Of a stretch of 64,000 nucleotides of DNA, positions 1 to 64,000 are shown in pieces. How positions within the stretch are numbered: position 1 is the stretch's first letter; each line of letters opens with the position of its first letter. The position numbers were made by a program, and so were the translations under genes. The stretch comes from Acidithiobacillus acidisediminis (GTDB lineage Bacteria > Pseudomonadota > Gammaproteobacteria > Acidithiobacillales > Acidithiobacillaceae). The stretch covers positions 2,474,001 through 2,538,000 of the forward strand of contig NZ_JALQCS010000001.1 of assembly GCF_023277115.1 (NCBI RefSeq). Direction: 5' to 3'. Under the pieces are notes generated by a model that saw only the letters and a list, made by a program, of their open reading frames with translations, made no database searches and was not told the origin of the DNA.

Positions 1-1140
1 GCCCGTCTGGTCTTCCATCGTACTGGGAAGGCTCTCTACCGTGATGGGCAGCGTCATCGCCTTGCCATCCCGGATAATCCCGACCTTGGCCTGGAAACCC
101 GCTGGCAAGGCCCCTACTAGCGGTGGGAGCTGCGCGGAGTTATAGATCGGCTGACCGTCGAAGGAGACAATGACATCGCCGGGCTTCAAGCCCGCCTTCG
201 CGGCGGGTCCACCGGGCTCTACCTGAGAAACCAGCGCGCCCATTGGTTCCTTCATATGGAAGGATTGTGCCAAATCCATGCTGACGTCCTGCACCATGAC
301 GCCCAACCAGCCGAAATGCACCTTCTGATGAATTTTCAGTTGCTTGACGGCATCCATCGCAACATTGATGGGAATCGAGAACGACAGACCCATATATCCA
401 CCACTATTGGTATAGATCTGGTCATTGATGCCAATCACCTGCCCCTTCATATTGAATAGAGGGCCGCCGGAATTACCGGGATTGATCGGAACGTCGGTCT
501 GAATGAAAGGAATATAGGGATCATCCGGGAGGGGGCGCGAGGTTGCGCTGACCACACCCTGCGTGACACTGTTTTCAAAACCGAAGGGCGCGCCTACGGC
601 CAATACCCATTGCCCCACCTGCAGGCGGCCGGAGTCGCCAATTTGCACCGTCGGCAAGTTTTTGGCGTCGATTTTGAGTAGGGCCACGTCGATACGGTTG
701 GAAAGCCCAACCAGCTTCGCCCGATACTGTTGATGATTGGTCAAACTGACAATGATTTTCTGCGCGCCACGCACCACGTGGGCGGCCGTGACGATATAGC
801 CATCAGGGCTGACGATAAAACCAGAGCCCAGGGACTGCACCTGATATTTTTGCGCCGGAGCACCCTGCCCTCCCGGACCCATGAATGGCGCAAAGAATTG
901 GTTAAATGGGGAGTTCGGCGGAAATGGTGACTGCGGTTGGCGGGCTTCCTTGGTCTCGGTGGTACTGATATTCACCACCGCCGGACCATAGTGCTTCACA
1001 ATGGGCGTAAAATCCGGCAAGGCAACCAGATCCGCTCCTGCCGCCAGCGCCGCCGTTGGTGCAGCCGCCATGCCCATGAGTGCCAGAGCAATAGAAATTG
1101 CGCCGAGTGAGCGCCGCAAACGCCAAGTATTCCCTTGCAC
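1..1140 (-). CDS. degP: DegP/HtrA-family periplasmic serine protease (3' end outside window)
   Basis: Periplasmic trypsin-like protease/chaperone that degrades misfolded envelope proteins. I translated 380 residues from a GTG at 1140-1138, which has a GGAGG ribosome site 4 bases upstream; the C-terminus lies beyond base 1. An N-terminal signal peptide (about residues 1-33, ending in an Ala-rich stretch) precedes the protease domain. The catalytic triad is visible: His121 in TAAHVV, Asp151 in RIDVALL and Ser224 in GNSGGPL. A first PDZ domain begins near residue 265. A PQSPFPP-type linker precedes the protease, as in MucD-like members. It follows rseA by 144 bp on the same strand, so it is probably part of the sigma-E stress unit. 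Whether a second PDZ domain exists cannot be seen. Confidence 0.93.
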   Translation of the reverse strand, partial: MQGNTWRLRRSLGAISIALALMGMAAAPTAALAAGADLVALPDFTPIVKHYGPAVVNISTTETKEARQPQSPFPPNSPFNQFFAPFMGPGGQGAPAQKYQVQSLGSGFIVSPDGYIVTAAHVVRGAQKIIVSLTNHQQYRAKLVGLSNRIDVALLKIDAKNLPTVQIGDSGRLQVGQWVLAVGAPFGFENSVTQGVVSATSRPLPDDPYIPFIQTDVPINPGNSGGPLFNMKGQVIGINDQIYTNSGGYMGLSFSIPINVAMDAVKQLKIHQKVHFGWLGVMVQDVSMDLAQSFHMKEPMGALVSQVEPGGPAAKAGLKPGDVIVSFDGQPIYNSAQLPPLVGALPAGFQAKVGIIRDGKAMTLPITVESLPSTMEDQTG

Positions 1141-1284
1141 AGAACCTCCAGTAGTTCGGCACACAGGCCGATTCTTATCGCAAATATTCGGAAAGTGGCA
1201 CCCGCGCCCTAGTTTTGGGAGGCGCCACTTGCTCCCGCTGCAGAGCGTAGCGAGAGGAACCGTGCTTGTCCAGAAAGCGGATTA

Positions 1285-1917
1285 TTAATGTTGATGAGTG
1301 CCAGCACCCGTATAAATTCCTTCCTGTGCGCGAAAGTCCACCGGCAGCAGACCCGGAGCAGAGAACTGCGAGAAACCCACATTTTCCTCGTGCGCCCAAC
1401 CGAGGTAGCGCTCCGGCACTGGACGCCAGATACGTTGAATGTCGCGCTGGATGGTGACATCCGCACGCATCAGCGGACCCGATGCTACAGAAAAGCGCAC
1501 TGGGCGCAGGGAGAAGCGTTCACTGGCGGCGCTGGCCGCGGTCATCGGCACTACCGCCGCTGCGTTACCCGCTGGAGATCCCCCATGCCAAGGCGTAAAA
1601 ACGAAAAGGGAGGCCGACAAAACGGTAACTGCCGCAACAGAAGACCAACCCAGCCAGTGGCTCCCACCGCGCCGCACGCCCTGGACCTGAGGCATTTCTG
1701 CGGCAATCGCCTCCTGCACCCGAGCCGCAAACCCGGGACGGGCAAGGGCTGCACCCACGCGCCCCTGTTGCAACAGGAACGATACGCGGTATTGCGTTTC
1801 CCAAGCATCCCGAAGGGCTGCTTCCTGTTCCAGACGGTTGGCCATGCGACGGGCGGACAAGGTGCCCAGTTCCCCATCCATGAACGCCATCAAGGCTGAT
1901 TTCGTTTCATCGTTCAT
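1285..1917 (-). CDS. rseA: Anti-sigma-E factor RseA/MucA family
   Basis: Single-pass inner-membrane protein of 210 residues predicted to hold the sigma-E factor inactive. The N-terminal cytoplasmic part (MNDETKSALMAFMDGELG onward) matches the RseA N-domain pattern of a short acidic helix with the D-G-E-L motif. One hydrophobic segment lies at about residues 88-106, followed by a variable periplasmic domain. The ATG at 1917 overlaps the last 11 bases of rpoE, which implies translational coupling. The longer reading frame upstream is inside rpoE and was not used. No RseB or RseC gene follows; the next gene is the protease. Confidence 0.88.
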   Translation of the reverse strand: MNDETKSALMAFMDGELGTLSARRMANRLEQEAALRDAWETQYRVSFLLQQGRVGAALARPGFAARVQEAIAAEMPQVQGVRRGGSHWLGWSSVAAVTVLSASLFVFTPWHGGSPAGNAAAVVPMTAASAASERFSLRPVRFSVASGPLMRADVTIQRDIQRIWRPVPERYLGWAHEENVGFSQFSAPGLLPVDFRAQEGIYTGAGTHQH

Positions 1918-2539
1918 GACTGCTCTGCTCCAACAACGGCGCCAAAACCTTGGCAATCGCCTCACGTGCCCGGAAGATTCGAGAACGTACCGTCCCCACC
2001 GGACAATCCATTACCTGCGCAATTTCGTCGTAGCTCAGGCCTTCCAATTCCCGCAGACTCACGGCCTCCCGCAGATCCGCCGGCAACGCCTTCAGCGCGG
2101 CATCGATATGCTGGGCGATTTCCTTGCTAAGCAGTAAGCCCTCGGGAGTATCGTACTCTCTTAGTCCATCGGCGCTGTCAAATTGTTCCGCTTCCTCGGT
2201 ATCGACATCGGCGATGCTGACCTTTCGCCCTTGGGCCACGAGATGGTTCTTGGCGGTGTTGACCGCAATTCTGTACAGCCAGGTGTAGAAGGCGCTGTCA
2301 CCACGAAAGTTATGCAGGGCGCGATAGGCCTTGACGAAAGCCTCTTGCGCCACGTCCTCCGCTTCTTCCGGCTGGCGCACAAAGCGTCCGATCAAGGCAA
2401 TCACCTTGTGTTGATATTTTCGCACCAGCAAATCGAAGGCTTGTCGTTCGCCCTTCTGTACGCGTTGCACGAGGAGAAGATCTGTCTGGGCACCACCGTC
2501 CTTGCCGGCATCGGCGGACTGCCCTGACGTTTTGCTCAT
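1907..2539 (-). CDS. rpoE: RNA polymerase sigma factor RpoE (ECF, sigma-E)
   Basis: ECF sigma factor of 210 residues controlling envelope stress genes. Region 2 (DLLVRKYQHKVIALIGRFV ... EDVAQEAFVKAYRAL ... FYTWLYRIAVNTAKN) and region 4 (LPADLREAVSLRELEGLSYDEIA ... GTVRSRIFRARE) match the RpoE/AlgU family over full length. The ATG at 2539 is chosen because AAGGAAA sits 7 bases upstream; a longer frame to 2584 lacks such a site. Divergent from nadB with about 95 bp between start codons. No clear sigma-E-type GAACTT promoter was seen upstream, so autoregulation is not shown by sequence. Expected operon: rpoE-rseA-degP. Confidence 0.95.
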   Translation of the reverse strand: MSKTSGQSADAGKDGGAQTDLLLVQRVQKGERQAFDLLVRKYQHKVIALIGRFVRQPEEAEDVAQEAFVKAYRALHNFRGDSAFYTWLYRIAVNTAKNHLVAQGRKVSIADVDTEEAEQFDSADGLREYDTPEGLLLSKEIAQHIDAALKALPADLREAVSLRELEGLSYDEIAQVMDCPVGTVRSRIFRAREAIAKVLAPLLEQSSHER

Positions 2540-2634
2540 TCGGCATTTCCTTTTGCATGATTCTGCTGGCCCACGCTCCAGCAAAAGGCCTCGCGCCTTT
2601 CACCAGTGTGGGCGTCATCGTATCATGAGCAACC

Positions 2635-4269
2635 ATGCTGCATACAGATTTTCTCATCATTGGTGCCGGAAGCGCCGGGCTTGCCTGCGCCTTGGAGCTC
2701 GCCCAGATCGGGGCAGTCCTAGTCGTCAGCAAGGACACCTTGGAACTGTCTGCCAGCGCCTGGGCGCAGGGCGGCATCGCCGCAGTTTTGGCAGATGGCG
2801 AAGATTCCGTGGCACAGCATGTTGCCGATACCCTGCGCGCCGGTGCCGGGCTCTGTGAGCCCACCCAGGTAGAAGAGATCCTCGCCGCAGCGCCAGCGGC
2901 CATCGCCCGATTGCTGCACTGGGGAACCGAGTTTGATCGCTTGGGTGAGGACTGGCAGCGCACGCGGGAGGGCGGACATTCCGCGCGCCGAGTTCTGCAT
3001 CGCGCCGACCATACCGGGCGCAGCATCATCCAGGCCTTGCTCCACGCTGCGGCGCTACACCGCAACATCACCCTGCTTCCCAACACCATCGTGGGGGCCC
3101 TGACGCAGGCTGCAGGCCGCGCCACCGGCGCCTGGATACAGACAGAGAATGGCCAATGGCAAGACCTGCGGGCACGCGCCGTCATCCTGGCAAGCGGCGG
3201 CCTCGGACAGGTCTATCTTCACAGCAGCAATCCCAGCGTGGCCACAGGCGACGGATTGAGCCTCGCCTGGCGTGCCGGCATCGAAATTCGCGACCTCGAA
3301 TTCGTCCAGTTTCATCCTACCACCCTCTACCAACCCGGCGAGGCCGCCTTTCTGCTCAGCGAGGCGCTGCGTGGTGAGGGGGCGCTACTGCGCCTTCCGA
3401 ATGGCGAACGCTTCATGGAAAAATATGACCCGCGCGGCGAGCTCGCACCACGGGACGTGGTAAGCCGCGCCATCGTTCGCGAAATGCAGCAGCACGGCTT
3501 GACCCACGTAGAACTCGACATGCGCCATGCCTCGCCCAATCTCCTCGCGGAGCACTTTCCGACCATCACCGAGCATTGTCGCAGCCGCGGGCATGATCCA
3601 GCGACCACGCCCCTGCCAGTGGTTCCTGCGGCGCATTACAGCTGTGGCGGGATCCGTGTTGATGGCGTCGGCAGAACCCAGCTTCCGGGCCTATATGCCA
3701 TTGGCGAGGTCGCCAGTACAGGGTTACATGGCGCCAACCGGCTGGCCAGCAATTCGCTGCTGGAGTGCATTGTCTGCGCCCATTCGGTCTATGCCGATCT
3801 TGCCGGGCAATCGACCCTACCACCACTGTCGGCCGCGGAAACCCCACAGCAAACGTTGGCGCCCCCGATAGCGGTGGAACTCCTCAGCAGACGACGCCAG
3901 GCGCTCCAGGACCTCCTCTGGAATCAGGTCGGCATCCTCCGCGAACAACGCGGCATGGCGGATGCCTTGGCGCAACTGCAGGCTTGGGAGGACGAATTTC
4001 CCTGGCCCTCTGGGACCCTGCCGTCCAGCAGAATGGCATTGGAATGGCAGAGCCTGCTGCGCAGTGCTCTATTGATCACTCAGGGCGCCCTACAACGCCA
4101 CGAATCCCGCGGCTGCCATTACGATCAGGACTTTCCGGAGCTGTCTGCCCAGGCACAGCATCTGCGTCAGCGGCAGGATTGGGATGGGACGCGGACCAGT
4201 GCCGTCGGGCATGGAGACGCCAGCGACGCCAACGCGGATCCATTGCCGCAAAGCGCGCCAGAACCGTGA
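2635..4269 (+). CDS. nadB: L-aspartate oxidase NadB
   Basis: Flavoprotein that oxidises L-aspartate to iminoaspartate, the first step of de novo NAD synthesis. The 544-residue product is close to family length. The N-terminal FAD-binding loop IIGAGSAGLACALELA, the SASAWAQGGIAA segment, the HRADHTGR active-site region, the EALRGEGALL and LAPRDVVSRAI motifs and the C-terminal FAD clamp AIGEVASTGLHGANRLASNS are all present. NadA and NadC are not in the window. The last 194 bases overlap the 3' end of the convergent ygfX-like gene. Gammaproteobacterial nadB often sits beside rpoE-rseA, as here. Confidence 0.97.
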   Translation: MLHTDFLIIGAGSAGLACALELAQIGAVLVVSKDTLELSASAWAQGGIAAVLADGEDSVAQHVADTLRAGAGLCEPTQVEEILAAAPAAIARLLHWGTEFDRLGEDWQRTREGGHSARRVLHRADHTGRSIIQALLHAAALHRNITLLPNTIVGALTQAAGRATGAWIQTENGQWQDLRARAVILASGGLGQVYLHSSNPSVATGDGLSLAWRAGIEIRDLEFVQFHPTTLYQPGEAAFLLSEALRGEGALLRLPNGERFMEKYDPRGELAPRDVVSRAIVREMQQHGLTHVELDMRHASPNLLAEHFPTITEHCRSRGHDPATTPLPVVPAAHYSCGGIRVDGVGRTQLPGLYAIGEVASTGLHGANRLASNSLLECIVCAHSVYADLAGQSTLPPLSAAETPQQTLAPPIAVELLSRRRQALQDLLWNQVGILREQRGMADALAQLQAWEDEFPWPSGTLPSSRMALEWQSLLRSALLITQGALQRHESRGCHYDQDFPELSAQAQHLRQRQDWDGTRTSAVGHGDASDANADPLPQSAPEP

Positions 4270-4648
4270 ACTGTTCGCCATCTGCGGACAAAAAGCGAAG
4301 CAGCAGGAAGCGGTGTGCATAGACACCCCCAGACAGGACCAAGCCAGCGTGCCGCTCTCCGTTCAGCAAGCGCAGTTCCACTTGATCGCCGCCACGATGC
4401 AGCAGCAAGCGCGGCATCAGGCGACGGCGGCGCATCGTCCACGGGCAAGAGCGGACGCCCCAGATCCCCGCCAGCGCAGCCAGCAGGAGCGCCGCACGCC
4501 AGTCCACCGCCAGGGTCAACAAACTGGCGAGCCCAGCCACGAGGCAAGGGAGAACATACAACAGCCACTGCAGCTCGCGTCGGCCCAAGGCCAAGGCAGG
4601 CAGAGATTGGTGCGGGTCGACACCCGCGTTATCATGACCCTCTTTCAT
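4076..4648 (-). CDS. YgfX-like small inner-membrane protein
   Basis: Hydrophobic protein of about 190 residues with two adjacent transmembrane helices (LLYVLPCLVAGLASLLTLAV and AALLLAALAGIWGV) followed by a soluble region ending in DPRWRRWRLHARRHW, the layout of the YgfX/CptA family. Its position next to ygfZ supports this, since ygfX and ygfZ are neighbours in enterobacteria. Start taken at ATG 4648 with a weak GAAGAAG site; it diverges from ygfZ. Family members are about 135 residues, so the last 40 or so residues, which overlap the 3' end of nadB on the other strand, are an unusual extension or chance read-through to the first stop. Function in this organism is unknown; moderate certainty. 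Confidence 0.6.
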   Translation of the reverse strand: MKEGHDNAGVDPHQSLPALALGRRELQWLLYVLPCLVAGLASLLTLAVDWRAALLLAALAGIWGVRSCPWTMRRRRLMPRLLLHRGGDQVELRLLNGERHAGLVLSGGVYAHRFLLLRFLSADGEQFTVLARFAAMDPRWRRWRLHARRHWSASHPNPAADADAVPGQTAPESPDRNGSRGIRGVVGRPE

Positions 4649-4673
4649 TGACTTCTTCGCGGAGACTAAGCCC

Positions 4674-5600
4674 ATGGCGGAAATCCAATACGCTCCCCTG
4701 TCCGAACATTTGGCAGCCATCCAGGTCCATGGCCCCGACGCAGAAAAATTTTTGCAGAGCCAATTCTCCAACGACCTCTCGCGCCTGCCAAGGGGTGAGG
4801 GGCATTGGAGCAGTTACAGCACTGCCAAGGGTCGGATGATTGCCAATTTTTTTCTGCAGCGCGAGGAAGCAGGCCTTTTTCTGTTTCTCGCCGCTGACCT
4901 CGCAGAAGAAGTCGGGCAACGTTTGCGCAAATTCCGGCTGATGGCCAAGGCAGAGATCGAGCTCAGCCCCCTGAGCTTGTGGGGCATCTGGGGCAAGGAT
5001 CTCGACCCAAGCGCTCTGCAATCCCAGCTACAGGCGGCAACTGGGGCGGCAGGCACGGCGCTCGTGGCGGCGCTCCCCTGGCCACAACCGGCTGCACTGC
5101 TTCTGCTGCAGGACGGCACCCTGCTCGCGCCAGTGGCTGAGTCGGCGGGAGCCAACCATGCTACCGCCAATGACTGGTGGGCTGCCGCGATCCATGCCGG
5201 GACGGCCTTTATTTCCGCCGCAAGCACGGAGCAAATCATTCCCCAGGAGTTGAACCTAGAGGTACTGGGCGGGATCAACTTCAAGAAAGGCTGTTATCCC
5301 GGCCAGGAGATTGTCGCACGCTCGCACTACCTTGGCGCACTCAAGCGGCAGTGCTACCTGATCCACAGCGACAGCGCTCTCGCCCCCGGTCAGGAAATCT
5401 TTGCTCCCAGCATGGGCGAGCAGGCCGTAGGGCTGGTGATCAACGCGGCGCAGCAAGGGAGCGGAAGCGTGGCACTGGCGGTATTGCGGGCAGCCAATGA
5501 GCAGGAACCCTTGCATCTGGGCGAGGTCGATGGACCGTCGCTACACCTGGGTAGCCTACCCTACGCCCTGCCCCTTTCGCAGCAGAAGCTGGAGAACTAA
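4674..5600 (+). CDS. ygfZ: tRNA-modifying/Fe-S cluster repair protein YgfZ (CAF17-like)
   Basis: Folate-binding protein of the GcvT/YgfZ family, 308 residues, needed for maturation of certain Fe-S enzymes such as the tRNA methylthiotransferase MiaB. The diagnostic motif KGCYPGQEIVAR lies around Cys207, and the N-terminal segment (HGPDAEKFLQSQFSNDL) matches family members. The ATG at 4674 has GGAGA about 9 bases upstream. A small membrane protein gene starts 5 bases after its stop, suggesting one transcript. The motif makes the call secure; the exact client enzymes are not shown. Confidence 0.94.
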   Translation: MAEIQYAPLSEHLAAIQVHGPDAEKFLQSQFSNDLSRLPRGEGHWSSYSTAKGRMIANFFLQREEAGLFLFLAADLAEEVGQRLRKFRLMAKAEIELSPLSLWGIWGKDLDPSALQSQLQAATGAAGTALVAALPWPQPAALLLLQDGTLLAPVAESAGANHATANDWWAAAIHAGTAFISAASTEQIIPQELNLEVLGGINFKKGCYPGQEIVARSHYLGALKRQCYLIHSDSALAPGQEIFAPSMGEQAVGLVINAAQQGSGSVALAVLRAANEQEPLHLGEVDGPSLHLGSLPYALPLSQQKLEN

Positions 5601-5605
5601 CGTAA

Positions 5606-5953
5606 ATGTGGGGCCTGATCACCGGAGTCGTCAGCTATTTCCCTTTTGCCTGGGTTGGCCATCGATACTTGGACGACCACGGCATGCCACCGGGATTCAG
5701 CCGCAAGCTCCTCGTATTTTTGCTCGCTAGCGTACTATCGTCCGGGCTGGGCTACGGGGTTTCACGCCTCACCAGCAGTCCGCAACATGTGCGGGAGCAG
5801 GCGGCAATGCAGCAAAAAACCATGCAGCTTTTGGGTAGCACCCTGCATTGTGTGAATGACCTAAGCAACCCCAAGTGCCAACAGAATGCCGCAACGGCGC
5901 ACCAGCTATTGCATCAGATATTGGGCACCGAGCTCGGAAAATCACAGGGCTAG
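5606..5953 (+). CDS. Small membrane protein of unknown function
   Basis: 115 residues starting 5 bases after the ygfZ stop, so probably translated from the same mRNA. A first hydrophobic segment (ITGVVSYFPFAWVGHRYL) and a clear helix (LLVFLLASVLSSGLGYGVSRL) are followed by a polar tail with two cysteines (LHCVNDLSNPKC) that could form a disulphide if the tail is periplasmic. I do not recognise a family. Its stop lies one base from the stop of the convergent cydC, leaving no room for a separate terminator. Confidence 0.7.
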   Translation: MWGLITGVVSYFPFAWVGHRYLDDHGMPPGFSRKLLVFLLASVLSSGLGYGVSRLTSSPQHVREQAAMQQKTMQLLGSTLHCVNDLSNPKCQQNAATAHQLLHQILGTELGKSQG

Positions 5954-5954
5954 A

Positions 5955-7721
5955 TCAGGCATCAAATAGGGTACCGCCGAACTGGGCAAAACGATGCAAG
6001 AGGCTATCCCCTCGCGCCACTAGATCGGCATAGGCTCCGCTCTCCCGCACCTGGCCATCCGCCAAGACATAGATTCGATCCATGTCCTCCAGCCCAAGGA
6101 GTCGATGGGTGATGTAGATCACCGTGCGCCCCTGCATCAGGGCACGCAGATCCTGCAGAAACTTGGCCTCGGTAACCGCATCCAGACCCTCGCTCGGCTC
6201 ATCCAGGATCAGGATTGGGCTATCCTTGAGCACCGCGCGGGCAATCGCAATACGCCGCGCCTGCCCGCCCGAGAGATTCACCCCTCCCTCACCAACAATG
6301 TTGTCCAGCCCCTGCGGCAATCCCTCAACAAAGTCTGCAAGCTGGGCCTGGCGCAGCGCTGCCCATAGTTCTTCTTCTTCCGCATCGCCCTTGGCCAGCA
6401 AGAGATTGTCCCGTATCGTGCTGTGGAAGAGATGGCTGCGCTGGGAAAGCAGCGCAAAATACTGGCGCAATTGGTCACCGGGATAATCCCGCAATTCTCT
6501 TCCCCCCAACCGTGCCGAGCCGCTCTGGTAGTCATAAAAGCGCAGGAGCAGATTGGCAATGCTGCTTTTACCGGCGCCCGTCGCTCCCAGGATGGCAACA
6601 CGTTCCCCCTGCCCTATGCGCAGGCCCAAGCCCCGCAGGGCATCCTCACGCGCCGTGGGATAGCGCAGATGAAGGCCCTGGATCTCGATGTCGAAATGCT
6701 CCGGGGCAGGCACCGCATCCACTGCCTCGTGAAATGCGGGCGGGGTATCGGCCACTTCAAAGATCCGTCGTGCCGCCTCCCGCGTCTGACCCAAAAACTG
6801 GAAAGCCAATGGCAAGGCCAATACCGCCTCGAAGGCCGCCATGGTCCCGAGAGCGAACATGGGTAGTTCCGCGTGGGGTAGCGTATGACGCGCAACCAGC
6901 GGTATGGCCAGCAGCAGGATCACCCACAAGGTGAGATTGGCCATGAAGCCCATCCCTGCCGTGCCGATGCCTGCCACCCCAGCCAAGCGCCGCTGGCGCT
7001 CGAGCAAGGCGGCATTTTCCTGCAGAAACCGTCCCTGGACGCGCTCAGCGGCATTGGCGGTGAGAATCTCTCCCATCCCCTGCAGGGCGTCGATCACCTG
7101 GGTACGCATCTCCGCTTGAAGCCGTGTCACCTCGCGACTGCTGCCCGCCCCCAAGCGCTCGCTGAGGAGGGGCAACAGTAAACCGGTAAGGGCCAGTAGA
7201 ACGAAGAGTGCCAGGCCCACGGACCAGGCATAGAGGGCAAAGAAACCTGCCATGAGCAGGGTCGCCAAGCCTGCCACAAGGAAGGGGGTGAAAACGCGCA
7301 GATAAAAGTTGTTGAGGGTGTCGATGTCCGCCACCAGGCGGGAGAGAATATCGCCGGAGCGATAGCCCTGCAGCCCCGCTGGCGCCAATGGCTCGATGCG
7401 GGTATAGAACCAGACTCGCAGCCGCGACAGGAGGCGAAAGGTCGCCTCATGGGTGACGATGCGTTCCAACCAGCGGGAAATCACCCGCGTGGTGGCGAAG
7501 GCGCGCACCCCCGCTGCCGGCAGGAAGAAATTGTACTGGTTCAGTGTCGCCCAACCCCCCAGACCGGCCAAGGCAGCACTGGCAAGAAACCAGCCGGACA
7601 AGGTCATCAGGCCAAAATTGGCGAGGATGGTCAGCAGACTGAGCAGCGCGCCGCCAAGCATCCACCAGCGATAGGGCGCAAAGAGGCGCAGCAAGCGCCA
7701 GAGATCACGATTATTTGCCAT
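5955..7721 (-). CDS. cydC: Thiol reductant ABC exporter subunit CydC
   Basis: Half of the heterodimeric inner-membrane ABC exporter that moves glutathione/cysteine to the periplasm and is needed to assemble cytochrome bd. 588 residues: six transmembrane helices in roughly residues 15-300, then the ATPase domain with Walker A GATGAGKSS, signature LSGGQARRIAIARA and Walker B ILILDEPSEGLD. ATG at 7721 is used; the longer frame upstream lies in cydD. It overlaps the cydD stop by 11 bases, so the pair is coupled. The cydAB oxidase genes are not in the window. Confidence 0.93.
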   Translation of the reverse strand: MANNRDLWRLLRLFAPYRWWMLGGALLSLLTILANFGLMTLSGWFLASAALAGLGGWATLNQYNFFLPAAGVRAFATTRVISRWLERIVTHEATFRLLSRLRVWFYTRIEPLAPAGLQGYRSGDILSRLVADIDTLNNFYLRVFTPFLVAGLATLLMAGFFALYAWSVGLALFVLLALTGLLLPLLSERLGAGSSREVTRLQAEMRTQVIDALQGMGEILTANAAERVQGRFLQENAALLERQRRLAGVAGIGTAGMGFMANLTLWVILLLAIPLVARHTLPHAELPMFALGTMAAFEAVLALPLAFQFLGQTREAARRIFEVADTPPAFHEAVDAVPAPEHFDIEIQGLHLRYPTAREDALRGLGLRIGQGERVAILGATGAGKSSIANLLLRFYDYQSGSARLGGRELRDYPGDQLRQYFALLSQRSHLFHSTIRDNLLLAKGDAEEEELWAALRQAQLADFVEGLPQGLDNIVGEGGVNLSGGQARRIAIARAVLKDSPILILDEPSEGLDAVTEAKFLQDLRALMQGRTVIYITHRLLGLEDMDRIYVLADGQVRESGAYADLVARGDSLLHRFAQFGGTLFDA

Positions 7722-9468
7722 GCCGCCCCCGATACGCCTGCACCAAGCCAGCGTAAGCCCCCCCCTGCGCCAACAACTCCCCATGGCTGCCGCTCTCCTC
7801 GATCCGGCCACGATCCAGAACGACGATACGTTCGGCGCGCTGGGCGGTAGCAAGGCGGTGGGCAATGACGATCACGGTGCGCCCTTGCCGCAGCCGCTCC
7901 AAGGAGTCCAGGAACAAGGATTCGCTCTCCATGTCGAGATTGGCGGTAGCCTCGTCCAAGAGCAGCAGACGAGGATTTTTGAGGAAAGCACGAGCCAGCG
8001 CCAGACGCTGAATCTGCCCGCCGGAGAGGCCCTGCCCCAGGTCACCGATGCGAGTATCCCAAGATTGGGGTAGATGTTCGATAAACTCGAGCGCATGGGC
8101 ATCCCGCGCCGCCTGATCTAACTCGGCATCGCTCGCCTCTGGCCGCGCGAGGCGGAGATTATCAGCGATACTCCCGTAAAAGAGACGCGGACTCTGGGGA
8201 ATCCAGGCCAGTTGCGCGTGCCAGGACTCCTTCTCGATGCCGGACAGATCCTGCCCATCCACCAGAATGCGGCCTTGTTGCGGCTGAACAAAGCCGAGCA
8301 AGGCATTGGCAAGGGTGCTCTTGCCCGCGCCGCTGGCACCGACAATAGCCGTATAGCTGCCCGCCGGAAAATTGACCGTCAGGCCAGCCAGTGCCTCCTC
8401 ATATTCCGGCGCGTAGCGAAAATGGAGATCCTCGATCTCGATTGCCAGCGGTGCAGACGAAGCCGGCAATGCCTGGCCGGCGCCCGCTTGCGTCGGTGCC
8501 GGCGCGTCCAGGATTTCAAAAATCCTCTTGGCGGCGGCAATGGCACTCATGCGCGCATGATAGTGGGTAGAAAGACCCCGCAAGGGTGCAAAAAACTCCG
8601 GCGCCAGCAGCAGCACAAAAAAGGCCGCATAGAAATCGACACTGGCATGCACCTGCAAGAGTCGCGCCCCCAGCGACACCGCTACCAGGGCGATGGAGAG
8701 GCTGGCGAAAAACTCCAGCACCGCCGAGGTCAGAAAGGCCACGCGCAGACCCGCCATGGTACTGCGGCGGTAGTTTTCGGAGATATGGGCGACAATTTCG
8801 ATCTCGTCCTTGGCGCGGCCAAAGATCTTGAGCGTCGTCAGCCCTTGTAAGGTATCGAGAAAGTGCGCGCTCATGAGCAGGAGCTGGCGCCACTGGCGCT
8901 GATTGATCGCCTCTGCCGCGTAACCCACCAGGACCATAAAAAACGGAATCAGCGGGCCACTGATCAGTAGGATCAGGCCACTGATCCAGTCCACCGGGAA
9001 GACAAAGACCAGAATGGCCAGCGGCACCAGGCTAACCAGGGCCATCTGCGGCAGATAACGAGAAAAATACGGCTCAAGCGCCTCAACACCCTCGATCAGG
9101 GTACTGGCAATGTCTCCTGCCCGCTCCCCCGCCAACGCCACCGGCCCGCGGGCGAAGAGGTGTTGCAGCAATTCCTGGCGGAGCTGGGTCTTGATGCTGG
9201 CGCTGGCCCGAAAGGCGACAATTTCTCCCGCCCAGGAGAGCAGCGCGCGCAAAACAAAGAGGCCGAGCAAGGCCGCAAGAAAACCCGATACCGCGGCGAG
9301 GCCCAAGCCATGAAAAGACACGTCGTTGACAATATGGGCGAGGATCCAAGCCTGCAGAATAATCAGGAACCCAGCCAGAAGGCCAAGACCGATGGCAAAA
9401 TAGAGCGCACCCCGCGCGCCCTTGCCCGTTTTCATCAGTCGTTGATCAATGCGTTCCGCTTTTGCCAC
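7711..9468 (-). CDS. cydD: Thiol reductant ABC exporter subunit CydD
   Basis: Partner of CydC, 585 residues. Membrane domain in roughly residues 18-310, then the ATPase domain with Walker A GASGAGKSTL, signature LSGGQIQRLALARA and Walker B LLLLDEATANLD. Starts at GTG 9468 with GGAG about 8 bases upstream (AAGGCGGAGACC before the start). A possible -10 hexamer TATACT lies upstream in the 61 bp gap after the FIST gene, but its -35 is poor. First gene of the cydDC pair; shares strand with the FIST gene. Confidence 0.93.
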   Translation of the reverse strand: MAKAERIDQRLMKTGKGARGALYFAIGLGLLAGFLIILQAWILAHIVNDVSFHGLGLAAVSGFLAALLGLFVLRALLSWAGEIVAFRASASIKTQLRQELLQHLFARGPVALAGERAGDIASTLIEGVEALEPYFSRYLPQMALVSLVPLAILVFVFPVDWISGLILLISGPLIPFFMVLVGYAAEAINQRQWRQLLLMSAHFLDTLQGLTTLKIFGRAKDEIEIVAHISENYRRSTMAGLRVAFLTSAVLEFFASLSIALVAVSLGARLLQVHASVDFYAAFFVLLLAPEFFAPLRGLSTHYHARMSAIAAAKRIFEILDAPAPTQAGAGQALPASSAPLAIEIEDLHFRYAPEYEEALAGLTVNFPAGSYTAIVGASGAGKSTLANALLGFVQPQQGRILVDGQDLSGIEKESWHAQLAWIPQSPRLFYGSIADNLRLARPEASDAELDQAARDAHALEFIEHLPQSWDTRIGDLGQGLSGGQIQRLALARAFLKNPRLLLLDEATANLDMESESLFLDSLERLRQGRTVIVIAHRLATAQRAERIVVLDRGRIEESGSHGELLAQGGAYAGLVQAYRGRHGK

Positions 9469-9529
9469 GGTCTCCGCCTTCTATTGAGAGGCCCACAGTA
9501 TAACATATGTGAGCGTTTTCTGATGAACC

Positions 9530-10648
9530 CTACCCCAGGAACAAGGTCAGGACGCCCGTGTACCCATAAATGCGATCGCGATAGATTTCCCCATTGGCGA
9601 AAAAGCCCACCAGTGGCACGTCGCCCAGCTCTGCGGAAATCAGTTGCAACTCAGCAGAGTTCTCTCCGAACAAACTTTCCCCGCGTCCCAGGCAGGACAC
9701 ATAGACGGCACCGCGAACCGTGTGTCCTGCGGCCAGCGCCTGCAGATCGGCAAGCATGCGCTGCATGTCCGTCCGCGCACTGTCATCATCCCGCTTGCAG
9801 AAAAGGAGTTGCGCGCCGGACTCGACATAGTCACCGATCGCCACCAGGCCATTTTGCTCATCGACGCCAACCAGGTTGCGCACCAGGTAGTCGCTTTGAT
9901 CGGAGTCGGCCTGCGGCAACGCAGCAAAAATAAAACCCGAGGCACGGCGAATGTCGCGCGCCAGGACCTCTCCCACTTCCTCGTACAACACTTCCAGAGC
10001 AGGGCGCCGATCCAGCGTGGCAACGATATTTCGTTCCGCCTCCTGTATACGATGCGCTGGACCGATTGGTGTGCAACCCTGGCTCAAACGCGTGCGAAGC
10101 GCAATTTGCTCCGAAAACGCCACGCCACTCAGGCCACCGTGCAGCACTCGTCCCGCAATCTGCGCTCCCTGCGCGCGGCTGCTGCTCGCGCCGCCCAGGA
10201 TAAACCCCGTGGCACAGCGCGCCGCCAGGTGCCGTACCTGCTCGGGTAAATCTTGGCAGTGCGGATCGCCATGGACGAAGGCCAACGCCGCCTGCCGACC
10301 ATCCTCCAGGGACAGGGCCTCACTGCCATACGCATCCATGCCAGCAAACAGGCGATATTCGCCCTGCGGCAAGTCGGTGAACATCAATGCCAACGCTGGT
10401 TCATCGAGGTATTCGGTGTTCGTTGCCGCTACGCCAATACCCACAGACCCGACCCAATCCTGTACCCCTGTACGTTCTTGTAGCGTCGTCAGAATCTCCG
10501 GCAGGGCGCCTTCAAAGGATTCATTGATATACAGAAAGCCCAGAGTGGCGGGAAAATCTTGCCAGCGCGCAAGCTGCAAAGCTTGCGCCAAAGCATCCTG
10601 CCACTGATCGGCGCGGGCATGACCATAGGGAAAGGGGCTGTGCATCAT
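9530..10648 (-). CDS. FIST-domain sensory protein
   Basis: 372-residue soluble protein with the FIST N-terminal pattern (LGFLYINESFEGALPEILTTLQ, then WVGSVGIGVAA) and FIST C-terminal features (GEVLARDIRRASGFIFAALP ... GAVYVSCLGRGESLFGENSAEL ... VPLVGFFANGEI). FIST proteins are proposed to bind small ligands and usually couple to signalling domains; here the domain stands alone. No kinase or cyclase is adjacent. It precedes cydDC on the same strand with a 61 bp gap. Start at 10648 (or the next Met codon) with AGGAT 6 bases upstream. The ligand is unknown. Confidence 0.85.
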   Translation of the reverse strand: MMHSPFPYGHARADQWQDALAQALQLARWQDFPATLGFLYINESFEGALPEILTTLQERTGVQDWVGSVGIGVAATNTEYLDEPALALMFTDLPQGEYRLFAGMDAYGSEALSLEDGRQAALAFVHGDPHCQDLPEQVRHLAARCATGFILGGASSSRAQGAQIAGRVLHGGLSGVAFSEQIALRTRLSQGCTPIGPAHRIQEAERNIVATLDRRPALEVLYEEVGEVLARDIRRASGFIFAALPQADSDQSDYLVRNLVGVDEQNGLVAIGDYVESGAQLLFCKRDDDSARTDMQRMLADLQALAAGHTVRGAVYVSCLGRGESLFGENSAELQLISAELGDVPLVGFFANGEIYRDRIYGYTGVLTLFLG

Positions 10649-10750
10649 CGGTATCCTGCATGCGGCACGAGGGCCTATGTGCCACTATTTTACGGAGCTG
10701 GCGCGATAGACACAAAGATGCCCAATTACGGCAACATAGAAGCACCGCCA

Positions 10751-10785
10751 AATAAAATGGGCCACGAGATTCTCTCGTAGCCCAT
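10751..10785 (-). terminator. Rho-independent terminator after tRNA-Ala
   Basis: An 11-bp stem (10759-10769 with 10773-10783, one G-U pair) and a 3-base loop, followed on the minus strand by a T-rich run (TTTTATTT). It lies 11 bases past the 3' end of the tRNA-Ala gene and separates it from the FIST gene. Confidence 0.88.
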
Positions 10786-10794
10786 TGTTTCGAT

Positions 10795-10870
<76 letters not shown>

Positions 10871-10886
10871 AAATTCTGGTCGGCGT

Positions 10887-10915
10887 ACTATTCCAGAAGC
10901 CACCATGCCTGTCAA
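10887..10915 (-). promoter_or_regulatory. Sigma-70-type promoter for tRNA-Ala
   Basis: Minus-strand -35 TTGACA (10915-10910), 17-base spacer, -10 AATAGT (10892-10887). Transcription would begin about 10 bases before the tRNA 5' end at 10870. Confidence 0.72.
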
Positions 10916-11035
10916 CCAGAGTGCGCGGCGTATGTTGGCCCCAGGCGTTCGACTGCATGGCGACAGCGCGCGCCGCTGGCGGAAATCCAGAGGGAAATAA
11001 GGTTTCGTTTCCTGCGGACCAGGTAAGGTTTGCGT

Positions 11036-11944
11036 TTATCCTAGATTGTTGCCCTTGGGTGCACTATACCCGTCCTCCCGAAACATCTTTTGTCCCTGCG
11101 GGCTTTGCAGGAACTGGATGAACTTTTCTCCCAGTGCAGGATGGGGAGCGTTGCTGGGCACCACCGCGTAGAACACCAAGGGCTGTGGCGTGACGGTCTT
11201 CTCCTTGCCATCGACATTCAAGCGAAAGCTCGCCTTGTCGTACCAGGACTGCTTGTAACTCGGGTCACTCAGGTTGATCTCTACGGGTAGTTTTATGTAG
11301 GGCAAATGTAGGGATTTTACGGCGCTGAGGTAGCCGGAAGATGCCGCCATCTGACCGCTCTTCAGGCGTGCCAGGAGAGACATTTCCGTAAAGATCTGCT
11401 TGGGATTGTCGATGGGCCCGAGAATTTTCTGGGCGAGGCCGGGCTGGTGGTAATACTTTTCTGCCAGCTGCAGGGTGAAGACGATATTTTGTCCCTGCGG
11501 ATCGGTCTTGGGATCGGTGCGCCCAAAGGTGGCGCCGGGCAACTCCAGCACTTTGTACCAAGGCATGTTCCCGGCAGCAAAGTCCTTAGCGAAAGGGCTT
11601 TTCGGGCTGTAGGCAATGCACATCTGGGTGCTTGCCACCGGATAGGCCTTTTTGGCCAGCCCAGCTTTCATCAGTACTTCGATGGGTCCGGGGGTGATGG
11701 AAACAAAGACATCCGGGTTGAGTTGATGCCCGGCAATCAGATGCGCCAATGCATAGGCCCCCTGACCATCACCGCGGTACTCTACATGCTCCTGTTTGGC
11801 AAAGGCGGGCCCGAGGTGCAGGTTCATGACATTGCCCATGGAACCAGCAAAAGTCACGAGCATGGTCTCGGCATCGGCAGCAACGGGTACTGACAATACC
11901 GCGAGGCAGGCCAGGGCGAGGGGGTAATCATGTAATTTGCGCAT
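11036..11944 (-). CDS. Periplasmic substrate-binding protein, ModA/WtpA-like
   Basis: 302-residue secreted protein with an Ala-rich signal peptide (about residues 1-25). The mature part begins ETMLVTFAGSMGNVMN and contains the RTDPKTDPQGQN segment, a pattern of the molybdate/tungstate and related oxyanion-binding proteins of ABC importers. C-terminal KFIQFLQSPQGQKMF is also typical. GGAGA precedes the ATG at 11944. No permease or ATPase gene is next to it, so it may work with a transporter elsewhere or act as an orphan binder. The ligand cannot be assigned from sequence alone. Confidence 0.8.
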   Translation of the reverse strand: MRKLHDYPLALACLAVLSVPVAADAETMLVTFAGSMGNVMNLHLGPAFAKQEHVEYRGDGQGAYALAHLIAGHQLNPDVFVSITPGPIEVLMKAGLAKKAYPVASTQMCIAYSPKSPFAKDFAAGNMPWYKVLELPGATFGRTDPKTDPQGQNIVFTLQLAEKYYHQPGLAQKILGPIDNPKQIFTEMSLLARLKSGQMAASSGYLSAVKSLHLPYIKLPVEINLSDPSYKQSWYDKASFRLNVDGKEKTVTPQPLVFYAVVPSNAPHPALGEKFIQFLQSPQGQKMFREDGYSAPKGNNLG

Positions 11945-12056
11945 ACGATAGTCTCCATCACGAGGTTATGTTTAACAGTATATGACGATACGTATGCGAC
12001 GGATAATCAAATGGCAAGATGAAGCAATAAAATCCGAACCATGCACGCCCCGCTAT

Positions 12057-13061
12057 TCACTCCGTTCGACGGCCGACGACGACCACATCGCTGCCGATAG
12101 GGTGGATCTCGGGTTTCAGTCCAGCGGCGCTCAGGGCAGCCGCGATTTCTGCCGGACGCAGAAAATGGTTACCCTGCACGTGCTCCGTCAGATTCTGAAA
12201 GGCCATGCCGCGATAGGCCGGCTCGCGCAGAAGCGACGTATCCTCGGGCCAGGCAGGCTCCCAGATGACCAGGGCACCACCGGGTCGGAGCTCTGCCTGC
12301 AGCCGCGCAATTAGCTCTCCCCGTTCCTCCCAGACATGATGCAGGGCGCGGTTCATAGCGATGAGATCGGCTCGTTCTGGCAATTGAAATTGGTGGATAT
12401 CCCCTTGCGCGAACTGCAGGCGGTCCCCCAAGCCCTCGCTGGCGGCGAGCTCGCTGGCCTGACGCACATTTTCCGCAAAACCGTCCAACCCCAAGCCACG
12501 CAACTGTGCGCACTTGCCGAGCAGAGCACGCAGGTACCAACCATTACCGCAACCCAGATCCACCGCCAATCCCTGACGGGCGTTCATTTCCGCGAAGAGC
12601 GGGATGGCTGGGACGATTTTGCTCTCAAAGGTAGTGCGAAAATTATGCTCCAGCATGGCACCAAACCAGGGCAGAATGGTTTCTCTCTCCGCCAGCACCT
12701 TCTCGCCCGGACGCTCTCCCGTGCGCATCAAGCCTGCAGCTCGCTCTGCCATGTGTGCACTCAACACCGTACCGACTGCAGCAGCCATCCGGCTATCTGA
12801 TCGCTCGGGCCGCATGCTGTCACCATCTTCACTCAGCTTGTACGCTTCGCCGTCGCGATCCAGCCAGGAGAAGGCAAAGGCGGCATCACACCAGCGCTGC
12901 AAATAGCCAGCATCCAGACCAGTTGCCTGTGCCAGTTCTGCAGCCGTCGCTGCGTGCAAACGATGCAGCGTAGAAAACAACCCATTCACGACACCAATAA
13001 ACGCAATATGCAGAGACATTGCCCCGGCGGATCTGGCCCGCAGTTCTTCCGCAGAAATCAT
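12057..13061 (-). CDS. SAM-dependent methyltransferase (class I)
   Basis: 334 residues. The N-terminal 90 or so look like a winged-helix dimerisation domain of the kind in O-methyltransferases (AATAAELAQATGLDAGYLQRWC). The methyltransferase fold follows, with SAM-binding motif I VDLGCGNGWYLRAL, a DG-loop, the QGDIHQFQLPERADLIAMN segment and a LRPGGALVIWEP strand. ATG at 13061 has AAGGAG 8 bases upstream; the longer upstream frame lies in the neighbouring gene. It follows the TauE/SafE permease by 19 bases and is probably in one operon with it. The substrate is unknown. Confidence 0.85.
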   Translation of the reverse strand: MISAEELRARSAGAMSLHIAFIGVVNGLFSTLHRLHAATAAELAQATGLDAGYLQRWCDAAFAFSWLDRDGEAYKLSEDGDSMRPERSDSRMAAAVGTVLSAHMAERAAGLMRTGERPGEKVLAERETILPWFGAMLEHNFRTTFESKIVPAIPLFAEMNARQGLAVDLGCGNGWYLRALLGKCAQLRGLGLDGFAENVRQASELAASEGLGDRLQFAQGDIHQFQLPERADLIAMNRALHHVWEERGELIARLQAELRPGGALVIWEPAWPEDTSLLREPAYRGMAFQNLTEHVQGNHFLRPAEIAAALSAAGLKPEIHPIGSDVVVVGRRTE

Positions 13062-13080
13062 CTTTTGCTCCTTTTGTAGA

Positions 13081-13860
13081 TCATAGAAGATATTTGATAC
13101 CCACAATGGCAAGCACCACCAGAGTAGCACGCAAAAATAACTGCTGACTGATACGAAAATGCAGATGATTCCCCGCCCACAGCCCGAGCAAGGTGGGTGG
13201 CGCCAAGAGCACAAACCCGAGCGCCAGCGGTCCCGTCAGCAAGGCGAGGAAGACATACATGAAGGCGCGGATAACGTTGTCCGTCAGGGCGATGCCCTGA
13301 AAGGTGGCACGAAAGGCACGCTTGTCGAGATGCCGCATCTGCAAATACGCGACGATGGGTGGACCACCCCCACCGTAAAGACTACCGATCACGCCGCCGA
13401 AAGTGCCAAGAGGAAGCCCCCAGGGCAGCGACAAACGCGGTAACCGCTCCGGCTTTAGCAGGGTAGCGTAGGCAACATAGGCGAGAATAAACAATCCCAA
13501 AAAACGGGTTAGCGCTTGCGCATCGCTGTCGGCAAGAATAAATGCGCCGACCAGCAGCCCGAGGAAACTACCGGGAACCAGCCAACGCAGTTCCGGCCAG
13601 CGAATCTCGCGAAAATCATAGGCACCCAACAAGATGGAGCCCAGCAGGTCGAGAAGTAAGACTACCGGCACCACTTCCTTGATCGGGAAGAATAGAGTCA
13701 GGAGCGCGACGGAGATCAGGCCCGAGCCGAAGCCAATTACGGCACGGACATAAAAGGCCAGAAAAACAATAGCCGCCGCGATAGCCCACAATCCTGGTTG
13801 TGCCCAGAGACTACTCGCCGTCAAACTGTTGGTGACCCCTTGTCCACTCAGTAAATACAT
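13081..13860 (-). CDS. TauE/SafE-family (DUF81) permease
   Basis: 259-residue integral membrane protein with about eight hydrophobic helices. The two family half-repeats are visible: VRAVIGFGSGLISVALL near the N-terminus and GGVIGSLYGGGGPPIVAYLQ in the second half. Family members export sulfite or organosulfonates or move other small anions; the substrate here is unproven. GGAGAG precedes the ATG. Probably co-transcribed with the downstream methyltransferase. Confidence 0.88.
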   Translation of the reverse strand: MYLLSGQGVTNSLTASSLWAQPGLWAIAAAIVFLAFYVRAVIGFGSGLISVALLTLFFPIKEVVPVVLLLDLLGSILLGAYDFREIRWPELRWLVPGSFLGLLVGAFILADSDAQALTRFLGLFILAYVAYATLLKPERLPRLSLPWGLPLGTFGGVIGSLYGGGGPPIVAYLQMRHLDKRAFRATFQGIALTDNVIRAFMYVFLALLTGPLALGFVLLAPPTLLGLWAGNHLHFRISQQLFLRATLVVLAIVGIKYLL

Positions 13861-13882
13861 GGATCTCTCCGAGAAAAAACTA

Positions 13883-13910
13883 TTGAAAAATAGAGAAAAC
13901 CGCCTAAACT
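13883..13910 (+). promoter_or_regulatory. Candidate sigma-70 promoter for the DD-carboxypeptidase gene
   Basis: TTGAAA at 13883-13888, 16-base spacer and TAAACT at 13905-13910, about 35 bases before the ATG at 13945, in an AT-rich divergent intergenic region. Confidence 0.5.
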
Positions 13911-13944
13911 CTAAGCCATCACTTTAGCATAGAGCAGGCCCGCC

Positions 13945-14856
13945 ATGATCCCGATGCAGCGGCAGATTCGCAACACTCTGTATTTCCTCATCCTCGCCTG
14001 TGCCTGTCTGCTCGCGCCGGTGAGCCAAGCGCAGGCGCAGAGCGTTTCCTCTCTGCCCATCATTGATGCCCGGTCCTACATCCTCATGAATGCCGCTACC
14101 GGGCAAATCCTCGCAGCAAAGAACGCCTATCGTCCTTATGCCATAGCGAGCCTCAGCAAACTGATGACCCTGTACCTGCTTTTTCAGGATATCGACGCCG
14201 GGCATTTGCAACTGCATCAGGAATACACCCCCTGTCCTGCCGCCCTGCAAACGGGTGGCTCTTCCATGTTTTTGCGCGCTGGCCTACCCTTCACCCTCGG
14301 CCAACTGATTCTCGGCATGACCGTACCCTCTGGCAATGACGCTGCCGTGGAGGCTGCTCAGCTTGTCGGCGGTTCGGTGCCGCACTTTGTGGCGACGATG
14401 AATGCCACAGCAAAGCAACTGGGCATGCTCTCCACCACCTACAACAACCCGGATGGTCTGCCGCATCCCAACAACTATTCCAGTGCCTACGATCAGGCCG
14501 TTCTTGCTCGTTCGATCTTGCAACGCTTCCCCAGCTTCCTGCCTTTCTTTGGCCATGAAAACTTTACCTATGCAGGCATCACCAGCCCCAACCCCAACCT
14601 ACTTGTCGGCCGCGTTCCCTTCGTAACCGGCATGAAGAGCGGATATACCGATGCCGCCGGACACTGCCTGGTCGTCACCGGCACCCAGGGAAACATTACC
14701 CTCATTGCCGTTGTACTGGGGGTACCCTCGTTTACCGATGAGGGCCGCGGCTTTTGGAAAGCCTCCTGGGCCGGCCTAAAGCTCCTGGATTGGGGCTTTG
14801 CTCGCACCCTCTGGCTCCCGCAAGGGGGTCTCGAGGATGCCGCTGCGAAGCGTTAA
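13945..14856 (+). CDS. D-alanyl-D-alanine carboxypeptidase (PBP5/6-type, short form)
   Basis: Periplasmic S11-family serine peptidase that trims peptidoglycan stem peptides. 303 residues with a signal peptide (about 1-32). Active-site motifs in order: SLSK (Ser69, Lys72), SGN (129-131) and KSG (Lys231) in place of the usual KTG. The product stops soon after the catalytic domain, so the C-terminal beta-sandwich and amphipathic anchor of PBP5 are missing; it may be soluble in the periplasm. Its stop abuts the stop of the convergent MFS gene with no spacer. Confidence 0.9.
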   Translation: MIPMQRQIRNTLYFLILACACLLAPVSQAQAQSVSSLPIIDARSYILMNAATGQILAAKNAYRPYAIASLSKLMTLYLLFQDIDAGHLQLHQEYTPCPAALQTGGSSMFLRAGLPFTLGQLILGMTVPSGNDAAVEAAQLVGGSVPHFVATMNATAKQLGMLSTTYNNPDGLPHPNNYSSAYDQAVLARSILQRFPSFLPFFGHENFTYAGITSPNPNLLVGRVPFVTGMKSGYTDAAGHCLVVTGTQGNITLIAVVLGVPSFTDEGRGFWKASWAGLKLLDWGFARTLWLPQGGLEDAAAKR

Positions 14857-16389
14857 TCAATGCCCAGGCGCCCGCTGCGGCTCTCCCTCCGCCGGCTCCG
14901 GGGGGCGCCGCAGCAATAGCACCAAAGGAATCAACACCAGAAAGCTATAAAATGCCAAGATCAGCGCGTCGAGCACACCGCGCATCCCGGCTTGTGGCAA
15001 TACCACAACATTTCCCAATACCTGCCAAGCGTGCGGCCCTTCTCCCATGCCCATTGCCACAATGAACCGATGAAATGCGGGATTGAACGGGTTGAGATGC
15101 CCACCTATCTGATTCCAGCCCATCTGTTTGCCCTCGGTCATCACCGTCGAAACGATGGCGATGCCGATACTACCGCCTAAGGTACGCATCAAATTGAAGA
15201 TACCCGAGCCCTCTGCCTGATCTTTCTTGTCGATGGTAGAGAATGCCAAGGTAAAGAGGGGGATGCTCACCAGACCCAAACCCAAGCCACGGACAAAAGA
15301 CGGCCAGATCACCCACGACATGCTGATATCGAGGTTGTATTTCGTCGTATACCAACTGCCGATTGCCCCAAAAAATATGCCCAAGAGCACGATGTTACGG
15401 GGATTGACGTTACGTGCCAAAAGACGCCCAGCAATCATCATGGCAATCATCGCCCCCACGCCTTGCGGCGCCATGACCAAGCCCGTAGTGAAGGCTTCGT
15501 AATGAAACAGGTCTTCGAGCATGATGGGTAGAATCACCATGGCGCCAAACAGTGCCAAACCAAAAATACCGATACCCGCACTGCCGATGGACAGATTCAC
15601 ATCTTTGAGCAGGCGCAGATTTACCACCGGATGCGCAACCGAAAGCGAGCGCCAGACAAAGAACAGCAGCCCAAGGGCTGAAATCAGGCTAAGAATGATA
15701 ATGGTGTGAGAACTGAACCAGTCATCTTCGTTGCCCAAGCTGAGAACGCCCTGCAACGCGCCAAAACCCAGGGCCATGAGCGCAAAACCCCACCAATCCA
15801 CTGGACGTGGATGATCGCTCCGACCGATGTTGGGGACCACCTGCAGCAAGACAAAAGCAAGAATGCCGAAGGGAATATTGACGTAAAAGACCCAGCGCCA
15901 ACTGAGCGTATCCGTCAACCAGCCGCCCAGGGTTGGGCCCAGAATGGGGCCGAGCATGATGCCCATCCCGAGAATGGCCATCGCCTGACCGCGCTTTCGC
16001 GCCGGATAGGCGTGCAACATGATGGTCTGCCCTACCGGCGCGAGGGAGGCACCGAAAAACCCCTGCAAAAGACGCCAAAGTACGATCTCTGGTAAACTAT
16101 GCGCTTGGCCGCATAGTGCGGACGCCACCACAAAGCCGGCAACACTCCACAACATCACCCTGCGCTGTCCAAAGCGTTCCACCAGCAGCCCCGTAAGTGG
16201 CAGCAGAATCACATTGGCAATCATATAACTGGTGAGCACCCAGGTGATCTGATCGCTATTGGCCTGCAAAGACCCCCGCATGTAGGTGAGGGCAACATTG
16301 ACGATGGTCAGATCGAGAACCTGCATGACCACCGCCAACATCACCGCCACCGTAATGGCGACCACGGAAGTGTTTTCGGATTCGCTCAT
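14857..16389 (-). CDS. DHA2-family MFS multidrug exporter (EmrB/QacA-like, 14 TM)
   Basis: 510-residue proton-driven exporter. Fourteen hydrophobic segments can be traced; motif A (LLVERFGQRRVML), motif B/C region (LWRLLQGFFGASLAPVGQTI) and the DHA2 signature SWRWVFYVNIPFGI are present. GGGGAGGACCGA precedes the ATG. No EmrA-type membrane fusion partner or outer-membrane channel is adjacent. A promoter with an embedded near-perfect palindrome lies directly upstream, so expression is probably repressed by a TetR-type regulator encoded elsewhere. Confidence 0.92.
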   Translation of the reverse strand: MSESENTSVVAITVAVMLAVVMQVLDLTIVNVALTYMRGSLQANSDQITWVLTSYMIANVILLPLTGLLVERFGQRRVMLWSVAGFVVASALCGQAHSLPEIVLWRLLQGFFGASLAPVGQTIMLHAYPARKRGQAMAILGMGIMLGPILGPTLGGWLTDTLSWRWVFYVNIPFGILAFVLLQVVPNIGRSDHPRPVDWWGFALMALGFGALQGVLSLGNEDDWFSSHTIIILSLISALGLLFFVWRSLSVAHPVVNLRLLKDVNLSIGSAGIGIFGLALFGAMVILPIMLEDLFHYEAFTTGLVMAPQGVGAMIAMMIAGRLLARNVNPRNIVLLGIFFGAIGSWYTTKYNLDISMSWVIWPSFVRGLGLGLVSIPLFTLAFSTIDKKDQAEGSGIFNLMRTLGGSIGIAIVSTVMTEGKQMGWNQIGGHLNPFNPAFHRFIVAMGMGEGPHAWQVLGNVVVLPQAGMRGVLDALILAFYSFLVLIPLVLLLRRPPEPAEGEPQRAPGH

Positions 16390-16413
16390 TCGGTCCTCCC
16401 CGAGATCTGAGCC

Positions 16414-16442
16414 AGTCTACTGACCGATCGGTCGGTATGCAA
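16414..16442 (-). promoter_or_regulatory. Sigma-70 promoter of the MFS exporter gene
   Basis: Minus-strand -35 TTGCAT (16442-16437), exact 17-base spacer, -10 TAGACT (16419-16414), 25 bases before the ATG. The spacer is almost wholly occupied by an operator-like palindrome. Confidence 0.7.
16418..16437. promoter_or_regulatory. TetR-type operator palindrome
   Basis: Twenty-base inverted repeat with arms TACTGACCGA and TCGGTCGGTA, one mismatch. The core GACCGATCGGTC resembles operators of TetR/AcrR repressors of drug exporters. It sits between the -35 and -10 hexamers, where binding would block RNA polymerase. Confidence 0.65.
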
Positions 16443-16448
16443 GATCTA

Positions 16449-16477
16449 TTGCACTGCCAAGCCTTTCCGGGTAAAGT
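16449..16477 (+). promoter_or_regulatory. Sigma-70-type promoter for tRNA-Glu
   Basis: TTGCAC (16449-16454), 17-base spacer, TAAAGT (16472-16477), ending 12 bases before the tRNA 5' end. It runs opposite to, and almost touches, the exporter promoter. Confidence 0.65.
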
Positions 16478-16489
16478 GCGCGCTTCCAG

Positions 16490-16565
16490 GTCCCCATCGT
16501 CTAGCGGCCTAGGACACCGCCCTTTCACGGCGGTAACGGGGGTTCGAACCCCCCTGGGGACGCCA
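16490..16565 (+). tRNA. tRNA-Glu (anticodon TTC)
   Basis: A 76-base cloverleaf: acceptor GTCCCCA/TGGGGAC, anticodon stem CCGCC/GGCGG with loop CTTTCAC (anticodon TTC), T-arm GGGGG TTCGAAC CCCCC, encoded CCA. Confidence 0.97.
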
Positions 16566-16574
16566 AGAATCTCA

Positions 16575-16605
16575 GCATCCGAGCAAGTCTTCGGGTGCTT
16601 TTTTT
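16575..16605 (+). terminator. Rho-independent terminator after tRNA-Glu
   Basis: Stem GCATCCGA/TCGGGTGC (one T-G pair) with an 8-base loop, followed by seven or more T residues. Confidence 0.88.
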
Positions 16606-16711
16606 ATGCGCAGCAACAAGCCATGTCTTGGGCGAAAACCATGCGGCCAACAGACGAGATATATGAACAAACGTAAGCCGATCTTTACTCCGGGCGGCGG
16701 ATGTTCCACTC

Positions 16712-17593
16712 TTGCATGATGTGGAACACTCTGAATTTCAAGCGGACGGCCGAGTGAGCGTCGGCGATCACTTCTATTTCCTCGTTCCCGAGGGAAAGCC
16801 CCACTGGAGTGACAGCTTGCTGCCGTGGCTCGTGCCTGCCGCGCTCCTGATTGCCCTGCTCCTCTTCCTGATGCTCTACAAAATTCCTTCGAAACACTTG
16901 GCTCTGCATGGTCAGCAAGAAAAATACAAAACGTTCCAGATCATGCCGCAGCCTACTCAACCACTGGCACCCAGCCGAGCGGCGCCAGCGCAGCCCGCTC
17001 CGCCCGTAACGCATCCGGCTCGGCCCCAAACAAAGCCGCAGACGCGCCCGCTCCCTCGGCCCAGACCCGTACCGCAGCCGCGGGTTCGGCCGACGCCACC
17101 AACGACGCAGCAGCGCGCGCCCATTCAGGCCTTGCCACCGAGTCGGCCTGCGCCGAGCAGCGTGGCACCTGCGCCACCCTCAGCCAAACCCCATATTGAC
17201 CTTGGGCGTTTGCAAGAGCAGATCAGCAACGCGGCACGCAGCGCTACCGCGGCCCCCGCCTTACCAGAATTTCACAATCCGGAGACACCGGCGGCAGATT
17301 TTTATATTGCAGGCTGGATCCAGAAGCTGGAGCGGATTGGTGACCTCAACTACCCTGGGGAAATGGTGGGCAACCTCAAGGTCAAGGTGGTGCTCAATCC
17401 GCAAGGCGGACTGCAACGCATCATCATGATACACTCTTCAGGGAATCCCAAGCTCGATGCAGCTGCCGAACAGATTATCCGTCTGTCCTTCCCTTATACC
17501 GCATTTTCCGAGCAATTACGGAAACAGACGCGTCGCATCGAGATTCCGCTCAACATGCACTTTCTGGGCGTGCGTCGCGTGAATGTCTGGTAA
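16712..17593 (+). CDS. TonB-family energy transducer
   Basis: Inner-membrane protein of up to 293 residues with a single transmembrane helix (PWLVPAALLIALLLFLMLY), a long Pro/Arg/Ala-rich periplasmic spanner (roughly residues 75-165) and a C-terminal TonB domain (LNYPGEMVGNLKVKVVLNPQ ... SGNPKLDAAAEQIIRLSFPY). TonB couples the proton-motive force to outer-membrane receptors. The start is uncertain: TTG 16712 is the most upstream; GTG at 16721 or 16754 are alternatives, and none has a strong ribosome site. ExbB, ExbD and a receptor gene are not adjacent. Confidence 0.82.
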   Translation: MHDVEHSEFQADGRVSVGDHFYFLVPEGKPHWSDSLLPWLVPAALLIALLLFLMLYKIPSKHLALHGQQEKYKTFQIMPQPTQPLAPSRAAPAQPAPPVTHPARPQTKPQTRPLPRPRPVPQPRVRPTPPTTQQRAPIQALPPSRPAPSSVAPAPPSAKPHIDLGRLQEQISNAARSATAAPALPEFHNPETPAADFYIAGWIQKLERIGDLNYPGEMVGNLKVKVVLNPQGGLQRIIMIHSSGNPKLDAAAEQIIRLSFPYTAFSEQLRKQTRRIEIPLNMHFLGVRRVNVW

Positions 17594-17605
17594 CAAGGAG
17601 AGCGT

Positions 17606-17776
17606 GTGCAAAAGCGCAACCGATCGACTCTATTGATGTTTTTATTCTTGCTGCTGTGGGCTGCGGCCATGGTCGCATTGGTGGTCATTGGCTTTACCAA
17701 CATCCAACCGGCCGGTATCGGGAAGGGCGGGACGGTAGCCTCGCACCAGAGTGCTACCAGCCCCGCAAAATCCTAG
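17606..17776 (+). CDS. 56-residue single-helix membrane protein
   Basis: Small frame starting at GTG 17606 with AAGGAG 5 bases upstream, 12 bases after the tonB stop. Product: a short basic N-terminus (QKRNRS), one hydrophobic helix (LLMFLFLLLWAAAMVALVVI) and a Gly/Ser-rich tail, so probably N-in inner-membrane. The strong ribosome site and tight spacing support translation with tonB. Its TAG stop overlaps the TAG of the convergent thioredoxin gene through a shared CTAG. No family recognised. Confidence 0.6.
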   Translation: MQKRNRSTLLMFLFLLLWAAAMVALVVIGFTNIQPAGIGKGGTVASHQSATSPAKS

Positions 17777-18153
17777 TGTGCGCCGCCGTCTTCTTGCTGT
17801 TGCGCGGCGATTTCGGCCCGCACCTGCTCCATATCCAGCCCCTTGGCCTGCTCAATCACCTGTTCCAAGGCGCTAGCCGGCAATGATCCCGCTTGCGAGA
17901 AGATACCAATCTGTTGGCGAAATATGGTCAGCATGGGGATGGAGCGTACCTGAAACGCGCCAGCCAATTCTTGCTCTTCGTCGGTATTCACCTTACCAAA
18001 GATCACATCCGGGTATTTTTCTGCCGCTGCCTCGAAAATCGGCGCAAATGCGCGACAGGGCGCGCACCAGGGAGCCCAGAAGTCGACAAGCACCATCTCG
18101 TTACCCGTCACGATCTGCTCAAAATTTTCCTGCGTCAGTTCTACAACGGCCAT
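17773..18153 (-). CDS. Thioredoxin
   Basis: 126-residue cytoplasmic thiol-disulphide reductase. Active site WCAPC at Cys30/Cys33, preceded by VLVDFWAP; the cis-Pro segment VRSIPML and the terminal helices are present. It carries about 15 extra C-terminal residues (MEQVRAEIAAQQQEDGGAH) beyond a standard thioredoxin. ATG at 18153 with GGAGG 4 bases upstream was chosen over longer frames. Divergent from xseA. Confidence 0.92.
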   Translation of the reverse strand: MAVVELTQENFEQIVTGNEMVLVDFWAPWCAPCRAFAPIFEAAAEKYPDVIFGKVNTDEEQELAGAFQVRSIPMLTIFRQQIGIFSQAGSLPASALEQVIEQAKGLDMEQVRAEIAAQQQEDGGAH

Positions 18154-18238
18154 GAGGCCTCCGTGCGTAGTGAAACCTGAGTTGACCATAAGACCTGCTC
18201 CCCGTAAGGTCAAGGCAAAGGCCTAGCAAAGAGGACAG

Positions 18239-19588
18239 ATGAGCGAATTTGGCGAGTTGGAACCCATCCCCGTTCTACGGGTAAGCGACCTGAACAGCGC
18301 GGTGCGCGAGATCATCGAAGGGAATTTTCCCGCTTTGCGCGTGGAAGGGGAGATTTCCAATTTCGCTTGCCCGAGCTCCGGACACTGGTATTTTTCTCTC
18401 AAGGATGTCCATGCGCAGGTGCGTTGTGCCATGTTTCGCAACCGTAATGGCGTACAGCGCTGGCGCCCGCGGGATGGAATGCAGGTGCAACTCCTCGCTC
18501 AACCGACACTGTATGAAGGGCGGGGCGAATTCCAGCTCATTGTCGAACAGATGCAGGAACTGGGGGCGGGAGATCTGGCCGCAGAGTTTCAACGCATCAA
18601 GGAAAAGCTCGCCGCCGAAGGACTCTTTGCGCCAGAGCACAAGCAGCCACTGCCAGCCAACCCGCGTCGAGTAGCGGTCATCACTTCGGCGACCGGGGCG
18701 GCCTGGCACGACATCCGCGTCACCCTCGCCAAGCGCTGGCCCTTGCTGGAATTATTGCTCTACCCGGTGCAGGTGCAAGGAGATCAAGCCGTGGCACAGA
18801 TCCTTCTCGCGCTGCACACAGCGAATCAACGGCAAACGGAGGACTTGATCATCCTCGCGCGGGGTGGCGGCAGTGCCGAGGATTTATGGTGCTTCAACGA
18901 CGAGCGCCTGGCCCGCGCCATCTATGCCAGCACCCTCCCCGTCGTGACGGGAATTGGTCATGAGATTGATTTTTCCATTGCCGATTTCGTTGCCGACTGG
19001 CGCGCCGCCACACCAACCGCCGCTGCCGAACACATCAGCCCCGATCAGGTGGAATGGCAGCAACGCATTCGCGTCCTGCAGCAACAGTTGCACCGCAGTA
19101 TGGAGCGGCGTTTGCGCGAGGCCACGTTAGGGCTGGACCATCTCCGCTCGCGCCTACGTAATCCGAGCGCCGGTCTAAGCCTGGAAGAGGCCCGGCTACG
19201 GCAGCTACAACAACGTTTGCAGCGGCAAATCCGGCGCGATCTTTCCCGCTGTGAGGAGGGGCAAAGAGCACTGCGCTCTCGCCTACAACGACTGGATCCG
19301 CGATATCTCTTACAGCCGCAGCGCGAACGGATCCTCAGCTTACGCCAACGCTTGCAGTTTGCGGTACAACAACAGCTCAAACGACAGGAGCAAGAACTGG
19401 AGCGGCGACGTTTGCATCTGCAGGGACTGGATCCCCACGCGGCCTTGGAACGCGGCTATGCCATCGTGCGAGACAGCGCTGGCGGCATACTGCGCGAAAG
19501 TACCGACACCGTGCCGGGAGCTACGATCCAGATCCAGTTGTGGCGTGGGCGCCTCAGTGGCCGTGTCTTGCAGACCATGGAGGATTGA
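18239..19588 (+). CDS. xseA: Exodeoxyribonuclease VII large subunit
   Basis: 449 residues, full family length. N-terminal OB-fold (VEGEISNFACPSSGHWYFSLKD), catalytic core with VAVITSATGAAWHDI, LARGGGSAEDLWCFNDE and VVTGIGHEIDFSIADFVADWRAATPTAA (the last shown in part), then a long coiled-coil region rich in Arg, Gln and Leu. With XseB it degrades single-stranded DNA; xseB is not here. GAGGAC precedes the ATG. The next gene begins 1 base after the stop. Confidence 0.96.
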   Translation: MSEFGELEPIPVLRVSDLNSAVREIIEGNFPALRVEGEISNFACPSSGHWYFSLKDVHAQVRCAMFRNRNGVQRWRPRDGMQVQLLAQPTLYEGRGEFQLIVEQMQELGAGDLAAEFQRIKEKLAAEGLFAPEHKQPLPANPRRVAVITSATGAAWHDIRVTLAKRWPLLELLLYPVQVQGDQAVAQILLALHTANQRQTEDLIILARGGGSAEDLWCFNDERLARAIYASTLPVVTGIGHEIDFSIADFVADWRAATPTAAAEHISPDQVEWQQRIRVLQQQLHRSMERRLREATLGLDHLRSRLRNPSAGLSLEEARLRQLQQRLQRQIRRDLSRCEEGQRALRSRLQRLDPRYLLQPQRERILSLRQRLQFAVQQQLKRQEQELERRRLHLQGLDPHAALERGYAIVRDSAGGILRESTDTVPGATIQIQLWRGRLSGRVLQTMED

Positions 19589-19589
19589 C

Positions 19590-20426
19590 TTGGCCTCTAC
19601 CTTGCAACCCCACTCGGTTCCGCCCGGCTGGTTTCTGCGCTGGTCAAAGGAATCCTGGGCTTTGCAGAAGGAAGCGCCGACTGCCTTCACCTTTCTCTCC
19701 GGATTATTGATCCTACTGAATCTTAGTCATCAGCCCCTGATTCTGACGATTCCGTTTGCTTGCCTGGAAACGGCGCTCATCTTCGCTACGGCAATGGAGG
19801 TAGAGCTTGGCAACTGGCAACTGCGGGACTTGCTGCTCGCGTTTCGCGACCTACCGTGGTTTTCCCTGATTCGTCTCGGGGTTGCCATAGCCTTGTTGGT
19901 CTTCGTCATTCTGTTATTGCTATGGTCCCTGCACCATTACCTGCAAGGCATTCTGGCGCAGGACCATATCTCCTCAGCCGCCACGTTAAAGACGTTGCAT
20001 AATCATTCCTGGGAACACCTGCCACTCTGGTTGCAGAATTTACTCAGTAACAGTCTGGGAAATGCGCAAACCTTGCTGGGCAATGTCTTCCTGATGCTTT
20101 CTGTTGGCGCAGTCGTGCTGGGTCTCGCTCGGCAAGGCTATCTCGCTTTGCTTGCTGGATTTCTGGCGGTGTTGCGCAATGTCCGCATCTGGCTAGTCTT
20201 TCTGCTCGCCAGTCTGCTCCTGCAGGGAGGCATCAGCTATCTAGCGAGCATTCTCCAGCAACCCGCTGCCGCCGCCCTGATTGCTGCGCTATCCGTGATG
20301 CTTTTGCTTTGGGTAGGTCTCTTCGGCTGGTGTTTTGCCAAGGAGGCGTTCGGATTACCCAAGCAACGACAGACACAGCGGCAGCGGGTGCGAAAAACCC
20401 AGATCGTCATGAATCCGCAGCACTGA
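19590..20426 (+). CDS. Polytopic membrane protein of unknown function
   Basis: 278 residues with about five or six transmembrane helices (for example FTFLSGLLILLNL, VAIALLVFVILLLLWSL, LIAALSVMLLLWVGLFGW) and a basic C-terminal tail (KQRQTQRQRVRKTQ). The TTG start at 19590 is preferred because GGAGG lies 6 bases upstream within the end of xseA, implying coupling; the longer frame upstream is inside xseA. I recognise no family. It ends 17 bases before the stop of the convergent PilZ gene. Confidence 0.68.
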   Translation: MASTLQPHSVPPGWFLRWSKESWALQKEAPTAFTFLSGLLILLNLSHQPLILTIPFACLETALIFATAMEVELGNWQLRDLLLAFRDLPWFSLIRLGVAIALLVFVILLLLWSLHHYLQGILAQDHISSAATLKTLHNHSWEHLPLWLQNLLSNSLGNAQTLLGNVFLMLSVGAVVLGLARQGYLALLAGFLAVLRNVRIWLVFLLASLLLQGGISYLASILQQPAAAALIAALSVMLLLWVGLFGWCFAKEAFGLPKQRQTQRQRVRKTQIVMNPQH

Positions 20427-20443
20427 CCGCAGCACGCTACCGA

Positions 20444-21151
20444 CTAGGCAATCGGACCCAGAATTCCGTGGAAGAACTCCGTCAATTCTTTCATGGCTTG
20501 CGGATCATCAAATTGAAAAGCAAAGCCAAGCAGCACAAACTCGGGCTCTCGACTTGCCTTTTTTCCCCCGCCAGGAACCTCCAAAGGAACACAGCGGAGC
20601 AACTCTGCCAACCCTTGCCATTGCTGTTGATCCTCCCGGCGTAGCGTTACCGTTCCGCGGTCCCCCTTGCAACAAGAGCCCGTATCTGCCAGCTGTCCAC
20701 TAGACATATAAATACTGGCGAGGAAACCACCGAGACCGATATCCACCACATCGCCGCGCACCGGCGCCTTGCTGCACTCGCTATGCCAGCTCGCGAGCAC
20801 CGCGCCTTTCAGGGTATAGCGTAAATACTTGCGCTCTTGCCGCACCTGCACAGTGCTCGGATAGGAAAATAGCCAGTAACCAGGCGCTTCTTCTCTGCCA
20901 TTTTGGAGGAGAAAATGCAGCGAACGGGTCGGTTCATAATGCCCCACCAAAAGGTTCCGGGCGGTTCCCTGCAAATTCTGGCAGAAAATCGTCACGCCCT
21001 CGCGCGACAGGCGCGCAACGCGACCAATCCCATGGATTCCTTGGGTCATTCCTTGTAAGGCTACCGCGCTGGCGCTTTCCTGCAGGTAGAGCAAATAGTC
21101 GATTACCGCATCACCGCTCAGGCTGCGCTCTTCCTGATCAGGCACATCCAT
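20444..21151 (-). CDS. PilZ-domain flagellar brake protein, YcgR-like (copy 1)
   Basis: 235 residues with a YcgR N-terminal domain (about 1-105) and a C-terminal PilZ domain. The c-di-GMP site is recognisable: RQERKYLRY (RxxxR element) followed by VVDIGLGGF, where the usual DxSxxG motif has Gly instead of Ser. YcgR binds the stator/switch and slows the motor when c-di-GMP is high. Location right after motB (66 bp) fits this job. A Cys-Cys pair in GSCCKGDRG is unusual. The Ser-to-Gly change may weaken ligand binding. Confidence 0.82.
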   Translation of the reverse strand: MDVPDQEERSLSGDAVIDYLLYLQESASAVALQGMTQGIHGIGRVARLSREGVTIFCQNLQGTARNLLVGHYEPTRSLHFLLQNGREEAPGYWLFSYPSTVQVRQERKYLRYTLKGAVLASWHSECSKAPVRGDVVDIGLGGFLASIYMSSGQLADTGSCCKGDRGTVTLRREDQQQWQGLAELLRCVPLEVPGGGKKASREPEFVLLGFAFQFDDPQAMKELTEFFHGILGPIA

Positions 21152-21217
21152 CGCCAGCCTCCTCCCTCAGACCGCAGTTTTCGCCTTGCACGTCCGCGAA
21201 GATAACACGCCCCCAAA

Positions 21218-22192
21218 TCAGGAGGAAACGGGGGCTACTGTGGATGGCGTCGCCGGTGCGGAACGAGTTGTACCAGCCAGATTATGCAAGGCCGCATCCG
21301 CCGTGGCGGGCGCGCTCACATTCATGACCGCCTGTTGATTGCTGACGATCCGTTGCGCGGCCTCATTACTCAACACCACAATCGTTACCCGCCGATTGAG
21401 AGGTGAGTCCGGGTTCTGCCGGTTAAAAAGCACCGCCGACCCCATCCCCATGACCCGCAAAATCTTCTGCTCCGCCAATCCATGTTGCACCATGATTTGC
21501 CGCACGGCATTGGCACGCCCCGCCGACAAGTTGAAATTACTATACCCCCGCCCGTTGTTCAGATAGCGTAGGGCATCCGTGTGGCCGGTAATACTCACCC
21601 GATTAGGGAGGGTATTAAGGGTCGGAGCAATCGCCTCAAAAATGGTTCGCGCATAGGGTTCCGGTTCGGTACTGCCATTCGGGAACATGGGACGCTTGGC
21701 ACTATCGACCACCTGGATGCGAAGACCCTCGGGAGTAATATTAATGAGCAGTTGATTGCGGAACGCAGCAAGCGCTGGATTTTCCCGGATCTGTGCCTCC
21801 AATTCCTGCTTCAAGTGGCGCAAATTCCGCTGATCAATTTCGCGCGTGCTCAGACTTGGGTTCTCCGGACTAGTCAAAAATTGATGCTTTTGCCCTCTCT
21901 GAACTTGACCAACGGTTTTATTCAGATTACTGCCGCCACCATTGAGGATAGAATTGGATGACCCAGTCCCCGGACCGCCCATAAGCGATACCCGCTCCGG
22001 ATTCTTGAACCAGTTGGCAATTCCTTGCAAGGTCGCTTTGGTCGTTGAACCCAACAACCACATCAGCAGAAAAAAGGCCATGAGCGCGGTGATAAAATCC
22101 GCATAGGCAATCTTCCACGCGCCGCCGTGGCTGCCACCCCCCTTTTTAATCCGCTTGATGACAATGGGTTGCTCTTTCTTGCCCTCTGCCAT
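21218..22192 (-). CDS. motB: Flagellar motor stator protein MotB
   Basis: 324-residue stator subunit. Single transmembrane helix near residues 28-50 with the proton-accepting Asp32 in WKIAYADFITALMAFFLLMW, then a plug/linker and a C-terminal OmpA-like peptidoglycan-binding domain (VSITGHTDALRY, NFNLSAGRANAVRQ). Starts 3 bases after motA ends. With MotA it forms the torque-generating proton channel. The only MotB-type gene in the window. Confidence 0.97.
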   Translation of the reverse strand: MAEGKKEQPIVIKRIKKGGGSHGGAWKIAYADFITALMAFFLLMWLLGSTTKATLQGIANWFKNPERVSLMGGPGTGSSNSILNGGGSNLNKTVGQVQRGQKHQFLTSPENPSLSTREIDQRNLRHLKQELEAQIRENPALAAFRNQLLINITPEGLRIQVVDSAKRPMFPNGSTEPEPYARTIFEAIAPTLNTLPNRVSITGHTDALRYLNNGRGYSNFNLSAGRANAVRQIMVQHGLAEQKILRVMGMGSAVLFNRQNPDSPLNRRVTIVVLSNEAAQRIVSNQQAVMNVSAPATADAALHNLAGTTRSAPATPSTVAPVSS

Positions 22193-22195
22193 GGC

Positions 22196-23056
22196 CTATT
22201 TTCCTTTCATTTCACGCAGATGGGCATCGAGCTCCTGGAAACTTGGGCGTTCGGTGGAGTACAGGACCTTCCGTCCAAATTCCACCGCCACCTGGGGGGG
22301 ATAGGCATTCATTGTTGCCAACAACGAAACTTTGATGGTTTCCAGCATTTTGCTACTTTCCATGGCGCGATCTTCCATCCGCGCAGCGATCGGCGACACG
22401 ACCGCATATCCGAGCAGAATACCGAGGAAGGTCCCCACCAATGCCGCAGCAATGAGTTCGCCCAGAACTGCAGGCGGTTTATCCACCGAACTCATCACAT
22501 TCACCACCCCCATGACCGCCGCGACAATACCAAAGGCCGGCATGCCATCAGCAGCGCGAGTGAGCGCATGGATGGGCGCCTCCAGTTCCCGGTGGTGGGT
22601 ATCGATCTCGACATCCATGAGATTTTCCATCTCAAACGCACCGAGCGTTCCGCCGACCATGAGTCGCAAATAGTCCGTAAGAAACTCCAGGACGTGATGG
22701 TCTCGCAAAATGATGGGGAATTTTTTAAATAGATCACTGTTCTGCGGGTCATCTACATCCGCTTCGATAGACATCAGTCCGCCTTGCCGAATGCGACCAA
22801 AAATCTCATTCAACAGGCTTAGTAATTCCATGTATGCGGCGCGGGAGTACTTGCTCCCCTTCAAGGCCAACGGCAACATCTTCAGCACGGCCTTGAAACT
22901 TCTCGGAAAGGTCGACGCAAAAAATGCGCCGAAGGCACCGCCAATGATCATCAACGCCTCGAAGGGCTGAATCAGGGCAGCAAGCTTGCCACCTTCGGCC
23001 ATAAAGCCACCAAAGATCGCACCTAAGGCAATGACGTAGCCAATGATCAAGAACAT
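22196..23056 (-). CDS. motA: Flagellar motor stator protein MotA
   Basis: 286-residue four-helix stator subunit. The N-terminal helix pair (MFLIIGYVIALGAIFGGFM), the large cytoplasmic loop and the C-terminal pair containing MPAFGIVAAVMGVVNVM and LVGTFLGILLGYAVVSP match MotA. Eleven bases separate it from fliL upstream and 3 from motB downstream, so fliL-motA-motB are one operon. Confidence 0.97.
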   Translation of the reverse strand: MFLIIGYVIALGAIFGGFMAEGGKLAALIQPFEALMIIGGAFGAFFASTFPRSFKAVLKMLPLALKGSKYSRAAYMELLSLLNEIFGRIRQGGLMSIEADVDDPQNSDLFKKFPIILRDHHVLEFLTDYLRLMVGGTLGAFEMENLMDVEIDTHHRELEAPIHALTRAADGMPAFGIVAAVMGVVNVMSSVDKPPAVLGELIAAALVGTFLGILLGYAVVSPIAARMEDRAMESSKMLETIKVSLLATMNAYPPQVAVEFGRKVLYSTERPSFQELDAHLREMKGK

Positions 23057-23067
23057 GATATTTCCCG

Positions 23068-23568
23068 TTACTGAACGACAAAACTACTGAAGTACGCGCC
23101 AACAATGGGGGGAGAAGATTTACCTGAAGGATCGGGCAAAGCGCCACCATCGGTTCGCAAAATCTGGTTCACTTCCCCTTTGATTTTCAGCAACAGTTGA
23201 CTGCGAACTGCGGGGTCACTCACCTTATCCGCCTGCTGAGATGCCAGCAACTGCAGTATTTGGTTTCTGATTTCTGGCATATATGCCTGAATTTTTTTAT
23301 CCAGATCCTGATCATAGGTCTTCAGCTCTATCTTTACCTGAATATAATGCGTACCACCATCCGTACTCTGCAAATTGGTCACCAGAGAGCCCAGGTCAAT
23401 GAACTTGGTCTTTTGCGCCTGCTCCTGCAATAGCTGCTCCTTGCTCGGAGGAGCGCTTGGCCGCAACAGGAACCACCAGGCACCCCCTGCCGCAATCAGG
23501 AGTAACAAAACCGCAATGATTGCCAGCAGAATCAGTTTTCCCTTTCCTGCCTTTTCCTTCTCCGCCAT
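23068..23568 (-). CDS. fliL: Flagellar basal body-associated protein FliL
   Basis: 166 residues: short basic N-terminus, one transmembrane helix (LILLAIIAVLLLLIAAGGAWW), periplasmic domain with FIDLGSLVTNL and HYIQVKIELKT, ending in AYFSSFVVQ, all typical of FliL. FliL surrounds and supports MotAB. It is here in the stator operon rather than between fliK and fliM, where many relatives keep it. Confidence 0.93.
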   Translation of the reverse strand: MAEKEKAGKGKLILLAIIAVLLLLIAAGGAWWFLLRPSAPPSKEQLLQEQAQKTKFIDLGSLVTNLQSTDGGTHYIQVKIELKTYDQDLDKKIQAYMPEIRNQILQLLASQQADKVSDPAVRSQLLLKIKGEVNQILRTDGGALPDPSGKSSPPIVGAYFSSFVVQ

Positions 23569-23618
23569 TTTCTCTGCCGACCTCCATCAACCGGGATCTC
23601 ATTTCCCAAACCAACTAT

Positions 23619-24029
23619 TTACTGAACCCTGCTCAGCGCATCCATACTCGGCCCGGGCTCATTCGACACCTCGTCCTGCCACACGCGAGACAAGGCCAAA
23701 AGGATTGCCGGACACTGGGCCAACGCTGATGGATCCGCGAAAATACGGGTGTGCGCAAATCTCAGCAGCAGTAGCCTACATAGTCGATCGGCAAGATTTT
23801 GCCGCTCCTGCGACCAAGACTTGGGCAAGTGGCTGAGCTGGTACTGCACGATTCTTTCTGCATGCGCGAGCGCGGGCCAAGGCTCCAGCGCTTCCCTGCG
23901 CCCTCCGCACGCGCGCACCCGCCGCAGGCTCTGCTCAATCCCAACGATCAGATACGGCAGGGGCACTGAAGCGCTGTGTTGCCAGGAACTTCTTCCCGTT
24001 TTCTCGCCTACCCGCAAGCGGTTTGCCAC
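23619..24029 (-). CDS. FliS-like protein in the stator operon
   Basis: 136 residues from a GTG at 24029 with GAGGTGA 3 bases upstream. The pattern VGIEQSLRRVRACGG, ALAHAERIVQYQLSHL, NLADRLCRLLLLRF, DPSALAQCPAILLALSRVW parallels the FliS of this window (LEGVLEYIRRADLAI, LTAHLLASVD, IADRLDSLYRFVLEKL, DLDALASCRPVLEDLRDAW) helix by helix, so a four-helix FliS fold is inferred. It lacks the conserved N-terminal Tyr region of FliS. First gene before fliL (50 bp gap). A competing plus-strand frame over the same bases lacks support. The client is unknown. Confidence 0.55.
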   Translation of the reverse strand: MANRLRVGEKTGRSSWQHSASVPLPYLIVGIEQSLRRVRACGGRREALEPWPALAHAERIVQYQLSHLPKSWSQERQNLADRLCRLLLLRFAHTRIFADPSALAQCPAILLALSRVWQDEVSNEPGPSMDALSRVQ

Positions 24030-24103
24030 GTCTCACCTCAAGATTGCAGATCCCACTTTCTATAGCGGCACGTCATGTAGATTTCTTGAATGCCCAACTG
24101 AGC

Positions 24104-24120
24104 CAGGCATGATTTATGCT
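24104..24120 (+). promoter_or_regulatory. Candidate sigma-54 promoter before the first diguanylate cyclase gene
   Basis: CAGGCATGATTTATGCT against the sigma-54 consensus YTGGCACGRNNNTTGCW: GG and GC at the required 10-base spacing, three mismatches at defined positions. It ends 35 bases before the ATG, nearly the same geometry as the stronger site before fliE. Confidence 0.45.
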
Positions 24121-24155
24121 GAAGTCTCTCCAACATTCGCAGGAGAGCCTGTTTT

Positions 24156-25058
24156 ATGCAGACCGGTACATGGCAAACGTCCAAAAAGCTCGCGTTGGCA
24201 ATAGACAGTCGAGATACCTATCAAGAAGCATTGGAAAATCTCCTCCAGGCCTGGAACCTGTATTGGTCGGACTGGCTGGAGCAAAGGGAAACAGTTACCG
24301 CGGCACAGGCTTTGTTGCGCGCCCTGCATGATCCCGAGGCCAATCTCGCAGAGGAAGATCGTACGAGTTGGTCCGCATTGCAGCAGACTTGCCATGAGCT
24401 GCTGCATGAATTACGCGCCAATAGCGCGTCAAATAATCGACAGGGCCTTTTCAACCTGGAACTCATCCGGGCGACCACGCAATTTCAGAACACGTGCTGG
24501 AATGCATTGTGCGAGCGCCAGCGCGCCCACAGCGAAGAGGATGCATTGACGGGCCTACCGAATCGCCGCCGCTTGGCGAAGGATCTGCTGCGCGAGGAAT
24601 CTCGAGTTCGGCGCGGTGCCACCGCGTGCATTGCCATCATTGACGTCGATCATTTCAAAGCTTTCAATGACCAACATGGACACTTTGCTGGTGATCAGGC
24701 ATTGCGTGCCCTGGCGAAATTTCTACGCTCAGCTCTGCGTCCTTATGATGGGGTATATCGCTATGGTGGCGAAGAATTCATCCTCCTTCTGCCCGGGATG
24801 AAAGAGTCCTGTGCCCTACCGAATGCCAATAGACTGTGTCAGCGACTTGCTGCCGCACGCCTGAATTTTGACGATGGGGTTCCGTTCCAACTCCGCATCT
24901 CCATCGGGATTGCTGCCATCAGCCCAGAAGTTCCTCTCGAAAGTTCTATGGCCGCGGCGGACGCGGCGCTATACCAGGCCAAAGCCAATGGCCGCAACCA
25001 AGCTGTCCTGGGGCATGCCCATACTTTTGCAAACCAGAGAGATATCGTATCCTCGTAA
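24156..25058 (+). CDS. Diguanylate cyclase (GGDEF domain), copy 1
   Basis: 300-residue soluble enzyme that makes c-di-GMP from two GTP. The N-terminal 125 residues are helical with no known sensor domain. The GGDEF domain starts at DALTGLPNRRRL; the metal/substrate strand IIDVDHFKAFNDQHGH and the catalytic GGEEF (204-208) are intact. An inhibitory I-site RPYD (195-198) lies five residues before it, so product inhibition is expected. GGAG precedes the ATG. Divergent from the stator operon and 33 bp before a second cyclase gene. Confidence 0.93.
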   Translation: MQTGTWQTSKKLALAIDSRDTYQEALENLLQAWNLYWSDWLEQRETVTAAQALLRALHDPEANLAEEDRTSWSALQQTCHELLHELRANSASNNRQGLFNLELIRATTQFQNTCWNALCERQRAHSEEDALTGLPNRRRLAKDLLREESRVRRGATACIAIIDVDHFKAFNDQHGHFAGDQALRALAKFLRSALRPYDGVYRYGGEEFILLLPGMKESCALPNANRLCQRLAAARLNFDDGVPFQLRISIGIAAISPEVPLESSMAAADAALYQAKANGRNQAVLGHAHTFANQRDIVSS

Positions 25059-25091
25059 TAACCTCCACCTGAACTATTGGCACCGCTTCTC

Positions 25092-26669
25092 ATGACCGAA
25101 CATGATCCAAAAGAAGTCGGCATTTCTGTTCTGAAAGCGCTATTGCAGGAGAACCAAGCAGCGACCCCAGAAAACTATCGACTTTTCTACAACCGCATAT
25201 ATGGTTTAGAAACTGCCGGCTCCAAGAGCGGCATATCGCAGGACTGGGGAACTCTCTTGAAAGAATTTCTTTGCGAATGGGATCGCAGTCAAGCAGGGCT
25301 GAGCCACCTACAAAAAATCCAGCAGCGAAATGAGATACTGACGCTAAAACGCGAAGATCTCCTCTATACAGCGATGGCACAGCTCGTGCAGCGCTGGCAA
25401 GGTCTGGCAAGCCGCCCAAGTTCTGATTCCGCTACAAGGGTCGAGGACACTCCTCTTCTGCATCAAGTCTGGACCCGCGCCCTACGTTCGGGTTTTGCTG
25501 TTCCTCTGCGCGGCGATGCGGAAGGCCTAAATGACCTGGAGAGCATCGACCAACTCCTGGCAACGTCGGGCGATGCGGTCGAAGATCTGATCCCGCTTCT
25601 ACGTAAACTCTGGGAGCGCCTGGATCGGGCGGAGGCGAAAAAAGACCGAGTTCAGGAGATCTATCAGCGCGCCCTGGATCTGCTGTTTTCTGGGAGCGCG
25701 GAATTATGCGCCAAGGACCCCTGGTTCAGCGAGCAACTGAAAATACTGCACAAGGCATTTCATCAGGAGCCAACATCCGTTCAGCAGGCGCAAGAACTTC
25801 TGTCCGGGCTGACGGAATTGCTCTACCGGCAAGAGCAACGCCGTGCCCCGGTCAGCGAGATGGACCAAGCCTTACAGGATCTTCTCCAGCTCGTCTTCCA
25901 ATACGTCGAGGCCCTGACGGAGGGAAGTAGCGATACCTACAACGAGTTTGTGCGCCTGAGCACGGAAATAGAACGTAGCGATGATCCCCAGCACATTCGT
26001 GGTCTGGTTGCTACCCTGATTGAACGAAGCCGCAGCTTGCAGGATATGCTGCGGGAGTCCCGTGATGCACTGCGTCAGGCCCGCAGCCAACTGGAAGCTG
26101 CACGTGGCCGCGTGCGAAACATGGAGGAAGAAATTTCCCAGTTGAACCTCTTGGTACATGAAGATCCCTTGACGCATTTACTCAATCGCCGCGGACTGCA
26201 TCTTGCGTTTGAGCGGGAAACGGCTCGAGCAGACCGACACCATCTTCCATTCAGTATTGCCATTCTGGATCTTGATCATTTCAAGAAGATTAATGATCGC
26301 TATGGACATGAAACTGGGGATCAGGTCTTGCGGCATTTTTCTGCTTTACTGCGTCAGAGCTTGCGGGCCGAGGACAGCGTCGCGCGTTATGGAGGCGAGG
26401 AATTCGTTATTCTGATGCCTGGCACTCGATCTGAACTGGCGGTGCAAATTTTGGGGCGTTTACAGGAAAATTTGCGCAATCACCCCCTGGTCAATACAAA
26501 ACAGGCGCAAATCCGTGTGAGCTTCAGCGCCGGAATCGCCGCATGGCAGTCTGGCGTCACCTTGGATGCCGTTCTCTTGATCGCGGACCAGGCCCTGTAT
26601 CGCGCCAAACAAGAGGGACGGGAACGGATTTATCTGGGCATGGATCCACAGGCGAGCCGCCCTGCTTGA
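25092..26669 (+). CDS. Diguanylate cyclase (GGDEF domain), copy 2, with long N-terminal region
   Basis: 525 residues from ATG 25092 (a TTG at 25077 is an alternative; neither has a strong ribosome site). The first 330 residues are helical; the opening LQENQAATPENYRLFYNRIYG resembles the N-terminal helix pair seen in a group of soluble proteobacterial cyclases, and a coiled coil (about 320-355) leads into the GGDEF domain (DPLTHLLNRRGL). Catalytic GGEEF at 434-438 and I-site RAED at 425-428 are intact. Probably co-transcribed with copy 1. Confidence 0.92.
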   Translation: MTEHDPKEVGISVLKALLQENQAATPENYRLFYNRIYGLETAGSKSGISQDWGTLLKEFLCEWDRSQAGLSHLQKIQQRNEILTLKREDLLYTAMAQLVQRWQGLASRPSSDSATRVEDTPLLHQVWTRALRSGFAVPLRGDAEGLNDLESIDQLLATSGDAVEDLIPLLRKLWERLDRAEAKKDRVQEIYQRALDLLFSGSAELCAKDPWFSEQLKILHKAFHQEPTSVQQAQELLSGLTELLYRQEQRRAPVSEMDQALQDLLQLVFQYVEALTEGSSDTYNEFVRLSTEIERSDDPQHIRGLVATLIERSRSLQDMLRESRDALRQARSQLEAARGRVRNMEEEISQLNLLVHEDPLTHLLNRRGLHLAFERETARADRHHLPFSIAILDLDHFKKINDRYGHETGDQVLRHFSALLRQSLRAEDSVARYGGEEFVILMPGTRSELAVQILGRLQENLRNHPLVNTKQAQIRVSFSAGIAAWQSGVTLDAVLLIADQALYRAKQEGRERIYLGMDPQASRPA

Positions 26670-26724
26670 CGAACACAGATCTGGGATCTACAACTAAAAA
26701 GACCAGTGCATCCAAGGAAAAGAA

Positions 26725-27498
26725 ATGGGCAAGAAAACAGGGGAACCTGCTCCCTATAAAGAGGAGTTGCATCGACTTCAGGTAGAGTTGGTCAAGTTGC
26801 AACGACACATCATTGCGCGCGGCGACAAGATACTCATCCTCCTGGAGGGCCGAGACAGCGCTGGCAAAGATGGCAGTATCAAGCGCATCACCGAACATCT
26901 GAGCCCCCGAGAAACCCGCGTTGTCGCCCTACCCAAACCCTCCGATCGCGAACAGAGCGAGTGGTACTTTCAACGCTACATTGCCCACTTGCCCGCAGCT
27001 GCGGAGTTCGTATTGTTCAACCGTAGTTGGTATAACCGCGCCGGAGTCGAACGGGTCATGGGCTTCTGCTCCGACAAGCAATTGGAAGAGTTTTTCCAGG
27101 AGGTCGGTGTTCTGGAAGGGATGCTGATGCGCTCCGGCATTCACCTGCGGAAATTTTACCTCGACATCAGCCGCAAAGAGCAGAAGGCGCGTCTGGCGGC
27201 GCGGGAGGATGACCCGCTCAAACAGTGGAAAACCAGCCCCATCGATCTGCAGGCGGTGAAGCATTGGAAGGACTATTCGCAGGCGCGGAATGAGATGTTT
27301 GCCCGCAGCCACAGCACCCTTTGCCCATGGACCATTGTACGTGCCGATGACAAAAAGGCGGCGCGCCTGCAAATCATCAAGGAAATCTTGCTGCGCCTGG
27401 ACTACGACGGCAAGGATACGACCCTGGTCAGTCCAGATCGCAGCCTGATCTTTGACTACGACCCAACGTACGTGGAAAACGGCAGCATCGCCCCCTGA
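26725..27498 (+). CDS. ppk2: Polyphosphate kinase 2 (PPK2)
   Basis: 257 residues. Uses polyphosphate to phosphorylate nucleoside diphosphates, or the reverse. Walker A EGRDSAGKDG (41-50), the substrate segment LPKPSDREQSEWYFQRYI, the lid NRSWYNRAGVERVMGFC and the FYLDISRKEQKARL strand mark a single-domain PPK2, likely class I. AAGGAAAAGAA precedes the ATG. It follows the cyclase genes on the same strand with a 55 bp gap and converges with rnr. Confidence 0.94.
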   Translation: MGKKTGEPAPYKEELHRLQVELVKLQRHIIARGDKILILLEGRDSAGKDGSIKRITEHLSPRETRVVALPKPSDREQSEWYFQRYIAHLPAAAEFVLFNRSWYNRAGVERVMGFCSDKQLEEFFQEVGVLEGMLMRSGIHLRKFYLDISRKEQKARLAAREDDPLKQWKTSPIDLQAVKHWKDYSQARNEMFARSHSTLCPWTIVRADDKKAARLQIIKEILLRLDYDGKDTTLVSPDRSLIFDYDPTYVENGSIAP

Positions 27499-27526
27499 TC
27501 CAGCGGCGCGCTGCACACAGCCAAGC

Positions 27527-29758
27527 TCAGGACCGGCGGCGGCGCGTCTTCTCCCCCTGCCCCTCCGCAAGTACCCGCTCAAATTCGATCTTGCGCTCAT
27601 CCAGATTCACCTGCACCAAGCGGACGCGAATTTCCTCTCCTAATTGGAAGACCTCGCCGCTACGCTCGCCAACAATGCGATAATGCTTGGCATCAAAATG
27701 ATAGTAATCCGAACCTAGGGTACTGATATGGACGAGGCCCTCGACATAGGCCTCCCGTAGGGCGACAAAGAGCCCAAAACCGGTGACTCCAGTAATGATG
27801 CCGGTATATTCATTGCCAACCTTATCGAGCATGAATTCACATTTCAGCCACTGCACGGCCTCGCGCGATGCCTCATCGGCACGGCGCTCAGTCATGGAAC
27901 AGTGTTGACCCAGGTCTTTCAGCTCTACCAGCGACGGTGCCTTGATCGGCCTGCCGGCCGCAGCCGCATCCAGCATCTCCTGGATTCCGCGGTGTATCAT
28001 CAGATCGGGATAGCGACGGATCGGCGAGGTGAAATGGGTGTAGGCAGGGTACGCAAGACCAAAATGCAAGCTGGTGTCGATGGTGTAATAGGCTTGCGAC
28101 AAGCTGCGTAAGATAATGGTTTGGATCAGATTGGCGTCGGCACGCTCACGGGTTGCCTCGATGATCTGCGCCAGATCCGCACTGCGCGGACGCACTGGCA
28201 GCCGTACCGGTACCCCGAGCTCACCGAGAAAACGGCGCAGGTCTTCGATCTTGTCGGCATTGGGTTCCGGATGCACCCGGTAGAGCATGGGAAACTGGTG
28301 GATGCGGAAATATTGAGCGGCGCAGACATTGGCGGCAAGCATACATTCTTCGATGATGCGATGGGCAACATTCCGTTGCAGCGGCACGATGGCATCGATA
28401 CGCCCCTGCGCATTGTAGAGGATACGACTTTCCTGGCTGTCAAACTCTATCGTGCCCCGCTCTTCCCGCGCCTTTGCCAAGGCCCGGTATAGGTCATGCA
28501 AGGCATGCAGATGCGGCAGTAGTTCTGCATCCACTCCTTCCGCCGCATGCTCGCCGGACAACAGCTGCGCCACCTCGTCGTAGGTAAAACGACGCTGCGA
28601 ACGCATCACGCCGCGCGCAAAGCGAAATCTCTGCACCTCCCCCTGCGCGCCAATTTCCATTTCGCACACCATGCAGAGTCGATCGACATGGGGATTGAGG
28701 GAGCAGAGCCCATTGGAGAGCACTTCCGGCAGCATGGGAATGACGCGGCGCGGAAAATAGACAGAATTGCCTCGGTGACGCGCTTCCTGATCCAGGGCCG
28801 AATCCGGCTGCACGTAGCTTGCCACATCGGCAATCGCCACAAAGAGCCGGAATCCTTCCTCTCCCAAGCGTTCAGCATAGACCGCGTCGTCAAAATCTTT
28901 GGCATCCGCGCCATCGATGGTCACCAAGGGCAGATCGCGCAGATCGCGCCGCCCTTGCTTCATTTCTTCCGGCACCTCCGGCAGGATCTGCGCCGCCTCC
29001 TGCTCTAAGGCTTCCGGCCATTGGAACGGCAGGCCATAGCTGCGCACGGCAATCTCCACTTCCATACCTGGTGCCATGTGCTCGCCGAGGATCTCGACGA
29101 TACGCCCCTCGGGCAGATTGCGCCCATCGGGATAGCACTCGATTTCTAGCACCACAATCTGTCCATGCGTTGGCGCCAACTCCCCCGCTCCCGTCACCAC
29201 AAATTCCTGGCTGAGGCGACGATCTTCCGGCAGCACATACCGACTTTCGCCATCGGCGTGATAGCGACCCACGACCTGGGTCAGGGCATGCTCCAGAACC
29301 CGCACCACAGAACCCTCGAGGCGGCCACGACGATCCTCACCAATGACCCGCCCGAGAATGAGATCACCATGAAAGACCTTGCGCATCTCTCGCGGTGAGA
29401 GAAACAGATCCTTGCCTCCATCGTCCCGAGACAGGAAACCAAAGCCATCCGGGTGGGCGATCACCGAACCACGAATCAATTCCATGGCCTCGGCAATGCC
29501 GTAGGCACCACGCCGGTTGCGCAGCAACTGGCCGTCCCGTTCCATGGCGCGCAGTCGTCTGCGCAACGCCTCTTGATCTTCCTCAGCTACATCCAGGTCT
29601 TCAATCAGATCTTCCAGGCGCGCAGGCTGCCCCAGACCCTGGAGATAACTCAGAATGAACTCTCGGCTGACGATTGGACGCTCATATTTTTCTTTTTCCC
29701 GCTCATACATGGGGTCCCGTTCTGGGAGGGACAGGCTGGGCGACTCTTGCTCCGGCAT
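27527..29758 (-). CDS. rnr: Ribonuclease R (VacB)
   Basis: 743-residue 3'-5' exoribonuclease that degrades structured RNA. Order of parts: N-terminal winged-helix (FILSYLQGLGQPARLEDL), two cold-shock domains, the RNB catalytic domain with TIDGADAKDFDDAVYAER (metal-binding Asp cluster) and HFTSPIRRYPDLMIHR, a C-terminal S1 domain and a short basic tail (KTRRRRS). ATG at 29758 is chosen over an in-frame TTG two codons earlier because AAGGAG then sits 9 bases upstream. Its start region is shared with the promoter of tRNA-Leu on the other strand. Confidence 0.95.
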   Translation of the reverse strand: MPEQESPSLSLPERDPMYEREKEKYERPIVSREFILSYLQGLGQPARLEDLIEDLDVAEEDQEALRRRLRAMERDGQLLRNRRGAYGIAEAMELIRGSVIAHPDGFGFLSRDDGGKDLFLSPREMRKVFHGDLILGRVIGEDRRGRLEGSVVRVLEHALTQVVGRYHADGESRYVLPEDRRLSQEFVVTGAGELAPTHGQIVVLEIECYPDGRNLPEGRIVEILGEHMAPGMEVEIAVRSYGLPFQWPEALEQEAAQILPEVPEEMKQGRRDLRDLPLVTIDGADAKDFDDAVYAERLGEEGFRLFVAIADVASYVQPDSALDQEARHRGNSVYFPRRVIPMLPEVLSNGLCSLNPHVDRLCMVCEMEIGAQGEVQRFRFARGVMRSQRRFTYDEVAQLLSGEHAAEGVDAELLPHLHALHDLYRALAKAREERGTIEFDSQESRILYNAQGRIDAIVPLQRNVAHRIIEECMLAANVCAAQYFRIHQFPMLYRVHPEPNADKIEDLRRFLGELGVPVRLPVRPRSADLAQIIEATRERADANLIQTIILRSLSQAYYTIDTSLHFGLAYPAYTHFTSPIRRYPDLMIHRGIQEMLDAAAAGRPIKAPSLVELKDLGQHCSMTERRADEASREAVQWLKCEFMLDKVGNEYTGIITGVTGFGLFVALREAYVEGLVHISTLGSDYYHFDAKHYRIVGERSGEVFQLGEEIRVRLVQVNLDERKIEFERVLAEGQGEKTRRRRS

Positions 29759-29786
29759 TGACAAAAACTCCTTGCTAATGGATGAT
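29758..29786 (+). promoter_or_regulatory. Sigma-70-type promoter for tRNA-Leu
   Basis: Perfect -35 TTGACA (29758-29763), 17-base spacer, -10 GATGAT (29781-29786), 10 bases before the tRNA 5' end. The -35 overlaps the rnr start codon. Confidence 0.7.
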
Positions 29787-29796
29787 GCGCGTTATT

Positions 29797-29883
29797 GCCG
29801 AGGTGGCGGAATTGGTAGACGCGCTAGGTTCAGGTCCTAGTGAGCGAAAGCTTGTGCTGGTTCGAATCCAGTCCTCGGTACCA
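29797..29883 (+). tRNA. tRNA-Leu (anticodon CAG)
   Basis: An 87-base class II tRNA with a long variable arm. Acceptor GCCGAGG/CCTCGGT (first pair G-U), anticodon stem CTAGG/CCTAG with loop TTCAGGT (anticodon CAG), T-arm CTGG TTCGAAT CCAG, encoded CCA. No clear hairpin terminator follows. Confidence 0.96.
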
Positions 29884-30019
29884 CTCTCCTAAGAATTTTT
29901 TTGATCGATTCATTTCAGGTTGTTCAGGTTTCCTTGCCTTACTATCCACCAAGGCGAGACTTTTGTCCATGCGTTCGCCCGCAGTGGCCCGTGGATACTT
30001 AACCCATAAAGACTAGACG

Positions 30020-30517
30020 ATGAATACGGAAATATTGGCAATTTTCACGGTAGGAACCAGCGCGTCAGGAAAATCTACCTGGGCTCGTGGCCTGCGAGAG
30101 AGCTTTCCGGGGCTACAGATCGAGATTCTGGAGCGCGATCAATTACGCCAGGAATTACATGGCAAGGAAAACCATACCCCGTTTTCCTGGTCCGATTGGG
30201 ATAGTCGTCGCGAGGGCGAAATTCAGGAACGCTGGCTCGCGCGGGTGCGGAGCCTGCTGGATGCCGACGTGCTGGTCTTGGCGGACACCCACATCGACCC
30301 TGCACAATTGGCGCGCGAGGCCAAAGTCCTGGCAGGCTTGGAGGTTCGGGAAATGACGCTGAAATACTTTCCCGCCCAGCCATTGGTGGAACTGATTCGT
30401 CAAGATCAGAATCGCCCCTGCCCGGTGGGCGCCGCAGTACTGCGCGAACAGATTCAGCGGCTGCGGCCAGAAGAGGAGTACTGGCAGGCATTGGAGGCAG
30501 AAAGCGCTCAGCAATAG
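30020..30517 (+). CDS. P-loop kinase-like ATP-binding protein
   Basis: 165 residues. Walker A GTSASGKST (about residues 12-20) opens a small kinase fold, with ERDQLRQELHG, a Walker B-like strand ADVLVLADTHID, and an Arg-containing C-terminal helix region. This resembles the zeta-toxin/polynucleotide-kinase-like group (AAA_33), but the substrate cannot be told. The ribosome site is weak. It precedes the HdeD-like gene by 49 bp on the same strand. Confidence 0.72.
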   Translation: MNTEILAIFTVGTSASGKSTWARGLRESFPGLQIEILERDQLRQELHGKENHTPFSWSDWDSRREGEIQERWLARVRSLLDADVLVLADTHIDPAQLAREAKVLAGLEVREMTLKYFPAQPLVELIRQDQNRPCPVGAAVLREQIQRLRPEEEYWQALEAESAQQ

Positions 30518-30566
30518 CCGGCAAAGCTGCTAGACTCAGGATCATCGCCACCGGGAGTCGCGTACT

Positions 30567-31127
30567 ATGGAACTTCGGCCACCAGATCTCTCTACCGTCC
30601 TGCGGGAAGAACAAAAACGGCTGGGCAAATACACCAAGCCAGTAGCCTTTCTCCTGATCATCATCGGTTTTATCGGCCTCGTCAGCCCCGTCTTTCTCTC
30701 CACCCTGACGGTTGGACTGGTCGCAGCCATCCTCATTCTGGGTGGCATCTTTTGGTCCATCCACTTGTATGGCGATCAGCAACGGCATTTTTCCGATTGG
30801 TTGCGTCCGCTGTTGTTATTGATCACTGGGCTGATCATCGTCTGGGAACCCGCCGCCGGAATCGCCAGTCTCGGGTTGCTGTTCATTTTGTATTTTCTTT
30901 TGGATGCCTACCGCAACTTTACCGCGCATCAGAGTTCCGGCGGCATTGGGCGGCCCTGGTTCATTTTTAGCGGCATTATCGATGTATTCATCGCCCTGTT
31001 GTTTTTATTCACCTGGCCGCGTGGGTCGTTGGTGCTGGTCGGGATTTTTGTGGGCATCAATCTACTCTTTGATGGCATCGCGTTGCTGCTTCTAAGCCGC
31101 TTCCTGACGCCGGGAAATGACAAGTAA
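30567..31127 (+). CDS. HdeD-family acid-resistance membrane protein (DUF308)
   Basis: 186 residues with six hydrophobic helices (FLLIIIGFIGLVSPVF, VGLVAAILILGGIFWSIHL, LRPLLLLITGLIIVW, IASLGLLFILYFLLDAYRNF, IFSGIIDVFIALLFLF, LVLVGIFVGINLLFDGIALL), the internal repeat layout of HdeD. In E. coli HdeD supports acid resistance at high cell density; a role here is inferred. It is followed 17 bases later by the lipoprotein gene, so these form an operon. Confidence 0.85.
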   Translation: MELRPPDLSTVLREEQKRLGKYTKPVAFLLIIIGFIGLVSPVFLSTLTVGLVAAILILGGIFWSIHLYGDQQRHFSDWLRPLLLLITGLIIVWEPAAGIASLGLLFILYFLLDAYRNFTAHQSSGGIGRPWFIFSGIIDVFIALLFLFTWPRGSLVLVGIFVGINLLFDGIALLLLSRFLTPGNDK

Positions 31128-31144
31128 CTACGGGAGCGGCGCGC

Positions 31145-31948
31145 ATGAAAATACATTATATTGCGCTCATTCTCGCCGTAATTGTGGCTATCGCTGCTTG
31201 CGCTCGCGTGCCCGAGGGAGGTCAGGCAGCAACAACCATCCCAGACCAGCATAACAGCCAGACCGCGCTGGATTGGCAAGGAAGTTATGCAGGAAACCTG
31301 CCCGGAGCGGACGTCTCCGCAATCCGGGCGACCGTAGTCCTGCGCAGCAATGGGGAATATATCCAAACTCTCCAGTATGCTGATCGGTCAGGCCTATTTC
31401 GCGAGACAGGAAAATTTCACTGGCTGGCGGGGGGCAACGTGGTCGTGTTACGCGGTCCAAATGGTGGGGGCAGTCGCTTCCAAGTGCAGGAAAATGCCTT
31501 GCTTCCTCTGACCCAGGAGGATCAGCCTCTATCTGTCGGCAATCAGCAATGGCCTTTGCACAAAGTGGGAGATTTCACTAGCACACAGGAACTTTACCAG
31601 AGCTTTCGCTGGCAACTGCAATCCTTACCTGCTAACCATATAGAGGTCCATTCTGCCAGCAAGGCGCCATACCTCGTTTTTTCGCCAGCAACGCAGCACT
31701 TGAGTGGATGGGATGGATGTAATCGCATTGCTGGTGCTTACACCGTCGGAAATGATCAACACCTACATTTTGGACCCATCATCTCCACACGTATGGCATG
31801 TGCTGGTGTGACCATTGATCAGCCCTTTGCCATAGTACTCGAACATACCGCTGCATTTCGGACGGAAAAAGAACATCTATTGTTATTGGGTGGCGATGGC
31901 GCGGTACTCGCGCGCTTCCGTGCACTATCGCAACCAGAACCGCATTAG
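31145..31948 (+). CDS. NlpE-like/META (HslJ) domain lipoprotein
   Basis: 267 residues. Signal peptide with lipobox IAAC (lipidated Cys at about residue 20). The N-terminal half matches the NlpE beta-barrel pattern (WQGSYAGNLPGADVSAIRATVVL, YADRSGLFRETGKFHW); the C-terminal half is a META/HslJ domain (LVFSPATQHLSGWDGCNRIAGAY ... ISTRMACAG, the usual CN and MAC motifs, given in part). Probably outer-membrane anchored; in E. coli NlpE signals envelope stress through Cpx and HslJ relates to novobiocin resistance. The function here is inferred. Confidence 0.83.
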   Translation: MKIHYIALILAVIVAIAACARVPEGGQAATTIPDQHNSQTALDWQGSYAGNLPGADVSAIRATVVLRSNGEYIQTLQYADRSGLFRETGKFHWLAGGNVVVLRGPNGGGSRFQVQENALLPLTQEDQPLSVGNQQWPLHKVGDFTSTQELYQSFRWQLQSLPANHIEVHSASKAPYLVFSPATQHLSGWDGCNRIAGAYTVGNDQHLHFGPIISTRMACAGVTIDQPFAIVLEHTAAFRTEKEHLLLLGGDGAVLARFRALSQPEPH

Positions 31949-32044
31949 CCATCGATTTCCATAATCCATAGTGATGGTGTGCGTGGTACCGAGAAATTGT
32001 GCAATACCCCGCGGCGCAGAAGGTGCGGCTGCAGCTCCGCCCGG

Positions 32045-32320
32045 TCAGCGAGCCGCGTGCTCCTGCTCCAGCCGATACACCCAAGCCAGCAACTCCGCCA
32101 CCGCTTGGTACAGTTTTGGCGGGATTTCCCGGTCCAAGTCCAGTTGCATGAGCAGAGCCACCAGCTCCTGAGACTCATGGACGTAGACCCCAGCAGACTT
32201 GGCCGTGGCAATGATCTGCTCGGCGATCAGGCCTTGCCCCTTGGCCACCAGGGTTGGCGCCGAGGCCCCAGGACGGTAGTGCAGTGCCGCCGCGCTTTTT
32301 TGCTTATTCTGCTTGCTCAC
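32045..32320 (-). CDS. FlhB C-terminal-domain-like protein (free-standing)
   Basis: 91 residues from GTG 32320. It aligns with the cytoplasmic domain of this window's FlhB: ALHYRPGASAPTLVAKGQGLIAEQII against ALRYDEGKDAAPVLLAKGADRVAARI, and EIPPKLYQAVAELLAWVYRL against QIPAQLYRAVAELLSYLYQI (each given in part). It has no membrane helices and begins just after where the self-cleaving NPTH motif would be, so it lacks the switch site. Overlaps the end of the FliK-like gene by 17 bases and is therefore coupled. A role in substrate-specificity switching is inferred. Confidence 0.85.
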   Translation of the reverse strand: MSKQNKQKSAAALHYRPGASAPTLVAKGQGLIAEQIIATAKSAGVYVHESQELVALLMQLDLDREIPPKLYQAVAELLAWVYRLEQEHAAR

Positions 32321-33377
32321 TAGCCTCCTCGACCGCAACCTGCGGGTGCAATCCATAGGCTTGCAGAGCGTCTAACAGTTCCTGCTTCCTCGCCTGCAGC
32401 AATGCCAATACCGATGGCGTTGCCCGAATACGCATGTGCAAGGCGTCGGCGCGGATGCGCAGATGGGCGTCCAGCTTTCCCATCGCTGGCAAATCCAGCT
32501 GCACCCGACTGTCCCAGGAAGCCCCTTGCTCCTCTTGCTCCGCGTGACCGCCGCGAGAATCTTCTTGCCGACGCCCGATGGTCCAGGACACGCTCTGACC
32601 CGGCCATGGTGAAAACGTCCACAGCATCTGCTGCTGCAGGAGTGCCTGCCCTTGCTGTTGCAACAGCGGCTGCAGGGATGAGGGTAGTGCAGGCGATAAC
32701 GCGGCAGATAGTGCGGCGACCTGGGTATAGGCTCCCAGGGCTTGCTGTCCCTGCCAAGAAGGCGTCTCCGTCGTGCCAAAGATCGAGCTGCTGCCCTGCA
32801 GCAAAGTCCGCCCCACATTCTCCCCGCTCAGCAGCGGACTCAACCTGCCTTGTGGCTCCTGTAACAAGCGCTGCAGAGGATAGTTTCCCTGCGCCCAAGC
32901 CTTCAGATGTCCCTCATAAAAGAGACCACTATTCTCCACCCCTTGCTGTAGTGACGCAGCCAAGAGGGTACTGAATTGCTGGCCAGCGGGATCGAGGCGA
33001 GGCAGCGATAGAGCCGCTGGTGCTGCGCCCTCACCCACCGCAGAGGCAAACAAGGTTTGGGTCAGCAAGGATAGCGACGACTTTGGCAAACTCTGCTGCG
33101 CTTGTGGCTGCAACAGCAGGAATTTGGCTTGTTCCTGTCCGCCGAGATAAATCAGAGAGAGTTGCTGGACGTCACTGGGCCAGCGCTTAGGGAGCTGCAA
33201 TAGAAAATCCTGTCCCAGGATACGAACCAGGCTTTGCGTACCAGAACGCCCAACAATCAACCCAGAAAGCTGCGTCCCCGGCGCCGCAAAATTTGCCGCC
33301 GGTCTGCCTGTCGGCAGCGTCTGCCCTTCACCAATGCCGCCGAGCTGCGCCAGAATCGGAACGGGGTAGGTGGACAT
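32304..33377 (-). CDS. FliK-like hook-length control protein (second copy)
   Basis: 357 residues, Gln/Leu/Ser-rich in the middle. The C-terminal third (LPAMGKLDAHLRIRADALHMRIRATPSVLALLQARKQELLDALQAYG, given as description of its span) matches the Flg_hook domain that in FliK contacts FlhB to end hook export. Differs from the main fliK in length and sequence. It is coupled to a free FlhB C-domain gene. Upstream by 59 bp lies a YcgR gene. Could tune hook length or serve a different export switch; unproven. Confidence 0.72.
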   Translation of the reverse strand: MSTYPVPILAQLGGIGEGQTLPTGRPAANFAAPGTQLSGLIVGRSGTQSLVRILGQDFLLQLPKRWPSDVQQLSLIYLGGQEQAKFLLLQPQAQQSLPKSSLSLLTQTLFASAVGEGAAPAALSLPRLDPAGQQFSTLLAASLQQGVENSGLFYEGHLKAWAQGNYPLQRLLQEPQGRLSPLLSGENVGRTLLQGSSSIFGTTETPSWQGQQALGAYTQVAALSAALSPALPSSLQPLLQQQGQALLQQQMLWTFSPWPGQSVSWTIGRRQEDSRGGHAEQEEQGASWDSRVQLDLPAMGKLDAHLRIRADALHMRIRATPSVLALLQARKQELLDALQAYGLHPQVAVEEASEQAE

Positions 33378-33436
33378 GGCGGCAGGCTAAGGCGTGGAGA
33401 ATGGCTGATGGAAGCCATCAACCCGCTGGAACAACA

Positions 33437-34243
33437 TCAACCCTGCCACCAACGGCGCAATTTTGCCCCCAGACCGAGAGGTTTCTGGGGCACGCCGGCC
33501 TTGCCACTCGTCAACCCCAATCCCAAGGCTTTGAGAATCTCCCGATCACGAGTCTGCACATATTGGGCAATCATTTCCCGGGAAGTCAGAGCAGTACCAT
33601 CAAATTCGACACCAACGATCAGGGCATCACCTCGCGAACTATGCAAATCGGTGAAACGAACCATCCCTGGGAGCGTGATCTCTCCTCCGTGGCGCAGCTG
33701 AAATTGAACCTGAGGAAGGAATTCTCCCGCCTGCACCGGAAAATCTCGTGGTGCCGGCCGAAAAAGCGCACGCAATCCGCCCACGCTGATATCTTGCATG
33801 GTGCCGAGCAAGCGAGCGGCACCCTGACGGGTGATGGTGACCTGGTCTGGATCTTCAATGGCGGGCGGCACCCGGTACACTTGCCGCCGCTGCATCTGAT
33901 ACACGTTTTCAGGAAAGTCGATGACGAGTTCGTCATCTCCGCGCTCACGGAGCGTCGAGCAAAAACCCGTGATGACCCCATCTACGCGCACGAGCACCGT
34001 AACACCAGCGCCGACGCTGACCTGCTTGGGCAGGTCCACGGGAGGATCCAGGACCAGGGTGTTGGGGTTCACTCGTGGCAGGAGCATGGAGGTATAACTG
34101 TGCTCTCGCTCATCAAAAAACAGGGTACAGAACAGGTGCTCGTGCGCGACTCGCTCCAGCAGATGCAGCGCCTTACTCCCAGAGCCAAGCTGAAAATCCT
34201 TGCAGAACAATTTCTGTCGCAAATCCCGCAGATTTTCTGACAT
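33437..34243 (-). CDS. PilZ-domain flagellar brake protein, YcgR-like (copy 2)
   Basis: 268 residues with a YcgR N-terminal domain (about 1-115) and a PilZ domain with the canonical c-di-GMP motifs RRQVYR and QDISVGG. ATG 34243 fits the domain start; the longer frame runs through uvrB. Starts 25 bases after the uvrB stop, so it may ride on the uvrB transcript. The C-terminal tail (GLGAKLRRWWQG) is short and basic. Unlike copy 1 its DxSxxG motif is intact, so it is the more likely c-di-GMP responder. Confidence 0.87.
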   Translation of the reverse strand: MSENLRDLRQKLFCKDFQLGSGSKALHLLERVAHEHLFCTLFFDEREHSYTSMLLPRVNPNTLVLDPPVDLPKQVSVGAGVTVLVRVDGVITGFCSTLRERGDDELVIDFPENVYQMQRRQVYRVPPAIEDPDQVTITRQGAARLLGTMQDISVGGLRALFRPAPRDFPVQAGEFLPQVQFQLRHGGEITLPGMVRFTDLHSSRGDALIVGVEFDGTALTSREMIAQYVQTRDREILKALGLGLTSGKAGVPQKPLGLGAKLRRWWQG

Positions 34244-34268
34244 TTTCCCTGGCCCTCCCTTGTCTGGC

Positions 34269-36290
34269 TCAAAGGCTAGCACAGGTCGTCTCTGTCCCAA
34301 ACAATCTGGACTGCAGACGATGCACCTCATCGCGCAAGCGCGCGGCCTCCTCGAACTCCAGATTGCGCGCATGGCGGTACATTTTTTCCTCCAGGCTTTT
34401 GATCTGCTTCGCCAGCTTTTGCGGATCATCGCTTTCGTAGTGGGCATCGGGCTCGGCCACCTTGGCCCGACCCTTGCCAGAACGGTGGTAGACGCCTTCG
34501 ATGATATCTGCCACCGGCTTGATGATCCCTTTCGGCGTAATGCCATGTTCCGCATTGAAGGCCAATTGCTTTTCGCGCCGACGCTCGGTTTCGCGGATCG
34601 CGCGCTCCATGGACCCGGTCACCACGTCTGCATAGAGGACGGCACGACCCTCGAGATTGCGGGCGGCGCGGCCAATGGTCTGCACCAGGGATCGCTCCGA
34701 GCGGAGGAACCCCTCTTTGTCGGCGTCCAGGATAGCGACCAGCGCGACCTCTGGCATATCGAGCCCTTCACGCAGCAGATTGATACCGATCAAGACATCA
34801 AAGACACCGGCACGTAGATCGCGAATGATCTCTACCCGCTCCACGGTCTCGATATCGGAATGGAGATAGCGACATTGGATTCCCAACTCCTGCAGATAAT
34901 CGGTGAGGTCCTCGGCCATCCGCTTGGTCAGGGTAGTGACGAGAATCCGCCAGCCACTGGCAATTACGCGATGAATCTCGCCGACTAGATCATCGACCTG
35001 GCCCTGTGCTGGTCGAATTTCGACTTGGGGGTCGACCAGGCCGGTAGGGCGCACGAGCTGCTCCACCACGCGACCCGAGTGTTCTAGCTCGTAAGGACCC
35101 GGGGTGGCGGAGATAAACACGGTTTGCGGCATGAGACGTTCGAATTCCGCAAACATCAAGGGCCGGTTATCGAGGGCAGAGGGCAGGCGAAAGCCATACT
35201 CGACCAGAGTTTCCTTGCGTGAGCGGTCGCCCTTGTACATACCGCCAAACTGCGGCACGGTGACGTGGGATTCGTCGATGAAGAGCAGCGCGTTGGCCGG
35301 CAAATAGTCCATCAGGGTCGGCGGCGGCTCACCGGCAGCACGCCCAGACAGATAGCGGGAGTAGTTCTCGATACCGGAGCAGTACCCCAGCTCCGCCATC
35401 ATCTCCAAATCGAAGCGCGTGCGCTGCTCCAGACGTTGCGCCTCCACCAGCTTGTTGGCCTGCTGCAGAAGCTGCAAACGCTCGCGCAACTCTTCCTTGA
35501 TCTGCTCGACGGCCGCCAAAACGGTTTCGCGCGGGGTAACATAATGACTCTTGGGGTAGACCGTGTAGCGCGCGAGACGGGTGATGATTTTGCCGGTGAG
35601 CGGGTCGAACAACGACACGCGCTCGATCTCATCCCCAAAGAGCTCCACCCGCACCGCCTCGTCTTCATTTTCTGCGGGCCAGATATCGATCACATCTCCA
35701 TGCACGCGAAAGGTACTGCGTTTCAGCTCAAGAGGATCACGACTGTATTGCATGTCCGCCAGACGACGCAGAATGGCGCGCTGTTCCATCTGATCCCCTT
35801 CGCGCAGATGCAGGATCATGCGGTGGTAGGCGGCCGGGTCACCCAGGCCGTAGATGGCGGATACCGTCGCGACGATGATGACGTCGGGTCGCTCGAGCAG
35901 GGCTTTGGTCGCTGACAGGCGCATCTGCTCAATGTGGTCATTAATGGAGGCATCCTTCTCGATGAAGGTGTCCGAAGAAGGCACATACGCCTCGGGCTGA
36001 TAGTAATCGTAATAACTGACGAAATATTCCACGGCATTGTGCGGAAAAAAACTGCGCAGCTCGGCATACAGTTGCGCCGCCAAGGTCTTGTTCGGGGCCA
36101 TGACGATCGCCGGTCGCTGCGTCTGCGCAATCACGTTGGCCATGGTAAACGTCTTACCCGAGCCGGTAACGCCCAGCAGGGTCTGGAAATATTCCCCTGC
36201 CGCCAACCCCGCCACCAGCTCGGCAATCGCACTGGGCTGATCACCCTGCGGCGGAAACAGACTCTCCAGCTTCAGCAATCGCTTTTCCAT
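34269..36290 (-). CDS. uvrB: Excinuclease ABC subunit B
   Basis: 673 residues, full length. Nucleotide excision repair helicase-like subunit that verifies damage with UvrA and recruits UvrC. Walker [16 protein letters not shown], the beta-hairpin region [20 protein letters not shown], helicase motifs ([31 protein letters not shown]) and the C-terminal UVR motif ([24 protein letters not shown]) are visible (given in part). ATG at 36290 with a GGGG-rich ribosome site. Lies inside the flagellar island between the HDOD gene and ycgR copy 2. Confidence 0.97.
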
Positions 36291-36378
36291 TTGCCCCTGC
36301 TCCCCTAAGCCCAAGTAGCTTAGCCCGACTGCGGCAGCAACAAAAGCGCTATCGGGATCGGCAGACAGATCAACCAGA

Positions 36379-37668
36379 TCAATCCAGCGTGGAAAGCATT
36401 TTCACCAGCTGGCGATAGAAGCGCTCAAAGGCAAGAAATTGCGGCTCCAAGTCTTTAGGCTCTGCCGTGTTCGAAGCGACAAGCAAGAGCCCTGAGGGCC
36501 GACCGAGCAATGTCAGCAGGCCCGCCGCGCCGGCCTGACCTAGGCGCAAAACCTTAGCGCCATTCTCATCGCAAATTTCCACCCTTTTCCAGCCGCTACT
36601 GAGCAGGTCATCCGGAACAATCGCATCAAGTGCCCAAGGCTTGGCAGCGCCCTGATCCGATCCAGCACGGAACTTTTCGCGCCAGCCCTGCGCCGTCAAT
36701 ATCGCGAAAACCGCCTGATCCCAATTTGCCGCCCGCCATAACCCGTTGACTGCCATCTGGACCAAGCTGGAAAGATAACTGCCAGATTTTGGTAACGCGT
36801 GCATATCCGCGAGGACCCGCATTTGCAGAGACACACTACCGACGATTTGGTTACTTCCAAGTGCCGGATCGTGCAAAAAATCACGCGGCAGCACTGCCAG
36901 GGCGCGCTCTCGATTTTCCCGCAAGGCCCGCAGCAACTCGCGTGGCGCTTGTTGAAATAACGGCTGTAGCCTCAACAGCTCCTTTTCCAATGCGGAGGTG
37001 TCATCGTCTCTCATCAGCTCGATCAGCAGTTTCGCCTGCGGGACCAGGCGAATTCCCGCGCAGTTGGGCAGTTGGCGCAGACTAGACAATCCCCACTGCG
37101 CGAGAAGCGAATGATCGACCTGACTGAGCGTATAACCGAGTATTTTCTGTTCCGCCTCGTTTTCCTCGTAACCGTCGTGCAGTGCCTGATGCAGGCTATC
37201 CGCCTCTGCTCCACCCGCGCACCAAAATGCGATTCGACCAATCTGACTGAGCAGCCCGGCAAGGAAATAGGGTTCGGGATCGACCCGGAATTTTTCGGCC
37301 AGGAACCGTGCCTGCCCTGCCAATTCCAGGCTGCTGCGCAGTAGTGTAAATACCCGCTCCTGATAACTGGCTGCAACCGTACTCTCGAGGACCATGGCGG
37401 AGAAACAAAGAGCACGCACCTGCCCTAAGCCTAGGATCATCAACACACGCGGTAAACTATTGAGCGGCGCCCTACCAGTACTGTACATCACGGAATTGGC
37501 CAGGCGCAGAACTTGTGCTGTCAGTGCCGGATCTCGACTGACGAACTCGCCGATTTCCGCCAAACTACGCGTTTCATCATTGGTGCTGGCTAAAATTTGT
37601 CGGATATTCGCTTTCAGCAGTGGTAGCTCTTCCCGGGCCAGCCTTTCAGCCATTTCCTTTGCGCTCAT
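36379..37668 (-). CDS. HDOD-domain protein
   Basis: 429 residues. The N-terminal half is an HDOD domain: [22 protein letters not shown], then [20 protein letters not shown] and [19 protein letters not shown] is related to HD hydrolases but normally lacks the metal ligands; such proteins act in signalling. The C-terminal 200 residues (about 230-429) match no domain I know and may be GAF-like ([26 protein letters not shown], in part). Between motC-like and uvrB in the flagellar island, which suggests a signalling role in motility. Confidence 0.85.
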
Positions 37669-37734
37669 GATTATTTCTCTTTTCTACCCGAATGGTTCAT
37701 AACCGCCAATAACATCAGAATCTGCGCTACCTGC

Positions 37735-38478
37735 TCAGTGGACATAGAAACTTTGTAAACGTGCCTCAATGATCTTTGGATTTTCCCCCTCGGCAACACC
37801 GACCAGTCCTTCGATGGTCATCTCGCGCAGGTAGCTACGCTCATGCACAATTCCCTTGATTTTATTCGACACGGGCAAAAAGAAAATATTGGCAGCGCCG
37901 ACCCCGTAGATGGTGGCCACAAATGCGGTGGCGATCCCTGCCCCAAGTTTCGCTGGATCGGCCAAGTTTTCCATCACATGGATGAGGCCGAGCACTGCCC
38001 CCAGGATTCCAATGGTCGGCGAGTAGCCACCGGCGGATTCAAAGACCTTTGCGGCCTGCCGCTCCGCTGCATCACGGGCCTCCAATTCCACCAGCAGCGT
38101 ATCGCGAATTTTCTGCGGTTCAGCCCCATCAACCAGCATCTGCAAGCCCTTGCGCAAAAAGGGGTCGACCACCGTGTCGAGACTGCTTTCCAATGCCAGC
38201 AATCCATTCTTTCGCGCCGTATGACTCCAGCTCAGCAATTGCTCGATCAAGGGCTGCGGATCCAATGCCGGCGCTTTGATCACCCAGGGTAGCATTTTCA
38301 ACGAACGCAGAAAGACTGGTAGTTTGTATTGGATCATCACCGCGCCGGTCGTACCGCCGATGACAATGCAAAACGCCGTGAGTTGGATGATGGAGGCAAC
38401 ATTCCCGCCATCGAGAAATTGCCCGAGCAAGATGCCACCAATGGCTACCAGCAGGCCAAGGATGGTCAGGATATCCAT
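37735..38478 (-). CDS. motC: Second MotA-type stator protein (MotC-like)
   Basis: 247 residues with the MotA layout: MDILTILGLLVAIGGILLGQFLDGG at the N-terminus, large cytoplasmic loop, and the C-terminal helix pair with GYSPTIGILGAVLGLIHVMENL and GIATAFVATIYGVGAANIFF (in part). Differs from the MotA at 22196 and matches the MotC/PomA group. Starts on the last base of the fliA stop (TAATG), so coupled to fliA. In Pseudomonas motC is followed by motD; here an HDOD gene follows and no motD is present. Confidence 0.9.
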   Translation of the reverse strand: MDILTILGLLVAIGGILLGQFLDGGNVASIIQLTAFCIVIGGTTGAVMIQYKLPVFLRSLKMLPWVIKAPALDPQPLIEQLLSWSHTARKNGLLALESSLDTVVDPFLRKGLQMLVDGAEPQKIRDTLLVELEARDAAERQAAKVFESAGGYSPTIGILGAVLGLIHVMENLADPAKLGAGIATAFVATIYGVGAANIFFLPVSNKIKGIVHERSYLREMTIEGLVGVAEGENPKIIEARLQSFYVH

Positions 38479-39200
38479 TATGCCTCTTCCTGCCAGTCCA
38501 GGAGGGAGGAACGCAAGCGCAGCACGGCCTGACGCAAGATCTGTGAGACGCGGGATTCCGTCAGATCCAGCACCTTGCCGACCTCCCGCAAAGTCAGGTC
38601 TTCCTGATAATACAATGCCATGACCAGCTGCTCCCGTTCGGGTAGCTGGCTGATCGCTCGCTGCAAGTCCTGCTGAAAATGTTGCGCACTCAGGAGACCA
38701 GGGAGATCTGCACTGGTGTCGCGGAGATACTGGGCCACGAAACCTTCGCTTTCACTCGCCAGATCCTCCAGATATAACAATTGTCCACCGCCTTCCCGGA
38801 TGGCCTCCTGGTACTCCATCAAGGACCAGCCCAGGCTCTGGGCCAGCTCTTCTTCACTGGCAGGACGCCCGAGCTGTTGCTCTAGGTGGCTCATGGCCTT
38901 GGCAATTTTCTGCTCGCGCTGACGGGCGCGGCGCGGCAACCAATCCTGTTCACGCAATTCATCCAACATCGCGCCGCGAATGCGAATCCCGGCATAACTC
39001 TGGAATGCCGTTTCGTTTACGCTGTCTTCCTTCTGCTCCAGGGCGTCCAGCAAACCCATCAGGCCAGCCTGCACCAGATCGCCCAGATCGACACTTGCGG
39101 GCAAGCGCGCCCGCAGCCGCTGCGCAATCCGCTGGACCAGCGGCAGATATTCTGCAACCTGGGCACTGCGAATCGCGTTTTCGACGCTGGGATCAGACAT
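38478..39200 (-). CDS. fliA: Flagellar sigma factor FliA (sigma-28)
   Basis: 240 residues. Region 2 (EYLPLVQRIAQRLRARLPASVDLGDLVQAGLMGLLDAL, in part) and region 4 (LPEREQLVMALYYQEDLTLREVG ... ESRVSQILRQAVLRLR) match FliA of motile gammaproteobacteria. Directs late flagellar genes such as fliC; a matching sigma-28 site is found before fliC. Six bases after flhG ends; overlaps the motC-like start. FlgM, its anti-sigma factor, is not in the window. Confidence 0.96.
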   Translation of the reverse strand: MSDPSVENAIRSAQVAEYLPLVQRIAQRLRARLPASVDLGDLVQAGLMGLLDALEQKEDSVNETAFQSYAGIRIRGAMLDELREQDWLPRRARQREQKIAKAMSHLEQQLGRPASEEELAQSLGWSLMEYQEAIREGGGQLLYLEDLASESEGFVAQYLRDTSADLPGLLSAQHFQQDLQRAISQLPEREQLVMALYYQEDLTLREVGKVLDLTESRVSQILRQAVLRLRSSLLDWQEEA

Positions 39201-39206
39201 GCACGC

Positions 39207-40073
39207 TCATCCAGATTGATCTTCCTCGAAGAGGAGGCGCGTGGAAAACAGGCCCCCGCCAGCCGGCATGGCTGGCGCAGGCCAGGTGAGGATAGTGTCC
39301 GCTAGGGCACGGTAGGCCTTGGCCGCCGCACTGTCCGGGAAACGTTGCAACAGCGGTTGCTGGGTCCGTACAGCACTGCGCAGGTAAGGGTCCATGGGGA
39401 TATTCCCCGCATGGCGCAGCTCCAGCTCCAAGTACTGCCGAGCGACCGCCGCCAAACGCGAAAAGAGCTTTTCACCCTCCACCGCATCGCGCACCATGTT
39501 GGGAATGATCCAGAAGTTCTGCAGCCCGTGATCCCGCCGCATGACCTTCATGTAAGCGTAGGCATCCGTGATGGACGCTGGCTCATTGGTGACCACGACC
39601 AGGACATGGTCAGCAGCCTGGGAAAAGCGCAATACATCCGAGCCAATCCCTGCCGCAAGGTCCAGGATCAGGTAATCATAACGCTTCTCCAACGCGGCAA
39701 GGGCGTCCAGTAGCCCAGACTGCTGCCGGACATCCAAGTTGGCCATATCCGCGATCCCACTCGCGGCAGGCAGGATTTCTATTCCCTGCGGACCCGGAAG
39801 AATGATCTCCGCCAAGGTCTTCTCCCCCGCCAATACATGCGCAAGGTGGAAGCGCGGGCTCAGACCGAGCAATACATCAATATTGCCCAGGCCAAGATCG
39901 GCGTCAAAAAGGAGCGGCCGCTTCCGCCGCGCCGCCAGGGCCAGAGCCAAATTCACGGCGAGGTTGGTTTTGCCCACGCCGCCCTTGCCACTGGCAATCG
40001 CCAGAACTCTGCTCAACCCCGTCTGCATGCGCCGCAAACCCTCGGCCTGATCACCCCAGTCGTTCATCGCCAT
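39207..40073 (-). CDS. flhG: Flagellar number regulator FlhG/FleN (MinD-like ATPase)
   Basis: 288 residues from ATG 40073, which has GGAG 6 bases upstream; an earlier ATG at 40100 overlaps the flhF stop and is an alternative. Deviant Walker A SGKGGVGKTNLAVNLAL, switch II DLAAGIGSDV and LLFDADLGLGNIDVLLGL mark a MinD/ParA ATPase. FlhG limits the number of polar flagella and antagonises FlrA/FleQ. Directly after flhF and before fliA, the classic order. Confidence 0.94.
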   Translation of the reverse strand: MAMNDWGDQAEGLRRMQTGLSRVLAIASGKGGVGKTNLAVNLALALAARRKRPLLFDADLGLGNIDVLLGLSPRFHLAHVLAGEKTLAEIILPGPQGIEILPAASGIADMANLDVRQQSGLLDALAALEKRYDYLILDLAAGIGSDVLRFSQAADHVLVVVTNEPASITDAYAYMKVMRRDHGLQNFWIIPNMVRDAVEGEKLFSRLAAVARQYLELELRHAGNIPMDPYLRSAVRTQQPLLQRFPDSAAAKAYRALADTILTWPAPAMPAGGGLFSTRLLFEEDQSG

Positions 40074-40089
40074 TGGTGGCTCCATCATC

Positions 40090-41226
40090 TTATGCTTCAT
40101 GATAGCGGCTGTCTGTCGCCGCGGCGAGGGTGGACGACTGCAGCCCCATGCTGTCCAGCAAGCGCTCCCAATCGAGGGCGTGGATATCCTCGGGGACTTT
40201 CTGCCCATCGCTGAGATAGGCCAGTGGCAATTTCCGCGCCGCCAGCCACTCCAGCACCGCACCACAGGCGGGGGCTTCATCGAGCTTGCTGAGGATGGCC
40301 GCTCCCAAGGAAAGCTTGGTATAGGGCTGCAAAACCTGATCCAGGCTATATTGTGCGAGACTTGCGGGAAGCAGCAGAAACCGTTGCAGGCCATTCCCGA
40401 GTGCATCCAGCCATTGCAGTTGTTCGTCGAGACGCCCGTCGCGCGGACTGAGGCCCATGGTATCGATAAATATCCAGCGGCGCTGATGGTGCTTTTGTAA
40501 TGCCGTGAGGAGGTCCTCTGGTCCACGCAGCACTTCTACCGGAACCCCAAGAATCTTGGCATAGATGTTGAGCTGTTCCACGCCGGCGATGCGGTAGGTA
40601 TCACTGGTGAACAGGGCGACACTTTCCGGCCCATGCTGCAGGACTTGCTGCGCAGCAAGCTTGGCGACACTCGTCGTCTTGCCTGCCCCGGTAGGACCGA
40701 GAATGGCGAAGATTCCGCCGTCCCCCAACGGATTTGCGAGGGATCCGATCTGCCCCTCCAGCACCTGGCGCATCCCGGCTCGGGCGCCTAGCTCCGCCGT
40801 GGCGGATTCCAGTTGTGGCAGGAGCTGAGAGGAAAATCCCAGATTTTTCAACCATTGCGGGTCGCAACTGGGGGCGCTGTTGGCTACCGCCTGCGCTCGC
40901 CCCCAGCGTTTTTCGACCAAGGCCTGCAGGGCCTGCAGCTCTTGCCGAACCGGCTCCACAGCTCGCGTGGGCTGCACCCCCTTGCTTTCTCTCTCATCCT
41001 CCAGACGCGGCGACTCGGCACGGGGCTTCTCTTCCTGGCGCAAGGCCTGTGGCCAGGTCACCGCCGGCGCCGCGACGGCTTCTTCGTCAAAATCAATGGC
41101 AGCGACAATCTCCACCCCCTCGGCGAGATTACGGTTGGAGAGAATCACGGCATCGGCGCCCAAGCTTTGCCGAATCTGCCCCAACACCTCCCGCGTGTTG
41201 CTTCCCTGAAATCTGCGAATCTTCAT
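40090..41226 (-). CDS. flhF: Flagellar biosynthesis GTPase FlhF
   Basis: 378 residues, SRP-type GTPase that places the flagellum at the pole. N-terminal B domain (MKIRRFQGSNTREVLGQIRQSLG, in part), variable linker, N domain and G domain with GPTGAGKTTSVAKLA, DTYRIAGVEQLNIYA, DTMGLSPRD and SKLDEAPACG. Somewhat shorter than Pseudomonas FlhF (about 430), mainly in the linker. 24 bases after flhA. Confidence 0.95.
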   Translation of the reverse strand: MKIRRFQGSNTREVLGQIRQSLGADAVILSNRNLAEGVEIVAAIDFDEEAVAAPAVTWPQALRQEEKPRAESPRLEDERESKGVQPTRAVEPVRQELQALQALVEKRWGRAQAVANSAPSCDPQWLKNLGFSSQLLPQLESATAELGARAGMRQVLEGQIGSLANPLGDGGIFAILGPTGAGKTTSVAKLAAQQVLQHGPESVALFTSDTYRIAGVEQLNIYAKILGVPVEVLRGPEDLLTALQKHHQRRWIFIDTMGLSPRDGRLDEQLQWLDALGNGLQRFLLLPASLAQYSLDQVLQPYTKLSLGAAILSKLDEAPACGAVLEWLAARKLPLAYLSDGQKVPEDIHALDWERLLDSMGLQSSTLAAATDSRYHEA

Positions 41227-41250
41227 CGTTCATCCATCCTCGCAAAGCCC

Positions 41251-43305
41251 TTAGGCGCCTAACGTGGCCACTACCCGAATGCGTTTGTTGTCGGGAATTT
41301 CGCCGTAGGAAAGTACCCGCAGACGGGGTGCAGCCCGCGCCAGAAACCGCGCCAGGAAGCCGCGCATCGGCCCCATTGCCAAGAGTACAGGCTGCATCCC
41401 ACCGGCCTCCATCTGCTGCATCAGCGTCCCCGCCTTTTCCAACACCCTCTGTGCCAGGCCAGGCTCGATCTGCTCCCCTTGGCCGTTGCGCAGCCCGTCT
41501 TGCAATAACTGTTCCAATGTTGCGTCGAGTACCGCCACCGGGAGCTCGTTCTGCCCCGCAAAGAGATCCTGGACGATGTAAGGCCCCAGGGCCTGCCGCA
41601 CCGCGGCGGTCAGGGCGTCGATATCCTGACTTTCAGCAGCGTGCTCCGCCAAAGTCTCGACGATGCTGCGCAAATCGCGGATGGGCACCGATTCCCGCAG
41701 CAAGTTCTGCAAGATCTTTTTGAATTTGTCGGCAGAGAGAAGCTTGGGGATGACATCTTCCACGAGCTTAGGCGAGCGTACCGCCAGGTGGGAAAGCAAG
41801 CCTTCCACCTCTTCCCGCCCCAGGAGCTCGGCCGCACGTTGCTGTAGCACCTGATGCAGGTGCGTCGCGATCACCGTTGCCGGATCCACGACGGTGTAGC
41901 CCAACGCTACCGCCTTGTCGCGGGAACTGGCATCGATCCATACCGCGGGCAGACCAAAACTCGGGTCCTGGGTCGGTGTGCCTTCCAACTTGCCGAGCAC
42001 ATTACCGGGATCAATGGCCAAGAGGAGATCGGGCAGGACTTCGCCGCTCGCCACCTCCACCCCCTTCATGGTGACGCGGTAGAGCGTGGGGCGTAGCTCG
42101 AGGTTGTCGCGTACGTGTACGGCGGGGACCAGGAAACCGAAGTCCTGGGCATATTTTTTTCGCACCCCGCGAATGCGCGCTAAAAGTTCACCCCCGCTGC
42201 CCTTGTCTACCAGGGGGATCAAGCGGTAGCCCAACTCCAGACCGAGGGGATCGACGGGCTCGACGCTATCCCAACCGACTTCCTCCGACTCCGCAGCCGG
42301 ACTGGGGGCGGTCGCGGTATCTTCTTTTGGGCGCTGACGCCGACGCCACCAGGCAAAGCCACCCAGCACCATCGCCGCCCCCAGGAACGGCAGATGGGGC
42401 ATGCCCGGAATGATGCCCAACAGTCCGAGAATGATTGCCACCACAATCAAGACCTCATCATTGCGTAACAACTCTCCCAACAACTGTCTGCCCAGGTCGC
42501 TGCCCATATTGACCGTACTAACGACGATGCCGGCGGCGATGGAAATGACCAGGGCGGGAATCTGGGCGACTAGGGCGTCGCCAATGCTGAGCAGGGTGTA
42601 GTCGTGGGCGGCGGTGTTGAGCGATAGGCCATGTTGCCAGACACCGATGATCAGGCCGCCGATCAGGTTGATGAAAAGGATGAGGATGGCGGCAATGGCA
42701 TCCCCGCGAACAAATTTGCTGGCACCGTCCATGGCGCCAAAAAAATCCGCTTCCTGGGCGATCTCCTGACGCCGCCGCTGGGCCTCCTGCTGATCGATCA
42801 GCCCCGCGTTCAGATCCGCGTCGATGGCCATCTGCTTGCCCGGCATAGCGTCCAAGGTAAAGCGCGCGCTGACCTCCGCGATCCGCCCCGCACCTTTGGT
42901 AATCACCACAAAATTGATGATGACCAGGATCGCAAAGACGATAATACCGACGGCATAATCACCACCCACCACAAATGCGCCGAAGGACTCGATCACCACC
43001 CCCGCTGCCCCCGGGCCATTCTGACCATGCAACAGGATGATCCGGGCGGCTGCGACATTGAGGGACAGGCGCAGTAAGGTAGTCAGGAGCAGTGCCGTCG
43101 GAAAGGCGGAGAACTCCAACGGCCTGGTCATATATAGACTGACCAGGAGGATGATCAGGCCCAGACTGATGTTGAAGGTAAAGAAGGTATCCAAGAGAAA
43201 GGTGGGCAGCGGGATGATCAACATCGCCAGGATCATCACCACCAGAATTGGCGCCGCGAGGGTATGCCAATTGATACGGCGCAACAGACGCAGCAGGGCT
43301 TCCAT
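41251..43305 (-). CDS. flhA: Flagellar export gate protein FlhA
   Basis: 684 residues. Eight N-terminal membrane helices (about 15-310), the conserved FHIPEP-type loop region (VSARFTLDAMPGKQMAIDADL, in part, followed by the GAMDGASKFVRGDAIA segment), and a large cytoplasmic domain that docks substrates and chaperones. Ends with PRLRVLSYGEIPDNKRIRVV. Starts 3 bases after flhB stops. Core of the type III flagellar export apparatus. Confidence 0.97.
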   Translation of the reverse strand: MEALLRLLRRINWHTLAAPILVVMILAMLIIPLPTFLLDTFFTFNISLGLIILLVSLYMTRPLEFSAFPTALLLTTLLRLSLNVAAARIILLHGQNGPGAAGVVIESFGAFVVGGDYAVGIIVFAILVIINFVVITKGAGRIAEVSARFTLDAMPGKQMAIDADLNAGLIDQQEAQRRRQEIAQEADFFGAMDGASKFVRGDAIAAILILFINLIGGLIIGVWQHGLSLNTAAHDYTLLSIGDALVAQIPALVISIAAGIVVSTVNMGSDLGRQLLGELLRNDEVLIVVAIILGLLGIIPGMPHLPFLGAAMVLGGFAWWRRRQRPKEDTATAPSPAAESEEVGWDSVEPVDPLGLELGYRLIPLVDKGSGGELLARIRGVRKKYAQDFGFLVPAVHVRDNLELRPTLYRVTMKGVEVASGEVLPDLLLAIDPGNVLGKLEGTPTQDPSFGLPAVWIDASSRDKAVALGYTVVDPATVIATHLHQVLQQRAAELLGREEVEGLLSHLAVRSPKLVEDVIPKLLSADKFKKILQNLLRESVPIRDLRSIVETLAEHAAESQDIDALTAAVRQALGPYIVQDLFAGQNELPVAVLDATLEQLLQDGLRNGQGEQIEPGLAQRVLEKAGTLMQQMEAGGMQPVLLAMGPMRGFLARFLARAAPRLRVLSYGEIPDNKRIRVVATLGA

Positions 43306-43308
43306 CGC

Positions 43309-44439
43309 TCATCGTCCTCCCTGGTCGAGTTCTGCCGGAACAGACCATTCCTGCGGCAGCTCCGGGATCTGCCCCGGGCGTGCCAGTCGGATCTGGTACA
43401 AATAGGAGAGCAACTCCGCTACCGCCCGGTAGAGCTGGGCGGGAATCTGTTGCTCGAGTTCAACGTGGTGATACAAGGCACGTGCGAGCGGCGGGGCCTC
43501 CACCAGAGGAACGCCATGCTCGCGCGCGATCTCCCGGATCCTGGCCGCCACCCTGTCCGCCCCCTTGGCCAGCAGAACGGGAGCAGCGTCCTTTCCTTCG
43601 TCATAGCGCAGGGCTACCGCATAATGGGTGGGGTTGGTGACCACGACACTGGCCTTAGGCACCGCGGCCATCATGCGCCGCCGCGCCATCTCGCGTTGCA
43701 GAGTGCGAATACGGCGCTTGACCTCCGGATTGCCCTCCTGTTCCTTCATTTCGTCCTTCACTTCCTGTTCGGTCATTTTCAGTTTTTCGTTGTAGGACCA
43801 AAGCTGAAAGGGGACATCGAAGGCAACGATCAACAAGGTGCTGGCCGCCATGAAGAGAAACAACAGACCGAGCATCGCAAACAGGTGCAGAATGGCCGCC
43901 CGCGGATCTTCATCGATCAGACCGAGCAAGGCACGGCGCTGGGCATAGACCAAAGTGGCGCCGACACCGCCAATCACCAACGCCTTGAGCATCGCCTTTA
44001 CCAGCTCCAGGAGGGCATTGCGGGAGAACAGCCGCTGTAGCCCGGTGAGGGGATTGAGATGGGAAAAGTCGGGAACCAAGGCCTTGCCGCTGAAATTCCA
44101 CCCGCCCAAGGCCATGCCGGCGAGTAGCACAATCACCGTGAGTATCAGCAAGAAGGGCAAGAGCCAGTGCAAGGCATAGGCCGCCATATGCAGCAGGTGT
44201 TGCAGCAGATCGTGCTGGTTCAACATGGTGGCTGAGGACAGGTGCAGCCCAGCATAGAGAAACTGCTGGCTGCCGATATCCAGACGGGTACCGAAGAGAT
44301 AGAAAACCCCTCCCGCCACCAACAGGACCGCGCTGGTAGAGAGCTCACGAGAGCGCGGCACCTGCCCTTTGCGCCGCGCCTCCTCGATGCGTTTTCCCGT
44401 CGCCGCGTGTTGGCGTTCCTGCCCGCTGTCTTCTGCCAT
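43309..44439 (-). CDS. flhB: Flagellar export switch protein FlhB
   Basis: 376 residues. Four membrane helices, then the cytoplasmic domain with the self-cleaving NPTH motif (VVVTNPTHYAVALRY) that switches export from hook to filament proteins. N-terminal EERTEAAT-type region is seen as GKRIEEARRKGQVPRSREL. Starts 3 bases after fliR ends. A partial copy of its C-terminal domain is encoded at 32045-32320. Confidence 0.97.
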   Translation of the reverse strand: MAEDSGQERQHAATGKRIEEARRKGQVPRSRELSTSAVLLVAGGVFYLFGTRLDIGSQQFLYAGLHLSSATMLNQHDLLQHLLHMAAYALHWLLPFLLILTVIVLLAGMALGGWNFSGKALVPDFSHLNPLTGLQRLFSRNALLELVKAMLKALVIGGVGATLVYAQRRALLGLIDEDPRAAILHLFAMLGLLFLFMAASTLLIVAFDVPFQLWSYNEKLKMTEQEVKDEMKEQEGNPEVKRRIRTLQREMARRRMMAAVPKASVVVTNPTHYAVALRYDEGKDAAPVLLAKGADRVAARIREIAREHGVPLVEAPPLARALYHHVELEQQIPAQLYRAVAELLSYLYQIRLARPGQIPELPQEWSVPAELDQGGR

Positions 44440-44442
44440 CGC

Positions 44443-45234
44443 TTAGCCTCGCGCCGCCTGCAGCAGCACCTGATTGCTGAGCTGCAGAGAGAGATTCAAC
44501 AAATGCTGTACCAGTATCGGCATTGCGGGCATCAGCAAGGCCAGGGCGACAAATCCCAAGATGATCAAGAGCGGGAAACCAATGACAAAGAGATTGAGCT
44601 GCGGTGCCAATTTGCTCAGCACGCCAAGAGCAATATTGATCAGCAGCAAGGCACCCAAAACCGGCAAAGCGATCGCCAAGCCCAGCGCAAAGACCATCCC
44701 CGCTGCCGCCACCAGGCTATGCCAGGCATTGGCGTGCAGCTGCAACTGCGTGCTCACCGGAAAAATCGTAAAACTGCGATCCAGTACCACCAAGGTAAGC
44801 AACTGCCCGTTCAGCGCCATGAAGAGCAAGAGAACGATCAGGTTCAGAAAATTGGAAATGGTAGGAATCGCCACCCCGGTTTGCGGATCGAAGAAGGTAC
44901 TGAAACCCAGACCCATCTGCAGACTGATCACCGAACCAGCAAACTGTACTGCGCTGAAGATCAGGGTCACGGCAAAGCCGATACTGACCCCGATCAGGAT
45001 CTGTTCCAGCAACAGCAACAAGCCATCACCGGATAGAAACTCCACGGGTGGCATCTCCGGCAAGGCCGGGGTCAGGGCAACACTGAGCAGCACCGCGAGC
45101 CCCACGCGTACCTGGATGGGAATCTGGGTGGCGCTGAATACCGGGGCCGTACTGAGAAAGGCCAGGATGCGCACGAAGGGCCAGAAAAAGGCGCCAATCC
45201 AATGCTCGATCTGGCTGCTGCTGAGGGCAATCAT
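44443..45234 (-). CDS. fliR: Flagellar export protein FliR
   Basis: 263 residues with about six membrane helices (for example FVRILAFLSTAPVFS, LLLLEQILIGVSIGFAVTLIFSAVQFAG in part, IVLLLFMALNGQLLTLVVL). ATG at 45234 overlaps the fliQ stop by 4 bases (ATGA); the longer upstream frame is inside fliQ. Part of the FliPQR export gate. Confidence 0.95.
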   Translation of the reverse strand: MIALSSSQIEHWIGAFFWPFVRILAFLSTAPVFSATQIPIQVRVGLAVLLSVALTPALPEMPPVEFLSGDGLLLLLEQILIGVSIGFAVTLIFSAVQFAGSVISLQMGLGFSTFFDPQTGVAIPTISNFLNLIVLLLFMALNGQLLTLVVLDRSFTIFPVSTQLQLHANAWHSLVAAAGMVFALGLAIALPVLGALLLINIALGVLSKLAPQLNLFVIGFPLLIILGFVALALLMPAMPILVQHLLNLSLQLSNQVLLQAARG

Positions 45235-45503
45235 TGGTTGATCAACTGGGGGATCTGGTGAAACAGATGGGTGGTATAGCTCATCATCAATTGCAGCATC
45301 CACGGCCCGGCGATCACCCCGACCAGGGCCAGTACCAGCACCTTGGGGACGAAACTCAGGGTCATTTCATTGATCTGCGTTGCGGCTTGAAAAATGCTGA
45401 CCAGGACGCCTACCACCAAGGCCACGCCAAGCAAAGGCAGAGAAAGCCAGAGCGCTGTCCAGATGGCGTGCTCGGCAACGCTGATTACACTTCCCGGACT
45501 CAT
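45231..45503 (-). CDS. fliQ: Flagellar export protein FliQ
   Basis: 90 residues, two membrane helices (AIWTALWLSLPLLGVALVVG and VLVLALVGVIAGPWMLQLMM) with the conserved AATQINEMTLSFVPK between them. ATG at 45503 is chosen by the family start MSPGSVISVAEHA; AAGGAGG lies upstream. 13 bases after fliP. Confidence 0.96.
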   Translation of the reverse strand: MSPGSVISVAEHAIWTALWLSLPLLGVALVVGVLVSIFQAATQINEMTLSFVPKVLVLALVGVIAGPWMLQLMMSYTTHLFHQIPQLINQ

Positions 45504-45516
45504 TGTCGCCCCCTCC

Positions 45517-46296
45517 TTAATGAATAAAGCTCTGCACCAGGGAGCCAATCACCAGATCCCAGCCATTGACCAACACAAAAAGCATCAGCTTGAAGGGAAA
45601 CGAGACGGTGACCGGTGACAGCATCATCATGCCCAATGACATCAATACTGCCGCTACCACCAAGTCAATGATCACAAAGGGGATAAAGATCAGAAAGCCG
45701 ATCTGAAATCCGGTCTTCAATTCCGAGGTGATGAAGGCGGGGATCAACAGATCCATGGGCGTATCGTCGGGGGCGCGCAATTGCTTGTGGCCGGACAGTT
45801 TCACGAACAAGGCGAGGTCGTCCGGACGGGTCTGGGATAGCATGAAGGTTCGTAGCGGTCCTTCGGAGCGCTCCATGGCCTGACTCAGATTGATCTGGTT
45901 ATTGGCGAGCGGTTGCAGTGCCTCGGTGTTGAGCTTCTGGAATACCGGCGCCATCACAAAAAAGGTCAGGAACAGGGCCAGGCCCACCATCACCTGCGAC
46001 GGTGGCATCTGGGTCGAGCCGAGGGCCTGTTTGAGCAGGGACAGTACGATGATGATGCGGGTGAAGGCCGTCATCATCAGCAGCATGGCCGGCAAAAATA
46101 CCAGAACGGACAGAAAGAGCAGGGTCTGAATACTCAGGCTGTACTCCGTGCCGCCACCAGGAGCCGGACTGGCCGTGACGCCAGGCAAACCCGCCGCAAC
46201 ACTTGGACCCGCTAGGAGGAGGACTCCTCCGAGGAAGAGCCCGAGGTGGAAGAAGACGGCTCTTCCCGCACTGAACTTTGTCGATCGTTTTGCCAT
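45517..46296 (-). CDS. fliP: Flagellar export protein FliP
   Basis: 259 residues with a cleavable signal sequence (about 1-35), then four membrane helices. Conserved segments: MMTAFTRIIIVLSLLKQALG, PPSQVMVGLALFLTFFVM, AFITSELKTGFQIGFLIFIP and MGMMMLSPVTVSFPFKLMLF. AAGGGAC precedes the ATG at 46296. This start makes the gene overlap the end of fliO by 85 bases, an unusually long overlap that covers the signal peptide. Confidence 0.95.
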   Translation of the reverse strand: MAKRSTKFSAGRAVFFHLGLFLGGVLLLAGPSVAAGLPGVTASPAPGGGTEYSLSIQTLLFLSVLVFLPAMLLMMTAFTRIIIVLSLLKQALGSTQMPPSQVMVGLALFLTFFVMAPVFQKLNTEALQPLANNQINLSQAMERSEGPLRTFMLSQTRPDDLALFVKLSGHKQLRAPDDTPMDLLIPAFITSELKTGFQIGFLIFIPFVIIDLVVAAVLMSLGMMMLSPVTVSFPFKLMLFVLVNGWDLVIGSLVQSFIH

Positions 46297-46742
46297 GTCC
46301 CTTGCTTGCGCCTCTCCATTGCTTGCCGCAGCCAGCCGGAAAAGGCTGTACTGCCGGAATCGAGCGGCAGCGGTTCTGTCAGGGCATGCAAGAGGGAGAT
46401 CCCGGCTGGCGTAGCCCCAAGCAATAACTGCTGCTTGCCGACCTCCACTAGCAAGAGGCGTTCCCGCGCCCCCAACGGCAGGGAGGCGAGCACCCGCATG
46501 GGACTGCCTGCGCTTCCCATGCTACCTGGTTGCATGCGTCGGAAGAGCCAAATCAAGGCAAAAAATACCAGCAAGACCAAGATCAGGGCGAAGATCAAAC
46601 GGAGAATGGCCCAAGAGGAAAAGACGTTGGGCGCAGCCGCTGTGGCAGCGAAGGCAGGCAGCGGCAGGCCAAGCAAAAGAAGAGAGAAATGTCGGAGTCT
46701 TGACAGTCGCAACGACGACTCCTTGACAGGCAAGTGCTGCAT
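46212..46742 (-). CDS. fliO: Flagellar export protein FliO
   Basis: 176 residues: possible signal sequence ending LPAFA, one membrane helix (AILRLIFALILVLLVFFALIWLF), the FliO pattern RVLASLPLGARERLLLVEVG and LLLGATPAGISLLHAL, then a Ser/Glu-rich tail (SSSTSGSSSEESSS). The tail lies wholly in the region that overlaps fliP, so part of it may be a by-product of the overlap. Start overlaps the fliN stop by one base. Confidence 0.9.
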   Translation of the reverse strand: MQHLPVKESSLRLSRLRHFSLLLLGLPLPAFAATAAAPNVFSSWAILRLIFALILVLLVFFALIWLFRRMQPGSMGSAGSPMRVLASLPLGARERLLLVEVGKQQLLLGATPAGISLLHALTEPLPLDSGSTAFSGWLRQAMERRKQGTWQNDRQSSVREEPSSSTSGSSSEESSS

Positions 46743-47176
46743 CAGCGCAACTTCTTTGCCCGCTCCGCCGGACTGATGATATCGGTCAGGCGGATGCCAA
46801 ACTTGTCGTTGACCAGAACCACCTCACCCTGCGCGATCAGATAACCATTCACCAGGACATCCATCGGTTCACCAGCGAGGCGCTCGAGCTCCACCACGGA
46901 GCCCTGCGCCAACTGCAGGAGATTACGGATCTGAATGCGGGTTCGCCCCAGCTCTACCGACAGGGTAACGGGGATATCCTGAATCATGTCGAGGTTGGGG
47001 GCATTTTCCCGCCGGCCACTATCCTGCAGGGGCGGCATGGACACCGGCTGCGTCGCAGCACTCTGCGCGGCTGCCGACGGGTCCTCGGCCCCCTGCTCCG
47101 CCATGGCCGCTGCCCAATCCGCCATTACATCGTCAGCAGCGTTTTGGCTCGTCGTGTCCTTTTCTTCCTCGGCCAT
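46742..47176 (-). CDS. fliN: Flagellar switch protein FliN
   Basis: 144 residues. Acidic, Ala-rich N-terminus (1-65) and a C-terminal SpoA domain (IPVTLSVELGRTRIQIRNLL, GSVVELERLAGEPMDVLVNG, GEVVLVNDKFGIRLTDII). Start at 47176 is preferred because GGGAG is 8 bases upstream; two earlier ATGs (47182, 47191) overlap fliM. Forms the lower C-ring with FliM. Confidence 0.95.
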   Translation of the reverse strand: MAEEEKDTTSQNAADDVMADWAAAMAEQGAEDPSAAAQSAATQPVSMPPLQDSGRRENAPNLDMIQDIPVTLSVELGRTRIQIRNLLQLAQGSVVELERLAGEPMDVLVNGYLIAQGEVVLVNDKFGIRLTDIISPAERAKKLR

Positions 47177-47178
47177 CT

Positions 47179-48192
47179 TCATTTCTCCCACGCCGCCATG
47201 GCGCTCAATCCCTCATCGGTTTCCGGCGCCAACGCATGGTCGAACTGTATCGCATATTTCTCTCCATGGGCACCGTAGCAACCAGAAAAAACCGGAATTC
47301 CTTCTACCCGTGCCAAAAGCTGATCGGGTAGTTCAATGGGAATGACGTCACCATCCCGCAACTGCAGAATCTGCGCAACGGTCAATTGCTTGCGCACGAA
47401 TTCAATCTGCAGCTCGAGTTCCGCTTCCTGCATCTCGGTATTCAGCGATTGAATCCAGCGTTTATCCACTTCCGAACGATCGGCCATGGTACCTGCGGTA
47501 AGCTGATCGCGTACCGGTTCGACCATTCCATAGGGCAAACAAATCTGTAACGATCCTGCCCCTGATTCCAGTTCTACCTGAAATTCGGTCGTAATCACCA
47601 CCTCCGTCGGTGTCGCAATGTTCACGAATTGCGGGTTGACTTCCGAACGTTGCAATTCGGGGGACAAATCAATCACCGGTCGCCAGGCAGTTTTGAAATC
47701 CTGCATCGCCATCCCCAGCAGCTTATTGATAATCCTGGTTTCCAGCGGAGTAAAATCGCGGCCTTCGATACGGGCATGGAAACGTCCATCACCACCAAAA
47801 TAATTGTCGATCACCGAAAAGATCAGGCGCGGATCAAAGACAAAGAGACATAAACCGCGCAATGGTTTTAACTGCACCATATTGATATTGCTTGGCACTA
47901 CCATACTGCGAATGAATTCGCTGTATTTCACCAGTTTTACCGAGCCAATGGAGATTTCTGCGCTGCGCCGCAAAAAATTGAATAAGCTTACCCGCCACAA
48001 GCGGGCAAAACGCTCATTCATCACCTCCAGGGTTGGCATGCGTCCGCGGACGATGCGATCCTGGTTGGCCAGGTCATAGGGGCGAACGCCGCCCTGCTCG
48101 ATATCCTCCTCGGGAGTAATATCGACCTCGCCTTCGTTCATTCCCTGAAAGAGCGCGTCGACTTCATCCTGACTCAAGATTTGCTGACCCAT
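47179..48192 (-). CDS. fliM: Flagellar switch protein FliM
   Basis: 337 residues. N-terminal CheY-binding peptide LSQDEVDALFQG, middle CheC-like domain (DPRLIFSVIDNYFGGDGR) and C-terminal SpoA domain (VAQILQLRDGDVIPIEL). The intact CheY-binding motif implies chemotaxis genes elsewhere in the genome. ATG at 48192 by homology; ten bases after fliK. Confidence 0.96.
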   Translation of the reverse strand: MGQQILSQDEVDALFQGMNEGEVDITPEEDIEQGGVRPYDLANQDRIVRGRMPTLEVMNERFARLWRVSLFNFLRRSAEISIGSVKLVKYSEFIRSMVVPSNINMVQLKPLRGLCLFVFDPRLIFSVIDNYFGGDGRFHARIEGRDFTPLETRIINKLLGMAMQDFKTAWRPVIDLSPELQRSEVNPQFVNIATPTEVVITTEFQVELESGAGSLQICLPYGMVEPVRDQLTAGTMADRSEVDKRWIQSLNTEMQEAELELQIEFVRKQLTVAQILQLRDGDVIPIELPDQLLARVEGIPVFSGCYGAHGEKYAIQFDHALAPETDEGLSAMAAWEK

Positions 48193-48202
48193 GCTTCCAT
48201 TC

Positions 48203-49471
48203 CTAGACAAAAGTGCTCAGCAAACCCTGATGCACGGTCGCTGAAGGCAACGACGTGATGCCCTCCGCCAGGGTTTCCTCGATCTTCCCGCTCTGCGGCT
48301 CATTCCGCCTGCTCCCCGTCCACCCAGAGCTACCCGACCCCACACTCGCCTGGCCAAGCTGCAGACCCATGGCCGCAAAACTTTGCTGCAATTGAGGCAC
48401 GGCGGCGGCGATTGCCTCGCGCACCTCGGGATGTGCGGACAAAAAGACCGCCGATGCCTGACCGTTCTGGCTGACTCCCAATTGGACCACCAAGGGGCCC
48501 AGATGCTCTGGATGGATATGCAGGATCGCCTGTTGCACCCCGCCTTGACTCATCCACTGTAGCCCTTGCCCCAGGGCCTGCCCCCAGGCAGGTTGCTCCT
48601 GCAGAGCAGGAGTGAGCTGCAATTGTGCGGGTGCCGCCCCCTGCTGGTTGGACTGCGGCATCTGCACCAAGCTTAGCAGCGGACTTGCACCAGACACGAG
48701 GTTGGTACCGGGGTCTGCCAACTTGATCTTTTCCAGATTCTGCCCCTGACCGGGCGACCCGGCTTCCGTTGCCAGCAAGGAGCGAAAGGAAGACTGTGGG
48801 AGCGTAACCTGCACGGGCAGATCCGCTGTGGCAGCATGGCCGGGATGCGGATCTGGCATCTGTAGTGTGCCGGCATCCCGTAGCAGCTGCCGAGAGGGCA
48901 GAGACTTGTCGCTGTGGGCCAAGACCTCTTTCTCCGCTGTTATTCCAGCCCCCTGGTTTGGATAAGTTGGGAGGAAGCCGAGCACGCTCGTAACGGGCTC
49001 GGCAGTGCTGGATTGCTTGCCCTTTTTCTCTCCCTGCTGGTTTGCTCGTGGCGTCAGTTCCTGGGTCGACAAGATCGGCGCGATGGCTCCCGGCGCCGTG
49101 CTGGTTGCAGCGGGAGGCGGGACACCGGCGAGCAATTCGGACTGCTGCGCCGCCAACGCGGCCTTATCTCGGACAAGCAACGGTCCACTGTTGGGCGTGC
49201 CCGCCGCGGCGGAGCGCGCAGCGGGCTTCTTCCCGGCCGTATCTGTACCCGTCGCGGGACGCTGTACGGATTCCCCAGGCGAGCTCTGCTCTGACGTTTT
49301 GTTTGGCCCGCTCAAGGCTGAGTGATCGTCCTTCGCTACAGGTGCTTGCGTGTGCTGCGACAGGATCTGCGCAAAACCACTACGGGCGCCGCTACCACCG
49401 GGGTTCGCCGGCGGATTTGTGGAGGCTGCAGGTTCCGGGGTCGCTGGCGCAACGACAGGTAGCATACTCAT
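48203..49471 (-). CDS. fliK: Flagellar hook-length control protein FliK
   Basis: 422 residues. Long Pro/Ala/Gln/Ser-rich N-terminal ruler region (about 1-310) and a C-terminal Flg_hook domain with AILHIHPEHLGPLVVQLGVS and HPEVREAIAAAVPQLQQSFA. FliK measures hook length and triggers FlhB. A possible sigma-54 site lies just upstream, at the end of fliJ, so fliK onward may have its own promoter. Confidence 0.92.
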   Translation of the reverse strand: MSMLPVVAPATPEPAASTNPPANPGGSGARSGFAQILSQHTQAPVAKDDHSALSGPNKTSEQSSPGESVQRPATGTDTAGKKPAARSAAAGTPNSGPLLVRDKAALAAQQSELLAGVPPPAATSTAPGAIAPILSTQELTPRANQQGEKKGKQSSTAEPVTSVLGFLPTYPNQGAGITAEKEVLAHSDKSLPSRQLLRDAGTLQMPDPHPGHAATADLPVQVTLPQSSFRSLLATEAGSPGQGQNLEKIKLADPGTNLVSGASPLLSLVQMPQSNQQGAAPAQLQLTPALQEQPAWGQALGQGLQWMSQGGVQQAILHIHPEHLGPLVVQLGVSQNGQASAVFLSAHPEVREAIAAAVPQLQQSFAAMGLQLGQASVGSGSSGWTGSRRNEPQSGKIEETLAEGITSLPSATVHQGLLSTFV

Positions 49472-49502
49472 TGGCTCATCTCCCTATCCATAGCGAATTT
49501 CT

Positions 49503-49519
49503 AGCAAGAATCGGTCCGC
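49503..49519 (-). promoter_or_regulatory. Candidate sigma-54 promoter before fliK
   Basis: Minus-strand GCGGACCGATTCTTGCT: GG and GC separated by 10 bases, perfect TTGC at -12, partial -24 (GG and CG conserved). Ends 31 bases before the fliK ATG and touches the fliJ stop. Confidence 0.45.
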
Positions 49520-49966
49520 CTAGAAACTCGTGCGCATCTGTACGGCGCGCGCCGCCCACGCATCCATCTCCTTTTGCATCCTGCTCAGCTCCGCCAGCTG
49601 TTTGGCATCATCCAGACGCTGCAGCAGATGCGCAAAACCATGTTCCTTTGCCTTTGCCATCCGCCACTGCTCCTGCAATCGCAGCAGACGCTGTTCCTGC
49701 TCCTGGATCAAGCGCTCCTGCTGCTGTAACACATCCGCCAATTGCTGCAGGAAGCCACGCCAGCGCAGCACCTCCGCACCGGCGATGCCGGCACACTCCC
49801 GCGCGGCATAATCTTGCCGGTACTGGCGCAGATACTCCTGCAGCAAGGCGTATTTTTCCTGCAGTTGCTGCAGGAGCCGCTGCTGCGCGAGCAAGGAACG
49901 GCGCAGTTCCTGCTCCTGCGTTTGGGCAACATCCTGCAAATACCGTAGGGTACCTTCGCGGCTCAC
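49520..49966 (-). CDS. fliJ: Flagellar export chaperone/stalk protein FliJ
   Basis: 148 residues, almost entirely alpha-helical coiled coil rich in Gln, Leu, Arg and Glu ([20 protein letters not shown], then [17 protein letters not shown]), the usual FliJ make-up. GTG start overlaps the fliI stop by 4 bases (GTGA). Sits in the FliI ATPase ring and promotes export. Confidence 0.88.
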
Positions 49967-51348
49967 CCTTGCGCCTCGCTTGTGGCAGGCACGACCGGGC
50001 CGTCATCGAGCAGCGCGAAGAGCTCGTCTCGCGAGCGCTGCAGGGATACTGATTCGTGCTGATCCTGACGAAGAAATTCCTCAATCCGTGGGTAGAGCCG
50101 CACGGCTTGGTCGAGCACCGGGTCCATTCCTGGGGCATAGGCCCCGACCGCAATCAGATCACGTTGCTCGCGATAGCGTCCATACAAGCGCTTCAAGCGC
50201 TGCATCGCCTGCATTTGCCGCGCTGAGCCAATGTTGGGCATCACCCGGCTGATGGAAGCTTCCAGATCAATGGCCGGATAATGTCCCTGCTCCGCCAAGG
50301 AACGGGACAACACGATATGCCCATCGAGAACGGCTCGGGCACTGTCAGCGATAGGGTCCTGCTGATCATCCCCCTCCATCAGAACCGTATAAAATGCGGT
50401 AATACTCCCGCCATCCCGATCACCATTGCCTGCTCGCTCCACCAAGGCCGGCAAACGGGCAAATACCGAGGGCGGATAGCCGCGCACTGCGGGGGGTTCG
50501 CCAACCGCCAGGGCAATCTCTCGCTGCGCCATGGCATAGCGGGTGAGGGAGTCCATCAAGAGCAGCACCTGCTGACCGCGATCGCGATAATACTCGGCGA
50601 TAGCGGTGCACAAATGGGCACCGCGAACTCGGGTGAGCGCCGGCGCATCGGCCGGGGCGGCAACCACCACCGAACGGCGCCGACCCGCTTCGCCCAGGAT
50701 ATCCTCGATAAACTCCTGCACTTCTCGCCCGCGTTCACCAATCAGGCCAACGACGATGACGTCGGCCTCGGTATTGCGCGCCATCATTCCCAGGAGCACG
50801 CTCTTGCCCACGCCGCTGCCGGCGAACAATCCCATCCGTGCACCACGGCCAACGGTAAACAACGCATTGATTGCACGCACTCCAACATCCAGGCTCTGGC
50901 GAATGGGAGCGCGGGAAAGCGGGTTGATGGCCTTGCCCGTCAGCGAGACGGCTTCCGCATCCACAATCGGCCCCTGCCCATCGATGGGCGAACCCTGCCC
51001 GTCGACAACACGCCCCAGCATGGCGAGACTCGCGATTCCTTGGGCTTCCCCAGCCAGCGCTTGAATGCGCGCGCCCGGCGCCACCCCATGCAGGTCACCA
51101 GCCGCCATCAGCTGCAGGCGATCGTCGCGAAAGCCGACGACTTCTGCGTCTACCGAGCGACCTTGGGCGGCACGTACCTGACAGCGGGTGCCGATACCGA
51201 CGGCGAGACCCTCGGCCTCCAAGACCAGACCGACAATGCGCAAGAGGCGGCCACTGGGCAGAAGGGGCGCCGGACGCTCCGGCAAGCGCTGGCGCAGCTG
51301 ACGCAGATGCGCCTCCCAGCGATCCTGCGGGAGAGACGCAAGGCTCAT
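49963..51348 (-). CDS. fliI: Flagellum-specific ATPase FliI
   Basis: 461 residues, F1-beta-like ATPase that powers unloading of export substrates. Walker [19 protein letters not shown], Walker [21 protein letters not shown], and [18 protein letters not shown] are typical of FliI/YscN. ATG overlaps the fliH stop by 4 bases; its own stop overlaps fliJ. Confidence 0.97.
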
Positions 51349-52088
51349 ACTTCAACCCCAGCAAAGAGGGTATCCAAAACTTGGCGCCAACGCGTCGCGA
51401 GGCGCAGGTCGAGCTCCGTCGCTGACGCCTCAGAGCGCTCCTGCCAGCGACGATCCGGACGCAGAGTAGCAGCATCCAGGCCGGTCTGTACGATCAGCGA
51501 ACCACGCTCTAGGGTATCATCTGCCTCGCACAACACCCCTGCTTTGGCAAGCTCGGGCATTTGCTCGGCAATCAACTGGCAGTCTTGTGGATGTAAACGC
51601 AGAATCGGCGCCCCGCTGCCGATAGGAACGGCTGCCAGGGCCTCACGGACCAATGGCAGAAGGAGCTCGGGGCGAGCCTGTAATTCCTGCCGGATGACTT
51701 GCTTGGCAATTTCCAGAGATAGCGTGAGCAGGGCCTGCTCTACCCCGGCGCTGAAACGCTGGATCGGCTCCGCCAACTCCTGCACGAGGCGCTGGAAGCT
51801 GGCAATATCCGCACTGGCGGCCTGCAAACCCTCCTCCCGACCGGCAAGCAGCCCCGCCGCATGCCCGCGCTGCCGTCCCTCTTCCTCCGCCCGCGCGACC
51901 ATCTGCTGGAATTCTTCTGCGGTCGGCAAACGGACATCCTGCACTGCGAGTTCTTCTCCCGCCTCCACCGCCGGTGGCGGCTCTTCGGCTGCGACCGGCT
52001 GGCCGAAGGCGCGTACCGGCGGCAACTGCCAGCGCTGTACTTGGGAGATCTGCTCGCGCTGGATGATTTCCGCATCGCTACTCGGCAT
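51345..52088 (-). CDS. fliH: Flagellar assembly protein FliH
   Basis: 247 residues, negative regulator and membrane tether of FliI. Pro/Glu-rich N-terminus with [14 protein letters not shown], a central stretch with G-rich repeats ([19 protein letters not shown]) typical of FliH, and a C-terminal domain ([38 protein letters not shown]). Starts right after the fliG stop (TAAATG). Confidence 0.92.
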
Positions 52089-53093
52089 TTACAGCATCTC
52101 CTCGCCGCCACCAGTCAAGTTGATCTGACCGGCTGCATCCAGGCGCTGCGCGACCTGCAGGATGGACTTCTGTGCCGACTCGACCTCACTGAGGCGTACC
52201 GGACCCTTGGCGTCGAGGTCGTCACGCAGCATCTCGGCGGCACGCTTCGACATGTTAGAAAAAAACTTTTCCCGCAATGGTCCCGGTGCCCCCTTCAGGG
52301 CCACAACCAGGCCATCCGACGGCACCTCACGCAGCAGGACCTGCAGACTGCGATCATCGAGCTTGGCGAGATCATCGAAAACGAACATCTTTTCCTGAAC
52401 TTTTTCAGCAAGCTCTGGTTCGGACTCGCGAATCTGCTCAAGGATGCTCCCCGATCGGCTCGTCTCCAGGCGATTGAGGATCTCGGCTGCCGCCTTGGGA
52501 CCACCCAAGGTCGCCACCTGTAGCGACTGCGAATCGCCGGAAATCTGCTCTTCCAGAATTTCGTTGAGTTCACGAATGGCGCCGGGCTGCACGGTTTCCA
52601 GGCTGGCAAGGCGCATCATGGCCTCACCAACGGTTCGCTCCGGCAAAAAATGAATTACCTCGCTGGCCTGCTCCGGCTCCATGTAGGCCAGGATCATGGC
52701 CAGTACCTGCGGGTGTTCGAGCTTGATCAAATCGGCGACGGAACGGGCATCCATCCATTTCAGATTTTCCAGCCCGTTGGCTTCGCCGCCATGCAGAATC
52801 CGGTCGATGATCGAGCCCGCCTTGTCGCCGAGGGCCTTGGTGAGCATGCTCCGAATGTACTGGTCACTTCCGATCCCCAGCGAAGTCTGATGTTCCAGGC
52901 GGGCGCGGAAATCGGACAGTACGGTGCGCGCCTGATCAGTACTGACCTGTGCCATTTTTGCCATGGTGGCACCGAGTTTTTGCACTTCGCGCGGACCAAG
53001 GTGGCGCATCACCTCAGCGGCCTCATCCTCTCCCAAACTGAGGAGCAGGATGGCGCTGCGCTCCATGCCATTGAGATCAGCTCCCGTGCTCAC
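52089..53093 (-). CDS. fliG: Flagellar switch/rotor protein FliG
   Basis: 334 residues. N-terminal FliF-binding domain (AAEVMRHLGPREVQKLGATM), middle EHPQ-type motif (LIKLEHPQVLAMILAYM) and C-terminal torque domain with charged helix (MFVFDDLAKLDDRSLQVLLREV) that faces MotA. 17-base overlap with fliF. Confidence 0.97.
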   Translation of the reverse strand: MSTGADLNGMERSAILLLSLGEDEAAEVMRHLGPREVQKLGATMAKMAQVSTDQARTVLSDFRARLEHQTSLGIGSDQYIRSMLTKALGDKAGSIIDRILHGGEANGLENLKWMDARSVADLIKLEHPQVLAMILAYMEPEQASEVIHFLPERTVGEAMMRLASLETVQPGAIRELNEILEEQISGDSQSLQVATLGGPKAAAEILNRLETSRSGSILEQIRESEPELAEKVQEKMFVFDDLAKLDDRSLQVLLREVPSDGLVVALKGAPGPLREKFFSNMSKRAAEMLRDDLDAKGPVRLSEVESAQKSILQVAQRLDAAGQINLTGGGEEML

Positions 53094-54780
53094 CGTTCAA
53101 CCATTCCTTGACGACTTGAGCGGCGCGGGCAGGATCCTGCATCACCAACTGCCGCGCCACATACAGATCTGTCTTGAGCGGATCCGCTGGCAGCTCCACC
53201 TCTTCCTCTCCCGACATCGCGCTCGCTGCGCCCCTACCATATCCCGGAACCTGTCCTTCCTGACCCTGCACCGCAACTCCAGAAGCTGCCGACATCGCCT
53301 GCTGGCGTTCCTGGCGCTCGCGCAACAACCGCAAGACGGGTTTGATCAGGCCGAGGAAGAGCAAGAAGGCAAGCAGGAGGATGGCAAGATAGCGCAGCGC
53401 CCCATGCGCAAGGCTCAAGAACCACGACTGTTGCCACCAGGGTAGGACCGCGTTCTCCTGACTGCTCGCAAAGGGCATCTGTACGACTTTCACCGAATCG
53501 CCCCGCTTGGCATCATAACCGATGCTCTCCTCCACCAATTGTTGGATCTGCTGGATCTGCGCACTGGGCAACGCGGCAAACTGCTTATCTGTTCCACCCG
53601 GTAGCGGCTTTTCATCAATCAGCACCGCCACGGAAATCCGCTTGACCGAGCCTACCGGACTGACCGTGTGCGTAATCGTCTTGTCGACATCATAGTTGGT
53701 GGTGGTGCCGCTGCTACTCTGGGTAGGCGCCAGGCTTTTCAGCGTCGGAGCCAGGGCGATCAGCCCGGCCGGTGACAAGGTGGAGACCGTCGGCGCGCTC
53801 AGCGGCGCGATCGCTACCCCCGGAGGCTGGTTCGAAAGGGCGCCCGGAACACCATAGGGTCCCTCACCGCCGGTGCTGCTACTGCTGTGCACCTGCTGGC
53901 TGAGCACCTGATTCTTGCCATAGGTCACCGAACTGCTCTCGCTCTTAGCAAAATCAACGTCGGTAGAGACAGCTACATGCACGCCATTATTCCCGACGAT
54001 TGGCGCGATGATCGCCTCGATGCGCTTTTGGTATTCGGCGTCAATGGCCTGCTGGTAGGCGAATTGCGCTGGCTGCAGGCCCAGGGACTGTTCCGCATGA
54101 CTACTGAGCAAATCCCCATGTTGGTCGACTATGGTAACGTTTTTGTCTTCCAGGCCTGGCACACTGGCCGCCACCAGATGGAGGATTCCCGCCACCTGGG
54201 CGGCAGAAAGTTGCCGTCCCGGATACAAGGTGAGCATGACCGAGGCCGTCGGCTTCTGCTCCTGATCCAGGAAGACCGATGGTTTTGGAATTGCCAGCTG
54301 CACGCGTGCATGCTCGACTTCGCTCAGGGAGGAAATGGTGCGCTCCAGCGAACCCTCCAAGGCACGCTGGTAATTCACATGTTCGACGAAATCGCTGGTG
54401 CCCATGGGCTCGTGGTCGAGCAGCTCAAAGCCCACGCTATCGCCATGCGGCAATCCGGCAGCGGCGAGTTTCATGCGCGTGCTGTAGACCACATCGCTGG
54501 GCACCGTGATGACTGTGCCGCCATCACCGATGCGGAAGGGGACATTCAGCTTTTGCAGTTGGGCAATGACCTGCCCACCATCCCGATTAGAAAGCCCTGC
54601 ATAGAGCACCTGATAGCTGGAGGAACCATGCCAAAGTGCTGCCACCAGCAAAACGGCAAGAACGGCAGCACCAGCCACAAGAAAGGCGAAGCGACGATTC
54701 GCTGGCATCGCCTGCCAGTGCTGTTGCCATTGCCGCGGATCGAGGCGCACGCCAGGCGAGGTCAGGGCTTCATCGGCCAT
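53077..54780 (-). CDS. fliF: Flagellar MS-ring protein FliF
   Basis: 567 residues. Two membrane helices (RFAFLVAGAAVLAVLLVAAL near residue 30 and YLAILLLAFLLFLGLIKPVL near 455) flank the periplasmic ring-building domains (YAGLSNRDGGQVIAQL, EGSLERTISSLSEVEHARVQ in part, GNNGVHVAVSTDVDF). The C-terminal tail (DLYVARQLVMQDPARAAQVV) binds FliG. Follows fliE by 20 bases. Confidence 0.97.
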   Translation of the reverse strand: MADEALTSPGVRLDPRQWQQHWQAMPANRRFAFLVAGAAVLAVLLVAALWHGSSSYQVLYAGLSNRDGGQVIAQLQKLNVPFRIGDGGTVITVPSDVVYSTRMKLAAAGLPHGDSVGFELLDHEPMGTSDFVEHVNYQRALEGSLERTISSLSEVEHARVQLAIPKPSVFLDQEQKPTASVMLTLYPGRQLSAAQVAGILHLVAASVPGLEDKNVTIVDQHGDLLSSHAEQSLGLQPAQFAYQQAIDAEYQKRIEAIIAPIVGNNGVHVAVSTDVDFAKSESSSVTYGKNQVLSQQVHSSSSTGGEGPYGVPGALSNQPPGVAIAPLSAPTVSTLSPAGLIALAPTLKSLAPTQSSSGTTTNYDVDKTITHTVSPVGSVKRISVAVLIDEKPLPGGTDKQFAALPSAQIQQIQQLVEESIGYDAKRGDSVKVVQMPFASSQENAVLPWWQQSWFLSLAHGALRYLAILLLAFLLFLGLIKPVLRLLRERQERQQAMSAASGVAVQGQEGQVPGYGRGAASAMSGEEEVELPADPLKTDLYVARQLVMQDPARAAQVVKEWLNGEHGS

Positions 54781-54800
54781 AGGATTTCACTCCCCGCGAC

Positions 54801-55124
54801 TCAGGCAGAGATGTTCATGATGTCCTGGTAGGCCGAAACCAGCTTGTTGCGTACCTGGAGCATGGTTTGAAAGGAGAGATCTGCCTTCTGGGAGGCGACC
54901 ATGACCTGACTCAGACTGACCCCGGGATCGCCACTCGCAAACTGATTTTGCAGGGTATTCGCGGAACTCTGCTGAGCATTTACGCCATCCACCATTTTTT
55001 TCAGGGTGTCGGCAAAGTCGCCCACTCCGCCCGTACCCTGAGGATTGGTTTTCAATCCCTGCGCCTGCTCGCTCAGGGCTCGTAACTGACTGAGAAGGCT
55101 ATCCAGCGACTCTACACTGCTCAT
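54801..55124 (-). CDS. fliE: Flagellar hook-basal body protein FliE
   Basis: 107 residues. Joins the MS ring to the rod. Conserved C-terminal pattern VSLSQVMVASQKADLSFQTM followed by LQVRNKLVSAYQDIMNI. First gene of the fliE-flhA-type operon, with a strong sigma-54 promoter 36 bases upstream of the start codon. Confidence 0.95.
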   Translation of the reverse strand: MSSVESLDSLLSQLRALSEQAQGLKTNPQGTGGVGDFADTLKKMVDGVNAQQSSANTLQNQFASGDPGVSLSQVMVASQKADLSFQTMLQVRNKLVSAYQDIMNISA

Positions 55125-55160
55125 GACCCTATCCTTCCTGGGAGTGCTTTCCCAACATGA

Positions 55161-55177
55161 AGCAATATCCAGGCCAA
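55161..55177 (-). promoter_or_regulatory. Sigma-54 (RpoN) promoter of fliE operon
   Basis: Minus-strand TTGGCCTGGATATTGCT matches the consensus YTGGCACGRNNNTTGCW at all but two positions, with correct GG-N10-GC spacing. It lies between the flrC stop and fliE, and would be activated by the FlrC regulator encoded just upstream. Confidence 0.85.
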
Positions 55178-55178
55178 A

Positions 55179-56531
55179 CTATCGAAGATCGAAGCCCAGC
55201 TCACGCAAGCGCTGCAGCTTATGCCGTAAGGTACGCGCGCTGATTCCCAGCAATTCTGCTGCCGCAGCGCGGGAACCACCGCTTTTGGCCAAGGCATCGA
55301 CAATCAACTCGCGTTCATACTGCTCCTTTTGCGCGCCCAATGCCAATTCCTGCGCAGATGGCCGTGGATCCTCCCGGGTCATCCGCTCTGCCGCGAAGCC
55401 CGGCAAATCGAGGTCCTGTGCCTGAATTTCGTCACCGTCCGCCAAAATCAAGGCACGTTGCAACGCATTTTGTAGTTCCCGCACATTGCCGGGCCACGGA
55501 TAGCTACACAAGGCCTGTTCTGCCTGGGCAGACAAAGTACTGTGACGGACCGCCAAGGTATTTGCCGCCTCACGCAAGAGGAAATGGGCCAAGGGCAGAA
55601 TATCTTCCCGGCGCTCGCGCAGGGCCGGAATCTGGATCGGGAAGACCTGCAAACGATAAAAGAGATCGGCACGAAACTGTCCACTCTTGACCGCCTCGTC
55701 GAGGTCACGGTTGCTGGTGGCAAGCACCCGGATATCCAGCGCAATTGTTCGCTGGCCACCGACCCGCTCCAGTTCTCGCTCCTGCAATACCCGCAATAAT
55801 TTTGCCTGCAGTGGGAGAGGCATTTCCGTAACCTCATCCAGCAACAGCGTACCACCCTGCGCTTGCTCGAATTTGCCCGGGCTGGCCTGGGTAGCACCAG
55901 TAAAAGCGCCCTTCTCATGCCCAAACAGGGTCGCTTCCAGCAGAGTTTCCGGGATGGCAGCACAGTTCACCGCCACGAAGGGACCCTTGGCACGCGGACT
56001 GTGACGATGCAGATAGCGCGCCAGGACTTCCTTGCCAACGCCACTTTCGCCGGTCAGCAGGACGGTAGCATCACTGCGGGCAACCTTATCGGCACGTTCC
56101 AGACATTGCCGCATCCGCGCTGCCTCGGCAATCATTTCACCATTCCAGCTACCGAGGGGCGCCAGATGTTTGCGCAGCTTTTGCTCCAGGTCGTTCATTT
56201 CGAAAGGCTTGACGAGATAGTCTACGGCACCGCCCTGTAGGGCACGCACCGCCTCTTCGATCGTCCCCCAAGCCGTCATCATCAATACCGGCGGCGCATC
56301 CCGCCGCTCGCGCAGCGTGGCGAGCAAGGCGTAACCATCCATAGGTTGCATCTGCACATCGCTGAGGATCAGATCGGCAGCATAGTGCTGCAACTGGGTC
56401 AAAGCCGCCTCGCCGTCCGGCGCATGCTGAACCTGATAGCCGCGATCCTCCAACGCCTCTTGCAAGGCCTCGGCAAAATCCGGGTCATCTTCCACCAAGA
56501 GGATGCGGTAACGGGCGGGGTCGATTTTCAT
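55179..56531 (-). CDS. flrC: Sigma-54-dependent response regulator FlrC/FleR
   Basis: 450 residues. Receiver domain with phosphoacceptor Asp in LILSDVQMQPMDGYALL; AAA+ domain with Walker A GESGVGKEVLARY, the sigma-54-contacting GAFTGA loop and Walker B GGTLLLDEVTEM; C-terminal Fis-type HTH (GSRAAAAELLGISARTLRHKL). ATG 56531 overlaps the flrB stop by 4 bases. Expected to activate mid-class flagellar promoters, including that of fliE directly downstream. Confidence 0.95.
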   Translation of the reverse strand: MKIDPARYRILLVEDDPDFAEALQEALEDRGYQVQHAPDGEAALTQLQHYAADLILSDVQMQPMDGYALLATLRERRDAPPVLMMTAWGTIEEAVRALQGGAVDYLVKPFEMNDLEQKLRKHLAPLGSWNGEMIAEAARMRQCLERADKVARSDATVLLTGESGVGKEVLARYLHRHSPRAKGPFVAVNCAAIPETLLEATLFGHEKGAFTGATQASPGKFEQAQGGTLLLDEVTEMPLPLQAKLLRVLQERELERVGGQRTIALDIRVLATSNRDLDEAVKSGQFRADLFYRLQVFPIQIPALRERREDILPLAHFLLREAANTLAVRHSTLSAQAEQALCSYPWPGNVRELQNALQRALILADGDEIQAQDLDLPGFAAERMTREDPRPSAQELALGAQKEQYERELIVDALAKSGGSRAAAAELLGISARTLRHKLQRLRELGFDLR

Positions 56532-57727
56532 GGATTCTCCTGCCGACTCGCCAGGGGTTGAGGCACCCGTGCCAGCGGCACCTGAAGAACAAAACACGCC
56601 CCCGGATGGGCGTCTTCGACCTGTAATTCCCCACCCATGCTGGTGACGAAATTGCGCGCAATGCTCAAGCCCAAGCCCGTACCTTCCCGACGCATACTCA
56701 CGAAAGGCTGAAAAATGCGCTCCCGTTCCCCTTCCGGCACACCAGGACCCGCATCCGTAACCCGCAGCACCCAGAGCTCGGCCTGCCGCGAAGCAAGTGC
56801 AGATACGACACTGGCTTGCGGGGCAAAACTCAAGGCATTGTGCAACAGGTTCCCAATCACACTCACCCAAACGTCGGCCGTTCCCGCCAAAATCCAGTCA
56901 TCCTCGCCAAGAGCCATCTGCAGTTCGACGTTTTTTTGACGGGCCAGGGGAACAAAGATCCGCTCCAGGCCGGCAGCAATTTCTCCCACGCGCACCAGGC
57001 TATCGTTTGTGGGTACCGAGCCGCGCAGAAATTGCAACATCGCGTCGATGATCCCCTGCAGATGCCGCAGCCGATCCAGGGCACGCACCTGTTGCCGCTG
57101 AAAATGCGCGGCGTCCCGCTCTGGCTGTAACTGTCCAACCGCCAGTAGTGCTGTAGCCAGCGGGGTCCGCAGTTGATGTGCAAGTCCCGCCATGGTTTCC
57201 CCCAGGGCGGCCAGTCGTTCGCGGCGCTGACTGGCTTCCTCACGCTCCCGAGCAACCGTCACATCCTGCAGCAACAAGACTCTGCCCCCCTCACCAGCGA
57301 GGGGAGTCACGGCGATGGCCAGACGACGGCGACCTGCACTGTCCTCCAGCAGGCCATCGGTTCCGCCTTCCTGCAGAGTCAAACCGGGCAGATCCGGCCA
57401 GGTCCAACGCCGCTCCTGGGTGCCCAGCAAGCGCTCGGCGGCAGGATTCATTTGCAGGATCTTGCCCTCGGGGTCCAAAAGCAGCACGGCACCGGGCAGC
57501 ATTTCCAGAAGCATCGCCAGCCGCTGCCCCAGTGCCTCCTTGGCCAGCAGCTCCTCCCGCAACCGCTGATTCGCAGCCGCCAACTCACTATTCAGTCGGT
57601 GCACCTCTGCCTGCAAGGTGCCGTAGGCGTCACTCAATTCCCGCGAGGCGTTGTTGAACAACTCGAAGGCTTCGAGCAGCCGGGCGGTATCCTGTGGGCT
57701 CGGGCTGTTGGACACGGGCAGAGTCAC
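56528..57727 (-). CDS. flrB: Sensor histidine kinase FlrB/FleS
   Basis: 399 residues, cytoplasmic (no membrane helix). N-terminal coiled coil, PAS domain (AMLLEMLPGAVLLLDPEGKI), HisKA with phosphoacceptor His in AGLAHQLRTPLATALL, and HATPase with N-box NLLHNALSFAP, G1 DAGPGVPEGER and G2 GTGLGLSIARNFV. GTG start overlaps the flrA stop by 4 bases. Phosphorylates FlrC. Confidence 0.94.
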   Translation of the reverse strand: MTLPVSNSPSPQDTARLLEAFELFNNASRELSDAYGTLQAEVHRLNSELAAANQRLREELLAKEALGQRLAMLLEMLPGAVLLLDPEGKILQMNPAAERLLGTQERRWTWPDLPGLTLQEGGTDGLLEDSAGRRRLAIAVTPLAGEGGRVLLLQDVTVAREREEASQRRERLAALGETMAGLAHQLRTPLATALLAVGQLQPERDAAHFQRQQVRALDRLRHLQGIIDAMLQFLRGSVPTNDSLVRVGEIAAGLERIFVPLARQKNVELQMALGEDDWILAGTADVWVSVIGNLLHNALSFAPQASVVSALASRQAELWVLRVTDAGPGVPEGERERIFQPFVSMRREGTGLGLSIARNFVTSMGGELQVEDAHPGACFVLQVPLARVPQPLASRQENP

Positions 57728-58830
57728 TCGCGACCTGGCTGAATGGCGTATTTCCGTAATTTTTCCACCAGGGTGGTGCGGCGCAGGCCGAGGCGCTCTG
57801 CAGCCCGCGCAACCACCTGATCGCAGAGCTCGAGCGCCTGCAGAATCAAGGATCGCTCAATTTCCTCGAGGTAATTTTTCAGATCAAAAGGGCTATCGGG
57901 CAGTAGATGCCCGTCTGTTGCGGCCACAGGAAGATCTTCCGCCACCCCTTCGCCGTCGTCCATGGCCCACACGCTACGCAGCGCATCCTGCTCGTCACCC
58001 CCACCCATCTGCGCACAGGCCAGCTGCAGTGGGAGATCGATCATGCGGACTTCTTCGCCCGCGCGCAGAATGCTCAGGCGCTCGACCAGATTTTGCAGCT
58101 CCCGGACATTCCCCGGCCAGAGATATTCGCGCATTGCCTGCTTTACCTCGAGGGAAAGCATAAAGGGCGCGAAGCCCTCCTTTTCGCGCTGCCGCACAAA
58201 ATGTTCCATGAGCAGGAAAATATCGTCGCCACGCTGCCGCAACGGTGGTAGATCCACGGGAAAAACATTCAAACGATAGTACAGATCCTCACGGAACAAG
58301 CCATCCCGAATTCGCTCACCAAGATCCCGATGGGTAGCGGCGATGACGCGCACATTCGCCACCTGTGCCTTACTCCCACCAACCCGCTCGTACTGGCGTT
58401 CCTGCAACACGCGGAGCAATTTCACCTGCATCGGCGGCGTCATTTCGGCCACTTCATCCAGAAAGAGGGTGCCCCCTTCTGCCTGCTCGAAACGTCCTTT
58501 ACGCGTCAGCAGTGCGCCGGTGAATGCCCCTTTTTCATGGCCAAAGAGCTCGCTTTCCATCAGTTCTGCGGGAATGGCACCACAGTTGATCGCGACGAAA
58601 GGGCCATCGGCGCGGGCGGAATGCTGATGCAGACACTGCGCCACGACTTCCTTGCCGGTTCCGGATTCTCCGAGAATCAATACCGTACTATCAGTGCCAG
58701 CGACTCTACCCAAGAGTTGGGTCACATTGCGTAGTGCTTCACTCTGTCCAATCAGGCCACAGCGTTCCCGGGACAGGGCGCGGCGATCGGCATAATTCTG
58801 GGATGCGTTGTTGTCGACGACGCTGGCCAT
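57724..58830 (-). CDS. flrA: Master flagellar regulator FlrA/FleQ-like (sigma-54 activator, no receiver domain)
   Basis: 368 residues. The AAA+ domain starts about residue 27 (LIGQSEALRNVTQLL), with Walker A GESGTGKEVVAQCL, GAFTGA loop, Walker B GGTLFLDEVAEM, and a C-terminal Fis-type HTH (VVARAAERLGLRRTTLVEKL). FleQ and FlrA are about 490 residues with an N-terminal receiver-like domain; that domain is absent here. ATG at 58830 has AAGGAG 4 bases upstream, so the short start is well supported. Position upstream of flrB and flrC identifies it as the top regulator. Confidence 0.88.
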   Translation of the reverse strand: MASVVDNNASQNYADRRALSRERCGLIGQSEALRNVTQLLGRVAGTDSTVLILGESGTGKEVVAQCLHQHSARADGPFVAINCGAIPAELMESELFGHEKGAFTGALLTRKGRFEQAEGGTLFLDEVAEMTPPMQVKLLRVLQERQYERVGGSKAQVANVRVIAATHRDLGERIRDGLFREDLYYRLNVFPVDLPPLRQRGDDIFLLMEHFVRQREKEGFAPFMLSLEVKQAMREYLWPGNVRELQNLVERLSILRAGEEVRMIDLPLQLACAQMGGGDEQDALRSVWAMDDGEGVAEDLPVAATDGHLLPDSPFDLKNYLEEIERSLILQALELCDQVVARAAERLGLRRTTLVEKLRKYAIQPGRE

Positions 58831-58838
58831 GCAGCTCC

Positions 58839-59384
58839 TTAGTTTTTGCGAATCGACGCGGACTCGCGTAAACGCGCAATTTCTCGCCGATGATGACGAA
58901 AAATTAGTCGATCTAGCAGTTCTTGCACTGTCGGACTCAAGTGAAAACGCAACTGCCATTGGGGGATGGTCGATTCTCCCGGAATGCGCTCAAACCCTTC
59001 GCCGGGCAGCAGGAGAGGCAGTGCGAGACCGGGGCGAAGAAACAGTGCGGCACAAGAGAATGGCTCGAGTGGATGTACGTCCTCCGGCAGTTGCAACTGC
59101 AGGGAATCGCCGCGCAGGGCGCAAGGGTACCGGGGAGGCAGTGGTTCGCGCGCGCGAATGCCCGCGCTCAACAACGTCAACAAAAGATCGGTTTTGATCT
59201 GCAGGTGGGCGAGGGTCGAGCGATCGTCCTCCTCACTGCCACTGCGTTCCTCATCCCAGACCAGCAAGGCCCGCAAGAGAGTAACGTTATCGTCCATGAA
59301 ATTGGCAAATTCGTCTCCCTGTCCTGACCACGGCCGAATCTCGACAGGCAGAGTAGCGGCAAGGACCACAGCAGATCCGTCCAT
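58839..59384 (-). CDS. tPilZ-like (atypical PilZ) protein of the flagellar island
   Basis: 181 residues. No standard RxxxR/DxSxxG motif. The N-terminal VTLLRALLVWDEERSGSEED and the C-terminal LSPTVQELLDRLIFRHHRRE-IARLRE pattern resemble the tetrameric atypical PilZ proteins encoded in Xanthomonas flagellar regions; this is pattern memory, not a search. Placed between fliS and flrA, 8 bases before flrA. ATG 59384 lies directly against a 9-bp hairpin that contains its ribosome site. Confidence 0.55.
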   Translation of the reverse strand: MDGSAVVLAATLPVEIRPWSGQGDEFANFMDDNVTLLRALLVWDEERSGSEEDDRSTLAHLQIKTDLLLTLLSAGIRAREPLPPRYPCALRGDSLQLQLPEDVHPLEPFSCAALFLRPGLALPLLLPGEGFERIPGESTIPQWQLRFHLSPTVQELLDRLIFRHHRREIARLRESASIRKN

Positions 59385-59385
59385 G

Positions 59386-59410
59386 TTCTCTCTCCAGTTT
59401 CGAGAGAGAA
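59386..59410 (-). promoter_or_regulatory. Hairpin covering the ribosome-binding site of the tPilZ-like gene
   Basis: Perfect 9-bp inverted repeat TTCTCTCTC/GAGAGAGAA with a 7-base loop. On the transcribed strand the 3' arm contains the GGAGAGAG ribosome site and ends one base before the ATG at 59384. No T run follows, so it is not an intrinsic terminator. Confidence 0.6.
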
Positions 59411-59417
59411 TAAAGCC

Positions 59418-59795
59418 TCAACCGCGTTCGAGCAAACCCCGCCAAGCGTCACGCAGATCCTCGAGTACTGGGCGACAACTCGCAAGCGCATCGAGATCGT
59501 CGAAGATATTCGCCCAGGCCAGTTTCTCGAGGACAAAGCGGTAGAGGCTATCGAGCCTATCCGCGATTTCTCCGCCCCGCTCGTGGTCGACGCTGGCAAG
59601 TAGATGCGCGGTCAGCTGATAGGCCTTGTCCATAGCCTCTGCCTTATCGGCGACCCGCTGGTTACGAATGGCCAGATCTGCCCGTCGTATATATTCAAGA
59701 ACACCCTCCAAGCCCAGCAATACCAGTCGATCCGTGGATACGCCCTGCTGCCCGATTTGCCGATAGGCTTGTACCGCGTGGCTTGCAGCCATCAT
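59418..59795 (-). CDS. fliS: Flagellin chaperone FliS
   Basis: 125 residues, four-helix bundle that binds the flagellin C-terminus to stop early polymerisation. Pattern AVQAYRQIGQQGVSTDRLVL, LEGVLEYIRRADLAI, GGEIADRLDSLYRFVLEKL and CRPVLEDLRDAWRGLLE is typical. 15 bases after fliD. FliT, often next, is replaced by the tPilZ-like gene. Confidence 0.93.
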   Translation of the reverse strand: MMAASHAVQAYRQIGQQGVSTDRLVLLGLEGVLEYIRRADLAIRNQRVADKAEAMDKAYQLTAHLLASVDHERGGEIADRLDSLYRFVLEKLAWANIFDDLDALASCRPVLEDLRDAWRGLLERG

Positions 59796-59810
59796 TGCTT
59801 AGACTCCTTC

Positions 59811-61745
59811 TCAACCGCCAGTGGAAGAACTGCTGCTACTGGAAGAACTGGAATAGAACGCATTGAGATACTGGCCAGTGGACTGCAGACCCGATAGCTG
59901 CGTCTGCATCGCAGAAAACTGCTGTTGCAACAAGGCCGTCTGATTGCTGGCCGACTGCTGCAGGGTAGCAATCTGGGCGTTCAAACCACCAATGGTGGAA
60001 TTGATGCCGTTCTGGGCCGCCGTGATGAAACCATTTTGCGCGTTCAGAGCCTGACTCAGCAGGGTATTCATTTGCTGATAGAGCCCCTGACTCAGGGAAA
60101 CCGTGCCAAGGTTGCCAGTCTCGTTGCCCAAGACCTGAATTTGCAGACCCATCGCGTTACCTGGCCCCGTCACCGTCAGGTTTTGCCCAACGCCGCTGGC
60201 TAACTGGCCATTAACGGTACCCGCCACATTGGTCCCTGAAGCCGCCAGCGTGCTGCTGCCGAGACCCGTACCGCCTGAGGCAACACTGGATTGCACCGTA
60301 AAGCTCTGGGCAGAACCATAACCCGCAGATTGCAGCTCCAACTTGCCGTTGTCATTGCTCGCAGTGATTCCTGTCAGGCCGCTCTGCTGCAGGGTCGCGT
60401 TGATGGTGTTGACCACACCTGCCAGCGTACTGCCGGAGCTGAGGGGCACCACCACCGACTGGGAGCCGGAGCCAAAAGTCAGGCTCTCGCTTTGGGTCAA
60501 GCCGCTGGCGGGGAAGCTCGAAGCCGCGATGATCTGGGCCTGACTCGCTGCCTGGGAGATGTTGATGGCATAGCTCCCCGCCTGTGTGGAGCTGCTGGCA
60601 CCGACGTACTGCACGCTGCTGTTGCTGGTCTGCCCAGTCTGGCCAAAGAGCCCGACCACATCCTGGTAGTCCGCCGTCAGAGCCGTCTGCAAGGTACCGG
60701 TGTTCAAGTTGATGGTACCACTGCTGCTCAGGCCCAAGCCCACGGAACCTAGAGAGTTATAAGCGGCGCCTGAACTCAAGCCCACCCCAGGATTGGAGAC
60801 CAAATTGAGCAACTGCGTGCGCAGACCATTGACCGCCGCATTGCCAAGGAGCGGCCCACCCGAACCTGCCTGGGCGTTATAGGCCGTCAGCTGATTGATG
60901 GTGCCCATGGTCTTGTTAAAGGCGCTCACAAAACTCTGCACTGTGGTCACAAAACCCGAGTTACTCGCACTTACCTGCAGGGTCGTGCTGCCACTGCTGG
61001 CCTGTAAAAGATTGAGAGACACCCCTGGGATAGCGCCAGAAATGGTATTGCTGCTGCTGGTCACGGGCAGTCCGTTGATGCTAACCCCAGCATTCTGGGC
61101 CGCCTGGCTCAGGCTCATACCCCCTGAACCAGTACTGCTATAGCTCAGACTGCCCAAGGCCCCTGTCGCTCCACTCACCGAAACCGTGAACGATTGATTG
61201 GCGCCGGTATTTGCGCCCGTGAGGGTGAGGCGGTAGCCGGTACCATCGTAGATCACCCCCGCATTCACCCCCACATTGGCCTGATTGATGGCCTGCGCGA
61301 TGCCATCCAGGGTGTCATTGCTGTTGCTAATCTGAATGCTCTTGACTGCGCCACTACCAATCTGAATCTGCAGCGAGCCTGTCCCAAGCCCACTACTGGT
61401 GCTGGAAAAATTGCTGGAATACACACTCTGCGCTTGGGCCAACACAATATTACTGAGGTTGTAACTGCCTTGCTGGGCATTGGCGCTGGCCGTTGCCGAG
61501 GCAAGAGAGCTGTTTGTCACCGTCGCACTACGGTTATTGGTACTACCAATATTTTGTAAGGAACCCAACGCCGACTGCAGACTGGACAGGCTGCTCTGCA
61601 AAGTACCCCAAGCGCTGAGGGTGGTTTGCTGCGTCTGCTGCTGATTCTGCAGCAAGGTGATCGGAGCCTGGTAAGCAGCGCTGAGATTGGTGATCAAACT
61701 CTGCACGTCGATACCGCTGACCAACCCAGAAAGAGAAGTAGACAT
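59811..61745 (-). CDS. fliD: Flagellar filament cap protein FliD (HAP2)
   Basis: 644 residues. N-terminal FliD domain (SLSGLVSGIDVQSLITNLSA, LSAWGTLQSSLSSLQSALGS), central variable domains, C-terminal coiled coil (TLQQSASNQTALLQQQFSAM ... LSGLQSTGQYLNAFY) ending in a run of ten Ser before TGG. Only three Lys and three Arg occur in the whole protein. Caps the growing filament. Nine bases after flaG. Confidence 0.95.
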   Translation of the reverse strand: MSTSLSGLVSGIDVQSLITNLSAAYQAPITLLQNQQQTQQTTLSAWGTLQSSLSSLQSALGSLQNIGSTNNRSATVTNSSLASATASANAQQGSYNLSNIVLAQAQSVYSSNFSSTSSGLGTGSLQIQIGSGAVKSIQISNSNDTLDGIAQAINQANVGVNAGVIYDGTGYRLTLTGANTGANQSFTVSVSGATGALGSLSYSSTGSGGMSLSQAAQNAGVSINGLPVTSSSNTISGAIPGVSLNLLQASSGSTTLQVSASNSGFVTTVQSFVSAFNKTMGTINQLTAYNAQAGSGGPLLGNAAVNGLRTQLLNLVSNPGVGLSSGAAYNSLGSVGLGLSSSGTINLNTGTLQTALTADYQDVVGLFGQTGQTSNSSVQYVGASSSTQAGSYAINISQAASQAQIIAASSFPASGLTQSESLTFGSGSQSVVVPLSSGSTLAGVVNTINATLQQSGLTGITASNDNGKLELQSAGYGSAQSFTVQSSVASGGTGLGSSTLAASGTNVAGTVNGQLASGVGQNLTVTGPGNAMGLQIQVLGNETGNLGTVSLSQGLYQQMNTLLSQALNAQNGFITAAQNGINSTIGGLNAQIATLQQSASNQTALLQQQFSAMQTQLSGLQSTGQYLNAFYSSSSSSSSSSTGG

Positions 61746-61754
61746 ACAGACTCC

Positions 61755-62144
61755 TTACGACTTTTGCTGCAGCAAGTTCCCCAAGGGGGAGGAAGATTCT
61801 GCCGCCTTACTGATCTGATCGGCGGGTACATAATAGGAAAATAACACTTGTTTGGTAGTAATGTCAGACAATTTGATTAATACCTGATTGGGATGGTCCC
61901 CATTGGGATCCAAACCGGCTTCCAATTTGAATGATGACTTCGATTGTGCCACCTTTTCCTGCAATTTTTGAATCGATTTCTGTACCTGCTCGGCATTCAC
62001 CGCGCCAACTTTCTGCTGCGGATCATTGCTCTTTTGCGATCCGACCGATGCAGTGTAGCTGCTGGCGTTCCCGGCCGGATTGACCAATATTGCCGCATCC
62101 TTGGTCATACCGCTTACACTGGCATTCACAATTGGACTGTCCAT
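61755..62144 (-). CDS. flaG: FlaG-family flagellar protein
   Basis: 129 residues. Polar N-terminus, then the FlaG pattern AEQVQKSIQKLQEKVAQSKS, SSFKLEAGLDPNGDHPNQVLIKLSD and VLFSYYVPADQI (given in parts). FlaG affects filament length in Pseudomonas and Vibrio. Lies between fliC and fliD, 19 bases past the fliC terminator, so it depends on read-through or an unseen promoter. Confidence 0.88.
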   Translation of the reverse strand: MDSPIVNASVSGMTKDAAILVNPAGNASSYTASVGSQKSNDPQQKVGAVNAEQVQKSIQKLQEKVAQSKSSFKLEAGLDPNGDHPNQVLIKLSDITTKQVLFSYYVPADQISKAAESSSPLGNLLQQKS

Positions 62145-62162
62145 GATTCAACCCCCGCTGCC

Positions 62163-62189
62163 AAAAACCCCCCGGGCGTCCCCGGGAGG
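62163..62189 (-). terminator. Rho-independent terminator after fliC
   Basis: Minus strand: stem CCTCCCGGG/CCCGGGGGG (one T-G pair), loop GACG, then TTTTT, 16 bases after the fliC stop. Confidence 0.88.
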
Positions 62190-62204
62190 CAAACGCAACA
62201 CCCG

Positions 62205-63806
62205 TTACGGGATGAGCTTGAGATAGCTCTGCTGCAAAGCATTTTCCTGAGCCAAGGTCGAGATACCCGCCTGTTGCAGGATCTGGTACTTGGTCAACTG
62301 CGAAGTTGCCTGAGCGATATTCGCATCCTGGACCGTGGACTGGGCCGATTGCAGGTTCGTTGCCGTGGTCTGATCATTACTGACCGATGCCTGCACCCGG
62401 TTCTGAATGGCACCCAATGCACCATTCTGCTGGTTCAGGTAGTTGATGGCCTGATCGACGATGCCGATGGCCTGCTGCGCGCCAGCTGCCGTGCTTACGT
62501 TGATGGTAGCTACCTGGGAACCGCCAGCGCCGGATGTCAGGCTGGCTGCCTGAGAACTGAAGCCAATCAAAGACCCACTACCAATCGAGTAAGAACTAGA
62601 CGATTCGAACTGCACAACGCCTTGGATAAGCGCATTACCGGTACCACTACTAATGGTTCCCGACGACGCTATTTGGGCTCCAGTGGCCCCATTCAATGCC
62701 GTCAAAGTACCTGTGGAGCCCGAAGCCAAACCAGTCCCAGATAGCGCGCCACCTGTCGTCACACCTGCGGAAATATTGATGTTATTCCCATTGGCATTGG
62801 TAAGAACCAATTCCGTCTGGCCACTGACGACCTGAGTGCTCGCAGAAGTTCCTGTGATTGCCGCTTGGTTATTGATCGCAGTGACCAAAGAACTCAGATC
62901 CGGCTGTCCGTTGCTACCATTGGTCACATTGGCAGAGATGTTGACCGCGTTGGTAGGGGCACCGCTGCTACCGTTACTCAAGGTAAACGTGTAGGTCCCG
63001 GCAGACGCCTTGAAAGCCACACTGGTGTAGGCTTGCGCGGATACGCCAGTCTGACTCGATACCGCGTTGACCGCAGATGCCAGATTGGCTGCTGACTCTC
63101 CGGATGACGTAACGCTTACGGCAGCGGTACCTACACTGCCAGCAATGCTTAAAGTACCCGAGCTGAAGTTACCATTGCCGCTAACACCAAATGAGAACGC
63201 GCTACCGGCCGCATATCCACCATCCACATACGCACCACTCGCTGTATAAGCGCCGGCAGTAGAACTACCTGATGCCGCAACCGTATAATTCCCCATCGCC
63301 GAGGTCTGGGTATTGCCTACCGCAACATTGATGATCTGGTTGGAGTTTGCGCCCACCTGGAAGGCAGCGCCCGCAAAGGTTCCGTCCAGAATGTTCTGCC
63401 CGTTAAACTGTGTCTGGGTAGCGATGGTCTGCACCTGGGCCAGCAACTGGCTTACCACGCCCTGCAGGGCCTGACGGTCAGAGGTGGTGTTGGAGGCATT
63501 GGCCGCCTGCACCGCCGTGGTACGGATCTGCTGCAAGAGACTGGTCTGGTTCTGGATCGCACCGGTAGCAGTCTGGATCAGGGAAACGCCCTGGTTACCA
63601 TTGGAAACCGCCTGATTCAAACCATTGATCTGGGTCTGAAACCGCTGGGAAATGGCATAGCCCGCTGGATTGTCCTGAGGGCCGTTGATGCTCTTGCCTG
63701 TGGACAATTGCTGCAAGTAGGTATTCAAACTGCTCTGCGTACCATTCAGAGCATTGAGGGTGCTTAATGCCCCCACGTTGGTGTTGATGATTCCTGCAAT
63801 AGCCAT
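62205..63806 (-). CDS. fliC: Flagellin FliC
   Basis: 533 residues, structural unit of the filament. Conserved D0/D1 ends: N-terminal INTNVGALSTLNALNGTQSS and YAISQRFQTQINGLNQAVSN; C-terminal IVDQAINYLNQQNGALGAIQ and ILQQAGISTLAQENALQQSY. The central part (about 150-450) is Ser/Thr/Gly/Ala/Asn-rich and variable. Only four Lys, four Arg, eight Asp and four Glu occur in the whole protein. AAGGAG precedes the ATG by 6 bases. Own sigma-28 promoter and terminator. Confidence 0.97.
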   Translation of the reverse strand: MAIAGIINTNVGALSTLNALNGTQSSLNTYLQQLSTGKSINGPQDNPAGYAISQRFQTQINGLNQAVSNGNQGVSLIQTATGAIQNQTSLLQQIRTTAVQAANASNTTSDRQALQGVVSQLLAQVQTIATQTQFNGQNILDGTFAGAAFQVGANSNQIINVAVGNTQTSAMGNYTVAASGSSTAGAYTASGAYVDGGYAAGSAFSFGVSGNGNFSSGTLSIAGSVGTAAVSVTSSGESAANLASAVNAVSSQTGVSAQAYTSVAFKASAGTYTFTLSNGSSGAPTNAVNISANVTNGSNGQPDLSSLVTAINNQAAITGTSASTQVVSGQTELVLTNANGNNINISAGVTTGGALSGTGLASGSTGTLTALNGATGAQIASSGTISSGTGNALIQGVVQFESSSSYSIGSGSLIGFSSQAASLTSGAGGSQVATINVSTAAGAQQAIGIVDQAINYLNQQNGALGAIQNRVQASVSNDQTTATNLQSAQSTVQDANIAQATSQLTKYQILQQAGISTLAQENALQQSYLKLIP

Positions 63807-64000
63807 GATTGCTCTCCTTAGCTAAAAATGAGTGGCTTCCTTGCCAATATTGTGGGCACCTATGACGACCCACAGTCACATTAACGACACAAGGCGCAAA
63901 AACTTGAATACCATTCGCCCTCCGCAGCTTGAGCACTGCTTCCCGTCCGGCTACAGTTTTGATGACGGCCATCCTGTAGGGACGGCAGCGGGGGAATCAT
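63807..64000. other. Non-coding region upstream of fliC
   Basis: 194 bases to the window edge without a convincing gene. Holds the ribosome site of fliC, a leader of about 70 bases and the sigma-28 promoter. Short frames over the right edge show no ribosome site or family pattern. Confidence 0.6.
63881..63907 (-). promoter_or_regulatory. Sigma-28 (FliA) promoter of fliC
   Basis: Minus-strand TCAAGTTT, 11-base spacer, GTCGTTAA, against the consensus TAAAGTTT-N11-GCCGATAA: 13 of 16 positions match with exact spacing. Transcription would start about 70 bases before the ATG. Confidence 0.8.

Follow-up and report, generated by a model that had tools for sequence, protein, structure and literature searches.

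A free-standing copy of the C-terminal (CC) domain of the flagellar export protein FlhB, here called FlhX, is encoded in Acidithiobacillus acidisediminis by a gene that overlaps the gene of a second FliK-type protein, FliK2. FliK2 is a paralogue distinct from ordinary FliK, as judged from its branch in the trees described below, and the two genes lie side by side in many families and in two phyla. We propose, as a plausible reading that falls somewhat short of being probable, that FlhX would serve the export switch as a spare, docking substrates and locking the early mode, with FliK2 as its dedicated non-ruler partner, and that both would belong to an ancient accessory export module. The stretch analysed (the window) comprises 64,000 nucleotides, and in its coordinates the relevant features are:

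32045..32320, minus strand: FlhX, free FlhB C-terminal (CC) domain of 91 aa, with a GTG start, no NPTH and no membrane part.
32324..32330, minus strand: GAGGAGG, likely ribosome-binding site of flhX, within the fliK2 coding sequence.
32304..33377, minus strand: FliK2, second FliK-type protein, 357 aa, sharing 17 nt at its end with the start of FlhX.
32316..32543, minus strand: FliK-C/T3S4 domain of FliK2 (PF02120, Flg_hook, residues 279-354, E = 3.5e-10).
32904..32930, minus strand: FliK2 motif SGLFYEGHL, with the pattern S[GA].F.E..[LIV].
33111..33287, minus strand: N-terminal small beta-barrel of FliK2 in the AlphaFold2 model, about residues 31-89.
33437..34243, minus strand: PilZ-domain gene directly upstream of fliK2, in the same orientation (PF07238, E = 7.9e-08).
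43309..44439, minus strand: complete FlhB (main switch), PF01312 positions 1-334, E = 2.3e-125, with NPTH at residues 269-272.
48203..49471, minus strand: ordinary FliK (PF02120, E = 1.2e-19), with a 36-residue C-terminal tail.

Read from the GTG, which follows the GAGGAGG sequence at a distance of 3 nt, the flhX frame has 91 codons plus a stop; an alternative start, the ATG at 32356, would give a protein of 103 aa. FlhX is a member of the FlhB family PF01312 (63.6 bits, cut-off 24.4), and its match covers only the C-domain part of the profile, positions 260-335 (E = 2.5e-17), which agrees with the first-pass annotation of this DNA, where it was taken for a 91-residue copy of the FlhB cytoplasmic domain. 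The same annotation had the protein starting just after the place of the NPTH cleavage site. The autocleavage motif is indeed absent, with N-K-Q-K in its place, but FlhX begins four residues before the NPTH position and not just after it. Having neither a transmembrane domain nor an autocleaving NPTH, and with a PF01312 match that begins at 260, the FlhX of the window is not an FlhB export-gate protein proper; by eye, it also lacks the proline-rich end of FlhB. The NPxH motif was present in none of 39 aligned FlhX rows, and its N, P and H were each found in 31/31 FlhB sequences. The early-substrate pocket, which we take to be formed by A286, P287, A341 and L344 in Salmonella, is retained in the FlhX rows at its first three positions (A in 36/39, P in 39/39 and A in 39/39), and at the presumed fourth one FlhX carries L (19/39) or I (20/39), where all 31 FlhB sequences have L. 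The best NCBIfam model for FlhX was TIGR00789, 'FlhB-like' (E = 1.1e-24), of which it is not a member, as its 86.5 bits are below the curated cut-off of 117.35. This cut-off, on a model of 84 positions, drops a clear FlhX, and therefore genes of this kind may be left without a name or annotated as FlhB. The solved structures related to FlhX by sequence are the C-domains of FlhB, YscU and EscU, and its nearest named relatives belong to Igneacidithiobacillus and Acidithiobacillus (79-82% for FlhX).

The overlap of 17 bases reported at first was recovered at 32304-32320. A candidate FlhX start overlaps the upstream stop by 4-17 nt in each of 12 loci that were examined, taking the shortest choice where several starts were available; these include L024, whose upstream ORF gave no Flg_hook match. 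The changes in flhX with respect to its nearest relatives are mostly silent (dN/dS of 0.11 and, close to saturation, 0.04); fliK2 gives no ratio, its dS being saturated. The silent-site bias in flhX, together with the start/stop overlaps in 12/12 loci, indicates that this arrangement is more than chance. Long open frames at FlhX in three genomes (G191, G192 and G193) were suspected to be FliK2-FlhX fusions, and in these the FliK domain, worked out by hand, lies in another frame; no fusion of the two genes was found. FliK2 passes the PF02120 cut-off (40.0 bits versus 29.8), which bears out its description as a second FliK-type protein with a Flg_hook domain. The genome of the window has one complete FlhB and one Flg_hook protein besides FliK2, and both are encoded in the flagellar cluster of the window, where Pfam models also detected FlhA, a sigma-70 type factor, MotA, FliM and a FliI-type ATPase.

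The distribution of the pair was evaluated in several sets of genomes. Among 40 relatives, 23 have FlhX, each with an adjoining Flg_hook match (counted by hand). From the class, 77 genomes were sampled (one per family, the window's own included, completeness of 95 or more), and 30 of them have FlhX. Flg_hook was located upstream on the same strand in 30/30, the two domain matches being separated by 14-107 nt, and the 27 genomes with two or more Flg_hook matches all have FlhX. The comparison of genomes with and without flagella that had been suggested in the first-pass annotation gave FlhX in 28 of the 42 genomes with a complete FlhB versus 2 of the 35 without it. One of these (G182) is a fragmented assembly in which FlhA is present; the other (G171), a single contig, showed no FlhA match, and its flhX matches positions 261-310 only. 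The second phylum, that of G229 (Clostridiales), from which 61 genomes were sampled, yielded 41 FlhX in 39 genomes; 21/41 have Flg_hook 94-316 nt upstream, and all 23 second Flg_hook matches lie at most 1 kb from an FlhX (21 upstream, 2 downstream). No second Flg_hook match was detected at E 0.001 in 17 of these 39 FlhX genomes. The pairing is thus conserved far beyond close relatives; a restriction to close relatives, which had been named as a reason to discard it, was not observed.

In a phylum sample of 120 genomes, whose counts hold among the matches listed, Flg_hook was present within 1 kb upstream of 23/41 FlhX and missing within 1 kb of 18/41. Also among the matches listed, the second Flg_hook lies on another contig in G077 and G097, and 3.9-51 kb off on the same strand in G082, G094, G110 and G130. 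By eye, no FliK-like ORF adjoins flhX in the Helicobacter and Nautiliaceae loci. FlhX often occurs without FliK2. According to these counts, wherever a second FliK domain was detected in the class sample or in the second phylum it adjoined FlhX, which did not always hold in the phylum sample. Family f31 (for example G043, G051, G070 and G077) contributed nine FlhX without an adjacent Flg_hook among the matches listed.

To place both proteins among their relatives, we used trees that are unrooted and rest on few columns, with unsettled bootstraps, several long FliK2 rows and no SctP. In the short-domain tree, 64 FlhX and 46 FlhB sequences were parted by one branch (98/98), and a single branch (92/92) also separated 77 FlhX from 50 FlhB when 17 more rows, including a Helicobacter, were present. 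The same was observed for 40 FliK2 and 31 ordinary FliK sequences (100/99), as well as for 59 and 51, respectively, when the second phylum was included and L139 left out (99/91). The FlhX of the window falls with other free FlhB domains and its FliK2 with the FliKs of other pairs. These groupings suggest that part of the proteins scoring as 'FliK' correspond to a different paralogue, and judging from the sequences FlhX and FliK2 look older than the split of the two phyla, or else moved between them.

The FlhX half of the pair is not new, since a free FlhB C-domain (HP1575/FlhX) is already known. HP1575 of Helicobacter pylori reportedly, going by a 2006 title by Wand, acts as a 'spare part' when the CC domain of FlhB is deleted. 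The FlhX of the window resembles HP1575 and the TIGR00789 proteins in being an isolated FlhB CC domain that lacks both the membrane part and NPTH, with Helicobacter apodemus, and not HP1575 itself, standing in for Helicobacter in this comparison. The free domain of H. apodemus (L016) groups with the FlhX of the window, apart from FlhB; however, its flhX has no adjoining FliK-like ORF by eye and its genome has one Flg_hook match, whereas flhX overlaps fliK2 in the window. In Nitratiruptor, flhX is named together with fliK, outside the main flagellar cluster, in a passage of PMC9321776; the window shares this placement, and the fliK of Nitratiruptor, given in that passage by name alone, may be of either type. 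FliK2 shares with the FliK/SctP proteins (YscP, PscP) the C-terminal T3S4/Flg_hook domain, but it differs from them in its small N-terminal domain, its short or absent tail and its branch apart from ordinary FliK. In turn, FlhX shares with FlhB/SctU the CC domain and most pocket positions, but it has no transmembrane domain, CN part or autocleavage motif, and forms a separate branch. Among the literature matches listed, with subscription papers mostly outside their scope, none dealt with the function of a FliK paralogue adjoining FlhX or described the FliK partner as a separate paralogue class.

According to a report on Salmonella (PMC13344023, mBio 2026), early secretion is abolished when the FlhB CC domain is lost; the cleaved C-domain maintains the early state and serves as a dock for early substrates, and its disappearance at hook completion, which depends on FliK, constitutes the switch. 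Together with Fluke, the CC domain keeps the early mode. From excerpts of two other papers, FlhB-C is bound by the core of FliK-C in Salmonella (PMC6972891), and the C-domain of the related HrcU can work in trans (PMC3040844). The pair had been described initially as an 'already-switched copy' of the export switch. This is probably backwards, because in PMC13344023 the switched state is the one in which the CC domain has been lost, and we do not retain that wording; as the cleaved CC domain holds the early state, a more fitting reading of a free copy is that of a spare lock and dock. FlhX, a soluble paralogue of the cleaved FlhB CC fragment, would most likely occupy the place of this fragment, docking early substrates or holding the early mode, a role proposed by analogy with HP1575 and the genetics of Salmonella. 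The FliK-C domain of FliK2 would bind FlhX as FliK-C binds FlhB-C, and its folded N-domain may stand in for the ruler. With its tail short or missing, FliK2 would flip the switch less readily or not at all, and the overlap of the genes could keep both proteins in a fixed ratio. FliK2 may deliver or sequester FlhX, with whatever effect on switching this may have. It is also conceivable, if doubtful, that the pair is a second and ancient half of the export switch, in which FliK2 is a dedicated carrier that loads FlhX as a replaceable lock on the export gate, by which the early mode would be armed or re-armed at a step described as irreversible in Salmonella.

The pair could act instead as a decoy in the cytoplasm, where FlhX would bind ordinary FliK, or FliK2 would bind the complete FlhB, so that the switch is delayed or tuned; this corresponds to the competition with the main switch raised in the first-pass annotation. 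In favor of this possibility, FlhX retains the domain and the pocket positions of the FliK target, and the FliK-C domain is kept in FliK2. We correlated pairwise distances in 20 genomes, taking the partial correlation given the membrane part of FlhB. The distances of FliK2 track those of FlhX (r = 0.40; partial 0.33, p = 0.02, n = 20) and also those of the FlhB C-domain (r = 0.33; partial 0.30, p = 0.03), the latter being compatible with a decoy. The distances of ordinary FliK track the FlhB C-domain (r = 0.31; partial 0.27, p = 0.03) but not FlhX (r = 0.15; partial 0.03, p = 0.41), which is contrary to what a decoy for ordinary FliK would predict. This covariation weakly supports a partnership between FliK2 and FlhX, and would leave room for a contact between FliK2 and FlhB. 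In addition, a plain decoy would need no linked FliK paralogue, yet second FliK domains adjoin FlhX in 27/27 genomes of the class sample and 23/23 matches of the second phylum, although some of those listed in the phylum sample do not. We consider this alternative unlikely.

The architecture of FliK2 bears on a different proposal, namely that it is an exported second ruler or a switch catalyst serving in particular conditions, whose target would be FlhX loaded on the gate. The model of the FliK2 C-domain resembles the switch domain of PscP, 5cuk (Foldseek E = 3.6e-4, Z = 6.3), and 2rrl was also among the fold-search matches. In the FliK2 of the window, the Flg_hook domain stops three residues short of the stop codon, so that the C-terminal tail with terminal switch residues that characterizes FliK is missing; the normalised tail is -1, versus 36 in the ordinary FliK of the same genome. 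No tail was found either in the four other sampled members of its order (L051, L063, L064 and L065), the normalised values of the five being -11 to 0, and by eye the FliK2s of Acidithiobacillus, Tepidiphilus and Nitrosomonas also end soon past the domain, those of Hydrogenophilus less so. The median tail after Flg_hook was 13 residues in FliK2 (n = 40) versus 43 in ordinary FliK (n = 31), and 20 versus 53 in the second phylum (n = 20 each), counts that omit the FliK2 of G171 and the main FliKs of, for example, G079, G180, G185, G190, G193, G214, G218, G033 and G025. FliK2 tails are thus around 30 residues shorter than those of ordinary FliK, which argues against a second ruler. On the other hand, FliK is proposed in PMC13344023 to act through its last five residues on the CC domain of FlhB, and a terminal phi-D-x-x-phi motif like that of FliK is present in 20/35 proteobacterial FliK2s with a tail and in 19/20 of the second phylum. 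Many FliK2s may therefore still act on the switch; that of the window does not carry the motif.

The N-terminus also sets FliK2 apart from ordinary FliK. In the window, it was modelled by AlphaFold2 as a small five-stranded barrel (about residues 31-90, block pLDDT 79-86). An HMM of this domain, iterated from eight FliK2 seeds, matched 37 of 52 FliK2-labelled sequences, several of them cut at the front and one, the ORF of 611 aa that precedes FlhX in L024 (G229), without a Flg_hook match. It also matched 14/20 FliK2s of the second phylum (domain E < 1e-3) and none of 51 ordinary FliKs (31 of the first set, of which L122 is cut, and 20 of the second phylum taken at full length, one with a frame of only 135 aa). 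This count does not include 20 further proteobacterial ordinary FliKs, 2 of which are complete at the front; among the 40 FliK2s, 5 are cut at the front. The HMM misses the FliK2 of the window and its closest relatives L006, L007 and L010 (L005 has no front), and in the window the domain is assigned by alignment with relatives and by structure models. OB folds resembled the model weakly, with no Foldseek E of 0.001 or lower and a best Z of 5.4 that was equalled by unrelated chains, and we make no OB-fold assignment. The pattern S[GA].F.E..[LIV] was found in 21/40 FliK2s and in 0/31 ordinary FliKs, as well as in 0/20 FliK2s of the second phylum. Considering the shorter tails and the N-terminal domain absent from ordinary FliKs, we regard a second ruler or switch catalyst as improbable, and favor FliK2 as a non-ruler partner of FlhX.

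The gene neighborhood is the basis of another possibility, a brake linked to c-di-GMP in which the PilZ protein together with FliK2 and FlhX would pause flagellar building. The PilZ gene is possibly in the same operon as fliK2. In a tblastn search of 21 loci, five from Acidithiobacillus/Igneacidithiobacillus showed a PilZ relative upstream of fliK2 and two from Tepidiphilus showed one after flhX, but none was detected in the other 14, where some flanks are short and four correspond to complete FlhB genes. On balance, a brake of this kind seems quite improbable.

That flhX and fliK2 are non-functional remnants of old flagellar gene copies is hardly credible: shortened FlhX does occur in genomes without FlhA (G171 and G010), but the purifying selection on flhX noted above contradicts this reading in the present lineage, and the frames are intact and overlapping in many families, with a grouping on one branch across two phyla.

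In G171 (L026, 5498-5854), fliK2 and the shortened flhX persist near chemotaxis-like genes; the FlhB-family match of G010 is still smaller, and this genome also has no FlhA. Such genomes seem to be in the course of losing their flagella.

The way in which the flagellar export switch is first held and then released is a matter of ongoing research. A separable natural copy of the FlhB CC domain, accompanied by a linked FliK paralogue in two phyla, offers a clean test of the swap of this domain in trans, and the pair would also allow the re-arming of the switch to be tested.

Two members of the family to which the window belongs, G013 (C1:1928477-1929487) and G011 (C113), carry a different complete FlhB (E about 1e-96), and a gene with a FliK domain lies approximately 8-9 kb from it; G011 has no other FlhB match. 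This FlhB may perhaps belong to a second flagellar or secretion system.

An aromatic residue at position -2 was initially considered as a marker, being present in 31/31 ordinary gammaproteobacterial FliKs and in 1/55 FliK2s. It was withdrawn as a general rule, since it was found in 0/20 ordinary FliKs of the second phylum and in 9/20 of the further proteobacterial set. The occurrence of Y or F at this position in all 31 gammaproteobacterial ordinary FliKs (L066-L085, L116-L125 and that of the window), and not so elsewhere, may perhaps reflect a lineage change at the end of the protein that flips the switch.
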